50,627 nt of DNA from contig CANQFE010000004.1 of the NCBI GenBank assembly GCA_947598285.1, positions 1-50,627 of the forward strand. The letters run 5' to 3'. Positions 1-50,627 of this stretch are shown piece after piece; positions within the stretch are counted from its first letter, which is position 1, and each line of letters starts with the position of its first letter. Under the pieces are notes generated by a model. It worked only from the letters and a program-made list of their open reading frames with translations. It ran no database searches and had not been told where the DNA came from. Made by a program: the position numbers and the translations under genes. The DNA comes from an uncultured Bacilli bacterium (GTDB taxonomy: Bacteria; Bacillota_I; Bacilli_A; RF39; UBA660).

Positions 1-107
1 AATGTTTTATACAAGAAAACTCCTGTGATTAATAACACACAAGCTATTGTAAATAGAATAATACTTTTTTGATTTTTATTGTTCTCTTTAAACTTTTGTA
101 ATTTCAT
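1..107 (-). CDS. Surface protein with N-terminal membrane anchor, 5' end only (runs off window start)
   Basis: Reverse strand reads MKLQKFKENNKNQKSIILFTIACVLLITGVFLYKT, near-identical to the N-termini of the 13321 and 48541 genes. Confidence 0.85.
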   Translation of the reverse strand, partial: MKLQKFKENNKNQKSIILFTIACVLLITGVFLYKT

Positions 108-136
108 TTAAAAAATCACCATACCTATTTATGATG

Positions 137-168
137 ATTTTATCAATTACCCCCCCCCCAGAAGTCAA
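137..168 (-). promoter_or_regulatory. Promoter with homopolymeric G tract in spacer (C10 on + strand at 150-159)
   Basis: -35 TTGACT (163-168), -10 TAAAAT (137-142), 20-nt spacer containing G10; same layout at 13351-13382 and 48572-48603. Confidence 0.65.
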
Positions 169-197
169 TTGACATGTTGGCAATTGTTGTTTTATGA

Positions 198-227
198 TTG
201 ATTTCTTTTTCTTATGTATGTTATGAT
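198..227 (+). promoter_or_regulatory. Promoter of small-peptide (toxin-like) mRNA, copy 1
   Basis: TTGATT-N18-TATGAT, conserved in copy 2 at 13414-13443. Confidence 0.6.
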
Positions 228-294
228 TATTTTAAGGAAGTCATTCGTGGCTAGTGCCTACCACTTTTTTCTTTTTTAGAAAGGGGTGGTCAAT

Positions 295-399
295 ATGAAG
301 AAAAGAATTTTTATTCTACAACTTATGAAATATATTACAGTAATTACCTTTTTCTTCACGATTTGTTTATTGTCCATCATCTGGGCAATTTCAAATTAA
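295..399 (+). CDS. 34-aa hydrophobic single-TM peptide, candidate type I toxin, copy 1
   Basis: MKKRIFILQLMKYITVITFFFTICLLSIIWAISN; SD-like AGAAAGGGG upstream; conserved with mostly synonymous/conservative changes in copy 2. Confidence 0.7.
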   Translation: MKKRIFILQLMKYITVITFFFTICLLSIIWAISN

Positions 400-517
400 A
401 AAAAACGGCACTTAATCTTTAAGAGTAAAGATTAAATGCCCACAAAACTATTTTGGTAGGCATTAGCAAGCAAACACGAATGCCTTCCTTTTTTATTTTA
501 TGAAGTTCCCTTCATCT
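398..517 (-). ncRNA. Putative cis-antisense antitoxin RNA, copy 1
   Basis: Minus-strand promoter TTGTTA (547-552)-N17-TAAAAT (524-529); ends at hairpin 407-440 followed by U-run on the minus strand; complementary to the 3' part of the peptide mRNA. Confidence 0.6.
458..500 (+). terminator. Terminator of peptide mRNA, copy 1
   Basis: AGGCATT...AATGCCT stem followed by TTCCTTTTTTATTTT. Confidence 0.6.
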
Positions 518-553
518 ATATTCATTTTATCACTTGTTCCTGCTTTTAACAAG

Positions 554-1873
554 TTATTTTTTCTTCAAAGATTGAAACATTTTACGCCATAATTTACTAG
601 AAGAATAATTTAAGATTCCCACTTTATAAATTCTAAGTCCAAAATGGAAAATGATAAAAGTAAATATTACTGTAATTAAACTAGAAAAAGCAAGTTCCCA
701 CAAACTTAATTGACCGATTAAAAATAATACAGGTGCGATTAAGAAAGAAAGCATTGGAAGAAAAGAAACTGCTTTAATAAAAATTGCCCCTTCCATTTGA
801 GTTGCCATGATAGCTAAATAATAACCGATCATAATAATTAACATCATTGGTGTTTGAAGTTGTTGAAAATCCTCTAAACTAGTTGTCATAGATGCAAAAA
901 CACCAGCGACAATTGCATAAAGGAAGAAAGAAGAAAGAAATAAAATGATAAGAAAAGGAAGACCTTGGAGAAGAAGATTCACAATTCCTGTTTCCTGAGC
1001 TGTATGAAGAACCATTTGAACTTGATTTAACATATCTCCACTCAAACTTCCGCCACCACTAAATAACATTCTAAATCCAAAAGATATAACAGCATATAGA
1101 AAAACAAGGAGAGCTTGTACGACAACAAACAAAGTAGAAGCATAAATTTTAGATAAAAAATGAACTTGAGGAGAAACATTAGAAATAATAATTTCCATAC
1201 TACGTGTTGTTTTTTCATCATTAATTTCCGCACCAACCATTTGAACAAGCATAAGTATTAGAAAGAAACATGGTAAAATAAAGAGAAAAGCCGCGATCAT
1301 ACCAACAATTTCTTTATTTTCTTCACTATTTTGGTCATTTAAAGTAACCATTTGAATAGAAATAGGCATCATAAGAGCATTTTTTTCTTCCAAACTGAGT
1401 GGACTTCTTTGAAGGGCCACTTCTTCTTTCACGCTTTGAAGAGCTGAAACAATCATTTGTTTTGTCGTAAGACTAATTTCTTCATAACTAATCACTTCTG
1501 CCTGAAGATAATTTTTTTCATCATCAAAAAGATGAATAATAATATTTTTCTCTTGGTCATTTAAATTTTCTTTTAAAGTCTGAATATCTTCTTCGCTTCT
1601 TAAAACTTTATAATTTCGATCTTGTTGATACGTCGAAAACAAAGTAGTAAGTGTAGTTTCTAATAAATCTGTAACATTGCTTTCATCTTTTAAAAGAATG
1701 GTTTCTTCTTCTTGAAAATCGCCCCCAAATAACGAAATAATTCGATCTATATTAGCAAGGAAAAGAAATAACACCAGTAAAATAATATTGACAGCCTTAA
1801 ACCATTTGGTATTAACTTTCTTTTTAAAACTTTGTTTCGTTAAATATTTTAATTTACTTTTCATATGCTTCAC
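554..1873 (-). CDS. ABC transporter permease (ABC-2 / NatB-like)
   Basis: 439 aa, multiple TM helices, 'MIAAFLFILPCFFLILMLVQMVGAEINDEKTTRSMEIIISNVSP' ABC-2 motif; adjacent to ATPase. Confidence 0.85.
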   Translation of the reverse strand: MKHMKSKLKYLTKQSFKKKVNTKWFKAVNIILLVLFLFLANIDRIISLFGGDFQEEETILLKDESNVTDLLETTLTTLFSTYQQDRNYKVLRSEEDIQTLKENLNDQEKNIIIHLFDDEKNYLQAEVISYEEISLTTKQMIVSALQSVKEEVALQRSPLSLEEKNALMMPISIQMVTLNDQNSEENKEIVGMIAAFLFILPCFFLILMLVQMVGAEINDEKTTRSMEIIISNVSPQVHFLSKIYASTLFVVVQALLVFLYAVISFGFRMLFSGGGSLSGDMLNQVQMVLHTAQETGIVNLLLQGLPFLIILFLSSFFLYAIVAGVFASMTTSLEDFQQLQTPMMLIIMIGYYLAIMATQMEGAIFIKAVSFLPMLSFLIAPVLFLIGQLSLWELAFSSLITVIFTFIIFHFGLRIYKVGILNYSSSKLWRKMFQSLKKK

Positions 1874-2759
1874 CTACCTTACTTAAGAAAATTTCATTGA
1901 GTGTCGGATCTTCAACCCGAAAAGAAGTAATGTGTTTGCCTTTTTTCACTACCTCAAAAACATCATCAATCACTTTATCTTCAGCAATTTTAACAATCAT
2001 TTCTTGAGATGTTTTTTCTACCGCTAAAACACCTTTGATGTTTTTAATTTCTTTTTCTTCCACATCACCGACAATATGAATATTTTTTTTACGATAATCC
2101 TTTTTTATCTGTTGTAGTTCTCCTGCCAAAACACTTTTTCCTTTTAATAAAATAACTAATTTTTCACAAAAAAGTTCAACATGTTCCATTCGATGAGAAG
2201 AAAAAATAATACTACTTCCTTTTTCTTTAAATTCTCGAATAACTTTCATAAATAACTCTACATTCATTGGATCAAGACCTGTAAAAGGCTCATCTAAAAT
2301 AAGAAGTTTAGGATTATGAATCACAGCAGATATAAACTGAATTTTTTGTTGATTTCCTTTGGATAACTCTTTAATTTTTCGATCCTTATATTCTGATATT
2401 TGAAATCGTTCTAACCATTTATCAAGTTGTTTTAAAATATCTTCTTCCTTCATTCCTTTTAATGTTGCATAATATAAAATTTGTTCTTTCACAGTAAGTT
2501 TGGTAAGTAAACTTCTTTCTTCTGTCAAAAAACCAATTTGATCAGTGACATGATAATCAATTGGCTTTCCATCTAATGTAATTTTTCCACTAGTTGGTTC
2601 TAAAAGACCAATAATCATTCGAAAAGTAGTTGTTTTACCAGCACCATTAACCCCAAGAAGACCAAATATCTCGCCATCTTGTACCTCAAAAGATAAATCA
2701 TCAACGGCTTTTAATTGATCATAATATTTTGTCACATGTTCTACTTTTAACATAAGCAC
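1854..2759 (-). CDS. ABC transporter ATP-binding protein (NatA-like)
   Basis: Walker A GVNGAGKTTT, signature LSKGNQQK, Walker B LLILDEPFTGLDP. Confidence 0.93.
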   Translation of the reverse strand: MLMLKVEHVTKYYDQLKAVDDLSFEVQDGEIFGLLGVNGAGKTTTFRMIIGLLEPTSGKITLDGKPIDYHVTDQIGFLTEERSLLTKLTVKEQILYYATLKGMKEEDILKQLDKWLERFQISEYKDRKIKELSKGNQQKIQFISAVIHNPKLLILDEPFTGLDPMNVELFMKVIREFKEKGSSIIFSSHRMEHVELFCEKLVILLKGKSVLAGELQQIKKDYRKKNIHIVGDVEEKEIKNIKGVLAVEKTSQEMIVKIAEDKVIDDVFEVVKKGKHITSFRVEDPTLNEIFLSKVGEAYEK

Positions 2760-2844
2760 CTCCTAAATAAAGGATACCTATAAATAGGTGAAAAAGTCAA
2801 GTGCTTTAAAAAAAAAGAAAGCCTTCTAACAGAAAAACTTTCTT

Positions 2845-3495
2845 TTAAAAAACATCATAATACTGTTTTAATCGCTTCAAACTTTTGTTTTCATAACGAG
2901 ATACCGTCACTTGACTTAATCCCATCCGTTTGGCCGTTTCCATCTGAGACAAATCTTTAAAATAACGATATCGAATAATTTTTTGCTCCTCTTTTGGTAA
3001 GCGTTCAATTCCTGTTTCTAAGGTGAGTTTATCTTCTAAAGATAAATGAGAATCGCTTGGAATTGTTTCATATAAATCTCTTGATTCATCACTACTTTCA
3101 TCCAAACTAAGAACTTGACTTTTAATATTACTAGCTTCCATAATTTGAAACAAAGATAAATTTAAAAATTCTCCGATTTCCCCGTACGTTGGAATTCTTC
3201 CCATTTTTAAAGCAAGAGTGTTTTTGGCAATTTCAATTTTTTTAGCTAATCTCATTAAATCTTTACTTACTTTAATCTCTTGATTTTTTCTCGTAAATTC
3301 ATACATTTCGCCAAAGATATAATCGTAAGCATAAGTTGAAAACTTTACAGTTCCATTTTGTCGATATTTTCGGTATGCCTTTAAAACGCCAAGTCTTCCT
3401 GCTTGTAACAAATCTTCAAAAGGAACATGATAAAAGTAAGAAGCGATCTCTTTGATTAAAGGAAATAATTCCTCCATCAGCTCTTCGATGTTCAA
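2845..3495 (-). CDS. Sigma-70 family factor, sporulation SigF-like
   Basis: Regions 2-4 (FEDLLQAGRLGVLKAYRKY; FSTYAYDYIFGEMYEF; LSQMETAKRMGLSQVTVSRYE); follows STAS gene. Confidence 0.75.
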   Translation of the reverse strand: MNIEELMEELFPLIKEIASYFYHVPFEDLLQAGRLGVLKAYRKYRQNGTVKFSTYAYDYIFGEMYEFTRKNQEIKVSKDLMRLAKKIEIAKNTLALKMGRIPTYGEIGEFLNLSLFQIMEASNIKSQVLSLDESSDESRDLYETIPSDSHLSLEDKLTLETGIERLPKEEQKIIRYRYFKDLSQMETAKRMGLSQVTVSRYENKSLKRLKQYYDVF

Positions 3496-3507
3496 AATGT
3501 TTCCTCC

Positions 3508-3804
3508 TTAGAGTATGCGCATACGATATCCTACTAATTCTTTTTTTAAATTTTCCTTAACATGGCATAACAGAAATTTGCCCTTTTGATCTTTTAAGAC
3601 TAATTTTGTTTTCAACAAAGCACTTTTCCCTTCAAAATCAATTTTTCTAAGATGTGTACAATCACAGACAAACGTTTTTACTTCCTCTTTTTTCATATAA
3701 GGAATCACATATTGATAGAATTTATAAGTACTATGTTTGGTTAAAGACCCAATTAGTTTAGCATAAAGACCATCTTTCCGGTATTCTAAATTTAAGATTA
3801 GCAT
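3508..3804 (-). CDS. STAS-domain protein (SpoIIAA-like anti-sigma factor antagonist)
   Basis: 98 aa STAS-like pattern, 12 nt upstream of SigF-like sigma factor. Confidence 0.65.
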   Translation of the reverse strand: MLILNLEYRKDGLYAKLIGSLTKHSTYKFYQYVIPYMKKEEVKTFVCDCTHLRKIDFEGKSALLKTKLVLKDQKGKFLLCHVKENLKKELVGYRMRIL

Positions 3805-3888
3805 CCCATCACCCTTTGCTATTTTAATATAGAAGATTTTTGCAAAATTTGAAACAGTTTCGACAAAATTAGCTAAAAAAAAAGAACT

Positions 3889-4620
3889 TTATAAATCTTG
3901 TATTTTTTTCAAAAATTCTTTGCTTTTTAAATACATTCCTGTATAACGATGATAATAAACCGTTAAAAATTCATCAATTTCTTCTTTTTGTTGGGCATGA
4001 ATTTCCAATTTAGTAATACTAGCAATATCAATATAATAATACATTCTTAAAAGTTGAATCGTTTTTAAAGACACTATTTTTTCTTTTCGATAACAATTTT
4101 TACAGATAAGCCCGCCAACATCGCCATCAATCGTAACAATATCCGTTGTCCTTCCACATTTTATGCATGCATCAAGAACAATTCCAACTCCCAAAAAAGG
4201 AAGACATTTAATCTCTAAAATATTGACTAAAACAAATGGATCCAATCCTTCATTCATTTTAAAAATAATGCTCATCATTAAATCAAATAAAAGAGTACTT
4301 TCACTTTCTTTATAAACTTGTGTCACTAATTCAGCAACATAATTTAAATATCCAATCAAAGTAATATCTTCATGTAAATGTCTAAAAGAATCAATAACAT
4401 CAATGTCTTTTAGTAAAGATAATTTTTCTTTTTTATAATAAATATAAAAATATCCATAAGTGAATTTTTGGGCAGATGACCGTAAAGGGCTTTTCATTTG
4501 CTTGACACCTTTTCCCATAACACCAATGAGTCCATGTTCTTTTGTTAGAATATTCAAAATAAGTGATGAGTCTCCAAAATTTACTGTACTAACTACAAAA
4601 CCCATCACTTTTTCAATCAT
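3889..4620 (-). CDS. recO: DNA repair protein RecO
   Basis: N-terminal OB region and zinc-binding C-x2-C...C-x2-C; located next to era. Confidence 0.88.
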   Translation of the reverse strand: MIEKVMGFVVSTVNFGDSSLILNILTKEHGLIGVMGKGVKQMKSPLRSSAQKFTYGYFYIYYKKEKLSLLKDIDVIDSFRHLHEDITLIGYLNYVAELVTQVYKESESTLLFDLMMSIIFKMNEGLDPFVLVNILEIKCLPFLGVGIVLDACIKCGRTTDIVTIDGDVGGLICKNCYRKEKIVSLKTIQLLRMYYYIDIASITKLEIHAQQKEEIDEFLTVYYHRYTGMYLKSKEFLKKIQDL

Positions 4621-4706
4621 AATTCCACATCTTTTCCTTTATACTTTAAATAATATTTAATTTCCCCTGTTTCTTTAAATTTTTCCCATGCTTCTTCTTT
4701 TGACAT
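4617..4706 (-). CDS. yqzL: YqzL-like small protein (29 aa)
   Basis: Reads MSKEEAWEKFKETGEIKYYLKYKGKDVEL; ATGA overlap with recO start; YqzL sits between era and recO in Bacillus. Confidence 0.6.
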   Translation of the reverse strand: MSKEEAWEKFKETGEIKYYLKYKGKDVEL

Positions 4707-4758
4707 TTCTTTCACCTTCCATAATAATAATGAGAGAAATATCAATTTTTTATTCACT

Positions 4759-5649
4759 TTATTTTAAATTTAATTCATCAAATCCTAATTCTTTTAAAAT
4801 TCCCGTTTTTTCCTTCCAATTTCGAATCGTTTTTACATAAAGTTCTAAATAAACTTGTTTTTCTAGTAATTTTTCCAATTCTTTTCGAGCTAAAGTACCA
4901 ACTTTCTTTAATCTTTCGCCACCCTTACCAATCACAATTTTTTTAATAGAATCTCGATCAACAATAATATCAACACTAATATGAACAAGATCTTTTTTTT
5001 CTTCAAAATGAGTTGTCACACAAGTAAGCGCATGAGGTACTTCTTCAATCGTTGCATCTAGTAATTTTTCGCGAACAAGCTCACTTGCCATAAATGCTGT
5101 AGAATTACTTGTAATCATATCTTCATCAAAATAACGAATTGTATCGGTAAGATAAGTTTTAATCACTTCAATTAAATGACTCACGTTGTCCTTAGTAAGC
5201 GCGCTTACAGGAATAATTTCGGAAAAAGAATACAAATCTTTACATTCTAAAATGCACTTAACTAATTCTTCTCGAGACATTTGATCAATTTTATTTAACA
5301 CCAAAAGAACTGGAACATTACATTTTTTTAAAGTTTCTAAAATATATTCATCACCCTTTCCAAAACCTGAAGCAGCATCAACTACAAATAATAAAGCATC
5401 CACATCTTTCATGACAGAATAACTTTCTTTATTTAAAATTTTACCTAATTTACTTTTTGGTTTATGAATTCCCGGTGTATCCAAAAAAATAATCTGTGTA
5501 TCCTCTTCATTATAAATTCCTTGAATCACATTTCTAGTTGTCTGAGCTTTATCTGAGGTAATTGCCACTTTAAAATTTAAAATAGAATTTAAAAGAGTAC
5601 TTTTTCCAACATTTGGTCTACCAATAATACTAACAAAACCACTTTTCAC
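4759..5649 (-). CDS. era: GTPase Era
   Basis: GRPNVGKST, DTPGIH, NKID, C-terminal KH domain. Confidence 0.96.
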   Translation of the reverse strand: MKSGFVSIIGRPNVGKSTLLNSILNFKVAITSDKAQTTRNVIQGIYNEEDTQIIFLDTPGIHKPKSKLGKILNKESYSVMKDVDALLFVVDAASGFGKGDEYILETLKKCNVPVLLVLNKIDQMSREELVKCILECKDLYSFSEIIPVSALTKDNVSHLIEVIKTYLTDTIRYFDEDMITSNSTAFMASELVREKLLDATIEEVPHALTCVTTHFEEKKDLVHISVDIIVDRDSIKKIVIGKGGERLKKVGTLARKELEKLLEKQVYLELYVKTIRNWKEKTGILKELGFDELNLK

Positions 5650-5664
5650 TGTAAAAACCTCCTT

Positions 5665-6051
5665 TCAATGAAATAGATAGGGAAAAAAGATAAAACCAAA
5701 AACAACAATTCCCAAAATAACAGTAACAAATGTTGCCCCTGAACCACAGTCTTTGGCTTTTTTCGCATAAGGATTTTTTTCTTTGGTCACTAAATCAACC
5801 ACATTTTCAATCGCTGTATTTAATAGTTCCACACAAAGAATGAGAAGGAAAACACCCCAAATCCACAACCACTCTACAAAGCGAATTTGATAAATCAGCC
5901 CTAATAAATGCACCAGAGCAAAACAAAAGAAATAAAATTTTAAACTTCTTTCTTCACGAAAAGCAGCCCAGATTCCTTCTAAAGAGTACTTCGTACTTTT
6001 TAAATAATGAACCAAAAAAGGGTCTTTTTTATCTTGTAATTCCTTCTTCAT
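5665..6051 (-). CDS. dgkA: Diacylglycerol/undecaprenol kinase
   Basis: 128 aa, AFREERSLKFY...ELLNTAIENVVDLV...AKDCGSGATFV. Confidence 0.92.
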   Translation of the reverse strand: MKKELQDKKDPFLVHYLKSTKYSLEGIWAAFREERSLKFYFFCFALVHLLGLIYQIRFVEWLWIWGVFLLILCVELLNTAIENVVDLVTKEKNPYAKKAKDCGSGATFVTVILGIVVFGFIFFPYLFH

Positions 6052-6472
6052 TTAAAATTTCCTCCTGTAAGTCAAACATGACTTTCTCTTCTTCCTCACC
6101 TTTCGTGTGATCATAACCTAAAAGATGTAATAAACCGTGCACTACTAAAAAAGCAAGTTCTCGTTTTTCACTATGTCCATATTCAATTGCCTGTTCTTTC
6201 ATCCTTGGAATTGAAATATAAATATCTCCTAAAACTCTAGGGCAAATAGGATATTCTAAATTATCTTCCAAAGCAAAACTAATCACATCAGTTACTCGAT
6301 CTAACCCTCGATATTCCTTATTGATTTTCTGAATTTCTGAATTTGAAACAAAAATAATGGAAAAAATAGCATTTTCTACCTTTTCATGTTTAAGCACTCG
6401 CTCTATCACCGAATCTAAATAAGAAATAGAAGATGAATATCCAAAAGTATCATTAATTGTATATTGATTCAT
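6029..6472 (-). CDS. ybeY: Endoribonuclease YbeY
   Basis: HGLLHLLGYDH metal-binding motif. Confidence 0.95.
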   Translation of the reverse strand: MNQYTINDTFGYSSSISYLDSVIERVLKHEKVENAIFSIIFVSNSEIQKINKEYRGLDRVTDVISFALEDNLEYPICPRVLGDIYISIPRMKEQAIEYGHSEKRELAFLVVHGLLHLLGYDHTKGEEEEKVMFDLQEEILNEEGITR

Positions 6473-6493
6473 AACAAATTCCCCCTATCCATA

Positions 6494-7120
6494 TTAGAGA
6501 AAAGAAATACCCATAATTTGTAAACAATAAAGAACCAAGAAAAAGCAAACCAAAAAACATAAAATATTATAAAAAGTATCACTTCGAAAAAATCTTGGTA
6601 AATGTCTTTTAATCGCTGTAAAACCAATATAAAGTAAAAAACCAAGAATCGCTCCAACAACATTCAGTAAAATATCATCAACATCAAAACTTCGACCAAT
6701 AAAATATTGAACAAATTCAACCGTCGCACTGGTAATGAAACTAATCCCTAAAATATGGCTCACTTTCGTTGCCTTTACATATCCTGATACAAAATATCCA
6801 AAAGGCAGAAAAAGCAAAACATTACCAATAACATTCCAATAAAACCCTGTTGTTCCTATCTTATAACGCATAATTTCTGTAAAAGGAATTAAATTAAAAC
6901 CACTCACATCATTTAATTCTGAATTGGTAAGTAAATTATAAAGGAGAAGAGCATAAATCACAAAAACAAGATTTAAAAACTCTCGATAGAAAACAAACCT
7001 TTCATGATTTACATGAAGATAAGTAAGCCGAATAGATACGATAACAACTAAGAAAATAGTAAGCATTGGCCAAATATCTTTTAATGTATTGGTAATTAGT
7101 TGTATCCCCATTTTCACCAC
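6494..7120 (-). CDS. VanZ family membrane protein
   Basis: 208 aa; NVLLFLPFGYFVSG, VEFVQYFIGRSFDVDDILLNVVGAILGF. Confidence 0.85.
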   Translation of the reverse strand: MVKMGIQLITNTLKDIWPMLTIFLVVIVSIRLTYLHVNHERFVFYREFLNLVFVIYALLLYNLLTNSELNDVSGFNLIPFTEIMRYKIGTTGFYWNVIGNVLLFLPFGYFVSGYVKATKVSHILGISFITSATVEFVQYFIGRSFDVDDILLNVVGAILGFLLYIGFTAIKRHLPRFFRSDTFYNILCFLVCFFLVLYCLQIMGISFL

Positions 7121-7122
7121 TT

Positions 7123-8262
7123 CTATTCTTTTTCATTTTTTTCAAATTCTTGAACCTCGCCAATGGACTCCAAAGTCGAGACAAAAACTTCTATATTCAT
7201 TGTACTATGATTTATCTCTTTTTTCAAAACTTTTTTCTCTAAAATCTTCTCATTTTCATCTAAAGTGCTTGCTAATTTTTCAATTGCTTTTTCAAAGGCT
7301 AAATTACTTGCCTCTTCTTCCGTATATTTTTTTTGTTCTTTTTTCGTTTCATACTGAACGACAAAATAAAGTTCATTGCCCCAAATATCCAAAACTTTCT
7401 TTTTTTCTTCTTCATAATTTTCCAAACGACTTCGAAAAATAAGCTGATCATAATATAAATTTTTAAATCGCAAATTCCATCTTTTTTTATTTGTTCTTTC
7501 CGTTACTTCATAATTCATTGGAACACTTGCTGAAATTTGATACCAAACCTCTCCATAAACCTTTCCTTCTGCACAGACCACTCCTTTTTCTTCCCCATCT
7601 TTCGTAATTATTCCACTAATCAAAATCGTTCCTTTTGTCACCGCATCATTACGACTAACAACAGCTTGCCCTTTTTGAAAAATCATTTCTTTTACCAAAC
7701 CATCCTTCGTTGCGACCACATGACAAGCCGTTTTTTCTTCTTTTTGTGTTTCTATTTTGCGTTCTTCTACTCGAACTACATATTTCATACCATGAATTTC
7801 AATTTCTAACCATTCCAACCGATCGGGATACTCTTCTAAAATTTCTTCTTTAATTTGCTTTAGTTCTTCATAACTCATTTTCCAAGTATTTTTCTTTAAT
7901 CCCTTTTCTTTTAAAGAAGAAGAAACCAAATCACGAATTTCTTTATTCGAATGAATCACTTCAACTTGAATCATAATATGGGAAATAAAAAATAATAAAA
8001 AGAAACCGAAAAAAATGGAAACAACTAAAACTCGATAAGTAAAAATTTTTTCTTTCCAATAAAGAAGACCAGTTGCTCTACTTTTTTTGACCTTCACAAA
8101 CCAAAGTCTTTTGATTTTGGCATAATCTTTTTCCAAAATTTTTAACGAAAGAATTCCCTTTTCTTCTTTGGCTTCAAAAATTTCTATTTTCCTTTGATAA
8201 CAACGTAAAAAAACTTTTTCTTTTGCCTTAGCTTCGACATCAACCCATATTTTATTTTCCAT
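7123..8262 (-). CDS. yqfD: Sporulation protein YqfD
   Basis: 379 aa with central TM and architecture of the YqfD family; adjacent to yqfC. Confidence 0.8.
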   Translation of the reverse strand: MENKIWVDVEAKAKEKVFLRCYQRKIEIFEAKEEKGILSLKILEKDYAKIKRLWFVKVKKSRATGLLYWKEKIFTYRVLVVSIFFGFFLLFFISHIMIQVEVIHSNKEIRDLVSSSLKEKGLKKNTWKMSYEELKQIKEEILEEYPDRLEWLEIEIHGMKYVVRVEERKIETQKEEKTACHVVATKDGLVKEMIFQKGQAVVSRNDAVTKGTILISGIITKDGEEKGVVCAEGKVYGEVWYQISASVPMNYEVTERTNKKRWNLRFKNLYYDQLIFRSRLENYEEEKKKVLDIWGNELYFVVQYETKKEQKKYTEEEASNLAFEKAIEKLASTLDENEKILEKKVLKKEINHSTMNIEVFVSTLESIGEVQEFEKNEKE

Positions 8263-8500
8263 CCTGCACCTGTAAACTTTCTAAATTTCCTTCAATTAAA
8301 ATTTCATTTTTGGAAAGTTTTAAAACTCGAAAATCTGTTCCCAGAAAAAACAATTGAAAGTTAGGAAAAGAAAGAACAATTTTTTGCTCTTCTAAAGTAA
8401 TGATGTCCTGAAATCCATACACATGAATTTTTTTTTGCCAAAGATCTACAAAATAATCTTGATCAAACAAAAAATTTTGGATTGTTTTGTATAGATGCAT
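8252..8500 (-). CDS. yqfC: YqfC/YabP-family sporulation protein
   Basis: 82 aa, 'VYGFQDIITLEEQKIVLSF' pattern; overlaps yqfD. Confidence 0.75.
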   Translation of the reverse strand: MHLYKTIQNFLFDQDYFVDLWQKKIHVYGFQDIITLEEQKIVLSFPNFQLFFLGTDFRVLKLSKNEILIEGNLESLQVQDGK

Positions 8501-8549
8501 AAATATTCACCTAAAAAAGTATATGAAAAAAAAGAAAACCAATTCCGAT

Positions 8550-9830
8550 TTAAAAAAGAACTGATTTTCGTTTTGCTTTCATTTTTTCTTTTCCAATAAA
8601 TTCCATTTGATAAGAATGATTTTTTTCTTTCAAAATTTGAAATCCCAATTTTTGCCAGAAATGAAGAAGAAAAGAATGATCTTTTAAAACTTCAAGAGAA
8701 ATGGTTTTTTGAGGATATTTTTTCTTTAAAGTTTCAATAACATTAGATCCTATCCCACAATAACGATAAGCTTCCTCCAAATAAATATCAAAAATAATCA
8801 TTGTATCATCTTTGATAGAAAACCAAAGAAAACCTCTATTTTTTCCTTGAACTGAAATAAGATAAAAATCATTGAAATCCTTTGTCGTTAATCTTTTTTT
8901 TCGATTGAAACTTTGATAATATTGGATAATTTCTTTCGCATTTTTCTTTGTTGCTTCTTTTAATTCATATGACTCAAAAGGATTCACATGGATACTCACA
9001 TATAAAATTTTTTCATCAAATTCCCGTAAAGCATTTTCCACTTCATGAATATGACGATGTGACTTTAACAAAGAAAGAAAAGGATTCATACTTACCTCGG
9101 CATCTACTTTATAATAAGCCCCAAATTTAATGACTCGTAAAGAATCAATCTGGGCAATTTCTTTTTGATTCAAAATAATTTCTTTGATTTGTTTAAGATA
9201 TTCTTCATCAGTTTCTTGCTCTTCTAAAATTAAACTTAAATTTTCCCTTAAAATTTGAAAGCCAACTTTAATAATTAATAATCCCACTAATATCATTGCT
9301 AAAAAATCAGCATATTTTAAAATTGGAATCTGTTTAGAAAGTTGCATTAAAAAGACTGAAATAAAAACAACAATAGAACTATAGACATCCGTTTTACTTT
9401 CATTACCACTAGCAATTAATAAGTTACTTTTTTTCCTTTTTCCTTCTTTTAATAAAAATGTAGCCAAAAAGAATTTCACAATTACAGTAAAAAAACTAAC
9501 TCCTAAAACAAAAAGACTTGGGATAACAATTTGTTTTTGAAAAGATTCTTTTAAAATGGACAATCCTAAAAAAAGAATCACAACAGCAATAAATATACTT
9601 GTAATATATTCTATTTTTCCATGACCATAAGGATGCTTTTCATCAGCCGGTTTTAAAGAAAGCTTACTACCAAAAATCGCGACCAAATCCGTGACTAAAT
9701 CACTAAAAGAATGAAATCCATCTGCAATTAAAGCTCCACTACCACCAAAAATACCAGCAAAAATTTTAAGAAGCGACAAAAAAAAATTAGTAAAAAAACT
9801 GACTTTCATAATTTTTCCTACAGAATTCAT
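8550..9830 (-). CDS. Cation diffusion facilitator fused to C-terminal GNAT-like acetyltransferase domain
   Basis: ADGFHSFSDLVTDLVAI and HPYGHGK...EYITS CDF motifs; last ~120 aa has GNAT pattern 'AYRYCGIGSNVIETLKKK...FWQKLGF'. Confidence 0.85.
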   Translation of the reverse strand: MNSVGKIMKVSFFTNFFLSLLKIFAGIFGGSGALIADGFHSFSDLVTDLVAIFGSKLSLKPADEKHPYGHGKIEYITSIFIAVVILFLGLSILKESFQKQIVIPSLFVLGVSFFTVIVKFFLATFLLKEGKRKKSNLLIASGNESKTDVYSSIVVFISVFLMQLSKQIPILKYADFLAMILVGLLIIKVGFQILRENLSLILEEQETDEEYLKQIKEIILNQKEIAQIDSLRVIKFGAYYKVDAEVSMNPFLSLLKSHRHIHEVENALREFDEKILYVSIHVNPFESYELKEATKKNAKEIIQYYQSFNRKKRLTTKDFNDFYLISVQGKNRGFLWFSIKDDTMIIFDIYLEEAYRYCGIGSNVIETLKKKYPQKTISLEVLKDHSFLLHFWQKLGFQILKEKNHSYQMEFIGKEKMKAKRKSVLF

Positions 9831-10030
9831 TTAAGAAAACAACTCCTTTATGTTAAGATATGCAAAAAATATCCTTAAGTTTGTACTTTATTTTATCATG
9901 TTTTTGAAAAAATGAATAGATTCTTTGCAATATTTTTTAAATGAATAAAAAAGCTTCATATATTAAGTTGCAATTTTTCAATGATTATGATAAATTAAAC
10001 GTAATTTTTGAAAAAAGGAGAGAAAAAATT

Positions 10031-11905
10031 ATGAACCAAAACATTGAAGAAACAATAAAAGAAAATATCAATAACTATTTATTAGAATGCTTTCCTACTT
10101 TAAAAATCTCTTTAAAAATGAAAACAATTTTATTAAATAATGTTAAAAATGAAATACCTCAAAAAGGCCATATTTCTGAAATTCTCATTAAAAAAATAAG
10201 TAAAAAAGAAATAAAAAAGATGGTTTATCAAATTATTCATCAAAATCCTAATTCAATTTTAGCAAACTCTTTATTTGAACCTAATCAGATCTATTATTAT
10301 CATATGAATGGTCGCTTTCACATAACTGAAAATCAACAAACCAAAGATTTATTCATTTTAGCTGTTTTATCTGCTTTACTTGAAAATTCAATCAAAAAAG
10401 AAACTGAAATTACAGCATTTTATCAACAATTTTTAAATGAACAAAAATTAATGATTCCCAAAACTATTCATTTATATGAAGAAAAAAATATTCCTCAAAT
10501 AGAAAAAGATTTTCCTGGAGATAAAAAAATATTATCTAATCTCCTTTCCTATCTTCCCAAAGATGCTAAAGAGATACTAAAAAATATTCATATTGAAAAA
10601 ATAGACGAAGAAGAATATCTTTTTTGGCAAAGAATTCTTTCAAATATGTCTCGATTCTACTTTCTTATGATTTATTTAGAAAAAACTGAAACAGAAAAAA
10701 AAGAAATATTAGAGCAAGTAAATCATACAGAAAAATACTTTTCTCATCTTCTTTCCTTACAACAAGAATTTTTTAAAACTTTGCCTATCTGTGAAGAAAT
10801 TTGGGAAAAGAAAATGAAGTCATTAGCCAGTACAAATCCTACAGTTTACACAGTCATTCAAATTTTTCTTGGAAAACAATTAAATGAATTTTTTATTCCA
10901 ACTGAAAATATTCTTTCAGTAGTAAAAAATTATTTAACAAAATTTCAAAAAATTTCATTAAAACAATTATTTCCAAAAAAAGAAATTACGATGTTTCCAA
11001 TCGAAATTGAAACTTTAAAAGAACTTAGTCCAGAAAGTTATCAAATGATTGTTTCCTATCATGGAGCCGATGGTTTAAAAGAATCTGAAATAAAAACAGA
11101 AGATATTTTATCATACCAAAAAGCAATAAAACAAATGGATCAACTTTTATCTGAAACAAAAGAAAAACAAAAAATAAAATTAAATCCATCAAATCTCTTT
11201 TTTGAATATTTTCCCGAAGAAAAGCAAAAATTTTTACAAGAAGTAGTTCAAAAATTTAAAATAAATAATCCAGTATCTTACAATATTATCATTAACGTCC
11301 ATGGAAAAAATTTAGACAGAAATGAAAATATTTTACCATCTTCCTATCCAAGATATCGATATGCCATGAATCAATTTCAAAATTTTTTACAAAAATATAA
11401 AAATGGAGAATTTTATACATTATACGATAAATTAACTGGTTCAGATATTCAAATTCGTCATGCGATTGAAGTCCTAAAATTTAAATGTCAACTTTCTTTA
11501 CAAGAATCCAATTTTATCCACATTATTTATCAAAAACATGGCAATAGTTTAAGAAAATGCCGAATGCTAACTTCAGAAGAAAACGAAATTTATGAACTAG
11601 CAATAAAAAGATTACAAGAAATAATTGATAATCAAGAACAAGTTACTCTTTTCGAATTTTTAGCTAAATCTTTTTCTCAAGAAGAAATTTTAAATGGTTT
11701 AGAAGTTTTAAAAGATCATGCTCCTATTTCTTACTCTAATTTACAACTTCTTTGTGGCAATGATTTTAAACATATGACACATGTAAAAAAAGAAGAGAAA
11801 AATAAATCCTATGATGCTTTAAACAGATTAAAAACTATCATGATAGAAGAAAGAGAAAAGGCTGAAGAAAATAATTTAAAATTAACGGTGAAAAAAGAAA
11901 TATAA
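10031..11905 (+). CDS. Unknown helical protein with ~60-aa degenerate repeats
   Basis: ORF 9941..11905; likely start ATG at 10031 preceded by AAAAAAGGAG; repeated pattern [P-x-S-Y-x-x-I-x-x-x-H-G-x-x-L]. Confidence 0.7.
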   Translation: MNQNIEETIKENINNYLLECFPTLKISLKMKTILLNNVKNEIPQKGHISEILIKKISKKEIKKMVYQIIHQNPNSILANSLFEPNQIYYYHMNGRFHITENQQTKDLFILAVLSALLENSIKKETEITAFYQQFLNEQKLMIPKTIHLYEEKNIPQIEKDFPGDKKILSNLLSYLPKDAKEILKNIHIEKIDEEEYLFWQRILSNMSRFYFLMIYLEKTETEKKEILEQVNHTEKYFSHLLSLQQEFFKTLPICEEIWEKKMKSLASTNPTVYTVIQIFLGKQLNEFFIPTENILSVVKNYLTKFQKISLKQLFPKKEITMFPIEIETLKELSPESYQMIVSYHGADGLKESEIKTEDILSYQKAIKQMDQLLSETKEKQKIKLNPSNLFFEYFPEEKQKFLQEVVQKFKINNPVSYNIIINVHGKNLDRNENILPSSYPRYRYAMNQFQNFLQKYKNGEFYTLYDKLTGSDIQIRHAIEVLKFKCQLSLQESNFIHIIYQKHGNSLRKCRMLTSEENEIYELAIKRLQEIIDNQEQVTLFEFLAKSFSQEEILNGLEVLKDHAPISYSNLQLLCGNDFKHMTHVKKEEKNKSYDALNRLKTIMIEEREKAEENNLKLTVKKEI

Positions 11906-11944
11906 AATTGAAAATAGCAAATAATCTCATTATAATTTAAATTT

Positions 11945-13321
11945 TTAAATTATATATGGATTTTCTATTGTTCCATTTGTATTTTTAGAAACTAAAACAT
12001 CTGTTTTTAAGTATAATGTTGGATTTAAGGAGGCATTATTCGCGGCTCTTAAAAATTGAACATTGAGTTTGTAAAAATATATAACGTGTGTAGAAAAAGT
12101 ATCTGCAGAAACAGAATTTAAAGTATAACCAGTTATATCAGACATCCAATTATTAGAATAACAAATTTCATTCATAAGATTTACAGATTGACTTATCTTT
12201 ACAGAACAACCTCTAGGCAAAGACGAATAGATATAATCGGACATATATGGTAAGGCAATCCTTCCTTTCCATAAAATAGTTCTAGGTACATTATCATTAC
12301 ATGAAGTACCAGAATTGCATGTTTTACTTAATCGATTACTTCTTTCATCATTATAAAATATTTGGGCTGTATAATCTTTCGAATCACTCATATTTAAAGC
12401 TCCTGTATTCCAAGTGACTGTATCTATCAATTCATCAACTTGTTTTAAACCTCTTATCTTATTTCCATTCTTTCCATCAAAACTACAAGAATCTTTTTGA
12501 TTAACATATGTTCCATCGTCCTGTGGAATGACTTTAGTATAACAAGTTTGATTGATTTTGTTTTGAGAATAATAATCATTTAACACTTGATTTACATCGG
12601 AAGTAGACCATTCATTGACTCCATATCCCTTATTTACAGTATTTTCAGAACTGTCCCAAGCATACATTCCAATACTATCATTTCTTATTAGTTTTATTCT
12701 TTGGCCTTCTGGAGTATTGACTAATCCGATGATTCTCCATAATTCATGATTAAACCACACATAATTATCTGGATTACTCCCTGCATATCTTAATTCTTCT
12801 TGTTTTAAAAGATCTTGTTTTTCTTTTTCTTCTGTATATGTTATTTCGGCAGCTTCATGACTTACTTTATATAAGCCTGATTCTCCACTATCTTCTTCTT
12901 TGATTGGTACTTCTTTTATTTTATCTATAAAGTTTTCTCCACTTTCAAAATATAACACACATTTTGTATGGCTGGTTAATATTCCTTCTACTGTGATACT
13001 TCCATCTTCTCTATGATACCAGGGAATAATATTATCATCTTTCTTTCCTAATTTTCCACAGTAACTTTCTTTTGAATTAAAAACATAATTACTTCCTTTT
13101 TGAGGTACTTCTTTACTTAATACTCCATCAACATAAAATGCAAAATAGACATCTCCGGGATCACTTACATTTCCATTAATAAGATCTTCATTTTCTATGA
13201 CTTGAAAGCTTGCAAATGTTTTATATAGAAAAACTCCTGTGATGAATAACACACATGCTATGGTAAAGATTATGATATATTTTTGTCTGTTATTTTCTTC
13301 TTTAAACTTTTGTAATTTCAT
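11945..13321 (-). CDS. Membrane-anchored surface protein, shared N-terminal anchor cassette
   Basis: MKLQKFKEENNRQKYIIIFTIACVLFITGVFLYKTFASF anchor; 'YVWFNHELWRIIGLV' ectodomain. Confidence 0.8.
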   Translation of the reverse strand: MKLQKFKEENNRQKYIIIFTIACVLFITGVFLYKTFASFQVIENEDLINGNVSDPGDVYFAFYVDGVLSKEVPQKGSNYVFNSKESYCGKLGKKDDNIIPWYHREDGSITVEGILTSHTKCVLYFESGENFIDKIKEVPIKEEDSGESGLYKVSHEAAEITYTEEKEKQDLLKQEELRYAGSNPDNYVWFNHELWRIIGLVNTPEGQRIKLIRNDSIGMYAWDSSENTVNKGYGVNEWSTSDVNQVLNDYYSQNKINQTCYTKVIPQDDGTYVNQKDSCSFDGKNGNKIRGLKQVDELIDTVTWNTGALNMSDSKDYTAQIFYNDERSNRLSKTCNSGTSCNDNVPRTILWKGRIALPYMSDYIYSSLPRGCSVKISQSVNLMNEICYSNNWMSDITGYTLNSVSADTFSTHVIYFYKLNVQFLRAANNASLNPTLYLKTDVLVSKNTNGTIENPYII

Positions 13322-13327
13322 TTAAAA

Positions 13328-13382
13328 AATCACCATACCTATTTATGATGATTTTATCAAATACCCCCCCCCCAGAGGTCAA
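13328..13382 (-). promoter_or_regulatory. Promoter with homopolymeric G tract in spacer (C10 at 13364-13373) and inverted repeat at transcription start
   Basis: -35 TTGACC (13377-13382), -10 TAAAAT (13351-13356), spacer 20 nt; IR AATCACCATA/TATGATGATT 13328-13353. Confidence 0.65.
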
Positions 13383-13413
13383 TTTACATGAGTTGGGAAT
13401 TATTATTTTATGA

Positions 13414-13443
13414 TTGATTTATTTCTTTTAAGTGTGCTATGAT
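13414..13443 (+). promoter_or_regulatory. Promoter of small-peptide mRNA, copy 2
   Basis: TTGATT-N18-TATGAT. Confidence 0.6.
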
Positions 13444-13510
13444 TATTTTAAGGAAGTCATTCGTGGCTAGTGCCTACCACTTCTTATCTTTTTTAGAAAG
13501 GAGTGGTCAT

Positions 13511-13615
13511 ATGAAGAAAAGAATCTTTATTTTGCATCTTATGCGTTACATCCTTGGTATTACTTTTTTTCTTACAATTTGTTTGTTGTCCATTATCTGG
13601 GCAATTGCAAATTAA
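13511..13615 (+). CDS. 34-aa hydrophobic peptide, candidate type I toxin, copy 2
   Basis: MKKRIFILHLMRYILGITFFLTICLLSIIWAIAN. Confidence 0.7.
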   Translation: MKKRIFILHLMRYILGITFFLTICLLSIIWAIAN

Positions 13616-13730
13616 AAAAGGCACTTAATCTTTCTTTAAAGGTTAAATGCCTTATCCCAATATAATGGTAGGCATTAGCAAGCAAACACGAATGCCTTCC
13701 TTTTTTTATTTTATGAAGTTTCCTTCATCT
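13612..13730 (-). ncRNA. Putative cis-antisense antitoxin RNA, copy 2
   Basis: Minus-strand promoter TTGCCA (13760-13765)-N17-TAAAAT (13737-13742); terminator hairpin 13620-13651 with minus-strand U-run. Confidence 0.6.
13670..13712 (+). terminator. Terminator of peptide mRNA, copy 2
   Basis: AGGCATT...AATGCCT then TCCTTTTTTTATTTT. Confidence 0.6.
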
Positions 13731-13788
13731 GTATTCATTTTATCATTTTTTCCTTCTTTTGGCAAGAAATTATCTTTTACCAATTTTT

Positions 13789-14607
13789 TTATTTTTGACA
13801 ATGAGGACAATAGTAAGTACTTCTGCCACCAATTCGAATCATTTTAATAGGATTATTACAAATAAAACAAGAATCATTTTCTCTTTTATGGACCTTTAAA
13901 CATTGTTGAAATCTTCCCGTGACCCCTAAAGAAGAAGTATAACTACGAATTGTCGTCCCGCCCATTTCGATAGCCTTTAAAATAATTTTTCTAGCGGAAG
14001 AGCAAATTCTTTCACATTCTTTTAATGTAAGAGATGATCCTAATTTCTTTGGTGAAATTTTAGCATCAAATAACACTTCATTAGCATAGATATTTCCTAG
14101 CCCACTAATAATGGTTTGATCAAGAAGTAAAGTCTTAATTGGTAAATGATGTTTCCTTACTTTTTCATGTAAATATTCTTTAGTGAGTCTTTCATCAATT
14201 GGCTCTATTCCTTGTTTTTGAATACCTTCAAATTCATAAAGTTTCTCTTTTTCAACAAGTTTCATTCGTCCAAACTTTCTTGTATCATGATAACGCATTG
14301 ACATACCATCTGCAAAAAGAAATTCTACATGTTCATGTTTCTCAATCGGATCTTTTTTATTTTTAATAAAATACTTACCTTCCATCCGTAAATGACTTAA
14401 TAAATAATGAGTATCAGTTTCAAAAAGAAGCCACTTTCCAATCCTTTTAATATCAATGAATTCTTTTCCTACTAAAGACTTTTTTACCATCTGTTCCTCA
14501 TCCATTAAAATAGGTTGATAATAAACTTTAAAATCAACAATTTTTTGATTTAAAATTCTTAACTTTAAAGTGTTTCGAACAGTTTCTACTTCAGCAATCT
14601 CTGGCAT
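13789..14607 (-). CDS. mutM: Formamidopyrimidine-DNA glycosylase
   Basis: MPEIAEVETVR N-terminus, C-terminal C-x2-C...C-x2-C zinc finger. Confidence 0.95.
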   Translation of the reverse strand: MPEIAEVETVRNTLKLRILNQKIVDFKVYYQPILMDEEQMVKKSLVGKEFIDIKRIGKWLLFETDTHYLLSHLRMEGKYFIKNKKDPIEKHEHVEFLFADGMSMRYHDTRKFGRMKLVEKEKLYEFEGIQKQGIEPIDERLTKEYLHEKVRKHHLPIKTLLLDQTIISGLGNIYANEVLFDAKISPKKLGSSLTLKECERICSSARKIILKAIEMGGTTIRSYTSSLGVTGRFQQCLKVHKRENDSCFICNNPIKMIRIGGRSTYYCPHCQK

Positions 14608-15869
14608 TAGAATTTCCTTTCTAGATACTCTTCCAAAGTAAGATGATTTTCCATTATTTTTTTAGCAATTTTAGAGCTTCCTACATAACGAATATGCCAA
14701 GGTTCATATGAATAACCGGTAACTTCTTCTTTTCCCTTTGGATAACGAATAATAAAACCAAATTGCCAAGCGTTCTGAGCCAAAAATGTAAAAAATTCAG
14801 CTGTTTGGTCTGTTTCTTCATCCATCCATTTTTCATTTACTTTCACACTGACATCGATTGCTAATCCTGTCTCATGTTCACTAAAACCAGGTTTAGCTAC
14901 ATACTTTTGAACATAATCATCATTATATTTATTAAGATAAAAATCCCATATTTCTTGTTGGACTTGAGAAGAACGATATGCACTATTAACATCAACAATA
15001 AACCCATGACTCTGTAAAAATGCTTGCAAAGAAAGCCAAGCTTCTTTCGTATTCAATTCCATATCAGATTGACCAAGGCTTTCCGCAATAGTAGAATCAT
15101 AATGAACAATGAGAAAATCTTGCTTTTGTACTTTTTCTTTTTTGTTTACCAAAAGTAAGTATTTACGACAAGCAGTTTCAAGGAGCCATTCAAAAATTTG
15201 CAAATCTGGTAATATTTCTGGATGAAATTGAACTCCTAAAATAAAATCTTGATATTCGATGGCTTCAATAACACCATCACTTGATTTTGCAGATATCATA
15301 AGATCAGCTGACGCATGGGCAATCGTAATAGTATGTAAACTGACCACATTCATTTTTTCTGTTTGATAGATTTGATATAATAAACTATTTTTTTGAATCG
15401 TAATTTCATGCATAGCATTTAAAATACTTTCTTTTTCTTTGGTAACGATATGACTATGAATAGAAACATTTTCTGCTTCTTTTAAATAAGGATTTTCTTC
15501 TTTCATTTTTTGATAAATTTCTTCTAAAGAAAGATCGGGATACTTCTTTTTATCTTCCAAAAGATTAAAGAAAATAGAAATAGCTTGAGCTCCTAAACAA
15601 ATTCCCAAAATTGGTTTTTTATTTTGAATAGCATCTTGCAAAATAAGAAAAAACTCACGATGGACTTTCGAACCTCCTGGCCAAATGTAAGCATCACAAA
15701 TTGAAGTATAAAAAGAAGCATCTTTTTCTAATATTCCAATTGGAATTCCCCCGCATTCTTTTACTTTATCACTATACATCTGAACAAAAGAAGCTGTATC
15801 TCCATAAGGATCAGTTTCACTATGGGGAAATGTTGGCAAGATTCCAACAACAACTTTATTTCGTATCAT
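14607..15869 (-). CDS. Class I glutamine amidotransferase-like (peptidase C26) fused to VanY-type D,D-carboxypeptidase
   Basis: GICLGAQAIS nucleophile elbow and VQFHPE in N-half; SAYRSSQVQQEIW, SEHETGLAIDV, PWHIRYVG in C-half. Confidence 0.87.
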   Translation of the reverse strand: MIRNKVVVGILPTFPHSETDPYGDTASFVQMYSDKVKECGGIPIGILEKDASFYTSICDAYIWPGGSKVHREFFLILQDAIQNKKPILGICLGAQAISIFFNLLEDKKKYPDLSLEEIYQKMKEENPYLKEAENVSIHSHIVTKEKESILNAMHEITIQKNSLLYQIYQTEKMNVVSLHTITIAHASADLMISAKSSDGVIEAIEYQDFILGVQFHPEILPDLQIFEWLLETACRKYLLLVNKKEKVQKQDFLIVHYDSTIAESLGQSDMELNTKEAWLSLQAFLQSHGFIVDVNSAYRSSQVQQEIWDFYLNKYNDDYVQKYVAKPGFSEHETGLAIDVSVKVNEKWMDEETDQTAEFFTFLAQNAWQFGFIIRYPKGKEEVTGYSYEPWHIRYVGSSKIAKKIMENHLTLEEYLERKF

Positions 15870-18432
15870 ACCAATTCACCCCATAATCATGACTCACTTT
15901 TAAAGGAACAGATAATTGAATTGTATTAGTCATAATATCTGTTACAATTTTTTCGACTTTAGCTTTCTCTTCTTCTAAAACATCAAAGATAAGTTCATCA
16001 TGAACCTGTAAAACCATTTTTGTTTGAATATTTTCTTTTTGAAAAGCTGTATAAATTTCAACCATCGCTTTCTTAATAATATCGGCACTAGTTCCCTGAA
16101 TTGGTGTATTAAGAGCAATTCTTTCTCCTGCTTGCCTTACCATATATTGTGAACTATTTAATTCTGGAATAATTCTTCGGCGTTTTAAAAGAGTTCTTGT
16201 TTCTCCCGTTTGATAAGCTTCTTCCACAACCCGATCCATATATTGCTTGACACCTGGATATAATTCATAATATTTTTCAATAAATTCTTTGGCTTCTTTT
16301 GGACTAATTTCCAAGTTTTCACCTAACCCATATCCACTAATGCCATAAACAATTCCAAAAATAACGGCTTTAGCTGTACTTCGCATTTTTTTAGTAACTT
16401 CACTTTCTTTTAAACCATAAATATCAGCCGCGACTTTAGTATGAATATCAGCATCTTTTAGGAAAGCTTCTTGAAGTTCCTTTGAACCAGAAATATGAGC
16501 CAAAATACGTAATTCAATCTGTGAATAATCAGCACTTAAAAAATAATCATTACAAGGCAAAAACGCTTTTCTTATTTTTCTTCCTTCTTCATCACGAACA
16601 GGAATGTTTTGTAAATTAGGTTCAGTTGAAGATAGCCGTCCAGTTCTTGCAAAATTTTGTTTAAAAATAGTATGAATCTTCCCATCTTCTGAAATATAAT
16701 TTTCCATTCCCTCTAAATAGGTAGAATAAAGTTTGGTGGCATTTCGATATTCCAAAATTTTTGCAATCATGGGATGCATTCCCAATAACTTATGAAGAAC
16801 TTTAACATCAGTTTTATATCCTTTTGTAGTCTTTTTTCCACCTGGTAAACCAAGTTTTAAAAATAAAATTTCTCCTAATTGTTTCGGACTAGCAATATTA
16901 AATTCCTCACCAGCTAATTCATAAATTTCTTTTGTTAATTCATCAATTTTAACTTTCATTTCCTCTTTCATGATATTTAAAACTGCAACATCAACTTTCA
17001 TTCCTGTAATTTCCATATCAGCCAAAACTGGCGAAAGAGGCATTTCAATATTTTGAAATAAATCAAACATATCTTCTTTTTTTAAATCAGCAATAGCTTT
17101 ATCTCTTTCATCAAAGATAAATTTACTTTTTAAAACAATTTCTTTTTTCCAAGTTTCATCAAAATTATTTTTTTTCTTCCATAAATTTTCTAAAAACTCG
17201 ACATGATATCCAGATGGTACCATATAATAGGCAATATCATCTTTACTACTATCCTGTAAAAGAGCATAAGCAATCATCAAATCAGTATCGACAGGAAAAA
17301 AGGAAATTCCAAGGCGATGAAATAAAACAATGGCTTTTTTATAATCATAAGTATAAAGAACTTTATCCTTTATTTTTTGAATTACTTTAGGAATCAATGA
17401 AACAGGAACAAAATAATCATGTCCTGGAAAAGAAAGACCCATCCCTAAAAGATTAGCTTGATGATAGTTAGTTCCGTCTAATTCTAAATAAAATGCATAA
17501 CAGGCGTTTTCCATAATTTCCTCTGGATCACTTATCTCAATATAATTTGCTTGAACATTAATTTCTTCTTTTTTGAGTGATTTTAAAAAGGAATAAAACT
17601 CTAATTCTTCATAAAGATGATACAACTCTTCTCCTTCTAATTTTTGATAACGAATCTCTTCTAAATCTTTTACTTCAAGAGGAACTTCACGATAAATTGT
17701 TGCAAGTTCTTGACTCATAAAAGCATTTTGTTTATCAGCTAATAATCTTTCTTTTGTCTTTCCTTTTACTTCATCAATATGTTCATAAATACCTTCTAAA
17801 GAACCATAAGTTTGTAAAAGACTTAAAGCCGTTTTTTCGCCAACGCCTTTCACACCAGGAATATTATCCGAAGAATCTCCAGCCAAAGCCTTTAAATCAA
17901 TAATTTTAATTGGTTCCATTTGATAATCTTCATGAAATTTCGAAACATCATAACGAATATAATCTTTTTGTTTTAAAAGCTTCATCTCTAACTGAGGGCT
18001 AACAAGCTGTAATAAATCTCGATCAGAACTAATAATTGTTCCAACAAAATCAGGATCTTCTTCAACCATTTTAGCAAATGTTCCAATAATATCATCCGCT
18101 TCATAAGGGGCAAGTTCAAAATAAGGAATTCCCATAGCTTTTAAAATTTTTCTAGCATAAGGTTCTTGTAAATGAAGCTCTTCAGGAGTTTTCTTTCTTC
18201 CTTCTTTATAAAAATCATATTTTTCTTTCCGAAAATTTTTGCCAATATCAAAAGCAACTGCAATATATTCTGGTTGTTCTTCTTCAATAATTTTATGCAT
18301 CATTCCAACAAAACCATACAAAGCATTGGTAGGAAATCCTTTGGAATTTTTCAGTAAGGAACCTGAGTACGCAGTTGCGTAATAACTACGAAAAAGCAAA
18401 TTATTTCCATCTACTAAAATTATTTTTTTCAT
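15856..18432 (-). CDS. polA: DNA polymerase I
   Basis: 5'-3' exonuclease domain plus DYSQIELRILAH and QVHDELIFDV. Confidence 0.97.
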   Translation of the reverse strand: MKKIILVDGNNLLFRSYYATAYSGSLLKNSKGFPTNALYGFVGMMHKIIEEEQPEYIAVAFDIGKNFRKEKYDFYKEGRKKTPEELHLQEPYARKILKAMGIPYFELAPYEADDIIGTFAKMVEEDPDFVGTIISSDRDLLQLVSPQLEMKLLKQKDYIRYDVSKFHEDYQMEPIKIIDLKALAGDSSDNIPGVKGVGEKTALSLLQTYGSLEGIYEHIDEVKGKTKERLLADKQNAFMSQELATIYREVPLEVKDLEEIRYQKLEGEELYHLYEELEFYSFLKSLKKEEINVQANYIEISDPEEIMENACYAFYLELDGTNYHQANLLGMGLSFPGHDYFVPVSLIPKVIQKIKDKVLYTYDYKKAIVLFHRLGISFFPVDTDLMIAYALLQDSSKDDIAYYMVPSGYHVEFLENLWKKKNNFDETWKKEIVLKSKFIFDERDKAIADLKKEDMFDLFQNIEMPLSPVLADMEITGMKVDVAVLNIMKEEMKVKIDELTKEIYELAGEEFNIASPKQLGEILFLKLGLPGGKKTTKGYKTDVKVLHKLLGMHPMIAKILEYRNATKLYSTYLEGMENYISEDGKIHTIFKQNFARTGRLSSTEPNLQNIPVRDEEGRKIRKAFLPCNDYFLSADYSQIELRILAHISGSKELQEAFLKDADIHTKVAADIYGLKESEVTKKMRSTAKAVIFGIVYGISGYGLGENLEISPKEAKEFIEKYYELYPGVKQYMDRVVEEAYQTGETRTLLKRRRIIPELNSSQYMVRQAGERIALNTPIQGTSADIIKKAMVEIYTAFQKENIQTKMVLQVHDELIFDVLEEEKAKVEKIVTDIMTNTIQLSVPLKVSHDYGVNWYDTK

Positions 18433-18539
18433 TTTTTACTACCTCTCTTTTGTAACTTAAACTTATTGTAACAAATTCCTTGCAAAAAGTCTTTAGTTTC
18501 AAGAAAAAAAATATTGTCATTATTCCAAAAAAAAGAAGC

Positions 18540-19280
18540 TTAATTCACCTTCTCCAATTTTTGATAAACATAATTTTCTCCATCAAAAACAAAATGATAT
18601 TCGTAGCTTGAAGCTTCATCTAAATAATCTTGAACGGTAATACTAGGCTCATCTTCTTTTTCCCATTCATACGATATTTCATCGATTAGTTTTGATTCAT
18701 TAATATCAGCATAAACTTTAACTGTTGCCTTTTTTTCTTCTGTATCAATGACATCTTCCCAATTGCTTTTCACATAAATTAATTTTTCAGTTAAAATATA
18801 TTCTGTCTCATTTTTCTTGGCACTGACCAAAACTCTCGAAAAATAAGAACTTAAACTTCCATCACAACCAGTTAAATAAGTATAACTCTTACTTCCTTTA
18901 TCATATTTAAAAGCACATAAATATTGACTTACAATATAACCCGAATCATGAGCAAAAGTCACATTTCCAAAAATTTTATGAACTCGAAGAGCAATTTCTT
19001 CTTCAGGAATATATTCCGTTTCTTTTTCTTTTAAATAATCAACAAATGCTGTTCCCAAAATAAATTCATTTGAAAACGTTCCTTTTCGATAAACATCAGA
19101 AAGAGAAATGACACTATCACTGGGATTTGCTCTTTCATAAAGTTCTTTTACTCTTTCATCATCTAAAGATAACTCAATCCATTCATTTTCATGAGTTTCT
19201 GGTTTTGGAAAGAAAAAAAATACTCCTAACATTCCCAAAAGAATCACAAAAACAATTCCTAAAATAACATATTTTTTCAT
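18540..19280 (-). CDS. Hypothetical membrane-anchored exported protein
   Basis: N-terminal TM (VILGIVFVILLGMLGVFFFF), soluble remainder; no recognised domain. Confidence 0.6.
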   Translation of the reverse strand: MKKYVILGIVFVILLGMLGVFFFFPKPETHENEWIELSLDDERVKELYERANPSDSVISLSDVYRKGTFSNEFILGTAFVDYLKEKETEYIPEEEIALRVHKIFGNVTFAHDSGYIVSQYLCAFKYDKGSKSYTYLTGCDGSLSSYFSRVLVSAKKNETEYILTEKLIYVKSNWEDVIDTEEKKATVKVYADINESKLIDEISYEWEKEDEPSITVQDYLDEASSYEYHFVFDGENYVYQKLEKVN

Positions 19281-19355
19281 TTTTGAAACCTCTATTTCTC
19301 TTTCATTTTACCACAGAAAAAAGAAAAACCATAGATTTATTTCAAGAAAAATACA

Positions 19356-20144
19356 TTATTTCATAAGTCTTTTCATATTACGAATAGCACTTTTTTCAAT
19401 CCGCGAGACTTGAGCTTGACTAATTTTTAACATTTTCGCAATTTCCATTTGTGTTTTGCCCATCATATAACGGTCCAAAAGAATTTTTTTCTCTCTTTCT
19501 TTAAGTTTTTGTAAAGCTCTTTCTAAAAGCATTCTTTCATCACGACTATCATTTTGTTCCTTGCAATCGGCTAATTGATCGGCTAAATAAATAGGTTCTC
19601 CTCCATCATGATAAATTGGTTCAAAAATACTAACAGGTTCTTTTAAAGCATCGATAGCATTGGCTACTTGATAAACACTGATTTGAAAATGATTCGCTAC
19701 CTCTTCAAAAGTAGGTTCTTTCCCTGTTTTTTGCAAAACTTCTTCTTGATAAGACAAAATTTGATAAGCTAAATCTTTAATTCCTCTACTGACTCTTAAA
19801 GAACTTTGATTATCTCGAATAAATCTTCGAATCTCTCCCGAAATAAGTGGAATAGCATAAGTACTTAATTTTAACTCATAAGATAAATCAAAATTTTCAA
19901 TAGCTTTAATTAGTCCAATAACTCCAACTTGAAATAAATCATCTAAATTAACATTATGTCTTCGAAACCTTCTTAAAACACTTAGTACCAATTTCAAATT
20001 ACTATTAATTAGCTCCTCTTTGGCCTTAGTATCCCCTTGTTGAAATCTTAAAAACAACTCTGTTTGTTCTTCTTGAGAAAGAACCTTTAAATCATTTGTA
20101 TTGACACCTGTAAGTTCAACTTTATATTTTGCCATTTTTTTCAC
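19356..20144 (-). CDS. sigG: RNA polymerase sporulation sigma factor SigG
   Basis: KYKVELTGVNTNDLKVLS N-terminus and sigma 2/3/4 regions closely matching SigG. Confidence 0.9.
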   Translation of the reverse strand: MKKMAKYKVELTGVNTNDLKVLSQEEQTELFLRFQQGDTKAKEELINSNLKLVLSVLRRFRRHNVNLDDLFQVGVIGLIKAIENFDLSYELKLSTYAIPLISGEIRRFIRDNQSSLRVSRGIKDLAYQILSYQEEVLQKTGKEPTFEEVANHFQISVYQVANAIDALKEPVSIFEPIYHDGGEPIYLADQLADCKEQNDSRDERMLLERALQKLKEREKKILLDRYMMGKTQMEIAKMLKISQAQVSRIEKSAIRNMKRLMK

Positions 20145-20186
20145 CCATATTGTTTATGGCCAAAAAGAAAAGTTTTTATGCAAAAA

Positions 20187-21215
20187 TTATAGTTTTTTTA
20201 AAGCTTCTACAGCCTCTTCTAAAGTAGAAACTGCAATTAAATGAATATCATATCCTTTTTCATTTTTCACCGCGACTGCTTCTTCATAATTTTCTAATGG
20301 AACCAAAAATACATCTGCTTTTTTCTTAACCGCACCAATTAATTTATAACGAACTCCCCCGATTTCTCCTACATTTCCTAAAACATCAATCGTTCCTGTT
20401 CCAATAATTTTTTTCCCTTTGGTAATATCTTCTTCAACTAAAGAATTATAAAGTGCTAAAGCCATCATAAGTCCTCCTGATGGACCAGCTTCACTCGCTT
20501 TCGTATGAATCGATGCACTTGGTTCTTCTTCATAATCATAAGTAATCGTCATAGCAATTCCAATTTTAGGAACACCATCTAATAAATAAACTTCCGCATC
20601 AGCATCAACTTCTTTATTATTTCTTAAAACCCGAATTGTGACATGGTCTTTTTCTTGATGAGAACTAATAATGTTTCTTAAATCTTCCGTTTTAGAAATA
20701 CTTTTTCCATCGACACTTAAAATAAGGTCAAATAACTTGATAGTTGTTTTAGCATTTTCATCAATGTATGTCACATGAATATTTTCTTTTTGAATAGAAA
20801 CTGGTTTTCCAGCAAAACGATAAGATGAAATAATCGCCGAATCAATAGATTGCTGAGTTGATATTTTATCTGCTTGAAATCTTTCTTCAAATGATTCATT
20901 TTCTAAAGTAAGTTCTGATACAGGAACAATATCCCAATCAGGAATAAGATAAGAAAGAAGTAAAAAAGGCACACTTCCTCGAACCATAGAAACATAAGCC
21001 ATACCAATTTCACCTTTGGTTTCATAGCCATTTTCAACCGTAATTCGATTTTCTAAATTGACCATTCCTCCTGGAGTATAAATTTTATAAGGTAATTCAT
21101 ACTGAAATAAGACAATCAAAAAAAGAAAAATAAGAATATATTTATAATTTTCAGAAAAAAACTGTTTTATTTTATTCCACATTATGTTTGATATCCTCCT
21201 AATATATTCTATCAA
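20187..21215 (-). CDS. PDZ + Lon-type serine protease (YlbL/SepM-like)
   Basis: Single N-terminal TM, PDZ-like region, EAGPSGGLMMALALYN and Lon Ser/Lys region. Confidence 0.87.
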   Translation of the reverse strand: MIEYIRRISNIMWNKIKQFFSENYKYILIFLFLIVLFQYELPYKIYTPGGMVNLENRITVENGYETKGEIGMAYVSMVRGSVPFLLLSYLIPDWDIVPVSELTLENESFEERFQADKISTQQSIDSAIISSYRFAGKPVSIQKENIHVTYIDENAKTTIKLFDLILSVDGKSISKTEDLRNIISSHQEKDHVTIRVLRNNKEVDADAEVYLLDGVPKIGIAMTITYDYEEEPSASIHTKASEAGPSGGLMMALALYNSLVEEDITKGKKIIGTGTIDVLGNVGEIGGVRYKLIGAVKKKADVFLVPLENYEEAVAVKNEKGYDIHLIAVSTLEEAVEALKKL

Positions 21216-21298
21216 AAAGAGAAATGTTTAGCACAGCTAGGATAAAAATTTGACAAAATTTGACAAATAAGATTTTATTTTGAAACATAAAATAAAAT

Positions 21299-22183
21299 AT
21301 GAAACAAAATAAACTTCCTCTTTTTTTTCTTGTTTTTTTAACAATTTTACTCTTTCAAAAAAACATAATCATTCAAAAATCTGTAATATCTTCTTGTGAA
21401 TTATTTTTTACAAAACTTTTTCCTTCTTTATTTCCCATGATGATTTTATCTGATTTATTCATTTATTTTGGCCTTCCTGAACTTTTATGTCATTTTTTTG
21501 GTTCTTTTTTTTCGAAAATATTTCATACTTCACCTTATGGAGCTTTTGTCTTTTTCATCTCTTGTTTTTCTGGAACGCCTGCCAATTCTTACGTCATTAA
21601 AAATTTATATCTTCAAAAAAATATAACCAAAGAAGAAGCATCTTCTCTTCTTTCATTTGCCTTTTTTTCAAATCCCTTATTTTTATATACTATGCTTTCC
21701 CTTATTTTTAAAAGTCATCCTTCTAGTATTTTAAAATTAATTCTTCTTCCCTATTTCGTTAATATTTTAATTGGTATTATCAAAAAAACAAAAAGTGAAG
21801 AAAAAACACTGATTCCTTCTCAACCAAAAATGCCATTTGGTACATTTCTTTCAACAAGTATTAAAAATGCAATGAACACTCTTCTTTTAATACTAGGTTC
21901 TGTAACATTATTTTTTATATTAAATGCTTTACTGAATGGATTTCATCATCCTCTTTTATCAGGAATTTTAGAAATTTCTCAAGGATTAAATTCTTTAATT
22001 TCCTGGAAATCTCCTTATCAAATTAAAGAATTATTAGCAATCATTATGATTAGTTTTGGTGGATTATCAATTCATTTACAAATCAAAGGAATTTTATGTG
22101 ATACAGATATTTCTTATTGGGAGTTTTTAAAAGGAAGAATCAAACAAACAGTATTAAGTATTCTATTTCTTTTTCTTTTTTAA
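21299..22183 (+). CDS. ylbJ: Sporulation integral membrane protein YlbJ
   Basis: Nucleoside-recognition-like membrane protein; FFTKLFPSLFPMMILSDLF, SCFSGTPANSYVI. Confidence 0.85.
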   Translation: MKQNKLPLFFLVFLTILLFQKNIIIQKSVISSCELFFTKLFPSLFPMMILSDLFIYFGLPELLCHFFGSFFSKIFHTSPYGAFVFFISCFSGTPANSYVIKNLYLQKNITKEEASSLLSFAFFSNPLFLYTMLSLIFKSHPSSILKLILLPYFVNILIGIIKKTKSEEKTLIPSQPKMPFGTFLSTSIKNAMNTLLLILGSVTLFFILNALLNGFHHPLLSGILEISQGLNSLISWKSPYQIKELLAIIMISFGGLSIHLQIKGILCDTDISYWEFLKGRIKQTVLSILFLFLF

Positions 22184-22223
22184 CAAATTTCATATGCCAA
22201 ATTTCTAAAAAGGTGACAAAAGT

Positions 22224-22255
22224 ACAAACATTTTTTTCTTTTTTTTCATAATTTA
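22224..22255 (+). promoter_or_regulatory. Possible mother-cell sigma (SigE/SigK-type) promoter upstream of BclA-like gene
   Basis: CATAATTTA matches CATAnnnTA -10; AC dinucleotide 17 nt upstream. Confidence 0.35.
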
Positions 22256-22274
22256 CACTAGAAGGGAGAAATTT

Positions 22275-23099
22275 ATGAATAATAGCGATTACCAAAGAGC
22301 ATATAATTACGTAAAATGTTATAATCAAAATCGATTTGCCACAGGTTGCTGCTGTTCATCTGGTGGAATAACAGGACCAACTGGGCCGACAGGGCCACAA
22401 GGACCAGCCACAATTAGCGTTGGAACAACAACTTTAGGATTACCAGGAACAGATCCAAGTGTTGTAAATAGTGGCACACCAACAAATGTTATTTTAGATT
22501 TTACAATTCCAAGTGGACCGACAGGGCCAATTGGTTTAACTGGTGAAACGGGACCAACGGGACCTGAAGGACCGACAGGACCACAAGGACCAACTGGTTT
22601 AACTGGTGAAACCGGACCAACGGGACCTGAAGGACCGACAGGACCACAAGGGCCAACTGGACCTGCAGGTGGAGGATTAGCAGCTTATGGAGGATTATAT
22701 AGTACTACTCCACAGAGCATCACAGGAACTGGTGGAACTGCTGATGCAATTCTTTTAGCAAATGCTATGCCATTAAGTAACGAAACTCAAGGAACAAATA
22801 CTTTAACTGTTGAAGAAGCTGGAGACTATGAAATTACCTATACCGTGAATACAACTCCAACAACTGCAGCAGGAACCATAGAAGTTTATGCTACAGAAGG
22901 TGGAACAGAAATTCCTGAAAGTAATGATACTCAAACAGTAGGAAATGGAACTACTACAACATTTCAAAAAACTTTTATTACCACGTTAGATGCAAATGAT
23001 GAAATTGGCTTGTCCATTGAATCAGACACTTCCGGAGATTTAACAGTCAACAATGCTACGATAACAGTTAAAAAATTAAGTCCTACTACCACAGCCTAA
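22275..23099 (+). CDS. BclA-like collagen-repeat spore surface glycoprotein
   Basis: [11 protein letters not shown] collagen triplets followed by BclA-like beta-rich C-terminal domain. Confidence 0.85.
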
Positions 23100-23138
23100 C
23101 CTACAAAACTCTTTCTTTCCTTTATTCTTAAAAACTAA

Positions 23139-23173
23139 ATCATCAAAAGAGGTTTTTCATAAATCTCTTTTTT
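23139..23173. terminator. Terminator between BclA-like gene and convergent T4SS operon
   Basis: GAGGTTT-ttcat-AAATCTC followed by T-run. Confidence 0.5.
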
Positions 23174-23203
23174 CATCAAAAAAGAATAGGTAATCACCTA
23201 CTC

Positions 23204-24988
23204 CTATAAACCTCCTCCTGAACCAAAAGAATCTAATTCTTCCTGGGTAACAATAATATTAATTCGCATTCTTCGATTTCCACAGACAAATAAGGCTTCT
23301 CCTTGATTATAATATTTAATACTATCCTTTTCACTTTCATTTAAATCAATTAATTGGGATAAATCATCAACAGCTTGTTTTCGAAGACCCATAATGAGAT
23401 AATACGAAGCATTATCAAAAATAGCTTTTCCATGAACAAGAACATTTGGAGCTGCAAAGTCAGTTGGTTGTTGTGTAATAATAATTGTTCCAGTATTATA
23501 TTTTCTACTTCGTCTTTGAATCTGAGCCAAAAATTCTGCTCCAAGTTCATTACGAGTCGAAAGTAAAACATGCGCTTCATCAACAAACATCACTGTGTTT
23601 ACAGAAGGATCTAGACATAAACCCCAAGCATATTTTAAGATATTAAAGAATAAAGCATTTCTTACATTTTCATCAGCATTCATAAGCTCTTTAATATTAA
23701 AAACAATAAAATCACTTTGAATATTTAAAGTAGTATGACCAGTAAAATAATAACGAAGCTCCTTAACAAGAGGACGAATTTTAAGTTCCAATCGTTCCAT
23801 AACATCACGTTCATGCGTTTTCTCTGTCATTGCTAAAAGTCTTCCTTTAATGGTCGCATAAACATCATCAAAAGTTGGATAATCTTCACTCGTAAATTTC
23901 GTATAATCTGTATCAAAATCAATTTTATAACGTTTATAAGTGTCTTGAACAACTTCACTAAACATCGTCAATACATCTTCTTCAATTTCAGGATTATAAT
24001 ATTTCATAAATGCTTTTAATTGTTGAATTGTTCTTGTTAAAACTGTATATCCTAATCCTTGATTAATTTCTTCTTCATCAGCATCAATGACAACTTCCAA
24101 TGGGTTTACCATACCAAATTCTCCACCTTTACCAAGGTCAAGAAAATCACCACCCATACTTCTTGCCATTTCTTCTAGCTCACCTTCAGGATCGATACAA
24201 ACTAACTTATATTCATTACGAATATGACTTCGAAGTAAGAGTTTCGCTGCTGTAGATTTACCAGAACCAGAAGTTCCTAAAATAATAATATTGGCATTAT
24301 TACGATTATTTTCTTTTTTAATTTGATATAAAAATTGATTAAATAAAACAACTCCACCAGAAAAATCTACTCCAAGTAAAGTACTATTTCCAGGATCTTT
24401 AATACTATCAAAAATAAATGGATACATTGCCGCGATCGTAACAGAAGGAATAGGTGACCCAATTCTATCTTCTACATCTTGTTTTGGAAAAATAGGAATC
24501 ATTGACTTTAAAACTTTTTCTTGTTCAAACATCAAAGAAATTCCACGCATTCCTAAAGCATCCAAGTAATTACGAACTTGCATCTTTTTTCCTTCCATTT
24601 CATCTTTCGTATCAGCCGAAATTAAAACGTGAAGTTGAAAATCAAAAATACGAGCTTGAGTAGCCACTAACATCGAAATAAATTGCTCTAATGATTCATA
24701 ATCTTGTCTAATTCTTTCTTGAATAGTTCGATCATGTTCTGATTGATAACGTAATTTTAATTCAGCAATTTCTTTATTAATCATTCGCTGCAAAGTTGAT
24801 AACTCAATTGGAACATGCTTTGCGACAATTTTAATTCCAGATAAATTAGTTAAATTAGCCAAATATCCTTGTTGAATAAATTTTGGATAGCTCACTATGG
24901 ATAAAATGGTACAATATTTTCCACTCATCATAAATTCAGTTGGCTTAAACTCAATTCCTTTTGGAGCTATTTGTGCTTTAATATTCAT
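23204..24988 (-). CDS. VirB4/TraE/ConE-like T4SS ATPase
   Basis: GTSGSGKST Walker A, VMFVDEAHVLL Walker B, CagE/TrbE/VirB-type N-region. Confidence 0.9.
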   Translation of the reverse strand: MNIKAQIAPKGIEFKPTEFMMSGKYCTILSIVSYPKFIQQGYLANLTNLSGIKIVAKHVPIELSTLQRMINKEIAELKLRYQSEHDRTIQERIRQDYESLEQFISMLVATQARIFDFQLHVLISADTKDEMEGKKMQVRNYLDALGMRGISLMFEQEKVLKSMIPIFPKQDVEDRIGSPIPSVTIAAMYPFIFDSIKDPGNSTLLGVDFSGGVVLFNQFLYQIKKENNRNNANIIILGTSGSGKSTAAKLLLRSHIRNEYKLVCIDPEGELEEMARSMGGDFLDLGKGGEFGMVNPLEVVIDADEEEINQGLGYTVLTRTIQQLKAFMKYYNPEIEEDVLTMFSEVVQDTYKRYKIDFDTDYTKFTSEDYPTFDDVYATIKGRLLAMTEKTHERDVMERLELKIRPLVKELRYYFTGHTTLNIQSDFIVFNIKELMNADENVRNALFFNILKYAWGLCLDPSVNTVMFVDEAHVLLSTRNELGAEFLAQIQRRSRKYNTGTIIITQQPTDFAAPNVLVHGKAIFDNASYYLIMGLRKQAVDDLSQLIDLNESEKDSIKYYNQGEALFVCGNRRMRINIIVTQEELDSFGSGGGL

Positions 24989-25554
24989 TATGGACTCACC
25001 ATCCCACTAAATGTTGTTGAAACTCCCCCATTAAAGAAATTATCTAAGATAACTCTTAAATCATTATTACTTGTTTGTTGACTACTTAAACCGCAATTAG
25101 CCAAATTACTAATTAAAGAATGTAGTCTTTTTTGAATCACATCCATTTTTCTCTCTTTAAAAAGGATATAATATTCTGTATCTACAACGTTATATTCTGC
25201 ACTCATAAACATATTCGCTTTATTAATATCCTGAGAAATTAATTTTCTTGTCACAGCATTGCTAGCATTATTATAAAGAATTTGTAACTGTGATAAATAG
25301 ACATTAATATCAACCGGACGATCAGCCACCACAAGCCAAAATTCAAAGTTAATAGAATTATAAAAATTTTGTAATTGATAAATAACATTATCTCTAGTTC
25401 CTGCATCTAAAATAAAGATATTTCGAGGCGCAACTTTGATTCCGGTTACATATTCACCATTTTCAAGTTCAATCATACCATTCATAATATTTTTGAGTGG
25501 CACCCAATCTTCACTCCATTTACTTCCGATTTCTTCTTTTTTATTTTTCGCCAT
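24988..25554 (-). CDS. TraC-like protein / detached VirB4 N-terminal segment
   Basis: 188 aa; TAATG overlap with the VirB4 ORF. Confidence 0.65.
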   Translation of the reverse strand: MAKNKKEEIGSKWSEDWVPLKNIMNGMIELENGEYVTGIKVAPRNIFILDAGTRDNVIYQLQNFYNSINFEFWLVVADRPVDINVYLSQLQILYNNASNAVTRKLISQDINKANMFMSAEYNVVDTEYYILFKERKMDVIQKRLHSLISNLANCGLSSQQTSNNDLRVILDNFFNGGVSTTFSGMVSP

Positions 25555-25849
25555 CTTTGATACACCAGCCTTTCCAATAATACCTCTTTCGATTCATTAT
25601 AAATGTAAAAATATTCATAAGTAATTGTAAAACATTATGATAATTCGGAACTGGAATTACCAAAAATCCCGATATCAAAGCTGGTAATAAAACAATTAAT
25701 GCCATCTGGAAGGTCATACCTTGAAATAGAAACAACATAATAAGTGTCGTCGCACAACCAATTCCAAAAATGGTCAAATCAACCGGTGTAAAAAAGCCCA
25801 ATATTAATTTTGATTGTTTTGTATTTGCCGGTATCAAATAATTATTCAT
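25541..25849 (-). CDS. PrgI family T4SS protein
   Basis: 102 aa, two TM, position immediately before VirB4 module. Confidence 0.8.
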   Translation of the reverse strand: MNNYLIPANTKQSKLILGFFTPVDLTIFGIGCATTLIMLFLFQGMTFQMALIVLLPALISGFLVIPVPNYHNVLQLLMNIFTFIMNRKRYYWKGWCIKDGEK

Positions 25850-25864
25850 AGTCTAATTCCCTTT

Positions 25865-27937
25865 CTATTTCTTTTCTTGCTCTTTTATAATTCGTTCATT
25901 TAATTGAACTGTTGCTTCATTCTTCAATTTCTTTAATTGAGAATCATTTTCAAAATATGCTAAACCATCATTCCTATCTTTCAATTGATTTAATACATCT
26001 TTCACTGTTTGAGAATCCATAACAGAAATATCATCCCATTGTGAATCCCAAGTAATAGCTTCAATATTTTTTAATTCTGAAATACCAGGAGCTGTAGCAT
26101 TTTCTCTTTTATAACTTTCAAATTTATTTACAATCGCTTTCATTTCTGGATTAGCATCTAAATTTTGCAACATTTCATTAGCTTTCTTAGCAATGGCAAT
26201 ATCTCTTCTTCTTTTCATATCATCAATTGTTTCAGCACGAGCATGAAGTTTAGCTTGATAATCTTGATCAGAACTACAATCCTCTCTTTTAATTACTGTA
26301 CTATTCAAAGCTGAAACTTGTTCTGCATACAATTTTGCTTCTGTGCTTTTCTTTTTCACTAAATCTTCAATTTCAGTTTTTATCTGAACTCCTTTATCAT
26401 ACATAGAGACAACTTTCTGTAAACCTTCGGTAGATGCTGAAACTCCAGCCCATTGACCAACAGAACTAGCCATATCTTCAACATGAGCAATAAATGAGCC
26501 AACTAAACCATTATGAGAAGCAACATATGCGCCCCTTCTTTCTCGATTAGCAACACTTTTAGTTACTCCACTTTCAGCTGCTTTTTTCATATCTCCAAAA
26601 TTTTTAGCATCTTTTCCAGCATTAAACGCATTAAACATTCCTGAAGTTGCACCAGCAACCATAGAAAGTGGTGCATTGAGTAAGCCACTTCCAAATGCCA
26701 AAGCCTTTGCTTTTAATCCCTTTTCTTTTCCCATATTTTTCCTAATGTTATTTGCTGAATTCACTCCATTCTGGACTAAACTAGTAACACCAGCACCAAG
26801 CATTGCGCCACCAGTAAATGCACCTCCGGCTTTTAATTTCTCGCCAATACCAAGCTTCAATCCGCCTGTATCAATTCCAAGAAGATCACTAATTAATTTT
26901 GGAACTTGTTTAGCAAAAGCAAAGATTCCCATGATAACAAGCACAAAGGCAAGTTTTCCTTGGATTCCGGAACCTTCACCAAAAAATTGATTTAAAGATG
27001 TTGAATGAGCAATTGCATTAATAAAATAAATTGCCATATACATCACACCAACTCGAACAAAAACTTCAAAATAAACAGATAAAGTTTGTTTTAACCATTT
27101 ATCAAACGTTCCTTTTTTACCAGGGACCGCTCTCATAATGACAGGGATGGGAGCAATTAACTGATAAAAAGCAAACTTAATCACTCGAATTCCTAAATCA
27201 ATAGTAAAGGAAAGAAGAATATAAATAAGAAATATTCCTGCAGCAGTAGAAATAACTGGTATATAGTTAATTCGAACCTCTTGTCCTTCTGAACCACCTG
27301 AATCCAATTGAGGAACTTTTTTAGCAACTGCAGTATGCATACTTTTCATCGCCGAATAATTACTATTTTCCAAAACATCAGCCTTAAAATCATACCAAGT
27401 ATAATTACTTGAACCAGTTGTACCAATATTAAAATTAATATTTTCAGGATTTAAAAAAGTATTTAATACCGTATAGGATAATACATCACCATAACGAATC
27501 ATGGCTTCATTATTTCCATCATCAGCATTTTCGACATCCAAAACAGGCGTTCCTAAAATTAAAGACCCAATTAAATTAGAAGACAAAACATAATTTTGAA
27601 GTCGATAAGCATAATTAAAAATAGTTGGCAAAAGGCCTAATAAAATCAATGACACAACAAGATTAGTCGCGATTGAAGACACTCCCTTATCTCCTTTTAC
27701 AAATTTTTCCGGATCAACAATTGCTGTTAAAAGAGCATAAGCAAGATAAAAAAGCATAAAAACACCTAAAATAGTATAGATTCGATTAGAAAAATTGGCA
27801 AAAAAACTATCTTCAAATATTCTAGTTGATGATAACTTAATAAATAATTGATAACACTGAGATGCAAACCAATAAACAGCTGAATCAATCCAAAGTAATA
27901 CATAATGTATTCCCGAACTAATCGTATCCATAATCAT
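25865..27937 (-). CDS. VirB6/TrbL-like polytopic membrane channel protein
   Basis: 690 aa, multiple N-terminal TM helices, helical cytoplasmic C-terminus, T4SS context. Confidence 0.75.
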   Translation of the reverse strand: MIMDTISSGIHYVLLWIDSAVYWFASQCYQLFIKLSSTRIFEDSFFANFSNRIYTILGVFMLFYLAYALLTAIVDPEKFVKGDKGVSSIATNLVVSLILLGLLPTIFNYAYRLQNYVLSSNLIGSLILGTPVLDVENADDGNNEAMIRYGDVLSYTVLNTFLNPENINFNIGTTGSSNYTWYDFKADVLENSNYSAMKSMHTAVAKKVPQLDSGGSEGQEVRINYIPVISTAAGIFLIYILLSFTIDLGIRVIKFAFYQLIAPIPVIMRAVPGKKGTFDKWLKQTLSVYFEVFVRVGVMYMAIYFINAIAHSTSLNQFFGEGSGIQGKLAFVLVIMGIFAFAKQVPKLISDLLGIDTGGLKLGIGEKLKAGGAFTGGAMLGAGVTSLVQNGVNSANNIRKNMGKEKGLKAKALAFGSGLLNAPLSMVAGATSGMFNAFNAGKDAKNFGDMKKAAESGVTKSVANRERRGAYVASHNGLVGSFIAHVEDMASSVGQWAGVSASTEGLQKVVSMYDKGVQIKTEIEDLVKKKSTEAKLYAEQVSALNSTVIKREDCSSDQDYQAKLHARAETIDDMKRRRDIAIAKKANEMLQNLDANPEMKAIVNKFESYKRENATAPGISELKNIEAITWDSQWDDISVMDSQTVKDVLNQLKDRNDGLAYFENDSQLKKLKNEATVQLNERIIKEQEKK

Positions 27938-27954
27938 AATAAAAGCCTCCTTTC

Positions 27955-29007
27955 TTACTGCCCTATTCCACCTGTACTAATATCATACAAACCAAACAAA
28001 TGGAAAATAAGCTCTAATAAAAATGGTAAGAAAAATACAATTAAACCAATAATTACTCTTTTAATCGTTTTCTGATTTGTTTTCTTTAAGTCATCTTGAT
28101 TTGCACTTGCGATTGCTTTAATATAATCAATAGTCGACAAAACAATAACTAAAATTGGCGTTAAAATCCGAATTAATAAAAATAATCCATCTAAAAATTC
28201 TTTAAATGGCGTAGCACTTCCATCACTATAAAAGAAAACATTTCCTTGATGATCTCCTTCCACATCAGGAAAAATATTAGGATATGGATCTTCTGTTCTT
28301 CCCGGCTCTTCTGCACCACCAGAAACATTATCACACGTTGTAGGAATAATTGAAAATACTCCCGCATTAACATGACCTAATATTTCCTTTTTTAAAGTAT
28401 CTTCAGAAATATATTTTTCAGCATAACGAGAACCTGTATTCAATAAATAATATTGCTCACCCTTTTTAAAGGGAATTGCCATATAATGTCCACTGCTATC
28501 AGAGTCATATATTCCACCTCTTACAGAAATCATCACAGCCTTTCCTTCTTCTAAAGCATTACTTAATCTTTCAAAAACAGTATTCACATCATCTAAATTC
28601 GTAGCAATTTTTTCCATATCCATTGAAAAATATTCATGAAAATTAGAAGATACACTAATTTCTGTATAATCAGTTCCTTGAGCATCATCAGGAAATTTAT
28701 CACATAAATAATCTCTTACATCATAAACATCAACATCTGCACCATAACTAGCTAAAATAGAAGCAACTGTTAAAGGATAACAACCTGCTTTTCTTAAATT
28801 TTTTCCTACACAATATTGATCTGTTTGAGGATTATCATAATCTCCAGCATAAAAAATTTTCAAATTATCCTCCGATAATTGATTACATTCTTTAGCAGAA
28901 ACATCCCCTAGAAAGAAACAACACAATAATAAAATCAGAAAATAACACTTTTTTTTCATAGGTACCCACTCTGCATTTCTAATTTGAAAATAAATAACAT
29001 TTTCCAT
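27955..29007 (-). CDS. C39-like papain-fold peptidase domain fused to VirB2-like two-TM module
   Basis: Signal peptide, 'AGCYPLTVASILASYG...SGHYMAI' Cys/His pattern, C-terminal TM pair like neighbours. Confidence 0.75.
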   Translation of the reverse strand: MENVIYFQIRNAEWVPMKKKCYFLILLLCCFFLGDVSAKECNQLSEDNLKIFYAGDYDNPQTDQYCVGKNLRKAGCYPLTVASILASYGADVDVYDVRDYLCDKFPDDAQGTDYTEISVSSNFHEYFSMDMEKIATNLDDVNTVFERLSNALEEGKAVMISVRGGIYDSDSSGHYMAIPFKKGEQYYLLNTGSRYAEKYISEDTLKKEILGHVNAGVFSIIPTTCDNVSGGAEEPGRTEDPYPNIFPDVEGDHQGNVFFYSDGSATPFKEFLDGLFLLIRILTPILVIVLSTIDYIKAIASANQDDLKKTNQKTIKRVIIGLIVFFLPFLLELIFHLFGLYDISTGGIGQ

Positions 29008-29055
29008 ATATCATTATACTATAGTTTCTATATTTACACAATGGAAAATAAAAAA

Positions 29056-29901
29056 TTATCTTTTAAAAAAATGAGAAATGAAAAAAAGCCCAATCACTAA
29101 AAAAAGCAAAAAAACAAATAGATTAAAATTTTGTGTTTTTTCTTCTACTTCTTTAGAAACTTCTTCACTTACTACTTTTTCAAAATGTTGATAATCTTTT
29201 AAAGAATTCCACTCTCCTCCCCATTCAAAACCAAATTCTTGAAAAGTAGAATAAATAATATCTCCTTTACGAATGACATGAGGATTAGAAGAAGAATTTC
29301 TTTCCACCTCGTTTGTATATTCCTCCTTTGTATTACTAGGCTCAACTTTATTTTTACTCACATAGGGATTTTCAATTGGATTAATATCAATAGCCATTCC
29401 TTTAGAATGATTGGATAACGTATTGGAAGACGTAATATTTCGATAATTAAATGCACTCGTATTATTAGAAATCATAGAATAAAAATCAGCTTCGTTAGGA
29501 TCAGAAGAATTAAAAAAGAAATCATCAATTAAACGAATAGAAAAAATTTCAACTTCATGTTCAAAAAGCTTTTGAAAAATAGCTAATACCTCTTCTGCTA
29601 AATATCGATTCACAATCATTTCTCCAACTACAATATCATGATGATAATTATAATGAAGTAATTTTAAATAACGAAGACTAGAACATGAAATAGCATGATT
29701 AATCGGATAAGATTTACCAATGATTCTTTGATAAATTTCATCGTTTTCATAAATTTCAAAACTTTGAAAATAATTTTCATAGTTTATCTCATTTTTCTCT
29801 ATCTTAGTTCCTACCTTCATCTCTTTAACTGACATAGCTACTGCAGAGTGAGAAAAAGAAAAGCAAAAAAAGAAAAACAAACTAAAAAGAACATATTTCA
29901 T
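29056..29901 (-). CDS. M15-type D,D-carboxypeptidase-like, signal peptide and C-terminal TM
   Basis: SNHSKGMAIDINP and FEWGGEW...DYQHFE metal/active-site motifs. Confidence 0.83.
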   Translation of the reverse strand: MKYVLFSLFFFFCFSFSHSAVAMSVKEMKVGTKIEKNEINYENYFQSFEIYENDEIYQRIIGKSYPINHAISCSSLRYLKLLHYNYHHDIVVGEMIVNRYLAEEVLAIFQKLFEHEVEIFSIRLIDDFFFNSSDPNEADFYSMISNNTSAFNYRNITSSNTLSNHSKGMAIDINPIENPYVSKNKVEPSNTKEEYTNEVERNSSSNPHVIRKGDIIYSTFQEFGFEWGGEWNSLKDYQHFEKVVSEEVSKEVEEKTQNFNLFVFLLFLVIGLFFISHFFKR

Positions 29902-29956
29902 AATTTCATCCTTTCATAAAAAAAGGTAATCTATCAAAGATTACACTACTTTATAT

Positions 29957-30271
29957 TTATTTACACTGATCTACATTCCAAATACATTTAAAACATTCTT
30001 GATACTCAGCATCATAACTTTTCCAACTATCAACCCAACTAAAGACTAAATCAATGACAGCTGGCAAGAAAAAGATACAGACACCTGCAATAGCTCGAAA
30101 CAGTAATGATCTTAATGATTTTTTAATCTCATCATCTTTCGAACCAACAATCGCCCGAAAAAAATCCCAAATTCCAAATCCAATAATAATAATTGGAATT
30201 AAAATTTTTAATAATTTAACAATATGTCCAATAAAAGTAAACGTAGAACTAAGTCCTGTACAATAATTCAT
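29957..30271 (-). CDS. VirB2/TrbC-like small two-TM protein
   Basis: ILIPIIIIGFGIWDFFRAIVGSKDDEIKKS...FFLPAVIDLVFS; C-terminal CxxCI. Confidence 0.75.
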   Translation of the reverse strand: MNYCTGLSSTFTFIGHIVKLLKILIPIIIIGFGIWDFFRAIVGSKDDEIKKSLRSLLFRAIAGVCIFFLPAVIDLVFSWVDSWKSYDAEYQECFKCIWNVDQCK

Positions 30272-30282
30272 TATTTTCCTCC

Positions 30283-31131
30283 TTATTTACAGTTCGAAAC
30301 TTGAAAAATACATTTCTGACAAGCATTAAAATCTCCTTTAATATTAGCAAAATCAGTAATTAAAGAAAAGATCACACTCACTATAGTTGGTAAAAAGAAA
30401 ATAATAACACCTGCGATAACTCTAAAAGTCATTGATTTAGCTGATTTTTTAATTTCATCATCTTTCGAGCCAACCATTGCTCTGAAAAAATCAATAATTC
30501 CAAAAATAATAATAATAATTGGAATAAGAATCTTAATAATAAAGACAATTCTTCCCAAAAACATTAAAGGCTCTTTTAATTTCCCACAAGTACTATTTTC
30601 CAAAGGGACTGTATTTTCCTCAGAAGAAGAATTATTTTCTAAATTTTGATTTCCTTTTTCATAAGAAGCATTATAGTAATAAGTTTCCCCTTCGGCTCCT
30701 GGACCCTCCTGACTAACTAAAACAACACTAACTCCATTAGTAATTTTAGCTCCTTGAGAAATTAATTTTTCTCTCGTATAAGTCACACAGCTATTCTTTT
30801 TTTTACATAAAACATAAGAATCATTTTTCATATAGAAAAACATAGTCGATATACCATTTTGTGATTCATCATATTTATTTTGAGCATCTTCACTATAGTA
30901 ATAAGTAATATTTTCATAAGTCACACTATATTGACTAAAAGATAATCCCGTCGTATTAGAAGAAACATCAAAACATCCCGGCTCTCTTCCTGAACATAAT
31001 GAATAATCTCCATTTTCTTTTACATAGTAATAACTATTTGTATAAGCAGAAACATGAAGAACAAATGAGAAAATACAAACAAAACCTAATAAAATTTTTT
31101 TCATTAACGATCCGTCCCCTCTATATGACAA
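30283..31131 (-). CDS. Exported ectodomain fused to VirB2-like module
   Basis: Signal peptide (true start probably MKKILLGF), ectodomain, SKDDEIKKSAKSMTFRVIAGVIIFFLP, CQKCI. Confidence 0.7.
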   Translation of the reverse strand: MSYRGDGSLMKKILLGFVCIFSFVLHVSAYTNSYYYVKENGDYSLCSGREPGCFDVSSNTTGLSFSQYSVTYENITYYYSEDAQNKYDESQNGISTMFFYMKNDSYVLCKKKNSCVTYTREKLISQGAKITNGVSVVLVSQEGPGAEGETYYYNASYEKGNQNLENNSSSEENTVPLENSTCGKLKEPLMFLGRIVFIIKILIPIIIIIFGIIDFFRAMVGSKDDEIKKSAKSMTFRVIAGVIIFFLPTIVSVIFSLITDFANIKGDFNACQKCIFQVSNCK

Positions 31132-31997
31132 CTACTACTACAAGCATTGACATCACATTGAGAATTTAAAATACAATCAGTACAACAACACCAAGCATTT
31201 TGATAACCATCTTGATTCCATTCCGTTACCATTTGAATCACAAATTGAACAATTCCAGGTAACAAGAAAATGAAAACACCCGCGACAACTCTTATCGCAA
31301 TATTTTTTAATGCTTTGGAGAATGCTCCATCTTTTTGAGCAGTCATCGCTTTATAAAAATCAAAAGCCCCAAATCCAATAATCACAATAGGAACAATAAT
31401 TCGAATAAAATTAAGAAGAATTCCAATAAATCGTGCTGGTTTACGATAAGAAGATTGCGTACAAATATTATTAATGTTCGTAGAAGTATCTACTTTATAA
31501 TCAGGAGCATCTTCACTAGAAGAAGAATTCTCGCCTTCCTCATCACCTTCATTTTCTTCTTGATAGACATCCTCACTACTTAATCTTAAAACTGTTCCTT
31601 TAGAATCAGTAATTTGGGTATAGATTTCATCACGACGTGAAGAAGTATCCGCGCCATAAATTTTATAGCCCCAATCACGTTGAAAAAGCAAATATTCAAA
31701 ACAATGATGATTTGTTCTTACAAATTGTCTAGCTGTCCAACCACTTAACTGAGCACTTTCACCCATTCTTGTATCCCAGTTTAAAATAGATTCTTTATTA
31801 CCATTTTTTTCTGTAGCAACATCTTTATTAAGTTCAACATAGCATTGATGAGAATAATCATCATAAATGGCACATCTTACAGCAACACTATCTGCACCAT
31901 TTTTTCCATAATAATTACACGTCATTAGATGTTCTTTTGCTTGAACATTCATGATAAAAAGAAAGAAAAACAAAAATAATAACATTTTTTTCTTCAT
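31104..31997 (-). CDS. Exported Cys-containing ectodomain fused to VirB2-like module
   Basis: Signal peptide MKKKMLLFLFFFLFIMNVQA; GFGAFDFYKAMTAQKDGAFSKALKN...FLLPGIV; CTDCI. Confidence 0.7.
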   Translation of the reverse strand: MKKKMLLFLFFFLFIMNVQAKEHLMTCNYYGKNGADSVAVRCAIYDDYSHQCYVELNKDVATEKNGNKESILNWDTRMGESAQLSGWTARQFVRTNHHCFEYLLFQRDWGYKIYGADTSSRRDEIYTQITDSKGTVLRLSSEDVYQEENEGDEEGENSSSSEDAPDYKVDTSTNINNICTQSSYRKPARFIGILLNFIRIIVPIVIIGFGAFDFYKAMTAQKDGAFSKALKNIAIRVVAGVFIFLLPGIVQFVIQMVTEWNQDGYQNAWCCCTDCILNSQCDVNACSSSCHIEGTDR

Positions 31998-32073
31998 AAA
32001 ACCAACTCGTCTTTTCTTAGTTATTATATCAACAAATTCTTGAAAAGACTAGTAATTTTACATAATTCGTAAA

Positions 32074-33198
32074 CTAATCTTTAATTTCACAATCATTTGG
32101 CGTTAAAATACAAGCAACACAATTTTCAAAATCACTAGTTTTTTCTGGATTAATGACATTATCAGCAAGATCAAAAATAAAATAAATAATTGATGGAAGT
32201 AAAAAAATACCTACTCCAATAATCAAACGGACTACAATATTTTTTGCTTGTTTTGGTGCATCTTCTGGTTTACCTGAAGTAATAATTTGAAATAAATTAT
32301 AAATTCCAATCCCAATAATAATAACAGGGACTAATATTTTAGCTAAAAATAGTAAAAATCCTAGAAATTGAAGAGTTCTTGCTACTGTTGGTTCATTACA
32401 AACATGATCTAAATTGATATCACAATTCTCGCCATTCTCACCACACAACTTATCTGGATTAAATCCATGTTGATCGTCATTTCCAATATTAATATCACTA
32501 TCATCACCATTTGATATTTCACGATCATCTTCACTAACTAAAATAAGTTCTCCCTTATGATTATCATCTTTTGTACTATTAATTGTCTTAGCTTCTTTCG
32601 CAGTTCTCTCAATCCAAAGATTTCCTTGCTCTTCACAAGAACTTGCTATGACAAAATCTTCAGTAGCAGTTAATTTATAAGAGGTATTTGATTGAACCGA
32701 AAAAGTAACCTTACCATTAGTAACTATCATTAAAATTCGGGCACTATCAGAGCCAGGTAAATAGCCATTACTTTTATATTCACAAGACATTACTTGATTT
32801 TCAGGTGTATTTAAAGAAATTTCAGTAGACGATTTTCCCTTATTTAATTTTCCTACTTTATATTCTGGATCTACACTCGTACAAACATCAATACTATTCC
32901 CACTTTTTGGACATAATCGATATCCAGAATAGGTATCTATCGCCCGATACATTTCTTGAGGACATTTTAAAATAGTTCGATTAGAAAACAAAAAGTTCTC
33001 AAATAAAATATAATCTGATTTATAAATAGAATAAGAATCTGATGAAACAGTAATTTCTTGATTTTCTTTGACTTGAACCAAAACTTCTTCATCATCAAAA
33101 TCATAATAGCAACTTAAATCTTCGGCATAAACCATACCTGGCAAAAGAAATAAAACGAATAAAAGAAATATATATTTTAAATTTTTCATAACATCCAC
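32074..33198 (-). CDS. Exported Cys-containing ectodomain fused to VirB2-like module
   Basis: Signal peptide; KILVPVIIIGIGIYNLFQII...GIFLLPSIIYFIF; CVACI. Confidence 0.7.
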   Translation of the reverse strand: MDVMKNLKYIFLLFVLFLLPGMVYAEDLSCYYDFDDEEVLVQVKENQEITVSSDSYSIYKSDYILFENFLFSNRTILKCPQEMYRAIDTYSGYRLCPKSGNSIDVCTSVDPEYKVGKLNKGKSSTEISLNTPENQVMSCEYKSNGYLPGSDSARILMIVTNGKVTFSVQSNTSYKLTATEDFVIASSCEEQGNLWIERTAKEAKTINSTKDDNHKGELILVSEDDREISNGDDSDINIGNDDQHGFNPDKLCGENGENCDINLDHVCNEPTVARTLQFLGFLLFLAKILVPVIIIGIGIYNLFQIITSGKPEDAPKQAKNIVVRLIIGVGIFLLPSIIYFIFDLADNVINPEKTSDFENCVACILTPNDCEIKD

Positions 33199-33233
33199 TC
33201 ATCTTTTCTTTTTTATTATAACAAGGACAAAAG

Positions 33234-33258
33234 AAAAAAACTAGCAAAACTAGTTTTA
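33234..33258 (-). terminator. Intrinsic terminator downstream of first VirB2-like gene
   Basis: Minus strand ACTAG-ttttg-CTAGT followed by TTTTTTC. Confidence 0.55.
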
Positions 33259-33277
33259 TCTAACATTTTTTTTACTT

Positions 33278-33670
33278 TTATTGTTCTAATCCCCAAGCTT
33301 CAGATGCAGCATCATTACATACATCCCCATTTGGAGAAGTAATACATGAACGGCAATATGTCCAATCATCTTGAGCACCAGAATTAGTAAATCCAGAAAT
33401 CATTCCAAAAATAGTATTTACTATCGTTGGGATAAAGAAAATAACAACAGCTGAAATAGCTCGGAAAGCCAAAGACTTCGTTGCTTTTTTAATTTCATCA
33501 TCTTTTGCTGCCACAACTGCTTTTCCTAAATCTAGAATTCCCCAAATAATTAATAAAACTGGAATAACAATTTTAACAATTAATAATACATATCCGACAA
33601 TCTGCCAAACATTAGCCGTATTTACACAAAATCCCATAGATTCTGTTCCAACAGCAATATCATTACCCAT
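33278..33670 (-). CDS. VirB2/TrbC-like small two-TM protein (candidate major subunit)
   Basis: 130 aa, KIVIPVLLIIWGILDLGKAVVAAKDDEIKKATKS...FFIPTIVNTIFG; CRSCI. Confidence 0.75.
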   Translation of the reverse strand: MGNDIAVGTESMGFCVNTANVWQIVGYVLLIVKIVIPVLLIIWGILDLGKAVVAAKDDEIKKATKSLAFRAISAVVIFFIPTIVNTIFGMISGFTNSGAQDDWTYCRSCITSPNGDVCNDAASEAWGLEQ

Positions 33671-33706
33671 ACAAACATAACCTCATTTCTTTCGTTAACT
33701 AAAGAT

Positions 33707-33735
33707 AGTATATAAAATTATTGTTTAATTGTCAA
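33707..33735 (-). promoter_or_regulatory. SigA-type promoter of the T4SS-like operon
   Basis: TTGACA (33730-33735)-N17-TATACT (33707-33712). Confidence 0.75.
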
Positions 33736-33809
33736 ATTGTTTCCACAAAAAATGTCAAACTTGAAAGAAAAAAAGTATATTTTTTTAAAATTCTAGCAAA
33801 TTAACTAGT

Positions 33810-35105
33810 GTGATAGAAATGAAAAAAGAAAACTTAAATGAAAAATTATGTCAATTAATTGAAAAAAGTACCTGTGCATTTACATGTATTAAATATTTAA
33901 AAAAAATTCTTTTAGAAGAAAATTATCAAGAACTAGAAGAATGTAACGATTGGAATTTAAAAGAAGGAAAATACTTTGTGACTCGAAATGATGCATCCTT
34001 AATTGCCTTTCAAATTCCTTCTCAAAAAGAATCTTTTCATATTATAACCACTCACTGCGATACTCCCGCTTTAATTTTAAAACCAGGTGGTGAAAATACA
34101 AAAGAAAAATTTTTAAAGCATAACATTATGCCATATGGTGGATTATTAAATTATGGATGGTTAGATCATCCTCTTTCTCTTGCTGGACGAGTATTTATTA
34201 AAAAAGGAAAAAAAATAAGAAAAGAAATCATTGATTTTCAAGACATCTTAGCCGTTGTTCCAAGTGTTGCTATTCATCAAAACGATATGGCTAACACCAA
34301 ACTAGATTTAAATACTCAAATTGATTTACAACCAATTCTTTCATTAAGTGAAAAAACTTCTACTTGGGAAGAAATATTAAAACGCTATATTCCTCTAGCG
34401 AAAGGCGAAAAAATTTGTGATTATGACTTTTTCTTTTACAACCCTACAAAACCAGTTTTCTTTGGAAATCAAAATGAATTGCTCCTTTCTCCTAGAATCG
34501 ATAATATCGTCAGTGTTTCCGCTGCTTTTGAAAGTTTTTTAGAAAGCAAAGGAAAAAACATAAATGTTTTCTGTACTTTTAATAATGAAGAAATTGGAAG
34601 CTTAACCAAAGAAGGAGCAGATAGTAACTTTCTTTTAGACACTTTGAAGCGAATTTCTTCTTCCCTACATCTTGATATAACAAGCACTTTAGCTAAATCA
34701 TTCATTATCAGTTCCGATAACACTCATGCTGTTCATCCAAATCATGAAGAATATAAAGATACCACCGGATCTCCTTATCTTGGAAAAGGATTTGCTATTA
34801 TAAAAGAAATTTCTTCCACAACAGATGCCTCTTTTTCAAGTATTTTAAAAAGTCTCTGTGATGAAAAAAAGATTTCTTACCAAAATTCTACTGCCAAAAA
34901 TGACTTAACAGGTGGTTCAACTTTAAGTGGTATAAGCCTTCGTCATGTAAGTGTAAACTCCATTGATGTCGGTCTTGCTCAATTGGCAATGCACTCTTCT
35001 ATCGAAGTTTGTTCCATTAAAGACTATCATTCCCTTTATGAAATGATGAAAGTATTTTATAACACAGAAATAAAAATAAAAAAAGGAAATATTACTTGGC
35101 TTTAG
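33810..35105 (+). CDS. M18 family aminopeptidase
   Basis: THCDTPALILKP, FNNEEIGS, HAVHPNHEEYKD. Confidence 0.92.
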   Translation: MIEMKKENLNEKLCQLIEKSTCAFTCIKYLKKILLEENYQELEECNDWNLKEGKYFVTRNDASLIAFQIPSQKESFHIITTHCDTPALILKPGGENTKEKFLKHNIMPYGGLLNYGWLDHPLSLAGRVFIKKGKKIRKEIIDFQDILAVVPSVAIHQNDMANTKLDLNTQIDLQPILSLSEKTSTWEEILKRYIPLAKGEKICDYDFFFYNPTKPVFFGNQNELLLSPRIDNIVSVSAAFESFLESKGKNINVFCTFNNEEIGSLTKEGADSNFLLDTLKRISSSLHLDITSTLAKSFIISSDNTHAVHPNHEEYKDTTGSPYLGKGFAIIKEISSTTDASFSSILKSLCDEKKISYQNSTAKNDLTGGSTLSGISLRHVSVNSIDVGLAQLAMHSSIEVCSIKDYHSLYEMMKVFYNTEIKIKKGNITWL

Positions 35106-35826
35106 TATTTCCTTTTTTATTTTGTTTTGGTTTTGTATTTTTGGCTTTCACAGTTTGATTTGTTTTCTTTTTAGCCGCATCTTCCTCAACTTTCTCTTCT
35201 TCAAATGGAACTTCAATCACTTGATCATCAATCGTTTCTTCAATAACTTTCGTTCCTCCAACTAAATCATGTAACCCTCTGCCATCTTGTCTTACTAAAA
35301 TACAGAAAAGAGAAGTATAAAGAATAATTGTTCCAACTAAATTAACATTATTATAAATAGGATAATAATGATCAACATCAAAGATGAAAACAATCGCTTG
35401 ACAAGCAATCGAAATAACAATATTGCTTAAAACAACAGTTCTTAAAAAGAAATTTAAAAGACTTATTTTTGTATCATCTTTGCTGACAACTCTAATTTTC
35501 AATAATTTTTTTCCAAGAGTTTGACCATGCATAAAATATTGAAAAAAGCAAAAATACAAAAGAACACAAATAATATCAATCACAACATAATAAACATTAA
35601 GTCGGTAAATATCATAAGCAATAGGAATATATGCCTGTTCTAATTCCTCAGTACTCATTTCATCTTTTTGAAATTGTTCTTCTACCATGACTAATTCATT
35701 ATATTTTTCTCTATATTGTTCTCGATTGGGATTAAAAAACGAAATCCAAGAAAGACAAGAAACCAGAATAGAAACAAGAACAACATCAATAAGATATGCT
35801 CCTGCTCTTTTAAAAAATAATTTCAA
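35092..35826 (-). CDS. RDD family membrane protein
   Basis: FKRAGAYLIDVVLVSIL; GQTLGKKLLKIRVV. Confidence 0.85.
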   Translation of the reverse strand: MKLFFKRAGAYLIDVVLVSILVSCLSWISFFNPNREQYREKYNELVMVEEQFQKDEMSTEELEQAYIPIAYDIYRLNVYYVVIDIICVLLYFCFFQYFMHGQTLGKKLLKIRVVSKDDTKISLLNFFLRTVVLSNIVISIACQAIVFIFDVDHYYPIYNNVNLVGTIILYTSLFCILVRQDGRGLHDLVGGTKVIEETIDDQVIEVPFEEEKVEEDAAKKKTNQTVKAKNTKPKQNKKGNTKAK

Positions 35827-35915
35827 TGAAAATCACTCCTTTGATTTAAAAGAATTATAACACGTTAAACTTTATTTGTAAAATAAAAAGAAAAACCATA
35901 ACTTTCGTTACAGTT

Positions 35916-36452
35916 CTATTTTAAATTTTCCAATAATTCTTCTTTTTTCATAGTAGAATATCCTTTAATGCCTTTTTCTTTGGCTTCTGCTTTTAATTCA
36001 GTTAAAGTCATTTTACTATAATCTACTGAAGATTTTTGAGCTTTCTTTTCTACTTTTTCTTCTTTCACAGGTTCTTCTTTAGAAGCTTTTTTACCGCTTT
36101 TTAAAGCATCTTTAGAAAGACTTACCAATTCTTTAAATGCATTTGGGTTATCAATTGCAAGTTCAGATAACATCTTACGATTAACTTCTACTCCTGCAAT
36201 AGAAAGCCCATTCATAAACTTAGAATAAGAAATATCATTTTCACGGCATGCTGCATTAATTCTTGTAATCCATAATTTACGGAAATCTCTTTTCTTTTGT
36301 TTTCGATCACGATAAGCATAAGCTCCGCTGTGAAAAACTTGTTCTTGAGCTGTTTTATATAAACGATGTTTACTTCCAAAATAACCTTTTGCTTCTTTTA
36401 GAACCTTTCTTCTTCTTGTTTTAGAAACGGTTCCACCTTTTACTCTTGCCAT
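35916..36452 (-). CDS. rplT: 50S ribosomal protein L20 with C-terminal SAP/Rho-N-like extension
   Basis: [33 protein letters not shown]; extension [31 protein letters not shown]. Confidence 0.95.
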
Positions 36453-36469
36453 ATTTTACACCACCCTTA

Positions 36470-36667
36470 CTAGATAACAGATTTTATTCTGCTAGCTTCT
36501 CCTTTACTTAAAACGCCTTTATTTCTTCTTTTTCTAATTTGTTTTGAGCTATCTTTACTTGTGATATGATTTCCTCCACTTTTCTTATAAGTTAAAGTAC
36601 CATCTTTACGTTTTTTAAACACTTTGCTGCTTGCTTTATGTGTTTTCATTTTTGGTCCCTTGGCCAT
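36470..36667 (-). CDS. rpmI: 50S ribosomal protein L35
   Basis: KMKTHKASSKVFKKRKDGTLTYKKSGGNH. Confidence 0.95.
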   Translation of the reverse strand: MAKGPKMKTHKASSKVFKKRKDGTLTYKKSGGNHITSKDSSKQIRKRRNKGVLSKGEASRIKSVI

Positions 36668-36687
36668 AATCGATTCCTTCTTTCTTA

Positions 36688-37212
36688 TTATTTTTTTGGA
36701 GCAAGAATTAAAAACATATTTTTTCCCTCTTGTTTAACTGGAGTATCAATTATGCTTTCATTCTCTAATTTTAAAGCAAATTTTTCTAATACTTCACGGC
36801 CTAACTCTGGATGAGCCATTTGTCTTCCTTTAAAACGAATTGAAACCTTTATTTTATGACCTTTTTCCAAATATTCTTTCGCATTTTTAACACGCGTTTC
36901 AAAGTCATGAATATCAATTGTTACAGATAATCGATATTCTTTCATTTCTTTATTCGTTTCTCTTTGTTTTTTCATTGCTTCTTTTTGCTTTTTTTGACGT
37001 TCATATTTGTACTTATTATAATCAATAATTTTTCCTACTGCGGGAGTAGAATTTCCACTCATTAAAACCAGATCAAGTCCAGCAAAATTAGCAATGGTCT
37101 TGGCATCTTCGATACTTTTGATACCCATTTGCTCTCCATTAGGTCCAATTACCATTAATTCGGAAACTCGAATTTCATCATTGATTGGTAATTCATCCGT
37201 CTTCTTTGCTAT
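36688..37212 (-). CDS. infC: Translation initiation factor IF-3, probable non-AUG (AUA) start
   Basis: ORF extends to 37254 but GGAGGTG SD (37220-37226) lies 7 nt before ATA at 37210-37212, giving (M)AKKTDELPINDEIR. Confidence 0.9.
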   Translation of the reverse strand: MAKKTDELPINDEIRVSELMVIGPNGEQMGIKSIEDAKTIANFAGLDLVLMSGNSTPAVGKIIDYNKYKYERQKKQKEAMKKQRETNKEMKEYRLSVTIDIHDFETRVKNAKEYLEKGHKIKVSIRFKGRQMAHPELGREVLEKFALKLENESIIDTPVKQEGKNMFLILAPKK

Positions 37213-37230
37213 AAAAATACACCTCCATAC

Positions 37231-37256
37231 AAAAAGGTAGATATCACTATCCACCT
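37231..37256 (-). terminator. infC leader attenuator-like terminator
   Basis: Minus strand AGGTGGATA-gtga-TATCTACCT (9 bp) then TTTTT, directly before infC SD. Confidence 0.6.
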
Positions 37257-37439
37257 AAAAAACTTATTCACTCACATTTTAAAGTTTTTAACCCAGCGCC
37301 CGAAGAGCACATAAGGTGATTGGTGGATCCAATACTTCCTTTTTCATAACAACATACATTCTACAAAAAAATAATATGCTTGTCAATCTTTTTTATTCAT
37401 TTTTTTCAATTTTACCAAAGAAAAAAGCCTCAAGGCCTT

Positions 37440-37754
37440 TTATCTACAACAACGATTTTGATAAACATTTTCTACTTCATCTACTTCAGAATAACTATAA
37501 ACTGGAGTATAAGTATGATTATAAACATGATGATTTACAACTGTGGTATGATATGGCATAATATGAGGGACTTCATAATTAATCACTCTATGACAAACTT
37601 GTTCACAAGGACATTCTGTAATTGGTGGACAAGAACATCCATAAGATGGTGGACAAGATGGCATACAAGGTCGATCCATTCCAGCACCCATAAATTCAGA
37701 TCCCATAGCACTCATAGAACAGTCGTCTCTTTCATTTGCTTTATTTTTTAACAT
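37440..37754 (-). CDS. CotD-like cysteine-rich spore coat protein
   Basis: CPPSYGCSCPPITECPCEQVCHRVINYEVPHIMPYHTTVVNHHVYNH. Confidence 0.7.
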   Translation of the reverse strand: MLKNKANERDDCSMSAMGSEFMGAGMDRPCMPSCPPSYGCSCPPITECPCEQVCHRVINYEVPHIMPYHTTVVNHHVYNHTYTPVYSYSEVDEVENVYQNRCCR

Positions 37755-37839
37755 ACTAAGTCATCCTTTCTATCATAGTATATGGAAAATGAAAAATCAT
37801 GTTTAGGCAAACGTAATTTCTAAAAAAAAAGAAAAAACC

Positions 37840-39147
37840 TTAAAAAGGCATTTTCATCTTACCATTTCTCATCATTTTCATCATTTTTTTCATCTCTTCA
37901 AATTGATTTAATAATCGGTTTATTTCCTCAATAGGTCGTCCACATCCCTTTGCAATCCTTTGTTTCCTTGAAGCTTTTAACACTTCTGGATGACGTCTTT
38001 CATAAGGAGTCATAGACAAAATAATTGCTTCTACATGAGCCATTTGTTTCGGATCAACTTCAATTTGATTTAAACCCATTTTTCTAGCTTGAGGAAGCAT
38101 TTTAATAATATTTTCCAAAGGCCCTAATTTTTTAATCTGTTTTAAATTCGTTAAAAAGTCTTCCAAATCATACTTTCCTGTTAACATTTTTTTGGCTTCT
38201 TCTTTGGCCATATCTTCACTCATGATATCTTCTACTTTTTCAGCAATTCCCATGATATCTCCCATATCCAAAATTCGCTCAGCCATTCGAACTGGATAAA
38301 AAGGAGATAATCCATCTAACTTTTCTGAATCTCCAACAAATTTAATAGGAATATTTGTTAAATGACGAACCGATAAAGCAACTCCACCCTTGGTATTTCC
38401 ATCTAATTTCGTAATAATACATCCCGTTAAAGAAAGAGTGCTAGCAAAACCTGTAATAACATGAATTGCATCTTGTCCCATCATCGCATCAATCACTAAT
38501 AATGTTTCTTGAGGATGAACCAATTCTTGCATATCTTTTAATTCTTTCATTAATTCTTCATCAACATGAAGACGTCCAGCAGTATCAACAATAATAGTAT
38601 CATAATTCTCATTTTTAGCATATGTAAGAGCATGCGAAAGAATATCAATTGGTTTTTCCTTTCCCTCTTCAAAAACAGGAATATTTAAACTCATCCCAAT
38701 TTCCTTTAACTGAGTAATAGCAGCCGGCCGATAAATATCACACGCAACAAGTAAAGGATTCTTTTTATTCTTTTTCCGCAAAAAATTAGCTAATTTACCA
38801 GCTGTTGTCGTTTTACCAGAACCTTGAAGACCAACAAGCATAAGAATGGAAGGATTACTATCTAGCTTTAACTCGGAAGCCTCAGTTCCTAATAACTCAA
38901 CTAATTCATCCCGAACAATTTTAATAAACAACTCATCCGGTTTTAAGTTTTTCGAAACTTCTTTTCCTAAGGCCTTCTCTTTAACTTTTGAAACAAACTC
39001 TTTCACAACTTGATAATTCACATCAGCTTCCAATAAAGCCATTCTGATTTCTCGCATTGCATCATCAATATTTTCTTCTGTAATCATGCCAAGTCCTCGA
39101 ATATTTTTGATTGCATTGGAAAGTCTTTCCCCCATATATTCAAACAT
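37840..39147 (-). CDS. ffh: Signal recognition particle protein Ffh
   Basis: GLQGSGKTTTAGKLA, DTAGRLHVD, Met-rich M domain. Confidence 0.97.
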   Translation of the reverse strand: MFEYMGERLSNAIKNIRGLGMITEENIDDAMREIRMALLEADVNYQVVKEFVSKVKEKALGKEVSKNLKPDELFIKIVRDELVELLGTEASELKLDSNPSILMLVGLQGSGKTTTAGKLANFLRKKNKKNPLLVACDIYRPAAITQLKEIGMSLNIPVFEEGKEKPIDILSHALTYAKNENYDTIIVDTAGRLHVDEELMKELKDMQELVHPQETLLVIDAMMGQDAIHVITGFASTLSLTGCIITKLDGNTKGGVALSVRHLTNIPIKFVGDSEKLDGLSPFYPVRMAERILDMGDIMGIAEKVEDIMSEDMAKEEAKKMLTGKYDLEDFLTNLKQIKKLGPLENIIKMLPQARKMGLNQIEVDPKQMAHVEAIILSMTPYERRHPEVLKASRKQRIAKGCGRPIEEINRLLNQFEEMKKMMKMMRNGKMKMPF

Positions 39148-39165
39148 TATGATTCCTCTTTTCTT

Positions 39166-39471
39166 TTATTTTAATAAATCTTCTAACGCCCTCTTTATTT
39201 TCTCATCTGTTATTTTATCACAAAGAGATGCGATTTTTTCATTTTTCTTAGCAACATGTAAAAAACTTTCATATTCTTCTAATTTTTTTTCAACTGTTTT
39301 TATCGTGTGTCCAATAGCACTTCTAGAAACATGTCGATTAGAAGCAATTTCCCCCATCGATAAATTCTCTTCATAATAAGAAGAAAAAATTTCTCTTTCT
39401 TTTTTTGTAAGTAATTCCTCGTAAATGGAAAACAAATCATTGTAATAAAAAAATTTATTCATCTTGCTCAA
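39166..39471 (-). CDS. ylxM: YlxM-like HTH protein
   Basis: 101 aa, YYEENLSMGEIASNRHVSRSAIGHTIKTVEKKL, between ftsY and ffh. Confidence 0.85.
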   Translation of the reverse strand: MSKMNKFFYYNDLFSIYEELLTKKEREIFSSYYEENLSMGEIASNRHVSRSAIGHTIKTVEKKLEEYESFLHVAKKNEKIASLCDKITDEKIKRALEDLLK

Positions 39472-40456
39472 TCATTCCTTTAAACAAACCATAAATATAA
39501 GATTCTATATCAAAAGTTTGTAAATCTTCCATTTTCTCTCCTAAACCAATAAATTTGACTGGAATTCCAACACTTTCTTTAATCGCTAGTACTATTCCAC
39601 CCTTCGCAGTTCCATCTAGCTTAGTTAACACAATTCCTGTAATTTGAGTAATTTCTTGAAAAGCTTTTGCCTGTAAAATTCCATTTTGACCAGTAGTCGC
39701 ATCAATCACAAGTAATGTTTCATGAGGAGCTCCCGGAATGATTTTCCCAATCACTCGATTCATTTTTTCTAATTCTTTCATTAAATTAACTTTATTTTGT
39801 AACCGACCAGCTGTATCAATAAAAACATAATCAACTTTTTCATTTTTAGCAATCTCTAAACCATCATAAATAACTCCGGAAGGATCTTTAGCATCTTCAC
39901 CATAAAAGAGAGCACCTGTCTTTTTGGCCCATTCTTCTAATTGAGTTACTGCTCCGGCTCGAAAAGTATCTCCCGCAATCATCATCACTTTTTTGCCTAA
40001 TTGCAAATATTTATATGCCAACTTAGCAATCGTTGTTGTTTTGCCAACACCATTTACTCCAACCATTAAAATAACTGTTGGTCCATCACTCGATTCATTC
40101 ATTTTATCAGATAAAGAGTCATGATTCACATAAATAATAAAAAGTTCATCTACAATAACTTCATTTAAATACTTCGTATCAGTAATGTTTTCTTTTTTGA
40201 CCCGTTCTTTAATTCTATCTAAAAAAGAATACACAGTATTTACTCCAATATCCGCCATGATTAAAAGATTTTCTAATTCTTCAAAATATTCTGGACTAAC
40301 TTTGGTATATTTTACCCCTAATAAACTTAACTTTGAAACAAATTCTTTTCTTGTTTTTTCTAAACCTTTTTCATATGTTTGTAACACTTTTTTTTCTTCT
40401 TCACCTTGTTCTTCTTTGTGATATAAAATTTTTTTAAATGTATCAAATAATCCCAT
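39455..40456 (-). CDS. ftsY: SRP receptor FtsY
   Basis: GVNGVGKTTTIAKLA, DTAGRLQNK. Confidence 0.96.
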   Translation of the reverse strand: MGLFDTFKKILYHKEEQGEEEKKVLQTYEKGLEKTRKEFVSKLSLLGVKYTKVSPEYFEELENLLIMADIGVNTVYSFLDRIKERVKKENITDTKYLNEVIVDELFIIYVNHDSLSDKMNESSDGPTVILMVGVNGVGKTTTIAKLAYKYLQLGKKVMMIAGDTFRAGAVTQLEEWAKKTGALFYGEDAKDPSGVIYDGLEIAKNEKVDYVFIDTAGRLQNKVNLMKELEKMNRVIGKIIPGAPHETLLVIDATTGQNGILQAKAFQEITQITGIVLTKLDGTAKGGIVLAIKESVGIPVKFIGLGEKMEDLQTFDIESYIYGLFKGMIEQDE

Positions 40457-40467
40457 AAAAACCCTCC

Positions 40468-40887
40468 TTAATCATAAGAACAAACATCTTCAGAAACATA
40501 GCTAAGAAGTTGTGAATAACTTCCTTCATTAACTTTATAAACAATAACACCTTCGCCATTTTCCGTTTGACAAATTTGATTTTTATTTTCAAATAATTCT
40601 TCTTGAACTAAAGTCGAAATTAGGACTTTGCGATAACAAGAATTTTCTAAAGAAGAACTAGGGCTTTCAGGTCGAAAAGTACTAGGACAATCCTCTAAAT
40701 AATACCGTTTACTATTCACATAAGTCACTGCAGCTTCTTTTAAACTGGAAATTTGTTCTTCTAACAATTTATCTTTGGAATCACTTAAAATGCCAAAAAC
40801 CGAAGTACTAGCAACTGTCATCAATATAGCAATCACAACAATTACAGCTAAAAGTTCAACTAAAGTAAATCCTTTTTGATTTCTCAT
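40468..40887 (-). CDS. Type IV prepilin-like protein
   Basis: MRNQKGFTLVELLAVIVVIAILMTVAS cleavage/methylation motif; start likely 40887 within ORF ending 40932. Confidence 0.8.
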   Translation of the reverse strand: MRNQKGFTLVELLAVIVVIAILMTVASTSVFGILSDSKDKLLEEQISSLKEAAVTYVNSKRYYLEDCPSTFRPESPSSSLENSCYRKVLISTLVQEELFENKNQICQTENGEGVIVYKVNEGSYSQLLSYVSEDVCSYD

Positions 40888-40998
40888 AAAAATCACCATC
40901 CTTAGTATAACATTAAAACTAGACAAAAGCAAAGAAAGATGCTATAATTGGACAAGCAAAACAACTTTAATTTTTTTATATTTGAAAGGAAGAGTATT

Positions 40999-42675
40999 AT
41001 GCAAGAAAAAAAGAATATCACGTCCGTTGTTGCGTTAGGCGGGCTTGGTGAAGTTGGAAAAAATATGTATGTAGTCACTCATAATGAAGAATTAATCATT
41101 ATTGATGCCGGAGTCATGTTTCCCGAAGATGACTTAATGGGAATAGATTATGTGATTCAAGATGTGAGTTATTTAAAAGAAAATGAAGAAAAAATCAAAG
41201 CTTTAGTGATTACTCATGGTCACGAAGACCATATTGGTGGAATTGTTTTTTTACTTCAAAATGTTCACATTCCTTGTATTTATGCCCCAGCAATTGCATC
41301 TAGTTTAATTCGTCATAAATTAGAAGACAATACCATGGATTATCAAAACATTGAAGTAATCGAAAAAGATAGTCATTTAAAATTTAAATATTTCGATTTA
41401 GAATTTATCACAACCACTCACTCCATTCCTGATAGCTTCGCAGTAGTAATTCATACTCCAAATGGAACCATTTTTGAAACTGGTGACTTTAAATTTGACT
41501 TAACACCAATTGGCCCAATGGCTGATTTACATAAAATTGCCAAAATTGGTGAAGAAGGAGTAAAACTACTTCTATCAGATAGTACGAATGCTTTATCAGA
41601 AGGATTTTCTAAATCAGAATCTTGCGTTGATGAAGCCTTAAACGATATTATATCCAGACATCCTGGCCGTGTGATTATTGCCACATTTGCATCCAATACA
41701 TACCGAATTAAACATATTGTTGAAACATGCCGTAAAAATCATCGCCAAATTGTCACATTTGGCCGTAGTATGGAAACAAGTATTGATATTGCTTTTCAAA
41801 ATGGCCTTCTAAAAGACCGAAGTACTTTTATTGATGCCAATAAAGCAAAAACTTTAAAAAGGAATGAAGTTTGTATTTTATGTACCGGTTCTCAAGGAGA
41901 ACCTTTAGCAGCTCTTTCTCGAATTGCCAATGGAGTTCATAAACAAATCTCTTTAATGAATGATGATTTAGTCGTATTCTCATCAAAACCAATTCCAGGA
42001 AATGCAGCAAGTATTAATAAAGTTATCAACAAATTATATTTAAAAGGTGTCAAAGTATTTACAAATCAAGAATTTAGTGATATCCATACTTCAGGACATG
42101 CCAAACAAGAAGAATTAAAATTAATGCTTCGTCTCGTAAAACCTCAATATTTCATGCCAATGCACGGCGAATACCGAATGCTTATGGCTCATAAAGCATT
42201 AGCAGAAGAATGTCAGATTCCTTCAGAAAATATCTTTGTCTGCAAAAATGGAGATACATTATATTTAACAGAAAATAAAGTTGAACGAGGTGAACCAGTA
42301 ATTGCCGGAGATGTTTATGTAGATGGTTCGCGAATTGGTGACGTAGGTTCTTCGGTAATAAAAGAAAGAAAAATTATGAGTCATGATGGAATTTTAATGG
42401 CTATCATTAATGTAAATCCATTAAAAAAACAATTATTAATTAAACCTAACGTAACAACAAGAGGATTTATTATGGTAAATGAAAACGCTGATTTAATTGA
42501 TAAAATAGAAAAGAAAGTAACTTCTATTGTAAGAGAAAGTTTTGCAAAAGGAAGTTATAGTTACACCGATTTAAAAAATCAAATTATTTTAGATTTATCC
42601 CCTTATATTAGTACTTTAACAGGTAGACATCCAATGATTTTACCAGTCATTATGGAAGTAAGACAAAGTGATTAA
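40999..42675 (+). CDS. rnj: Ribonuclease J
   Basis: TGHEDHIGG metallo-beta-lactamase motif (ITHGHEDHIGG), beta-CASP; start at 40999 after GAAAGGAAGAG. Confidence 0.94.
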   Translation: MQEKKNITSVVALGGLGEVGKNMYVVTHNEELIIIDAGVMFPEDDLMGIDYVIQDVSYLKENEEKIKALVITHGHEDHIGGIVFLLQNVHIPCIYAPAIASSLIRHKLEDNTMDYQNIEVIEKDSHLKFKYFDLEFITTTHSIPDSFAVVIHTPNGTIFETGDFKFDLTPIGPMADLHKIAKIGEEGVKLLLSDSTNALSEGFSKSESCVDEALNDIISRHPGRVIIATFASNTYRIKHIVETCRKNHRQIVTFGRSMETSIDIAFQNGLLKDRSTFIDANKAKTLKRNEVCILCTGSQGEPLAALSRIANGVHKQISLMNDDLVVFSSKPIPGNAASINKVINKLYLKGVKVFTNQEFSDIHTSGHAKQEELKLMLRLVKPQYFMPMHGEYRMLMAHKALAEECQIPSENIFVCKNGDTLYLTENKVERGEPVIAGDVYVDGSRIGDVGSSVIKERKIMSHDGILMAIINVNPLKKQLLIKPNVTTRGFIMVNENADLIDKIEKKVTSIVRESFAKGSYSYTDLKNQIILDLSPYISTLTGRHPMILPVIMEVRQSD

Positions 42676-42679
42676 AAAA

Positions 42680-42712
42680 ATGATTCTCAAAATGAAAATC
42701 ATTTTTTTTAAC
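42680..42712. terminator. Bidirectional terminator between RNase J and deoD
   Basis: AAAAAATGATT...AATCATTTTTTTT. Confidence 0.6.
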
Positions 42713-42726
42713 TTAACTTTTAAAAA

Positions 42727-43536
42727 TTACAATGAAATAATACTATCAAGAGCTAAAGTAATCATATCATTTAAAGAAGATTCTCTTTCTTCTGGTGTTA
42801 AAAACACTTCACTATATTTACTATCAACAACTGTTAAAATAGCCGCGGCTTCTTTATCAAAACTACGCGCGATATGAAATAAAGCAAATGTTTCCATTTC
42901 TTCTCCAATCGGATCTACTTCTTCCGGAACTCTTTTTAAAACATGTTCATTATCGGAGTAAAAACCAAATTGTTCAGTACACAAAATAGAACCTTCTACA
43001 AAATGCAAACCTTTTTCTTTGGCCACATTTTTAATATGATTGGTTAAATTTTGACTTGGATATGTCAAATGCGTAGGATCTCCATTATAAGAATAAGCAA
43101 AATTTGCTTCTGTATAACTTTGATTAGCAATAATGATTTCAGGAACTTGAATTTCAGGCTTTAAAGCTCCACAAGTTCCAATTCGAATAATCTTTTCAAC
43201 TCCAAAAAAATAAAATAATTCAAAAGCATAAATACTAACACTAGGCATTCCCATACCATGAGCCATAACAGTAACGCGTTTTCCCTTATATTCACCGGTA
43301 TAACCATACATTCCTCTAATTTCATTCACTAACTTAGCATTATCTAAAAAATGTTCGGCAATGTACTTCGCACGTAATGGGTCTCCTGGCATAACAACAA
43401 TGGGCGCAATATCATCCTTTTGACATCCTATATGAGCAGGTTTAATATGCTCCATGACTTTTGGTGCTTTCACACACATTCCCTCTTTTCTATTCTTAAT
43501 ATAAGAGTAACAAAAAAAAAGCCAAAGAAAAAGCAA
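42727..43536 (-). CDS. deoD: Purine nucleoside phosphorylase DeoD
   Basis: VVMPGDPLRAKYIAE, GHGMGMPSVSIYA-type motif, RIGTCGAL, EMETFALF. Confidence 0.94.
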   Translation of the reverse strand: MLFLWLFFCYSYIKNRKEGMCVKAPKVMEHIKPAHIGCQKDDIAPIVVMPGDPLRAKYIAEHFLDNAKLVNEIRGMYGYTGEYKGKRVTVMAHGMGMPSVSIYAFELFYFFGVEKIIRIGTCGALKPEIQVPEIIIANQSYTEANFAYSYNGDPTHLTYPSQNLTNHIKNVAKEKGLHFVEGSILCTEQFGFYSDNEHVLKRVPEEVDPIGEEMETFALFHIARSFDKEAAAILTVVDSKYSEVFLTPEERESSLNDMITLALDSIISL

Positions 43537-43632
43537 AAAACAAAAGCTTATTGTAAAATAATGACAACTACATCATTCGACAAATTTTATTTTAAAATTC
43601 CATTATAATAGCATCTTTAGAAAGAGGAAAAA

Positions 43633-45090
43633 ATGATAATAAATGGCTATCCTTTGGATGAAAATCAATTAAAACCAATTTTAGAAAACCCTAAATACTC
43701 CCTCATTATTGCTGGAGCAGGTTCAGGAAAAACAACTACCTTAATTGGCAAAATAAAATATTTAATAGAAGAAAAAAAAGTATTACCAGAACAAATCGTT
43801 TGCATTACCTTTACAAATGATGCTGTAAATCATATCGAAGAATCATTAAAACAAAATCACATTAATTTAGATTGCTTCACCTTTCATAAACTAGCTTTAA
43901 CCATTTTAAAAGAAAATCATGAAACATATCAAATTGCAAGTCCTTTTCTTTTAAAAGAGACAATTGATGAATTTTTCGCATCCGATGGCTTTGGAAATCC
44001 AGAGTTTAAAAAAATAATGAAAAACAAATTTGCCCAATCTTTTTTAGAAAATCCTCGTGCTTTAAATTCAAAAACAGTAAATTCTTACAAAAAAACACTT
44101 TATACTTTTATTGAATTATGGAAAAACAATCAATTTTCCAAAGAAAATTTAAAAACATGGATGAAACAGAAAAAAAATCGTGATACTTTTCTCATTCTTT
44201 ATGCAATCATTTTATGTTATGAAACCGAAAAACAAAGTACCAATTCTCTAGACTTTGAAGACATGCTCATCTACGCAACCAAATCTTTAAAAGAAAAAAA
44301 ATCGCCTCTTCCCTACCAATATATTATCATTGATGAATTTCAAGATTCTTCTTGGCTTCGATTTAAATTAATAAATGAACTCGTAAAACAAAATGATGCT
44401 TCTTTATGTGTGGTAGGTGATGATTATCAATCAATTTATCGTTTTAACGGATGTGATCTAGATATTTTTCTTAATTTTCAAAAATACTATCCCACTGCTA
44501 AAATTTATAAACTAGAACAAACTTATCGAAATAGTGAAGAATTAATCACAACAGCCGGAAAATTTATTCAAAAAAATCCTAATCAAACTCCCAAAACCCT
44601 TTTCAGTGAAAAACATTTAAAAAAGTCAATTGTTCTTCTCTATACCAACCATTTAAATCATGCATTAAAAAGTGCATTAAAAGAAATCGGACCTCAAAAA
44701 GAAATTTTAATTTTAGGTCGAAATCACTTTGATTTCCATGAAATAATAGGTGAAAAAAAGGAAAATCAAATTTTTCTTTCTGATTTTCCTCAAAATAAAA
44801 TAATATTTTCAACCATTCATGCTGCCAAAGGATTAGAAAGTGATGCTGTAATTCTAATTAATTTTAAAAATGATATTTATGGATTTCCATCTCAGCCAAA
44901 AGAAGAAAAAATTTTAACCTATGTCAAAAAAACTGAATCATTTCCAAATGAAGAAGAAAGAAGGCTTTTCTATGTTGCTTTAACAAGAACTAAAACCAAA
45001 ATTTATATCATTGTTCCTTTCACTAATCCATCTTCTTTTACAAAAGAAATAAAATGGAACAAAAATGTACAAAAGAAAATTATTTTTTAA
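43633..45090 (+). CDS. Compact UvrD/Rep superfamily 1 helicase
   Basis: AGAGSGKTTTL, IIDEFQDSS, GDDYQSIYRFNG, LEQTYRNS, STIHAAKGLE, FYVALTRTK. Confidence 0.9.
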   Translation: MIINGYPLDENQLKPILENPKYSLIIAGAGSGKTTTLIGKIKYLIEEKKVLPEQIVCITFTNDAVNHIEESLKQNHINLDCFTFHKLALTILKENHETYQIASPFLLKETIDEFFASDGFGNPEFKKIMKNKFAQSFLENPRALNSKTVNSYKKTLYTFIELWKNNQFSKENLKTWMKQKKNRDTFLILYAIILCYETEKQSTNSLDFEDMLIYATKSLKEKKSPLPYQYIIIDEFQDSSWLRFKLINELVKQNDASLCVVGDDYQSIYRFNGCDLDIFLNFQKYYPTAKIYKLEQTYRNSEELITTAGKFIQKNPNQTPKTLFSEKHLKKSIVLLYTNHLNHALKSALKEIGPQKEILILGRNHFDFHEIIGEKKENQIFLSDFPQNKIIFSTIHAAKGLESDAVILINFKNDIYGFPSQPKEEKILTYVKKTESFPNEEERRLFYVALTRTKTKIYIIVPFTNPSSFTKEIKWNKNVQKKIIF

Positions 45091-45806
45091 GTTTTCATTA
45101 AGTCTTTAATATTTTTAATGACTTTTTTTTCAATTCGGGAAATATAAGATTGACTAATTCCTAACATATCTGCAACTTCTTTTTGAGTATAGCTTTCTGT
45201 ATTATTAAGTCCATAACGTAAAACCATAATTTGTTTTTCCCGAGAATTTAATTTACTAATCTCTTGAGCCACGAAACTTTGATCTACCATCTTCTCATAT
45301 TCATCACTCACCAAATCACTATCAGTTCCTAAAACATCTTCTAAATGAAGTTCATTTCCTTCACTATCATAATTTAAACTATCTTCTAAAGAAATCTCTT
45401 TTTTCCTTTTTTTATTTTTTCTTAAAAACATTAAAATTTCATTAGCAATACATCTTGATGCATAAGTAGCAAGCTTAATATTTTTATCAAGTTTATAAGT
45501 ATTAATCCCTTTAATTAAGCCAATTGAACCAATACTGACCAAATCTTCCATTTCATAACCAGTACTTTCATATTTCTTAGCTAAAAACACTACCAATCTT
45601 AAATTATGTTCAATGAGTTTATTACGAGCCTCAATATCATTTTGTTGAGCTCGTAAAACTAATTGCCGTTCTTCTTCTTTTCCTAAAGGCGGTGGTAGTT
45701 TATCACTACTTCCAATAAAAAAGCATTCACTATATTTTTGTTTTAACCAATTTAAAATTTTTTGTATCATAATAGTTCCTCCAAACAATATGAATTTAAA
45801 ACACAT
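45087..45806 (-). CDS. sigE: Sporulation sigma factor SigE
   Basis: GSSDKLPPPLGKEEE N-terminus, sigma 2/4 regions, spoIIGA upstream. Confidence 0.92.
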   Translation of the reverse strand: MCFKFILFGGTIMIQKILNWLKQKYSECFFIGSSDKLPPPLGKEEERQLVLRAQQNDIEARNKLIEHNLRLVVFLAKKYESTGYEMEDLVSIGSIGLIKGINTYKLDKNIKLATYASRCIANEILMFLRKNKKRKKEISLEDSLNYDSEGNELHLEDVLGTDSDLVSDEYEKMVDQSFVAQEISKLNSREKQIMVLRYGLNNTESYTQKEVADMLGISQSYISRIEKKVIKNIKDLMKT

Positions 45807-46618
45807 TCAACTCCATCGCGAAGCAAATCTCCTTCGCTAATTCCAACTAAATAATTTTTACTTTTCTTTTCATTTAATTCTAACGATTCTATTCTAAGAC
45901 ATCGAATAATACCTGTATGATTTAAAGAATGATATGGAACATAAAGTAAAGTATGCGAATCAATTTTAGGTAACAACTGTTCTTTAATCAAAACAATATA
46001 TTTTTTGGTAATGGGATCCTTTAATTTATTTCCCGTATCTAAATAAGAATGAAATGTTTTCTGTGTTCCATCTAAAAATGTAATAATTACTGAATAAAAT
46101 TGTTCATAATGATGTATCTCCTTTCTTTCTTTATAATAAATATATAACATCACTGGTGAAATAATAACTAAAACAAGATAAGGAATGGAATAATTTTGAT
46201 ATGTAAAAACAAGTCCCATCTGCGATTCCGAAAATTCTAAATTTAAAAAATAAAGAAAACCCCCTAAAACAACACTAGTCATATAAAAATAAGTCATATT
46301 TTGAATTACATATTTAGAATCTTTAAAACCAAAAGCAGTAAGACACATGAAAAAACTAATCAAAAGCTTCAAAAAAAATAAAAAGAAAGAATTCAGTGAA
46401 AAAAACAAAAAGAGAAAACTAATAGAACCTACCAAAGTCCCTAAAAAAATACGCCCAAGAGAAGCATTTCTTTTTAATGTGTTATTGACAGTAAAAAGTA
46501 AGAAAAAATCAAAAAACAAATTTAATCCAAACACTAAATCCAAATAGACTATCATACTCTCACCATCTTGATTATACAAAAAAAACGACTCAAAAATTGT
46601 CGTTTTAAAGAAAAACAA
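45767..46618 (-). CDS. spoIIGA: SpoIIGA, pro-SigE processing protease
   Basis: Five-TM N-terminus, aspartyl-type SYLDTGNKLKDP; overlaps sigE. Confidence 0.88.
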   Translation of the reverse strand: MFFFKTTIFESFFLYNQDGESMIVYLDLVFGLNLFFDFFLLFTVNNTLKRNASLGRIFLGTLVGSISFLFLFFSLNSFFLFFLKLLISFFMCLTAFGFKDSKYVIQNMTYFYMTSVVLGGFLYFLNLEFSESQMGLVFTYQNYSIPYLVLVIISPVMLYIYYKERKEIHHYEQFYSVIITFLDGTQKTFHSYLDTGNKLKDPITKKYIVLIKEQLLPKIDSHTLLYVPYHSLNHTGIIRCLRIESLELNEKKSKNYLVGISEGDLLRDGVECVLNSYCLEELL

Positions 46619-46627
46619 AAAAGAAAT

Positions 46628-48541
46628 TTAAGGAGATAAAACAACACGGAAACTAAAAGCAGTATCTGCTTGCCCATTGACACCATGAAATGCATAAACG
46701 CCTGAATCTGTACCATCTCCATATCCTCCACCACGTCTGAACCATGGGTTACTTGAAACTATAAAATAGGCTAAATCAGCATTGTAACTTCCGATAAATC
46801 TTGCTGAAGTTCCACCATTATATGAAACACGGTAAAACGGTCCTAACTCTTTGGTAGCATCTCCCAATACTCCTCTTTGATATTCTTGATCTATTGTTTT
46901 GTAATCATATAAATCATAATATTTTGAAGATGACCATTCTTTTCCATTTGTATTTGTTTTATTTTCACCACAATTACTACCCCTTCCACCATTTTCTTTG
47001 CAATTACTATATAGCCCTTTAAATCCTGAATTATTGGAAGAATCAGCTCCACTTGCTGGAGATGAAGATGCATTACTGCCTTGCATTACCCCCATGACAC
47101 AATCCCAGGCTCCTCCTGCCATATCATAGATTCCACTGTAATTTCCAGTGGTACTTGATTGTACACTAGACGAATTATAATAATGATATCCATTGTCTCC
47201 ATCTTGATTTAACGTTGTTGAATCTGTACTATTATATACTGGACTTCCTGCTGTTGGTACATTCTTTGCACTATATCCTGTAATATAATCACTATTATTA
47301 TTAATCCTTACTTCTTCACATTTTTCATTAGTACATCTACCAAACTTCGAATTTGTTAAATAAGTGACTGCTCCCCATTCACTGTTTTTCATCATGTGAC
47401 TTTCTAATTCACGTTTGTAATTATATGATGTATAAAAGGCGTTAGCTATTTGTATTCCTCTCCAACTATACACATTTGGTTTGATGATGACTTTTGATGG
47501 TTCTTCTTTATTCGTATTGCTAGTATTTTCTGCATTTGCTTTGGTCCAATTACTTGTTGTAATTTCTTTTGTTGTATCACTATTTTGATTATATCCTGTT
47601 TCAAATTTTCCGACCCAGAATCCATTACTATCAAAAGCTTCAAAAGCGGGATGAGTGATAGAATCTCCTTTTTTACTTCCTTGTTTATTGCCACTATCTT
47701 TTGTTTCAAATGCGATTTCAAAAACAGAGCTTTCTCCTTTATTTCCTACTTTATTAGTTGCTTTCATCGCTTCATAAACTTCTGTTACATTTGTTTTATT
47801 TCCTAATTCTGTTACACTAGTATATACTGTATATGTACTTTCATCTTCTTGTAATACATATCGATATCTTGGAATCCATACAAAATAACTTTCAATATCT
47901 TTTTCTTTGATTTCTTCTCCTGGTGTATAGTTATCAACTACTCCATCTCTTAATATCACTGCATTCGCCCATTGCTGTTTCCCATAGTTATACCATTCAC
48001 TAGTAATATCTGCTTTCTCTACTTTTCCTGCTTGTGCTCCAACATAAGTTATATCACTTGGTTTTTCATCTTCTGATATAACCACTGGTACTAATCTTCC
48101 ATTCATTAAATCTGGTATCGCTCCATTTAATGTATCTTCTTCATAGATCTTCTTAAAATGTAAATAACATTTCGTTTTCGTTGTTGTAATATTGGATAGA
48201 TATGGTCCCCATCTTTCATTATCCCAATTGATTCTACTTACTTTCTCTCCTGTTGTCATATCTTTGCAATAACTACTACTAGTATCTAAACTATATCCTT
48301 CTTCTTTCTTTGGTGCTGTCTTTGATATTTTATCTTCTTTTCCATCATCGATATAAAAGGCAAACTCTAAATCTCCTATATCTTGTACTTCTCCATTTAT
48401 GATATCTTCATTTAGATTTGTTTGAAAGATGGCAAATGTTTTATAGATGAAAACTCCTGTGATCAATAATACACAAGCTATCGTAAATATGATTATTACT
48501 TTTTGATTTTTATTGTTCTCTTTAAATTTTTGTAATTTCAT
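46628..48541 (-). CDS. Membrane-anchored surface protein with C-terminal FGE-sulfatase/C-type-lectin-like domain
   Basis: Shared MKLQKFKE anchor; HPAFEAFDSNGFWVGKFETG, YSGIYDMAGGAWDCVMGV, SFRVVLSP. Confidence 0.8.
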   Translation of the reverse strand: MKLQKFKENNKNQKVIIIFTIACVLLITGVFIYKTFAIFQTNLNEDIINGEVQDIGDLEFAFYIDDGKEDKISKTAPKKEEGYSLDTSSSYCKDMTTGEKVSRINWDNERWGPYLSNITTTKTKCYLHFKKIYEEDTLNGAIPDLMNGRLVPVVISEDEKPSDITYVGAQAGKVEKADITSEWYNYGKQQWANAVILRDGVVDNYTPGEEIKEKDIESYFVWIPRYRYVLQEDESTYTVYTSVTELGNKTNVTEVYEAMKATNKVGNKGESSVFEIAFETKDSGNKQGSKKGDSITHPAFEAFDSNGFWVGKFETGYNQNSDTTKEITTSNWTKANAENTSNTNKEEPSKVIIKPNVYSWRGIQIANAFYTSYNYKRELESHMMKNSEWGAVTYLTNSKFGRCTNEKCEEVRINNNSDYITGYSAKNVPTAGSPVYNSTDSTTLNQDGDNGYHYYNSSSVQSSTTGNYSGIYDMAGGAWDCVMGVMQGSNASSSPASGADSSNNSGFKGLYSNCKENGGRGSNCGENKTNTNGKEWSSSKYYDLYDYKTIDQEYQRGVLGDATKELGPFYRVSYNGGTSARFIGSYNADLAYFIVSSNPWFRRGGGYGDGTDSGVYAFHGVNGQADTAFSFRVVLSP

Positions 48542-48548
48542 ATTAAAA

Positions 48549-48603
48549 AATCACCATACCTATTTATGATGATTCTACCAAATACCCCCCCCCCAGAGGT
48601 CAA
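48549..48603 (-). promoter_or_regulatory. Promoter with homopolymeric G tract in spacer (C10 at 48585-48594)
   Basis: -35 TTGACC (48598-48603), -10 TAGAAT (48572-48577), 20-nt spacer. Confidence 0.65.
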
Positions 48604-48660
48604 TTGACATGTTGGTAATTATTATTTTACTATTGATTTATTTCTTTTCTTACAATTATT

Positions 48661-50627
48661 TTAAAAATTCTTGATTGGTGTTAAAGCAATACGAAAACCA
48701 TAATTATTGGATGTGATCACTCCTCCTGTAATGCTACTAAATGCTCCTAACCCTGCATCTGTTCCATAAAAGAATGCCATACCTCTTACAAACCATGAAT
48801 GTGTATCTACTACCATATTTGCTGCATCTGCATAATAACCACTTATCGAGCGAAGAGTAGTTTTGCCTAAATAATTTGCAGTATAAAATGGCCCTAGTTC
48901 TTTCGTTGCATCTCCCAAGATTCCATTTTTATAATTTGTATCGATTGTATCATAATCATACAAATCATAATATTTCGCTTCAGGAAAAGCATCATTAAAT
49001 CCTGAATTATCATTACTAGGATTCCCATTTTCATCTTTCATAACACCCATCACATACTCATAAACTCCGCCTGACATATCATAAATCCCACTATAATTCC
49101 CAGTAGTGCTTGAAACATTACTGAAAGGATTAAAATAATTATTGATGTATGTTCCATCTTGACTCAATTCCGTTACCTCGTATTTATTACATTCTTCATT
49201 GGAAGAAGTATACCCACAAGTTGGAGCATTTTTAGAAGAAGAACCAGTAATAAGGTTATGCGAATTATTAATTCTTACTTCTTCACAAGTGACTCCATTA
49301 CATCTTCCATATCTTGAATTTGTTAAATAGGCTACTGCTCCCCATTCACTGTTCTTCATCATATGACTATCTAAATTATCTCTTTGATAGTTATAACTAT
49401 TTAAATGGGCATTTGAAGCATTAATTCTAGACCAACCATAAACATTTGGTTTAATAATTACTTTATCTTTTGCAAATTCATTTTTTTGAGCATCATCTTT
49501 ACTTTTAGCACCTAAGTATCCTGTATCAAATTTACCTACCCAAAAGCCTGTTGATCCTTCAAATGCGGTAAAAGCTGGATGAGTCATATAATCTCCTACT
49601 TTACAATCTCCATTATCACTTGTTGTTGGTGTTTTACATTCTTTATATCCATTTACTGTATTATAATCCCCAAATTTGATTTTGATTTCTTGGTTATTAT
49701 TAGGAACACTTGCACTCGATGGTATATTTCCTAAATTTATGACTTCCTTATAGTTTCCTAAATTAAATAATTGATATCTATATTTTGGGATCCACACAAA
49801 ATAACTTTCAATCACATCTTCTGGTATCACTTCTTTTGGTTCATAATCTTCATTTTGTTTATTGGTAAAATCAACATATTTTAATAAACCATTACTGTCT
49901 GTAATTTTAATATCTTCTGTCATTTTTGCTATTTCTTCTTCACTGATTGCTCGATTAAAGATTGCTGCTTGTTTGACATCAATATTTGCAAAACCTAAAT
50001 GATTACCATTTGGTTGGGGATTTGCTCCTATAAAAATAGACATTGTAGATTGAGTAATATTTCCTGAATATGTTTGATTATCCATCTCTTCACCATTTAT
50101 ATATAGTTTTAAATTTGAACCGTTGTATACCAATATTATACAATAATAATTTTGAGATATTGATTCTTCATTTTTGGGCGTATAAGTAGCATAATGATAG
50201 GTATCTGTATAAATAAATCCTCGTAACTGATTATTATCTGTTAATTCTATTCCTAATCCTGATGTTTCTTGATTTCCTAATATCACTTGATATTTACCAC
50301 CACTATTTATTTTGACATTGATTGCTATTGTTACTTCATTTTTAAAATCATAGTTTTCTAATCCTAAATCAATATAATCATCTTGCCCATCTAATGTTAC
50401 ATGATCATTAGATAAAGTAGCTCCTCCATATATTTTTCCATAGGCACTTAAACTTTCATAACTATTTTGTAAGATGATACTATTTGCCCATTCTTTGTTG
50501 GAATAACTATACCATGCCTCTTTTAAATCTGCTTTTCTTACTGTTCCTTCATTATCTATTGTCACTGGTGTTAAGTCTCCCTTTATCACTGGATCCATTC
50601 CATTTAATATCCCTTCATGATATTCTT
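48661..50627 (-). CDS. Surface protein with LamG/concanavalin-like domain and C-terminal FGE-like domain (5' end outside window)
   Basis: VTLDGQDDYIDLGLENYDFKNEVTIAINVKIN...LKLYINGEEMDNQ LamG pattern; YSGIYDMSGGVYEYVMGV; paralog of 46628 gene. Confidence 0.8.
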   Translation of the reverse strand, partial: EYHEGILNGMDPVIKGDLTPVTIDNEGTVRKADLKEAWYSYSNKEWANSIILQNSYESLSAYGKIYGGATLSNDHVTLDGQDDYIDLGLENYDFKNEVTIAINVKINSGGKYQVILGNQETSGLGIELTDNNQLRGFIYTDTYHYATYTPKNEESISQNYYCIILVYNGSNLKLYINGEEMDNQTYSGNITQSTMSIFIGANPQPNGNHLGFANIDVKQAAIFNRAISEEEIAKMTEDIKITDSNGLLKYVDFTNKQNEDYEPKEVIPEDVIESYFVWIPKYRYQLFNLGNYKEVINLGNIPSSASVPNNNQEIKIKFGDYNTVNGYKECKTPTTSDNGDCKVGDYMTHPAFTAFEGSTGFWVGKFDTGYLGAKSKDDAQKNEFAKDKVIIKPNVYGWSRINASNAHLNSYNYQRDNLDSHMMKNSEWGAVAYLTNSRYGRCNGVTCEEVRINNSHNLITGSSSKNAPTCGYTSSNEECNKYEVTELSQDGTYINNYFNPFSNVSSTTGNYSGIYDMSGGVYEYVMGVMKDENGNPSNDNSGFNDAFPEAKYYDLYDYDTIDTNYKNGILGDATKELGPFYTANYLGKTTLRSISGYYADAANMVVDTHSWFVRGMAFFYGTDAGLGAFSSITGGVITSNNYGFRIALTPIKNF

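Follow-up and report, generated by a model that had tools for sequence, protein, structure and literature searches.

Poly-G promoter spacers paired with start-site hairpins form a probable phase-variable surface-protein system in uncultured gut Bacilli

The DNA analysed here (the window, 50,627 nucleotides) is contig 4 of a draft genome of 1.41 Mb in 99 contigs from an uncultured Bacilli bacterium. It carries three members of a large set of promoters in which a tract of about ten G residues lies between the −35 and −10 elements, ahead of genes for surface proteins. We conclude that these are probably slipped-strand phase-variable promoters of the sigma70 type, weak or OFF at the G10 length, with a hairpin against read-through transcription in most copies. 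Two parts of this picture go beyond the initial annotation of the window, namely the covarying hairpin that extends from the −10 to the ribosome-binding region, and the presence of the promoters as a multi-locus set across the genus.

Results

Promoter anatomy and recurrence

The initial annotation described a minus-strand promoter with a G10 tract in its spacer, and direct reading agrees: from 168 to 137 the strand runs TTGACT, TCT, GGGGGGGGGG, TAATTGA and TAAAAT, with a G10 tract and a spacer of 3 + 10 + 7 = 20 (Table 1). The tract is as unexpected as was claimed, since eight-G words occur 9 times in the window against 0.14 expected and 0 shuffles reached 9. All 9 derive from three G10 tracts, that of copy 1 and those at 13364–13373 and 48585–48594. 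The two further copies lie on the same strand in the same promoter context, as had been noticed. Of the reported recurrence in two paralogs, the placement ahead of membrane-anchored paralogs holds, but the scale is about 48 copies in the genome, not three. Only 35 codons of the gene behind copy 1 lie inside the window; copies 2 and 3 are followed by whole genes.

Table 1. Positions of the features discussed (window coordinates unless a contig is named)
Feature	Position	Strand	Basis or remark
−35 hexamer TTGACT, copy 1	163..168	−	direct reading
G10 tract, copy 1	150..159	−	direct reading, eight-G word count
−10 hexamer TAAAAT of copy 1, with TGA before it (extended −10)	137..142	−	
Hairpin, copy 1, AAAATCATCATA-AATAGG-TATGGTGATTTT	112..141	−	−10.6 kcal/mol, z −4.15; covariation; position relative to −10
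Surface-protein gene start, MKLQKFKENNKNQKSIILFTIACVLLITGVFLYKT...	1..107	−	contig end cuts copy 1 gene
Divergent back-to-back promoter, TTGACA-18-TATGAT	169..198	+	adjoins −35 of copy 1
34-aa hydrophobic peptide, MKKRIFILQLMKYITVITFFFTICLLSIIWAISN	295..399	+	read from divergent promoter
Poly-G promoter, copy 2, TTGACC-TCT-G10-TATTTGA-TAAAAT	13351..13382	−	
−10/SD hairpin, copy 2	13326..13355	−	sequence class as in copy 1
458-aa membrane-anchored surface protein, MKLQKFKE family, behind copy 2	11945..13321	−	no Pfam match above cut-off
Poly-G promoter, copy 3, TTGACC-TCT-G10-TATTTGG-TAGAAT	48572..48603	−	
−10/SD hairpin, copy 3	48547..48576	−	−10.7 kcal/mol, z −3.54
637-aa membrane-anchored surface protein, MKLQKFKE family, behind copy 3	46628..48541	−	
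Co-directional gene directly upstream of copy 3	48661..50598	−	Laminin_G_3 domain; weak sub-threshold FGE-sulfatase match
MKRKMIIITSILLTSIVVLGGG.. class, intragenic tract, L007	G000:C3:23-31		
MKRKMIIITSILLTSIVVLGGG.. class, intragenic tract, L047	G000:C43:10472-10480		
MKRKMIIITSILLTSIVVLGGG.. class, intragenic tract, L057	G000:C90:3270-3278		
MKRKMIIITSILLTSIVVLGGG.. class, intragenic tract, L038	G014		

Across the source genome (G000) there are 56 tracts of G8 or more and about 48 poly-G promoters, 46 complete and 2 truncated by contig ends. The pattern TTGAC-N-TARAATCA matches 57 times, 46 with a G tract and 11 without, against 2 for the reversed control. The consensus of these promoters is TGTMAA-TTGACYTCT-G10-TAWTTGATARAATCATCATAAATAGGTATGGTGATTTTTTAAATGAAATTACAAAAGTTTAAAGAA, and the spacer of the 46 complete ones is 20 in 40 cases, 19 in 2 and 21 in 4. 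In a few copies the pads diverge, as 2+10+8 instead of 3+10+7, and the sum is still 20. Contigs C3, C9, C11, C12, C15, C33, C34, C37, C43, C65 and C72 end at most about 100 bases from one of the poly-G promoters. Such breaks are what a dispersed repeat made up of a promoter and an N-terminal coding block should cause, and the gene counts given here are therefore lower bounds.

The set recurs among relatives. Tracts of G9 or longer are found in 33 of 35 same-genus genomes (absent from G019 and G026), and 23 genomes of other families of the class hold 0–7 each. A sample of 395 genomes of the class shows promoters with a poly-G spacer in several further genera of the family (42 matches in G283, 13 in G304, 9 in G139) and sporadically beyond it. 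A scan for TTGAC-G9-TADAAT in one genome per species, a sample in which near relatives of the window may be missing, matched mainly Bacilli and Clostridia binned from gut metagenomes of rabbit, chicken and ruminants, plus Treponema ruminis, and the matches frequently precede signal-peptide or lipoprotein genes. Some relatives of the window derive from rabbit and chicken samples. Between species, the −35, the −10, the tract length (∼10 G) and the total spacer (19–20 bp) are kept, while the spacer sequence varies.

The assemblies are metagenome-type drafts in which many contigs end at these very repeats, and the G10 length might on that account be an assembly or sequencing artefact. This is almost certainly not so, given that numerous assemblies made independently contain the tracts, the complete chromosome of Treponema ruminis among them, and that runs of 8–11 bases are well inside short-read range. 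Two other candidates were rejected. For an invertible promoter, no flanking inverted repeats were found around copy 2; the long inverted pairs there lie elsewhere, one spanning 13132–13543 (86%) and the other in the divergent peptide unit described below. For carriage of the promoter by phages, we found no phage record related to copy 2 and no copy of the source genome's leader sequence in viral_contigs, where the scattered poly-G matches look unrelated.

Evidence that the tracts slip

Near-identical promoters of the source genome differ in tract length (G9, G10 and G11), and in the relative G013 promoter tracts span G10–G13. The genome holds nine other long G tracts, mostly intragenic. Two are in frame at the assembled length (L039, L045), and five others are out of frame (L047, L057, L002 twice, L013), where gaining or losing a single G would give a far longer frame; the same holds for L038 in the relative G014. 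These out-of-frame tracts, together with the promoters of near-identical sequence that differ in length, indicate that slippage occurs in the species. Poly-G slips here, and the direct evidence comes from the intragenic tracts, not from the promoter in question. The original phase-variable reading thus stands as regards a poly-G tract in a sigma70-type spacer, paralogous surface genes and independent signs of slippage in the species; what it missed were the hairpin and the length conservation.

The uniformity of the tracts could also suggest that they are fixed and serve a dedicated regulon as a structural feature or protein-binding site. Length is indeed very uniform in the genus (G10 in 117 of 148 promoters, see below), but lengths from G6 to G13 occur, identical flanks carry different lengths, same-length intragenic tracts stand out of frame, and the position of the tract within the spacer drifts between species. 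Moreover, a consensus assembly shows only the commonest length, as a comparison with tprL of Treponema pallidum makes plain, where G7–G11 occur within an isolate (PMC7864442). We regard a fixed element as very improbable.

Several further observations concern G tracts and repair. Loss of mismatch repair was rejected as a cause, because full-length MutS is present in the source genome and most relatives; besides this gene, the genome has a short separate ORF that encodes MutS N-terminal domain I alone (G000:C39:12286-12537, and in ∼17 relatives). A second phase-variable gene class, MKRKMIIITSILLTSIVVLGGG.., has an intragenic G10 tract and is assembled out of frame, and G9 opens more than 500 codons (Table 1); at L007 the tract, at an edge, has the same flanks as this class. 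At G000:C1:71757-72628 (L002, L003), adjoining genes with intragenic G8 and G11 tracts (MANYISQIKLPNGTTYNVQD..) are both assembled out of frame; at G9 and G10 they would have open frames of 271 and 195 codons. In G002, G009, G010 (L108) and the source genome's L001, poly-G tracts adjoin the palindrome ATGTATACGTATACAT or a similar one instead of the usual −10; this palindrome is possibly an operator.

Spacer geometry and the expected ON length

Geometry was compared across 148 parsed genus promoters with uninterrupted tracts. TTGACN is present in 147 of them and the TG of an extended −10 in 62%. Spacers of 20 bp number 88 and those of 19 bp number 38, together 126 at 19–20, where the choice of −10 leans mildly to spacer 19; a parse without this lean misplaces the −10 in G028, which has two overlapping TATAAT, and otherwise agrees. 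Left and right pads compensate each other (correlation −0.70; variance of the sum 0.94 versus 1.49 and 1.64 for the parts), which supports TTGAC and TANAAT as the true pair.

Promoters of the genus that match TTGACA..TGNTATAAT and lack a G tract (ordinary promoters; n = 83, 17 genomes) have spacers of 17 in 45 cases, 16 in 18, 18 in 11 and 20 in 1. The earlier reasoning from an optimum near 17 nt therefore suits this organism: with ordinary promoters peaking at 17 and poly-G promoters at 19–20, the assembled state seems to lie 2–3 bp beyond the organism's own optimum, and losing 1–3 G should increase transcription. In a many-taxa scan, assembled spacer lengths show two maxima, at 16 and 19, and 17–18 is less frequent, though the search pattern favours 17–18 (57 genomes, not independent); with related genomes in the sample, these peaks are suggestive of modal states on either side of the optimum.

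The same slippage switch could have the reverse polarity, in which the G10 tract and 20-bp spacer would be the ON length, helped by the extended −10, and slippage either way would lower expression. The conservation of the total spacer across species despite differing pads fits this well, and in G008 a shorter pad is offset by a G11 tract to give a spacer of 20; conservation this tight exceeds the need of a simple OFF state. Six interrupted tracts, probably stable, retain spacers of 19–21, and the genes behind at least four of them are complete and open, as if such spacing worked. Both points count against G10 as OFF. The reverse polarity is harder to square with the single 20-bp spacer among the ordinary promoters and, suggestively, with the dip at 17–18 in the many-taxa sample. 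We consider it unlikely, though the interrupted tracts ahead of open genes keep real weight on the reading that 20 works. The conserved modal length and total spacer, which the first reading did not take up, thus leave G10 as OFF, weak or ON.

A hairpin from the −10 to the ribosome-binding region

In copy 1, the 5′ arm of the hairpin lies in the −10/start region and the 3′ arm in the Shine–Dalgarno (SD) region GGTGAT, followed by a T6 run. Hairpins of −8 kcal/mol or below occur at 63% of genus poly-G promoters versus 9% of other gene starts. Among promoters that were not selected for folding, a promoter's own arms pair at a mean of −7.5 kcal/mol, compared with −3.8 kcal/mol for arms swapped between genomes (genome-level permutation p 0.0005). 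In a set of 26 diverse hairpins, which were selected for folding, the covariation score is 0.378, versus 0.182 for shuffled and 0.07–0.14 for slid structures. No known RNA family was found at the locus above threshold.

In 59 of 75 cases the paired part of the 5′ arm ends at +7 or +8 after the −10, and 7–8 nt after the −10 is the normal position of a transcription start. In nearly all copies the 5′ arm begins inside the −10 and lies upstream of the predicted start, so that the local mRNA should be without the arm and only read-through RNA would form the hairpin. In accordance with this, the predicted unpaired probability of the SD region is 0.33 in read-through RNA and 0.62 in local RNA, and in the source species the local transcript can still form a weaker fold over the SD (−5.6 kcal/mol). 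In that species and several others a T run directly follows the stem, as in an intrinsic terminator.

An inverted repeat centred a few bases downstream of the predicted start could also act in the DNA as the operator of a dimeric regulator, or the local mRNA could itself begin with the hairpin. Against an operator, the arms change between species with pairing kept, and the non-Watson–Crick pairs of distinct stems comprise 50 T·G or G·T on the sense strand and 1 A·C (that is, antisense wobble), a wobble excess that favours sense-strand RNA over a DNA operator, although the scarcity of C in the arms also lowers the A·C count and adds to the asymmetry. Against a 5′-end hairpin stands the upstream position of the 5′ arm just described. 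Both forms of this alternative are, in our judgement, quite unlikely.

The nearest upstream ORF (at least 80 aa) is co-directional in 124 of 132 classified cases, which makes read-through a real issue, and the gene upstream of copy 3 is a possible read-through source for that copy. On modelled folds and positions, the hairpin probably insulates each switch from read-through. It appears to be an addition and not part of the definition of the switch, as poly-G promoters without a hairpin occur in G001, G017 and other species. Its detail also varies: in G028 the SD is partly in the hairpin loop, and in some copies of G008, G011, G013 and G021 no start codon follows within a short distance of the hairpin, which there looks like a terminator and not a cover for the ribosome-binding site.

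Downstream genes

The poly-G promoters of the source genome precede ∼38 distinguishable genes, most of them starting MKLQKFKE..IIIFTIACVLLITGVFLYKTFASFQ, with a short cytoplasmic head, one membrane helix and several hundred outside residues; a second group starts MKKKTIIIIGIIVILIMGMGVSFAYW. In relatives the same anchor is seen, plus proteins of TasA/camelysin-like or Laminin_G_3 type, and lipoproteins also occur. By prediction these proteins are membrane-anchored and surface-exposed. An AlphaFold2 model of the 458-aa protein, from six sequences, had a mean pLDDT of 36, which is low confidence. Genes of the genome share blocks in varying combinations; EVQDIGDLEFAFYIDD, for one, stands behind two distinct anchors. 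This points to a second source of variety, namely recombination between copies.

A divergent peptide unit beside the promoters

The motif TGT[CA]AA stands before TTGAC in 35 of the source-genome poly-G promoters tabulated. On the plus strand of the window, at 169-500 and 13380-13700, lies a divergent unit made up of a promoter, a 34-aa peptide and a leader able to pair with its own ribosome-binding site. It contains the repeats GCTAGTGCCTACCA and TGGTAGGCATTAGC, about 190 nt apart and antisense-like, and the peptide or its repeats recur near ∼10 poly-G loci of the genome. By analogy, the layout of the unit resembles that of Fst-type type I toxin–antitoxin systems; no Rfam or Pfam match to it was found above threshold.

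Discussion

Our preferred mechanism, with G10 as the low state, would run as follows. Replication would add or remove G residues in the spacer tract and thereby shift the spacing of −35 and −10. At G10 and a spacer of 20 bp, which is the state most often assembled, expression should be weak or OFF, and loss of 1–3 G would bring the spacer to 19, 18 or 17 bp and raise transcription of one of ∼48 surface proteins, such that cells of one population would display different sets of them. Transcripts from the local promoter, without the 5′ arm, would be translated, while read-through transcripts from an upstream gene would form the hairpin and hide the ribosome-binding site, and the U run behind it, where present, would probably stop transcription. 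Each switch would in this way stay independent of its co-directional neighbours. The benefit could be immune, phage or niche diversification.

The chances appear to us evenly balanced that the whole is a compound switch new to science, in which slippage promoters found genus-wide are each fused to a read-through-silencing hairpin that is lost only upon firing of that same promoter, which would let dozens of surface genes in tandem vary independently. Phase variation by slippage is known best from pathogens, and our searches of an open full-text library turned up no account of it at such a scale for uncultured Bacilli of the gut. If the proposal is true, these commensals can show very many surface states, much of their display-gene output is set by a tract length that consensus assemblies hide, and the hairpin answers the general problem of keeping tandem stochastic switches independent.

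The closest likeness to the promoter itself is with porA and opc of Neisseria meningitidis, where a homopolymer likewise lies between −35 and −10 with a surface protein downstream; in porA it is a poly-G whose length sets the amount of the outer-membrane protein (PMC3639595; PMC7864442). No hairpin from −10 to ribosome-binding site is reported for them in those two papers, whereas most copies here have one. Further, porA and opc are one locus each in a Gram-negative pathogen with a modal spacer of ∼17, in contrast to the ∼48 homologous promoters per genome, hexamers conserved genus-wide and modal spacer of 19–20 seen here.

Mycoplasmas, small and AT-rich relatives of the Bacilli, offer a second parallel in the spacer-length switching of surface genes, though with tracts of other bases and far fewer genes. 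The vlp genes are a multigene family with a poly-A tract, and we know of no insulating hairpin for vlp, maa2 or vmm. In Mycoplasma hyorhinis vlp, M. arthritidis maa2 and M. mycoides vmm, a change in the length of the −35/−10 spacer switches surface lipoprotein genes (PMC2268961). In M. gallisepticum, vlhA is a large surface-gene family in which each gene has its own repeat-bearing promoter, but the repeat is GAA and lies upstream of the core promoter (∼40 bp), not in the spacer (PMC6258824).

The tpr genes of Treponema pallidum also have poly-G near promoters of surface-protein paralogs. The tprL tract is mostly G9, ranging from G7 to G11 within one isolate, and in an E. coli reporter G8 gave higher activity than G10 (PMC7864442). 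That tract overlaps the −10 and leaves the spacer unaltered, unlike the tracts here, which lie inside the spacer.

For the hairpin, the closest known arrangement is in phage T4, where the ribosome-binding sites of gene e and I-TevI are hidden by a hairpin in a long RNA initiated upstream, and a promoter within the 5′ strand of the hairpin, a late one at gene e, gives an RNA without that strand (PMC3014915). Gene e thus shares with our system a hairpin over the ribosome-binding region in upstream RNA and a local start, here predicted, at the end of the 5′ arm. There, the arrangement serves late-gene timing; here, it would go with slippage promoters ahead of numerous bacterial surface genes, and several species add a U run.

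Follow-up and report, generated by a model that had tools for sequence, protein, structure and literature searches.

The sequence at positions 13351..13382 on the minus strand of the analyzed window belongs to a set of 48 near-identical promoters that, with good probability, are phase-variable and control a surface-protein family in an uncultured bacterium of the RF39 lineage. The window (50,627 nucleotides) is the entire contig C4 of a draft genome of 1.41 Mb in 99 contigs. The cell probably switches these surface proteins on and off at random, as judged from the arrangement of the sequence. Our confidence is high for the anatomy of the promoter, moderate for the cassette acting as a switch and lower for the direction of switching.

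A poly-G promoter cassette and the genes downstream

Read on the minus strand from 13382 to 13351, copy 2 of the cassette in the window is TTGACC-TCT-G10-TATTTGA-TAAAAT. Its -35 element (TTGACC, 13377..13382) was read directly from the sequence, its G10 tract (13364..13373), the presumed slippage switch, lies within a promoter spacer of 20 nt, and its -10 element (TAAAAT, 13351..13356) is preceded by the TG of an extended -10. The promoter is upstream of, and 29 nt away from, a gene (11945..13321, minus strand, ATG at 13321) encoding a 458-aa surface-type protein with an N-terminal membrane anchor and a variable C-terminal domain. The first-pass annotation had placed TTGACC-[20 nt, G10]-TAAAAT before this gene, correctly in both sequence and coordinates, and the spacer that it considered shared with copy 1 is indeed the same, since copies 1, 2, and 3 of the window all carry G10 and 20 nt. 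The copy 1 promoter (137..168, minus strand, G10 at 150-159) belongs to a gene that leaves the contig at its start (3-107), while copy 3 (48572..48603, minus strand, G10 at 48585-48594, -10 element TAGAAT) precedes a 637-aa gene (46628..48541, minus strand) whose C-terminus is of a diverged variable-region type (PWFRRGGGYGDGTDSGVYAF...SFRVVLSP) and whose structure model has a pLDDT of 40.

The 458-aa protein matched no Pfam family above the cut-off and gave a moderate AlphaFold model (pLDDT 78). The sole match of this model in the PDB below an E-value of 0.001 was an IgA peptidase chain from Thomasclavelia ramosa, a match too weak (TM-score 0.30, rmsd 10) for the fold to be named. Convergent with the gene is a 654-aa ORF without a Pfam match (9941-11905, plus strand), and a single ORF at 8550-9830 (minus strand) encodes a cation-efflux transporter fused to a GNAT acetyltransferase domain.

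The draft genome holds 57 tracts of G8 or longer (56 and one at a contig edge), against about three G8+/C8+ runs expected per 1.41 Mb from a first-order Markov estimate based on the window. The genome-wide counts come from pattern searches, and sequence reading covered the stretches around the matches. The same promoter cassette holds 48 of the 57 tracts, which rules out the possibility, raised in the first-pass annotation, that such tracts are equally common away from promoters. Its consensus is TTGAC[CT]TCT-G10-TA[AT]TTGATA[AG]AAT-CATCATAAATAGGTATGGTGATTTTTT-ATG, and all 36 copies retrieved through the downstream hairpin alone (up to three mismatches, no G required) contain the G tract. Among the 48 paralogs, 41 tracts are G10, four are G11, two are G9 and one is cut at a contig edge, these length differences (G9-G11) being between paralogs only. 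In 46 of the 48 copies the homopolymer could be measured between the -35 and -10 elements; spacers of 20 nt predominate (40 of 46), with four of 21 nt and two of 19 nt. TTGAC is retained in every copy with the -35 region assembled (46/46), and TGn precedes the -10 element in nearly all. Four diverged copies divide the flanks of the tract as 2+8 instead of 3+7, and their total is still 20 nt. Further G8-G11 tracts occur beyond the cassette (L032, L033, L061, and L072), some of them apparently coding, and at C1:17565 (L031) a G11 stands immediately 3' of a hairpin (CACCGTTTATAAACGGTG) and upstream of a 271-aa ORF, outside any TTGAC promoter.

The 30 complete ORFs downstream of the cassette are all intact (337-696 aa), and 32 aligned products have a conserved N-terminal membrane anchor and a divergent ectodomain or C-terminus, so that the products are presumably displayed at the cell surface. 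Scans of the downstream proteins with Pfam and NCBIfam gave nothing useful. The first-pass annotation had proposed that the geometry is conserved and looks selected while the ectodomains differ, which is borne out by the 20-nt total across flank partitions, species and genera, and also that switch and N-terminal anchor move together as one cassette, which in this form is not supported. The same cassette precedes anchor family A (MKLQKFKE...), family B (MKKKTIMIIG...) and a third start (MKQKRI...); five full-length family-A genes have unrelated promoters linked to XRE-like ORFs; and in the sister species G071 families A and B stand under two different G10 promoters. A strict bond between the cassette and one anchor was thus rejected, at least two N-terminal families being driven by it. 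At C29:15395, the cassette is not followed directly by an anchor start.

Related promoters were found in other genomes. In G071, the family-A promoter is TTGACA-G10-TATATTGTGA-TAAAAT (flanks 0+10) and the family-B promoter is TTGACT-TTTA-G10-TTATGG-TAGAAT (flanks 4+6), with spacers mostly of 20 nt and with 18, 19, and 21 nt once each. In G027, from another genus of the same family, TTGACA-TA-G10-TAATATGC-TATACT (20 nt, flanks 2+8) stands before a homologous anchor gene, while the homolog of a third species has an interrupted G7 and a 19-nt spacer. The total of 20 nt remains constant though its flanking parts change, which argues that the distance between the -35 and -10 elements is itself under selection. 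A family-wide pattern search matched at least four of 145 genomes, a lower bound because the pattern misses variants such as that of G027, and a search of a viral collection did not find the cassette. Two other genera (G009 and G080; L087, L088, L091, and L092) have G8-G9 tracts after TTGAC at a different spacing.

Spacer length as a putative switch

If the G tract undergoes slipped-strand mispairing, the distance between the -35 and -10 elements would change by single bases, and the altered distance would set transcription separately for each gene. The state to be expected at G10 can be judged from promoters of the same genome. Near-consensus promoters across the genome have their spacing peak at 17 nt. 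Besides, among the 40 family-A anchors there are five full-length genes without a G tract (L195-L199), adjoining divergent ORFs whose sequence resembles that of HTH/XRE regulators, and their spacer is 17 nt in all four that could be measured; several of these tract-less promoters are flanked by palindromic repeats. Compared with both references, the tract promoters are three bases over-long as assembled, and the common state is therefore probably off or weak. A gene would be switched on as its spacer shortened towards 17-18 nt.

Poly-G tracts also occur within codons. Another surface gene, present in three copies (C3, C43, and C90; L037, L150, and L151), has a G10 inside its signal-anchor codons, and as assembled its frame closes after 21 codons. 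With G9 or G12, the two copies with an assembled body would have open frames of 770-794 aa, and two of the three copies end in variable-region-type domains. Both the over-long promoter spacers and the out-of-frame coding tracts are consistent with most loci in the population being off or weak. Slippage within the loci, and which length is on, are inferred, and some points weigh against a switch: tract lengths cluster closely around G10, as they would for a fixed element no less than for one that switches and has reached mutational equilibrium; 17 nt would need three contractions; and a MutS homolog is present in the genome, on which ground loss of mismatch repair was rejected as a cause of slippage. 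Moreover, short-read drafts are unreliable at tracts of this kind (cautioned in PMC4577077).

The same clustering supports the strongest alternative, which we consider unlikely though deserving of weight, namely that G10 with 20 nt is the working state, owing to the extended -10, to an unusual geometry of G-tract DNA or to a MerR-like activator, and that the tract has a fixed structural role instead of serving as a switch. The conservation of the 20-nt total across flank partitions and genera and the TGn before nearly all -10 elements would agree with this reading. MerR-type regulators correct over-long spacers, in which a spacer of 19-20 nt holds a dyad operator; the spacer TCT-G10-TATTTGA has the length and contains no dyad, and a MerR-type promoter was rejected for that reason. 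Other observations against a working state are that the paralogs vary from G9 to G11, that the same genome has coding G10 tracts out of frame, that the homolog of the third species works, if at all, with its interrupted G7 and 19 nt, and that G runs of such length are prone to slippage in other bacteria.

It is very improbable that the cassette is mainly a recombination substrate, in which repeats of promoter plus anchor serve the shuffling of ectodomains and the G tract is incidental. In favor of this reading, similarity among the copies is much higher over the promoter and the initial ~200 nt of each gene than over the remainder, the promoter is combined with several anchors and many contigs break within the cassette; every copy, however, has its own complete promoter, tract and intact gene, the genes that were read include no silent store lacking promoters, and the 20-nt rule persists within unrelated flanking sequences. 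An assembly artefact, with repeats collapsed or tract lengths flattened in the draft consensus, is hardly credible even though many contigs end inside the cassette, as the copies differ in upstream flanks, point variants and genes, and the design recurs in other species that were assembled separately.

Hairpin over the ribosome-binding site and comparison with known switches

Downstream of the spacer, copy 2 has a conserved 10-bp hairpin, AATCATCATA-AATAGG-TATGGTGATT (13328..13353, minus strand), with a predicted fold of -8.4 kcal/mol and a z-score of -3.0. Its 5' arm overlaps the -10 element and its 3' arm contains the ribosome-binding site GGTGAT (13334-13329, minus strand), which is complementary to the 3' end of 16S rRNA. 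Among 11 variants from three species, 99.1% of the pair cells hold; one pair is altered on both sides and C/U changes lie opposite G, a conservation that is suggestive only, because the independent changes are few. Since the 5' arm overlaps the -10 element, a transcript with the usual start distance would be without this arm. We infer that the hairpin may act as a guard against read-through, as it would mask the ribosome-binding site solely in read-through RNA, in which case expression would depend on the gene's own promoter.

Phase variation through a promoter spacer is in itself already known, and the shared cassette of 48 copies would be a variant of it. In Neisseria meningitidis, porA has a poly-G in its promoter spacer, and one base gained or lost changes transcription (PMC3899988; PorA is also treated in PMC4577077). 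The cassette likewise has a G run within the sigma-70-type promoter spacer of a surface-protein gene. It differs in that 48 genes are concerned instead of one, in the over-long default of 20 nt and in the conserved hairpin over the ribosome-binding site, and the surface proteins and the bacterial lineage are unrelated. In the Vlp system of Mycoplasma hyorhinis, each vlp promoter has a poly-A tract and the genes are switched independently at transcription (PMC10502178). The resemblance here lies in a multigene surface family with a homopolymer-tract promoter for each gene, independent switching being established for Vlp and proposed for the cassette; the differences lie in a poly-A and few linked genes there against a poly-G and 48 scattered loci here, and in lipoproteins varied by coding repeats there against membrane-anchored proteins, some of variable-region type, here. 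The three surface-gene copies with a G10 in the reading-frame region, out of frame as assembled, are similar to coding poly-G loci of the Campylobacter type, from which the main tract differs by being in a promoter instead of a coding sequence. In the literature library that we searched, no paper treated both RF39 and phase variation.

If the proposed switching is true, an uncultured bacterium with a genome of 1.4 Mb has a repertoire of promoter-spacer phase variation that ranks among the largest we know, sharing one cassette and overlapping with variable proteins of the retroelement type. It would also offer 48 natural replicates for studying the effect of spacer length and G-tract slippage on expression, and it predicts a read-level outcome open to checking in existing metagenomes.

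A diversity-generating retroelement in the same genome

The genome contains a diversity-generating retroelement (DGR), with a reverse transcriptase, Avd, template repeats and an adenine-specific variable region. On C39, the reverse transcriptase (RVT_1) adjoins bAvd (77.5 bits) and an ORF with MutS domain I (43.6 bits), and two tandem template repeats (C30:13899-14379) immediately precede the G10 promoter of a cassette gene. The variable region on C39 differs from the first repeat (TR1) at 19 positions over 142 nt, all at TR1 adenines, and that on C58 at 18 positions, 16 of them at adenines. Other variable-region-type genes have drifted from the template repeats, so that any current action of the retroelement on them is putative.

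Ten cassette-driven proteins end in WFxRG...G...G...SFRVxLTP-like regions, and a poly-G tract is present in every one of the 12 variable-region-type genes whose 5' end is assembled, lying in the promoter of ten and in the reading frame of two; five more such genes, cut by contig ends before the promoter, are outside these 12. A profile of the variable-region type matched the Thermus DGR variable protein 5vf4 with an E-value of 0.81 only. As in DGRs with FGE-type C-type-lectin variable proteins (TvpA and TaqVP), there is a reverse transcriptase, a bAvd, two template repeats and an adenine-specific variable region, here in proteins related to the gene of copy 3. Unlike in those systems, the targets are associated with poly-G promoters, which is the unusual part, and the 458-aa gene is without a template repeat: BLAST of its last 376 nt returned short conserved stretches only, mostly from paralogs, and its candidacy as a retroelement target was rejected for want of a matching repeat. 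Taken together, a two-layer system is conceivable, though we hold it only tentatively and as somewhat less probable than its absence, in which about 50 poly-G switches (48 in promoters and three coding) would randomly choose lectin-like surface proteins, the retroelement would rewrite some of the binding faces and the hairpin would insulate each gene from read-through. The retroelement parts lie on C39:9000-12955 (L147) and C30:12000-15299 (L148); these contigs, each of which breaks off within a gene of the target type, may be neighbors.
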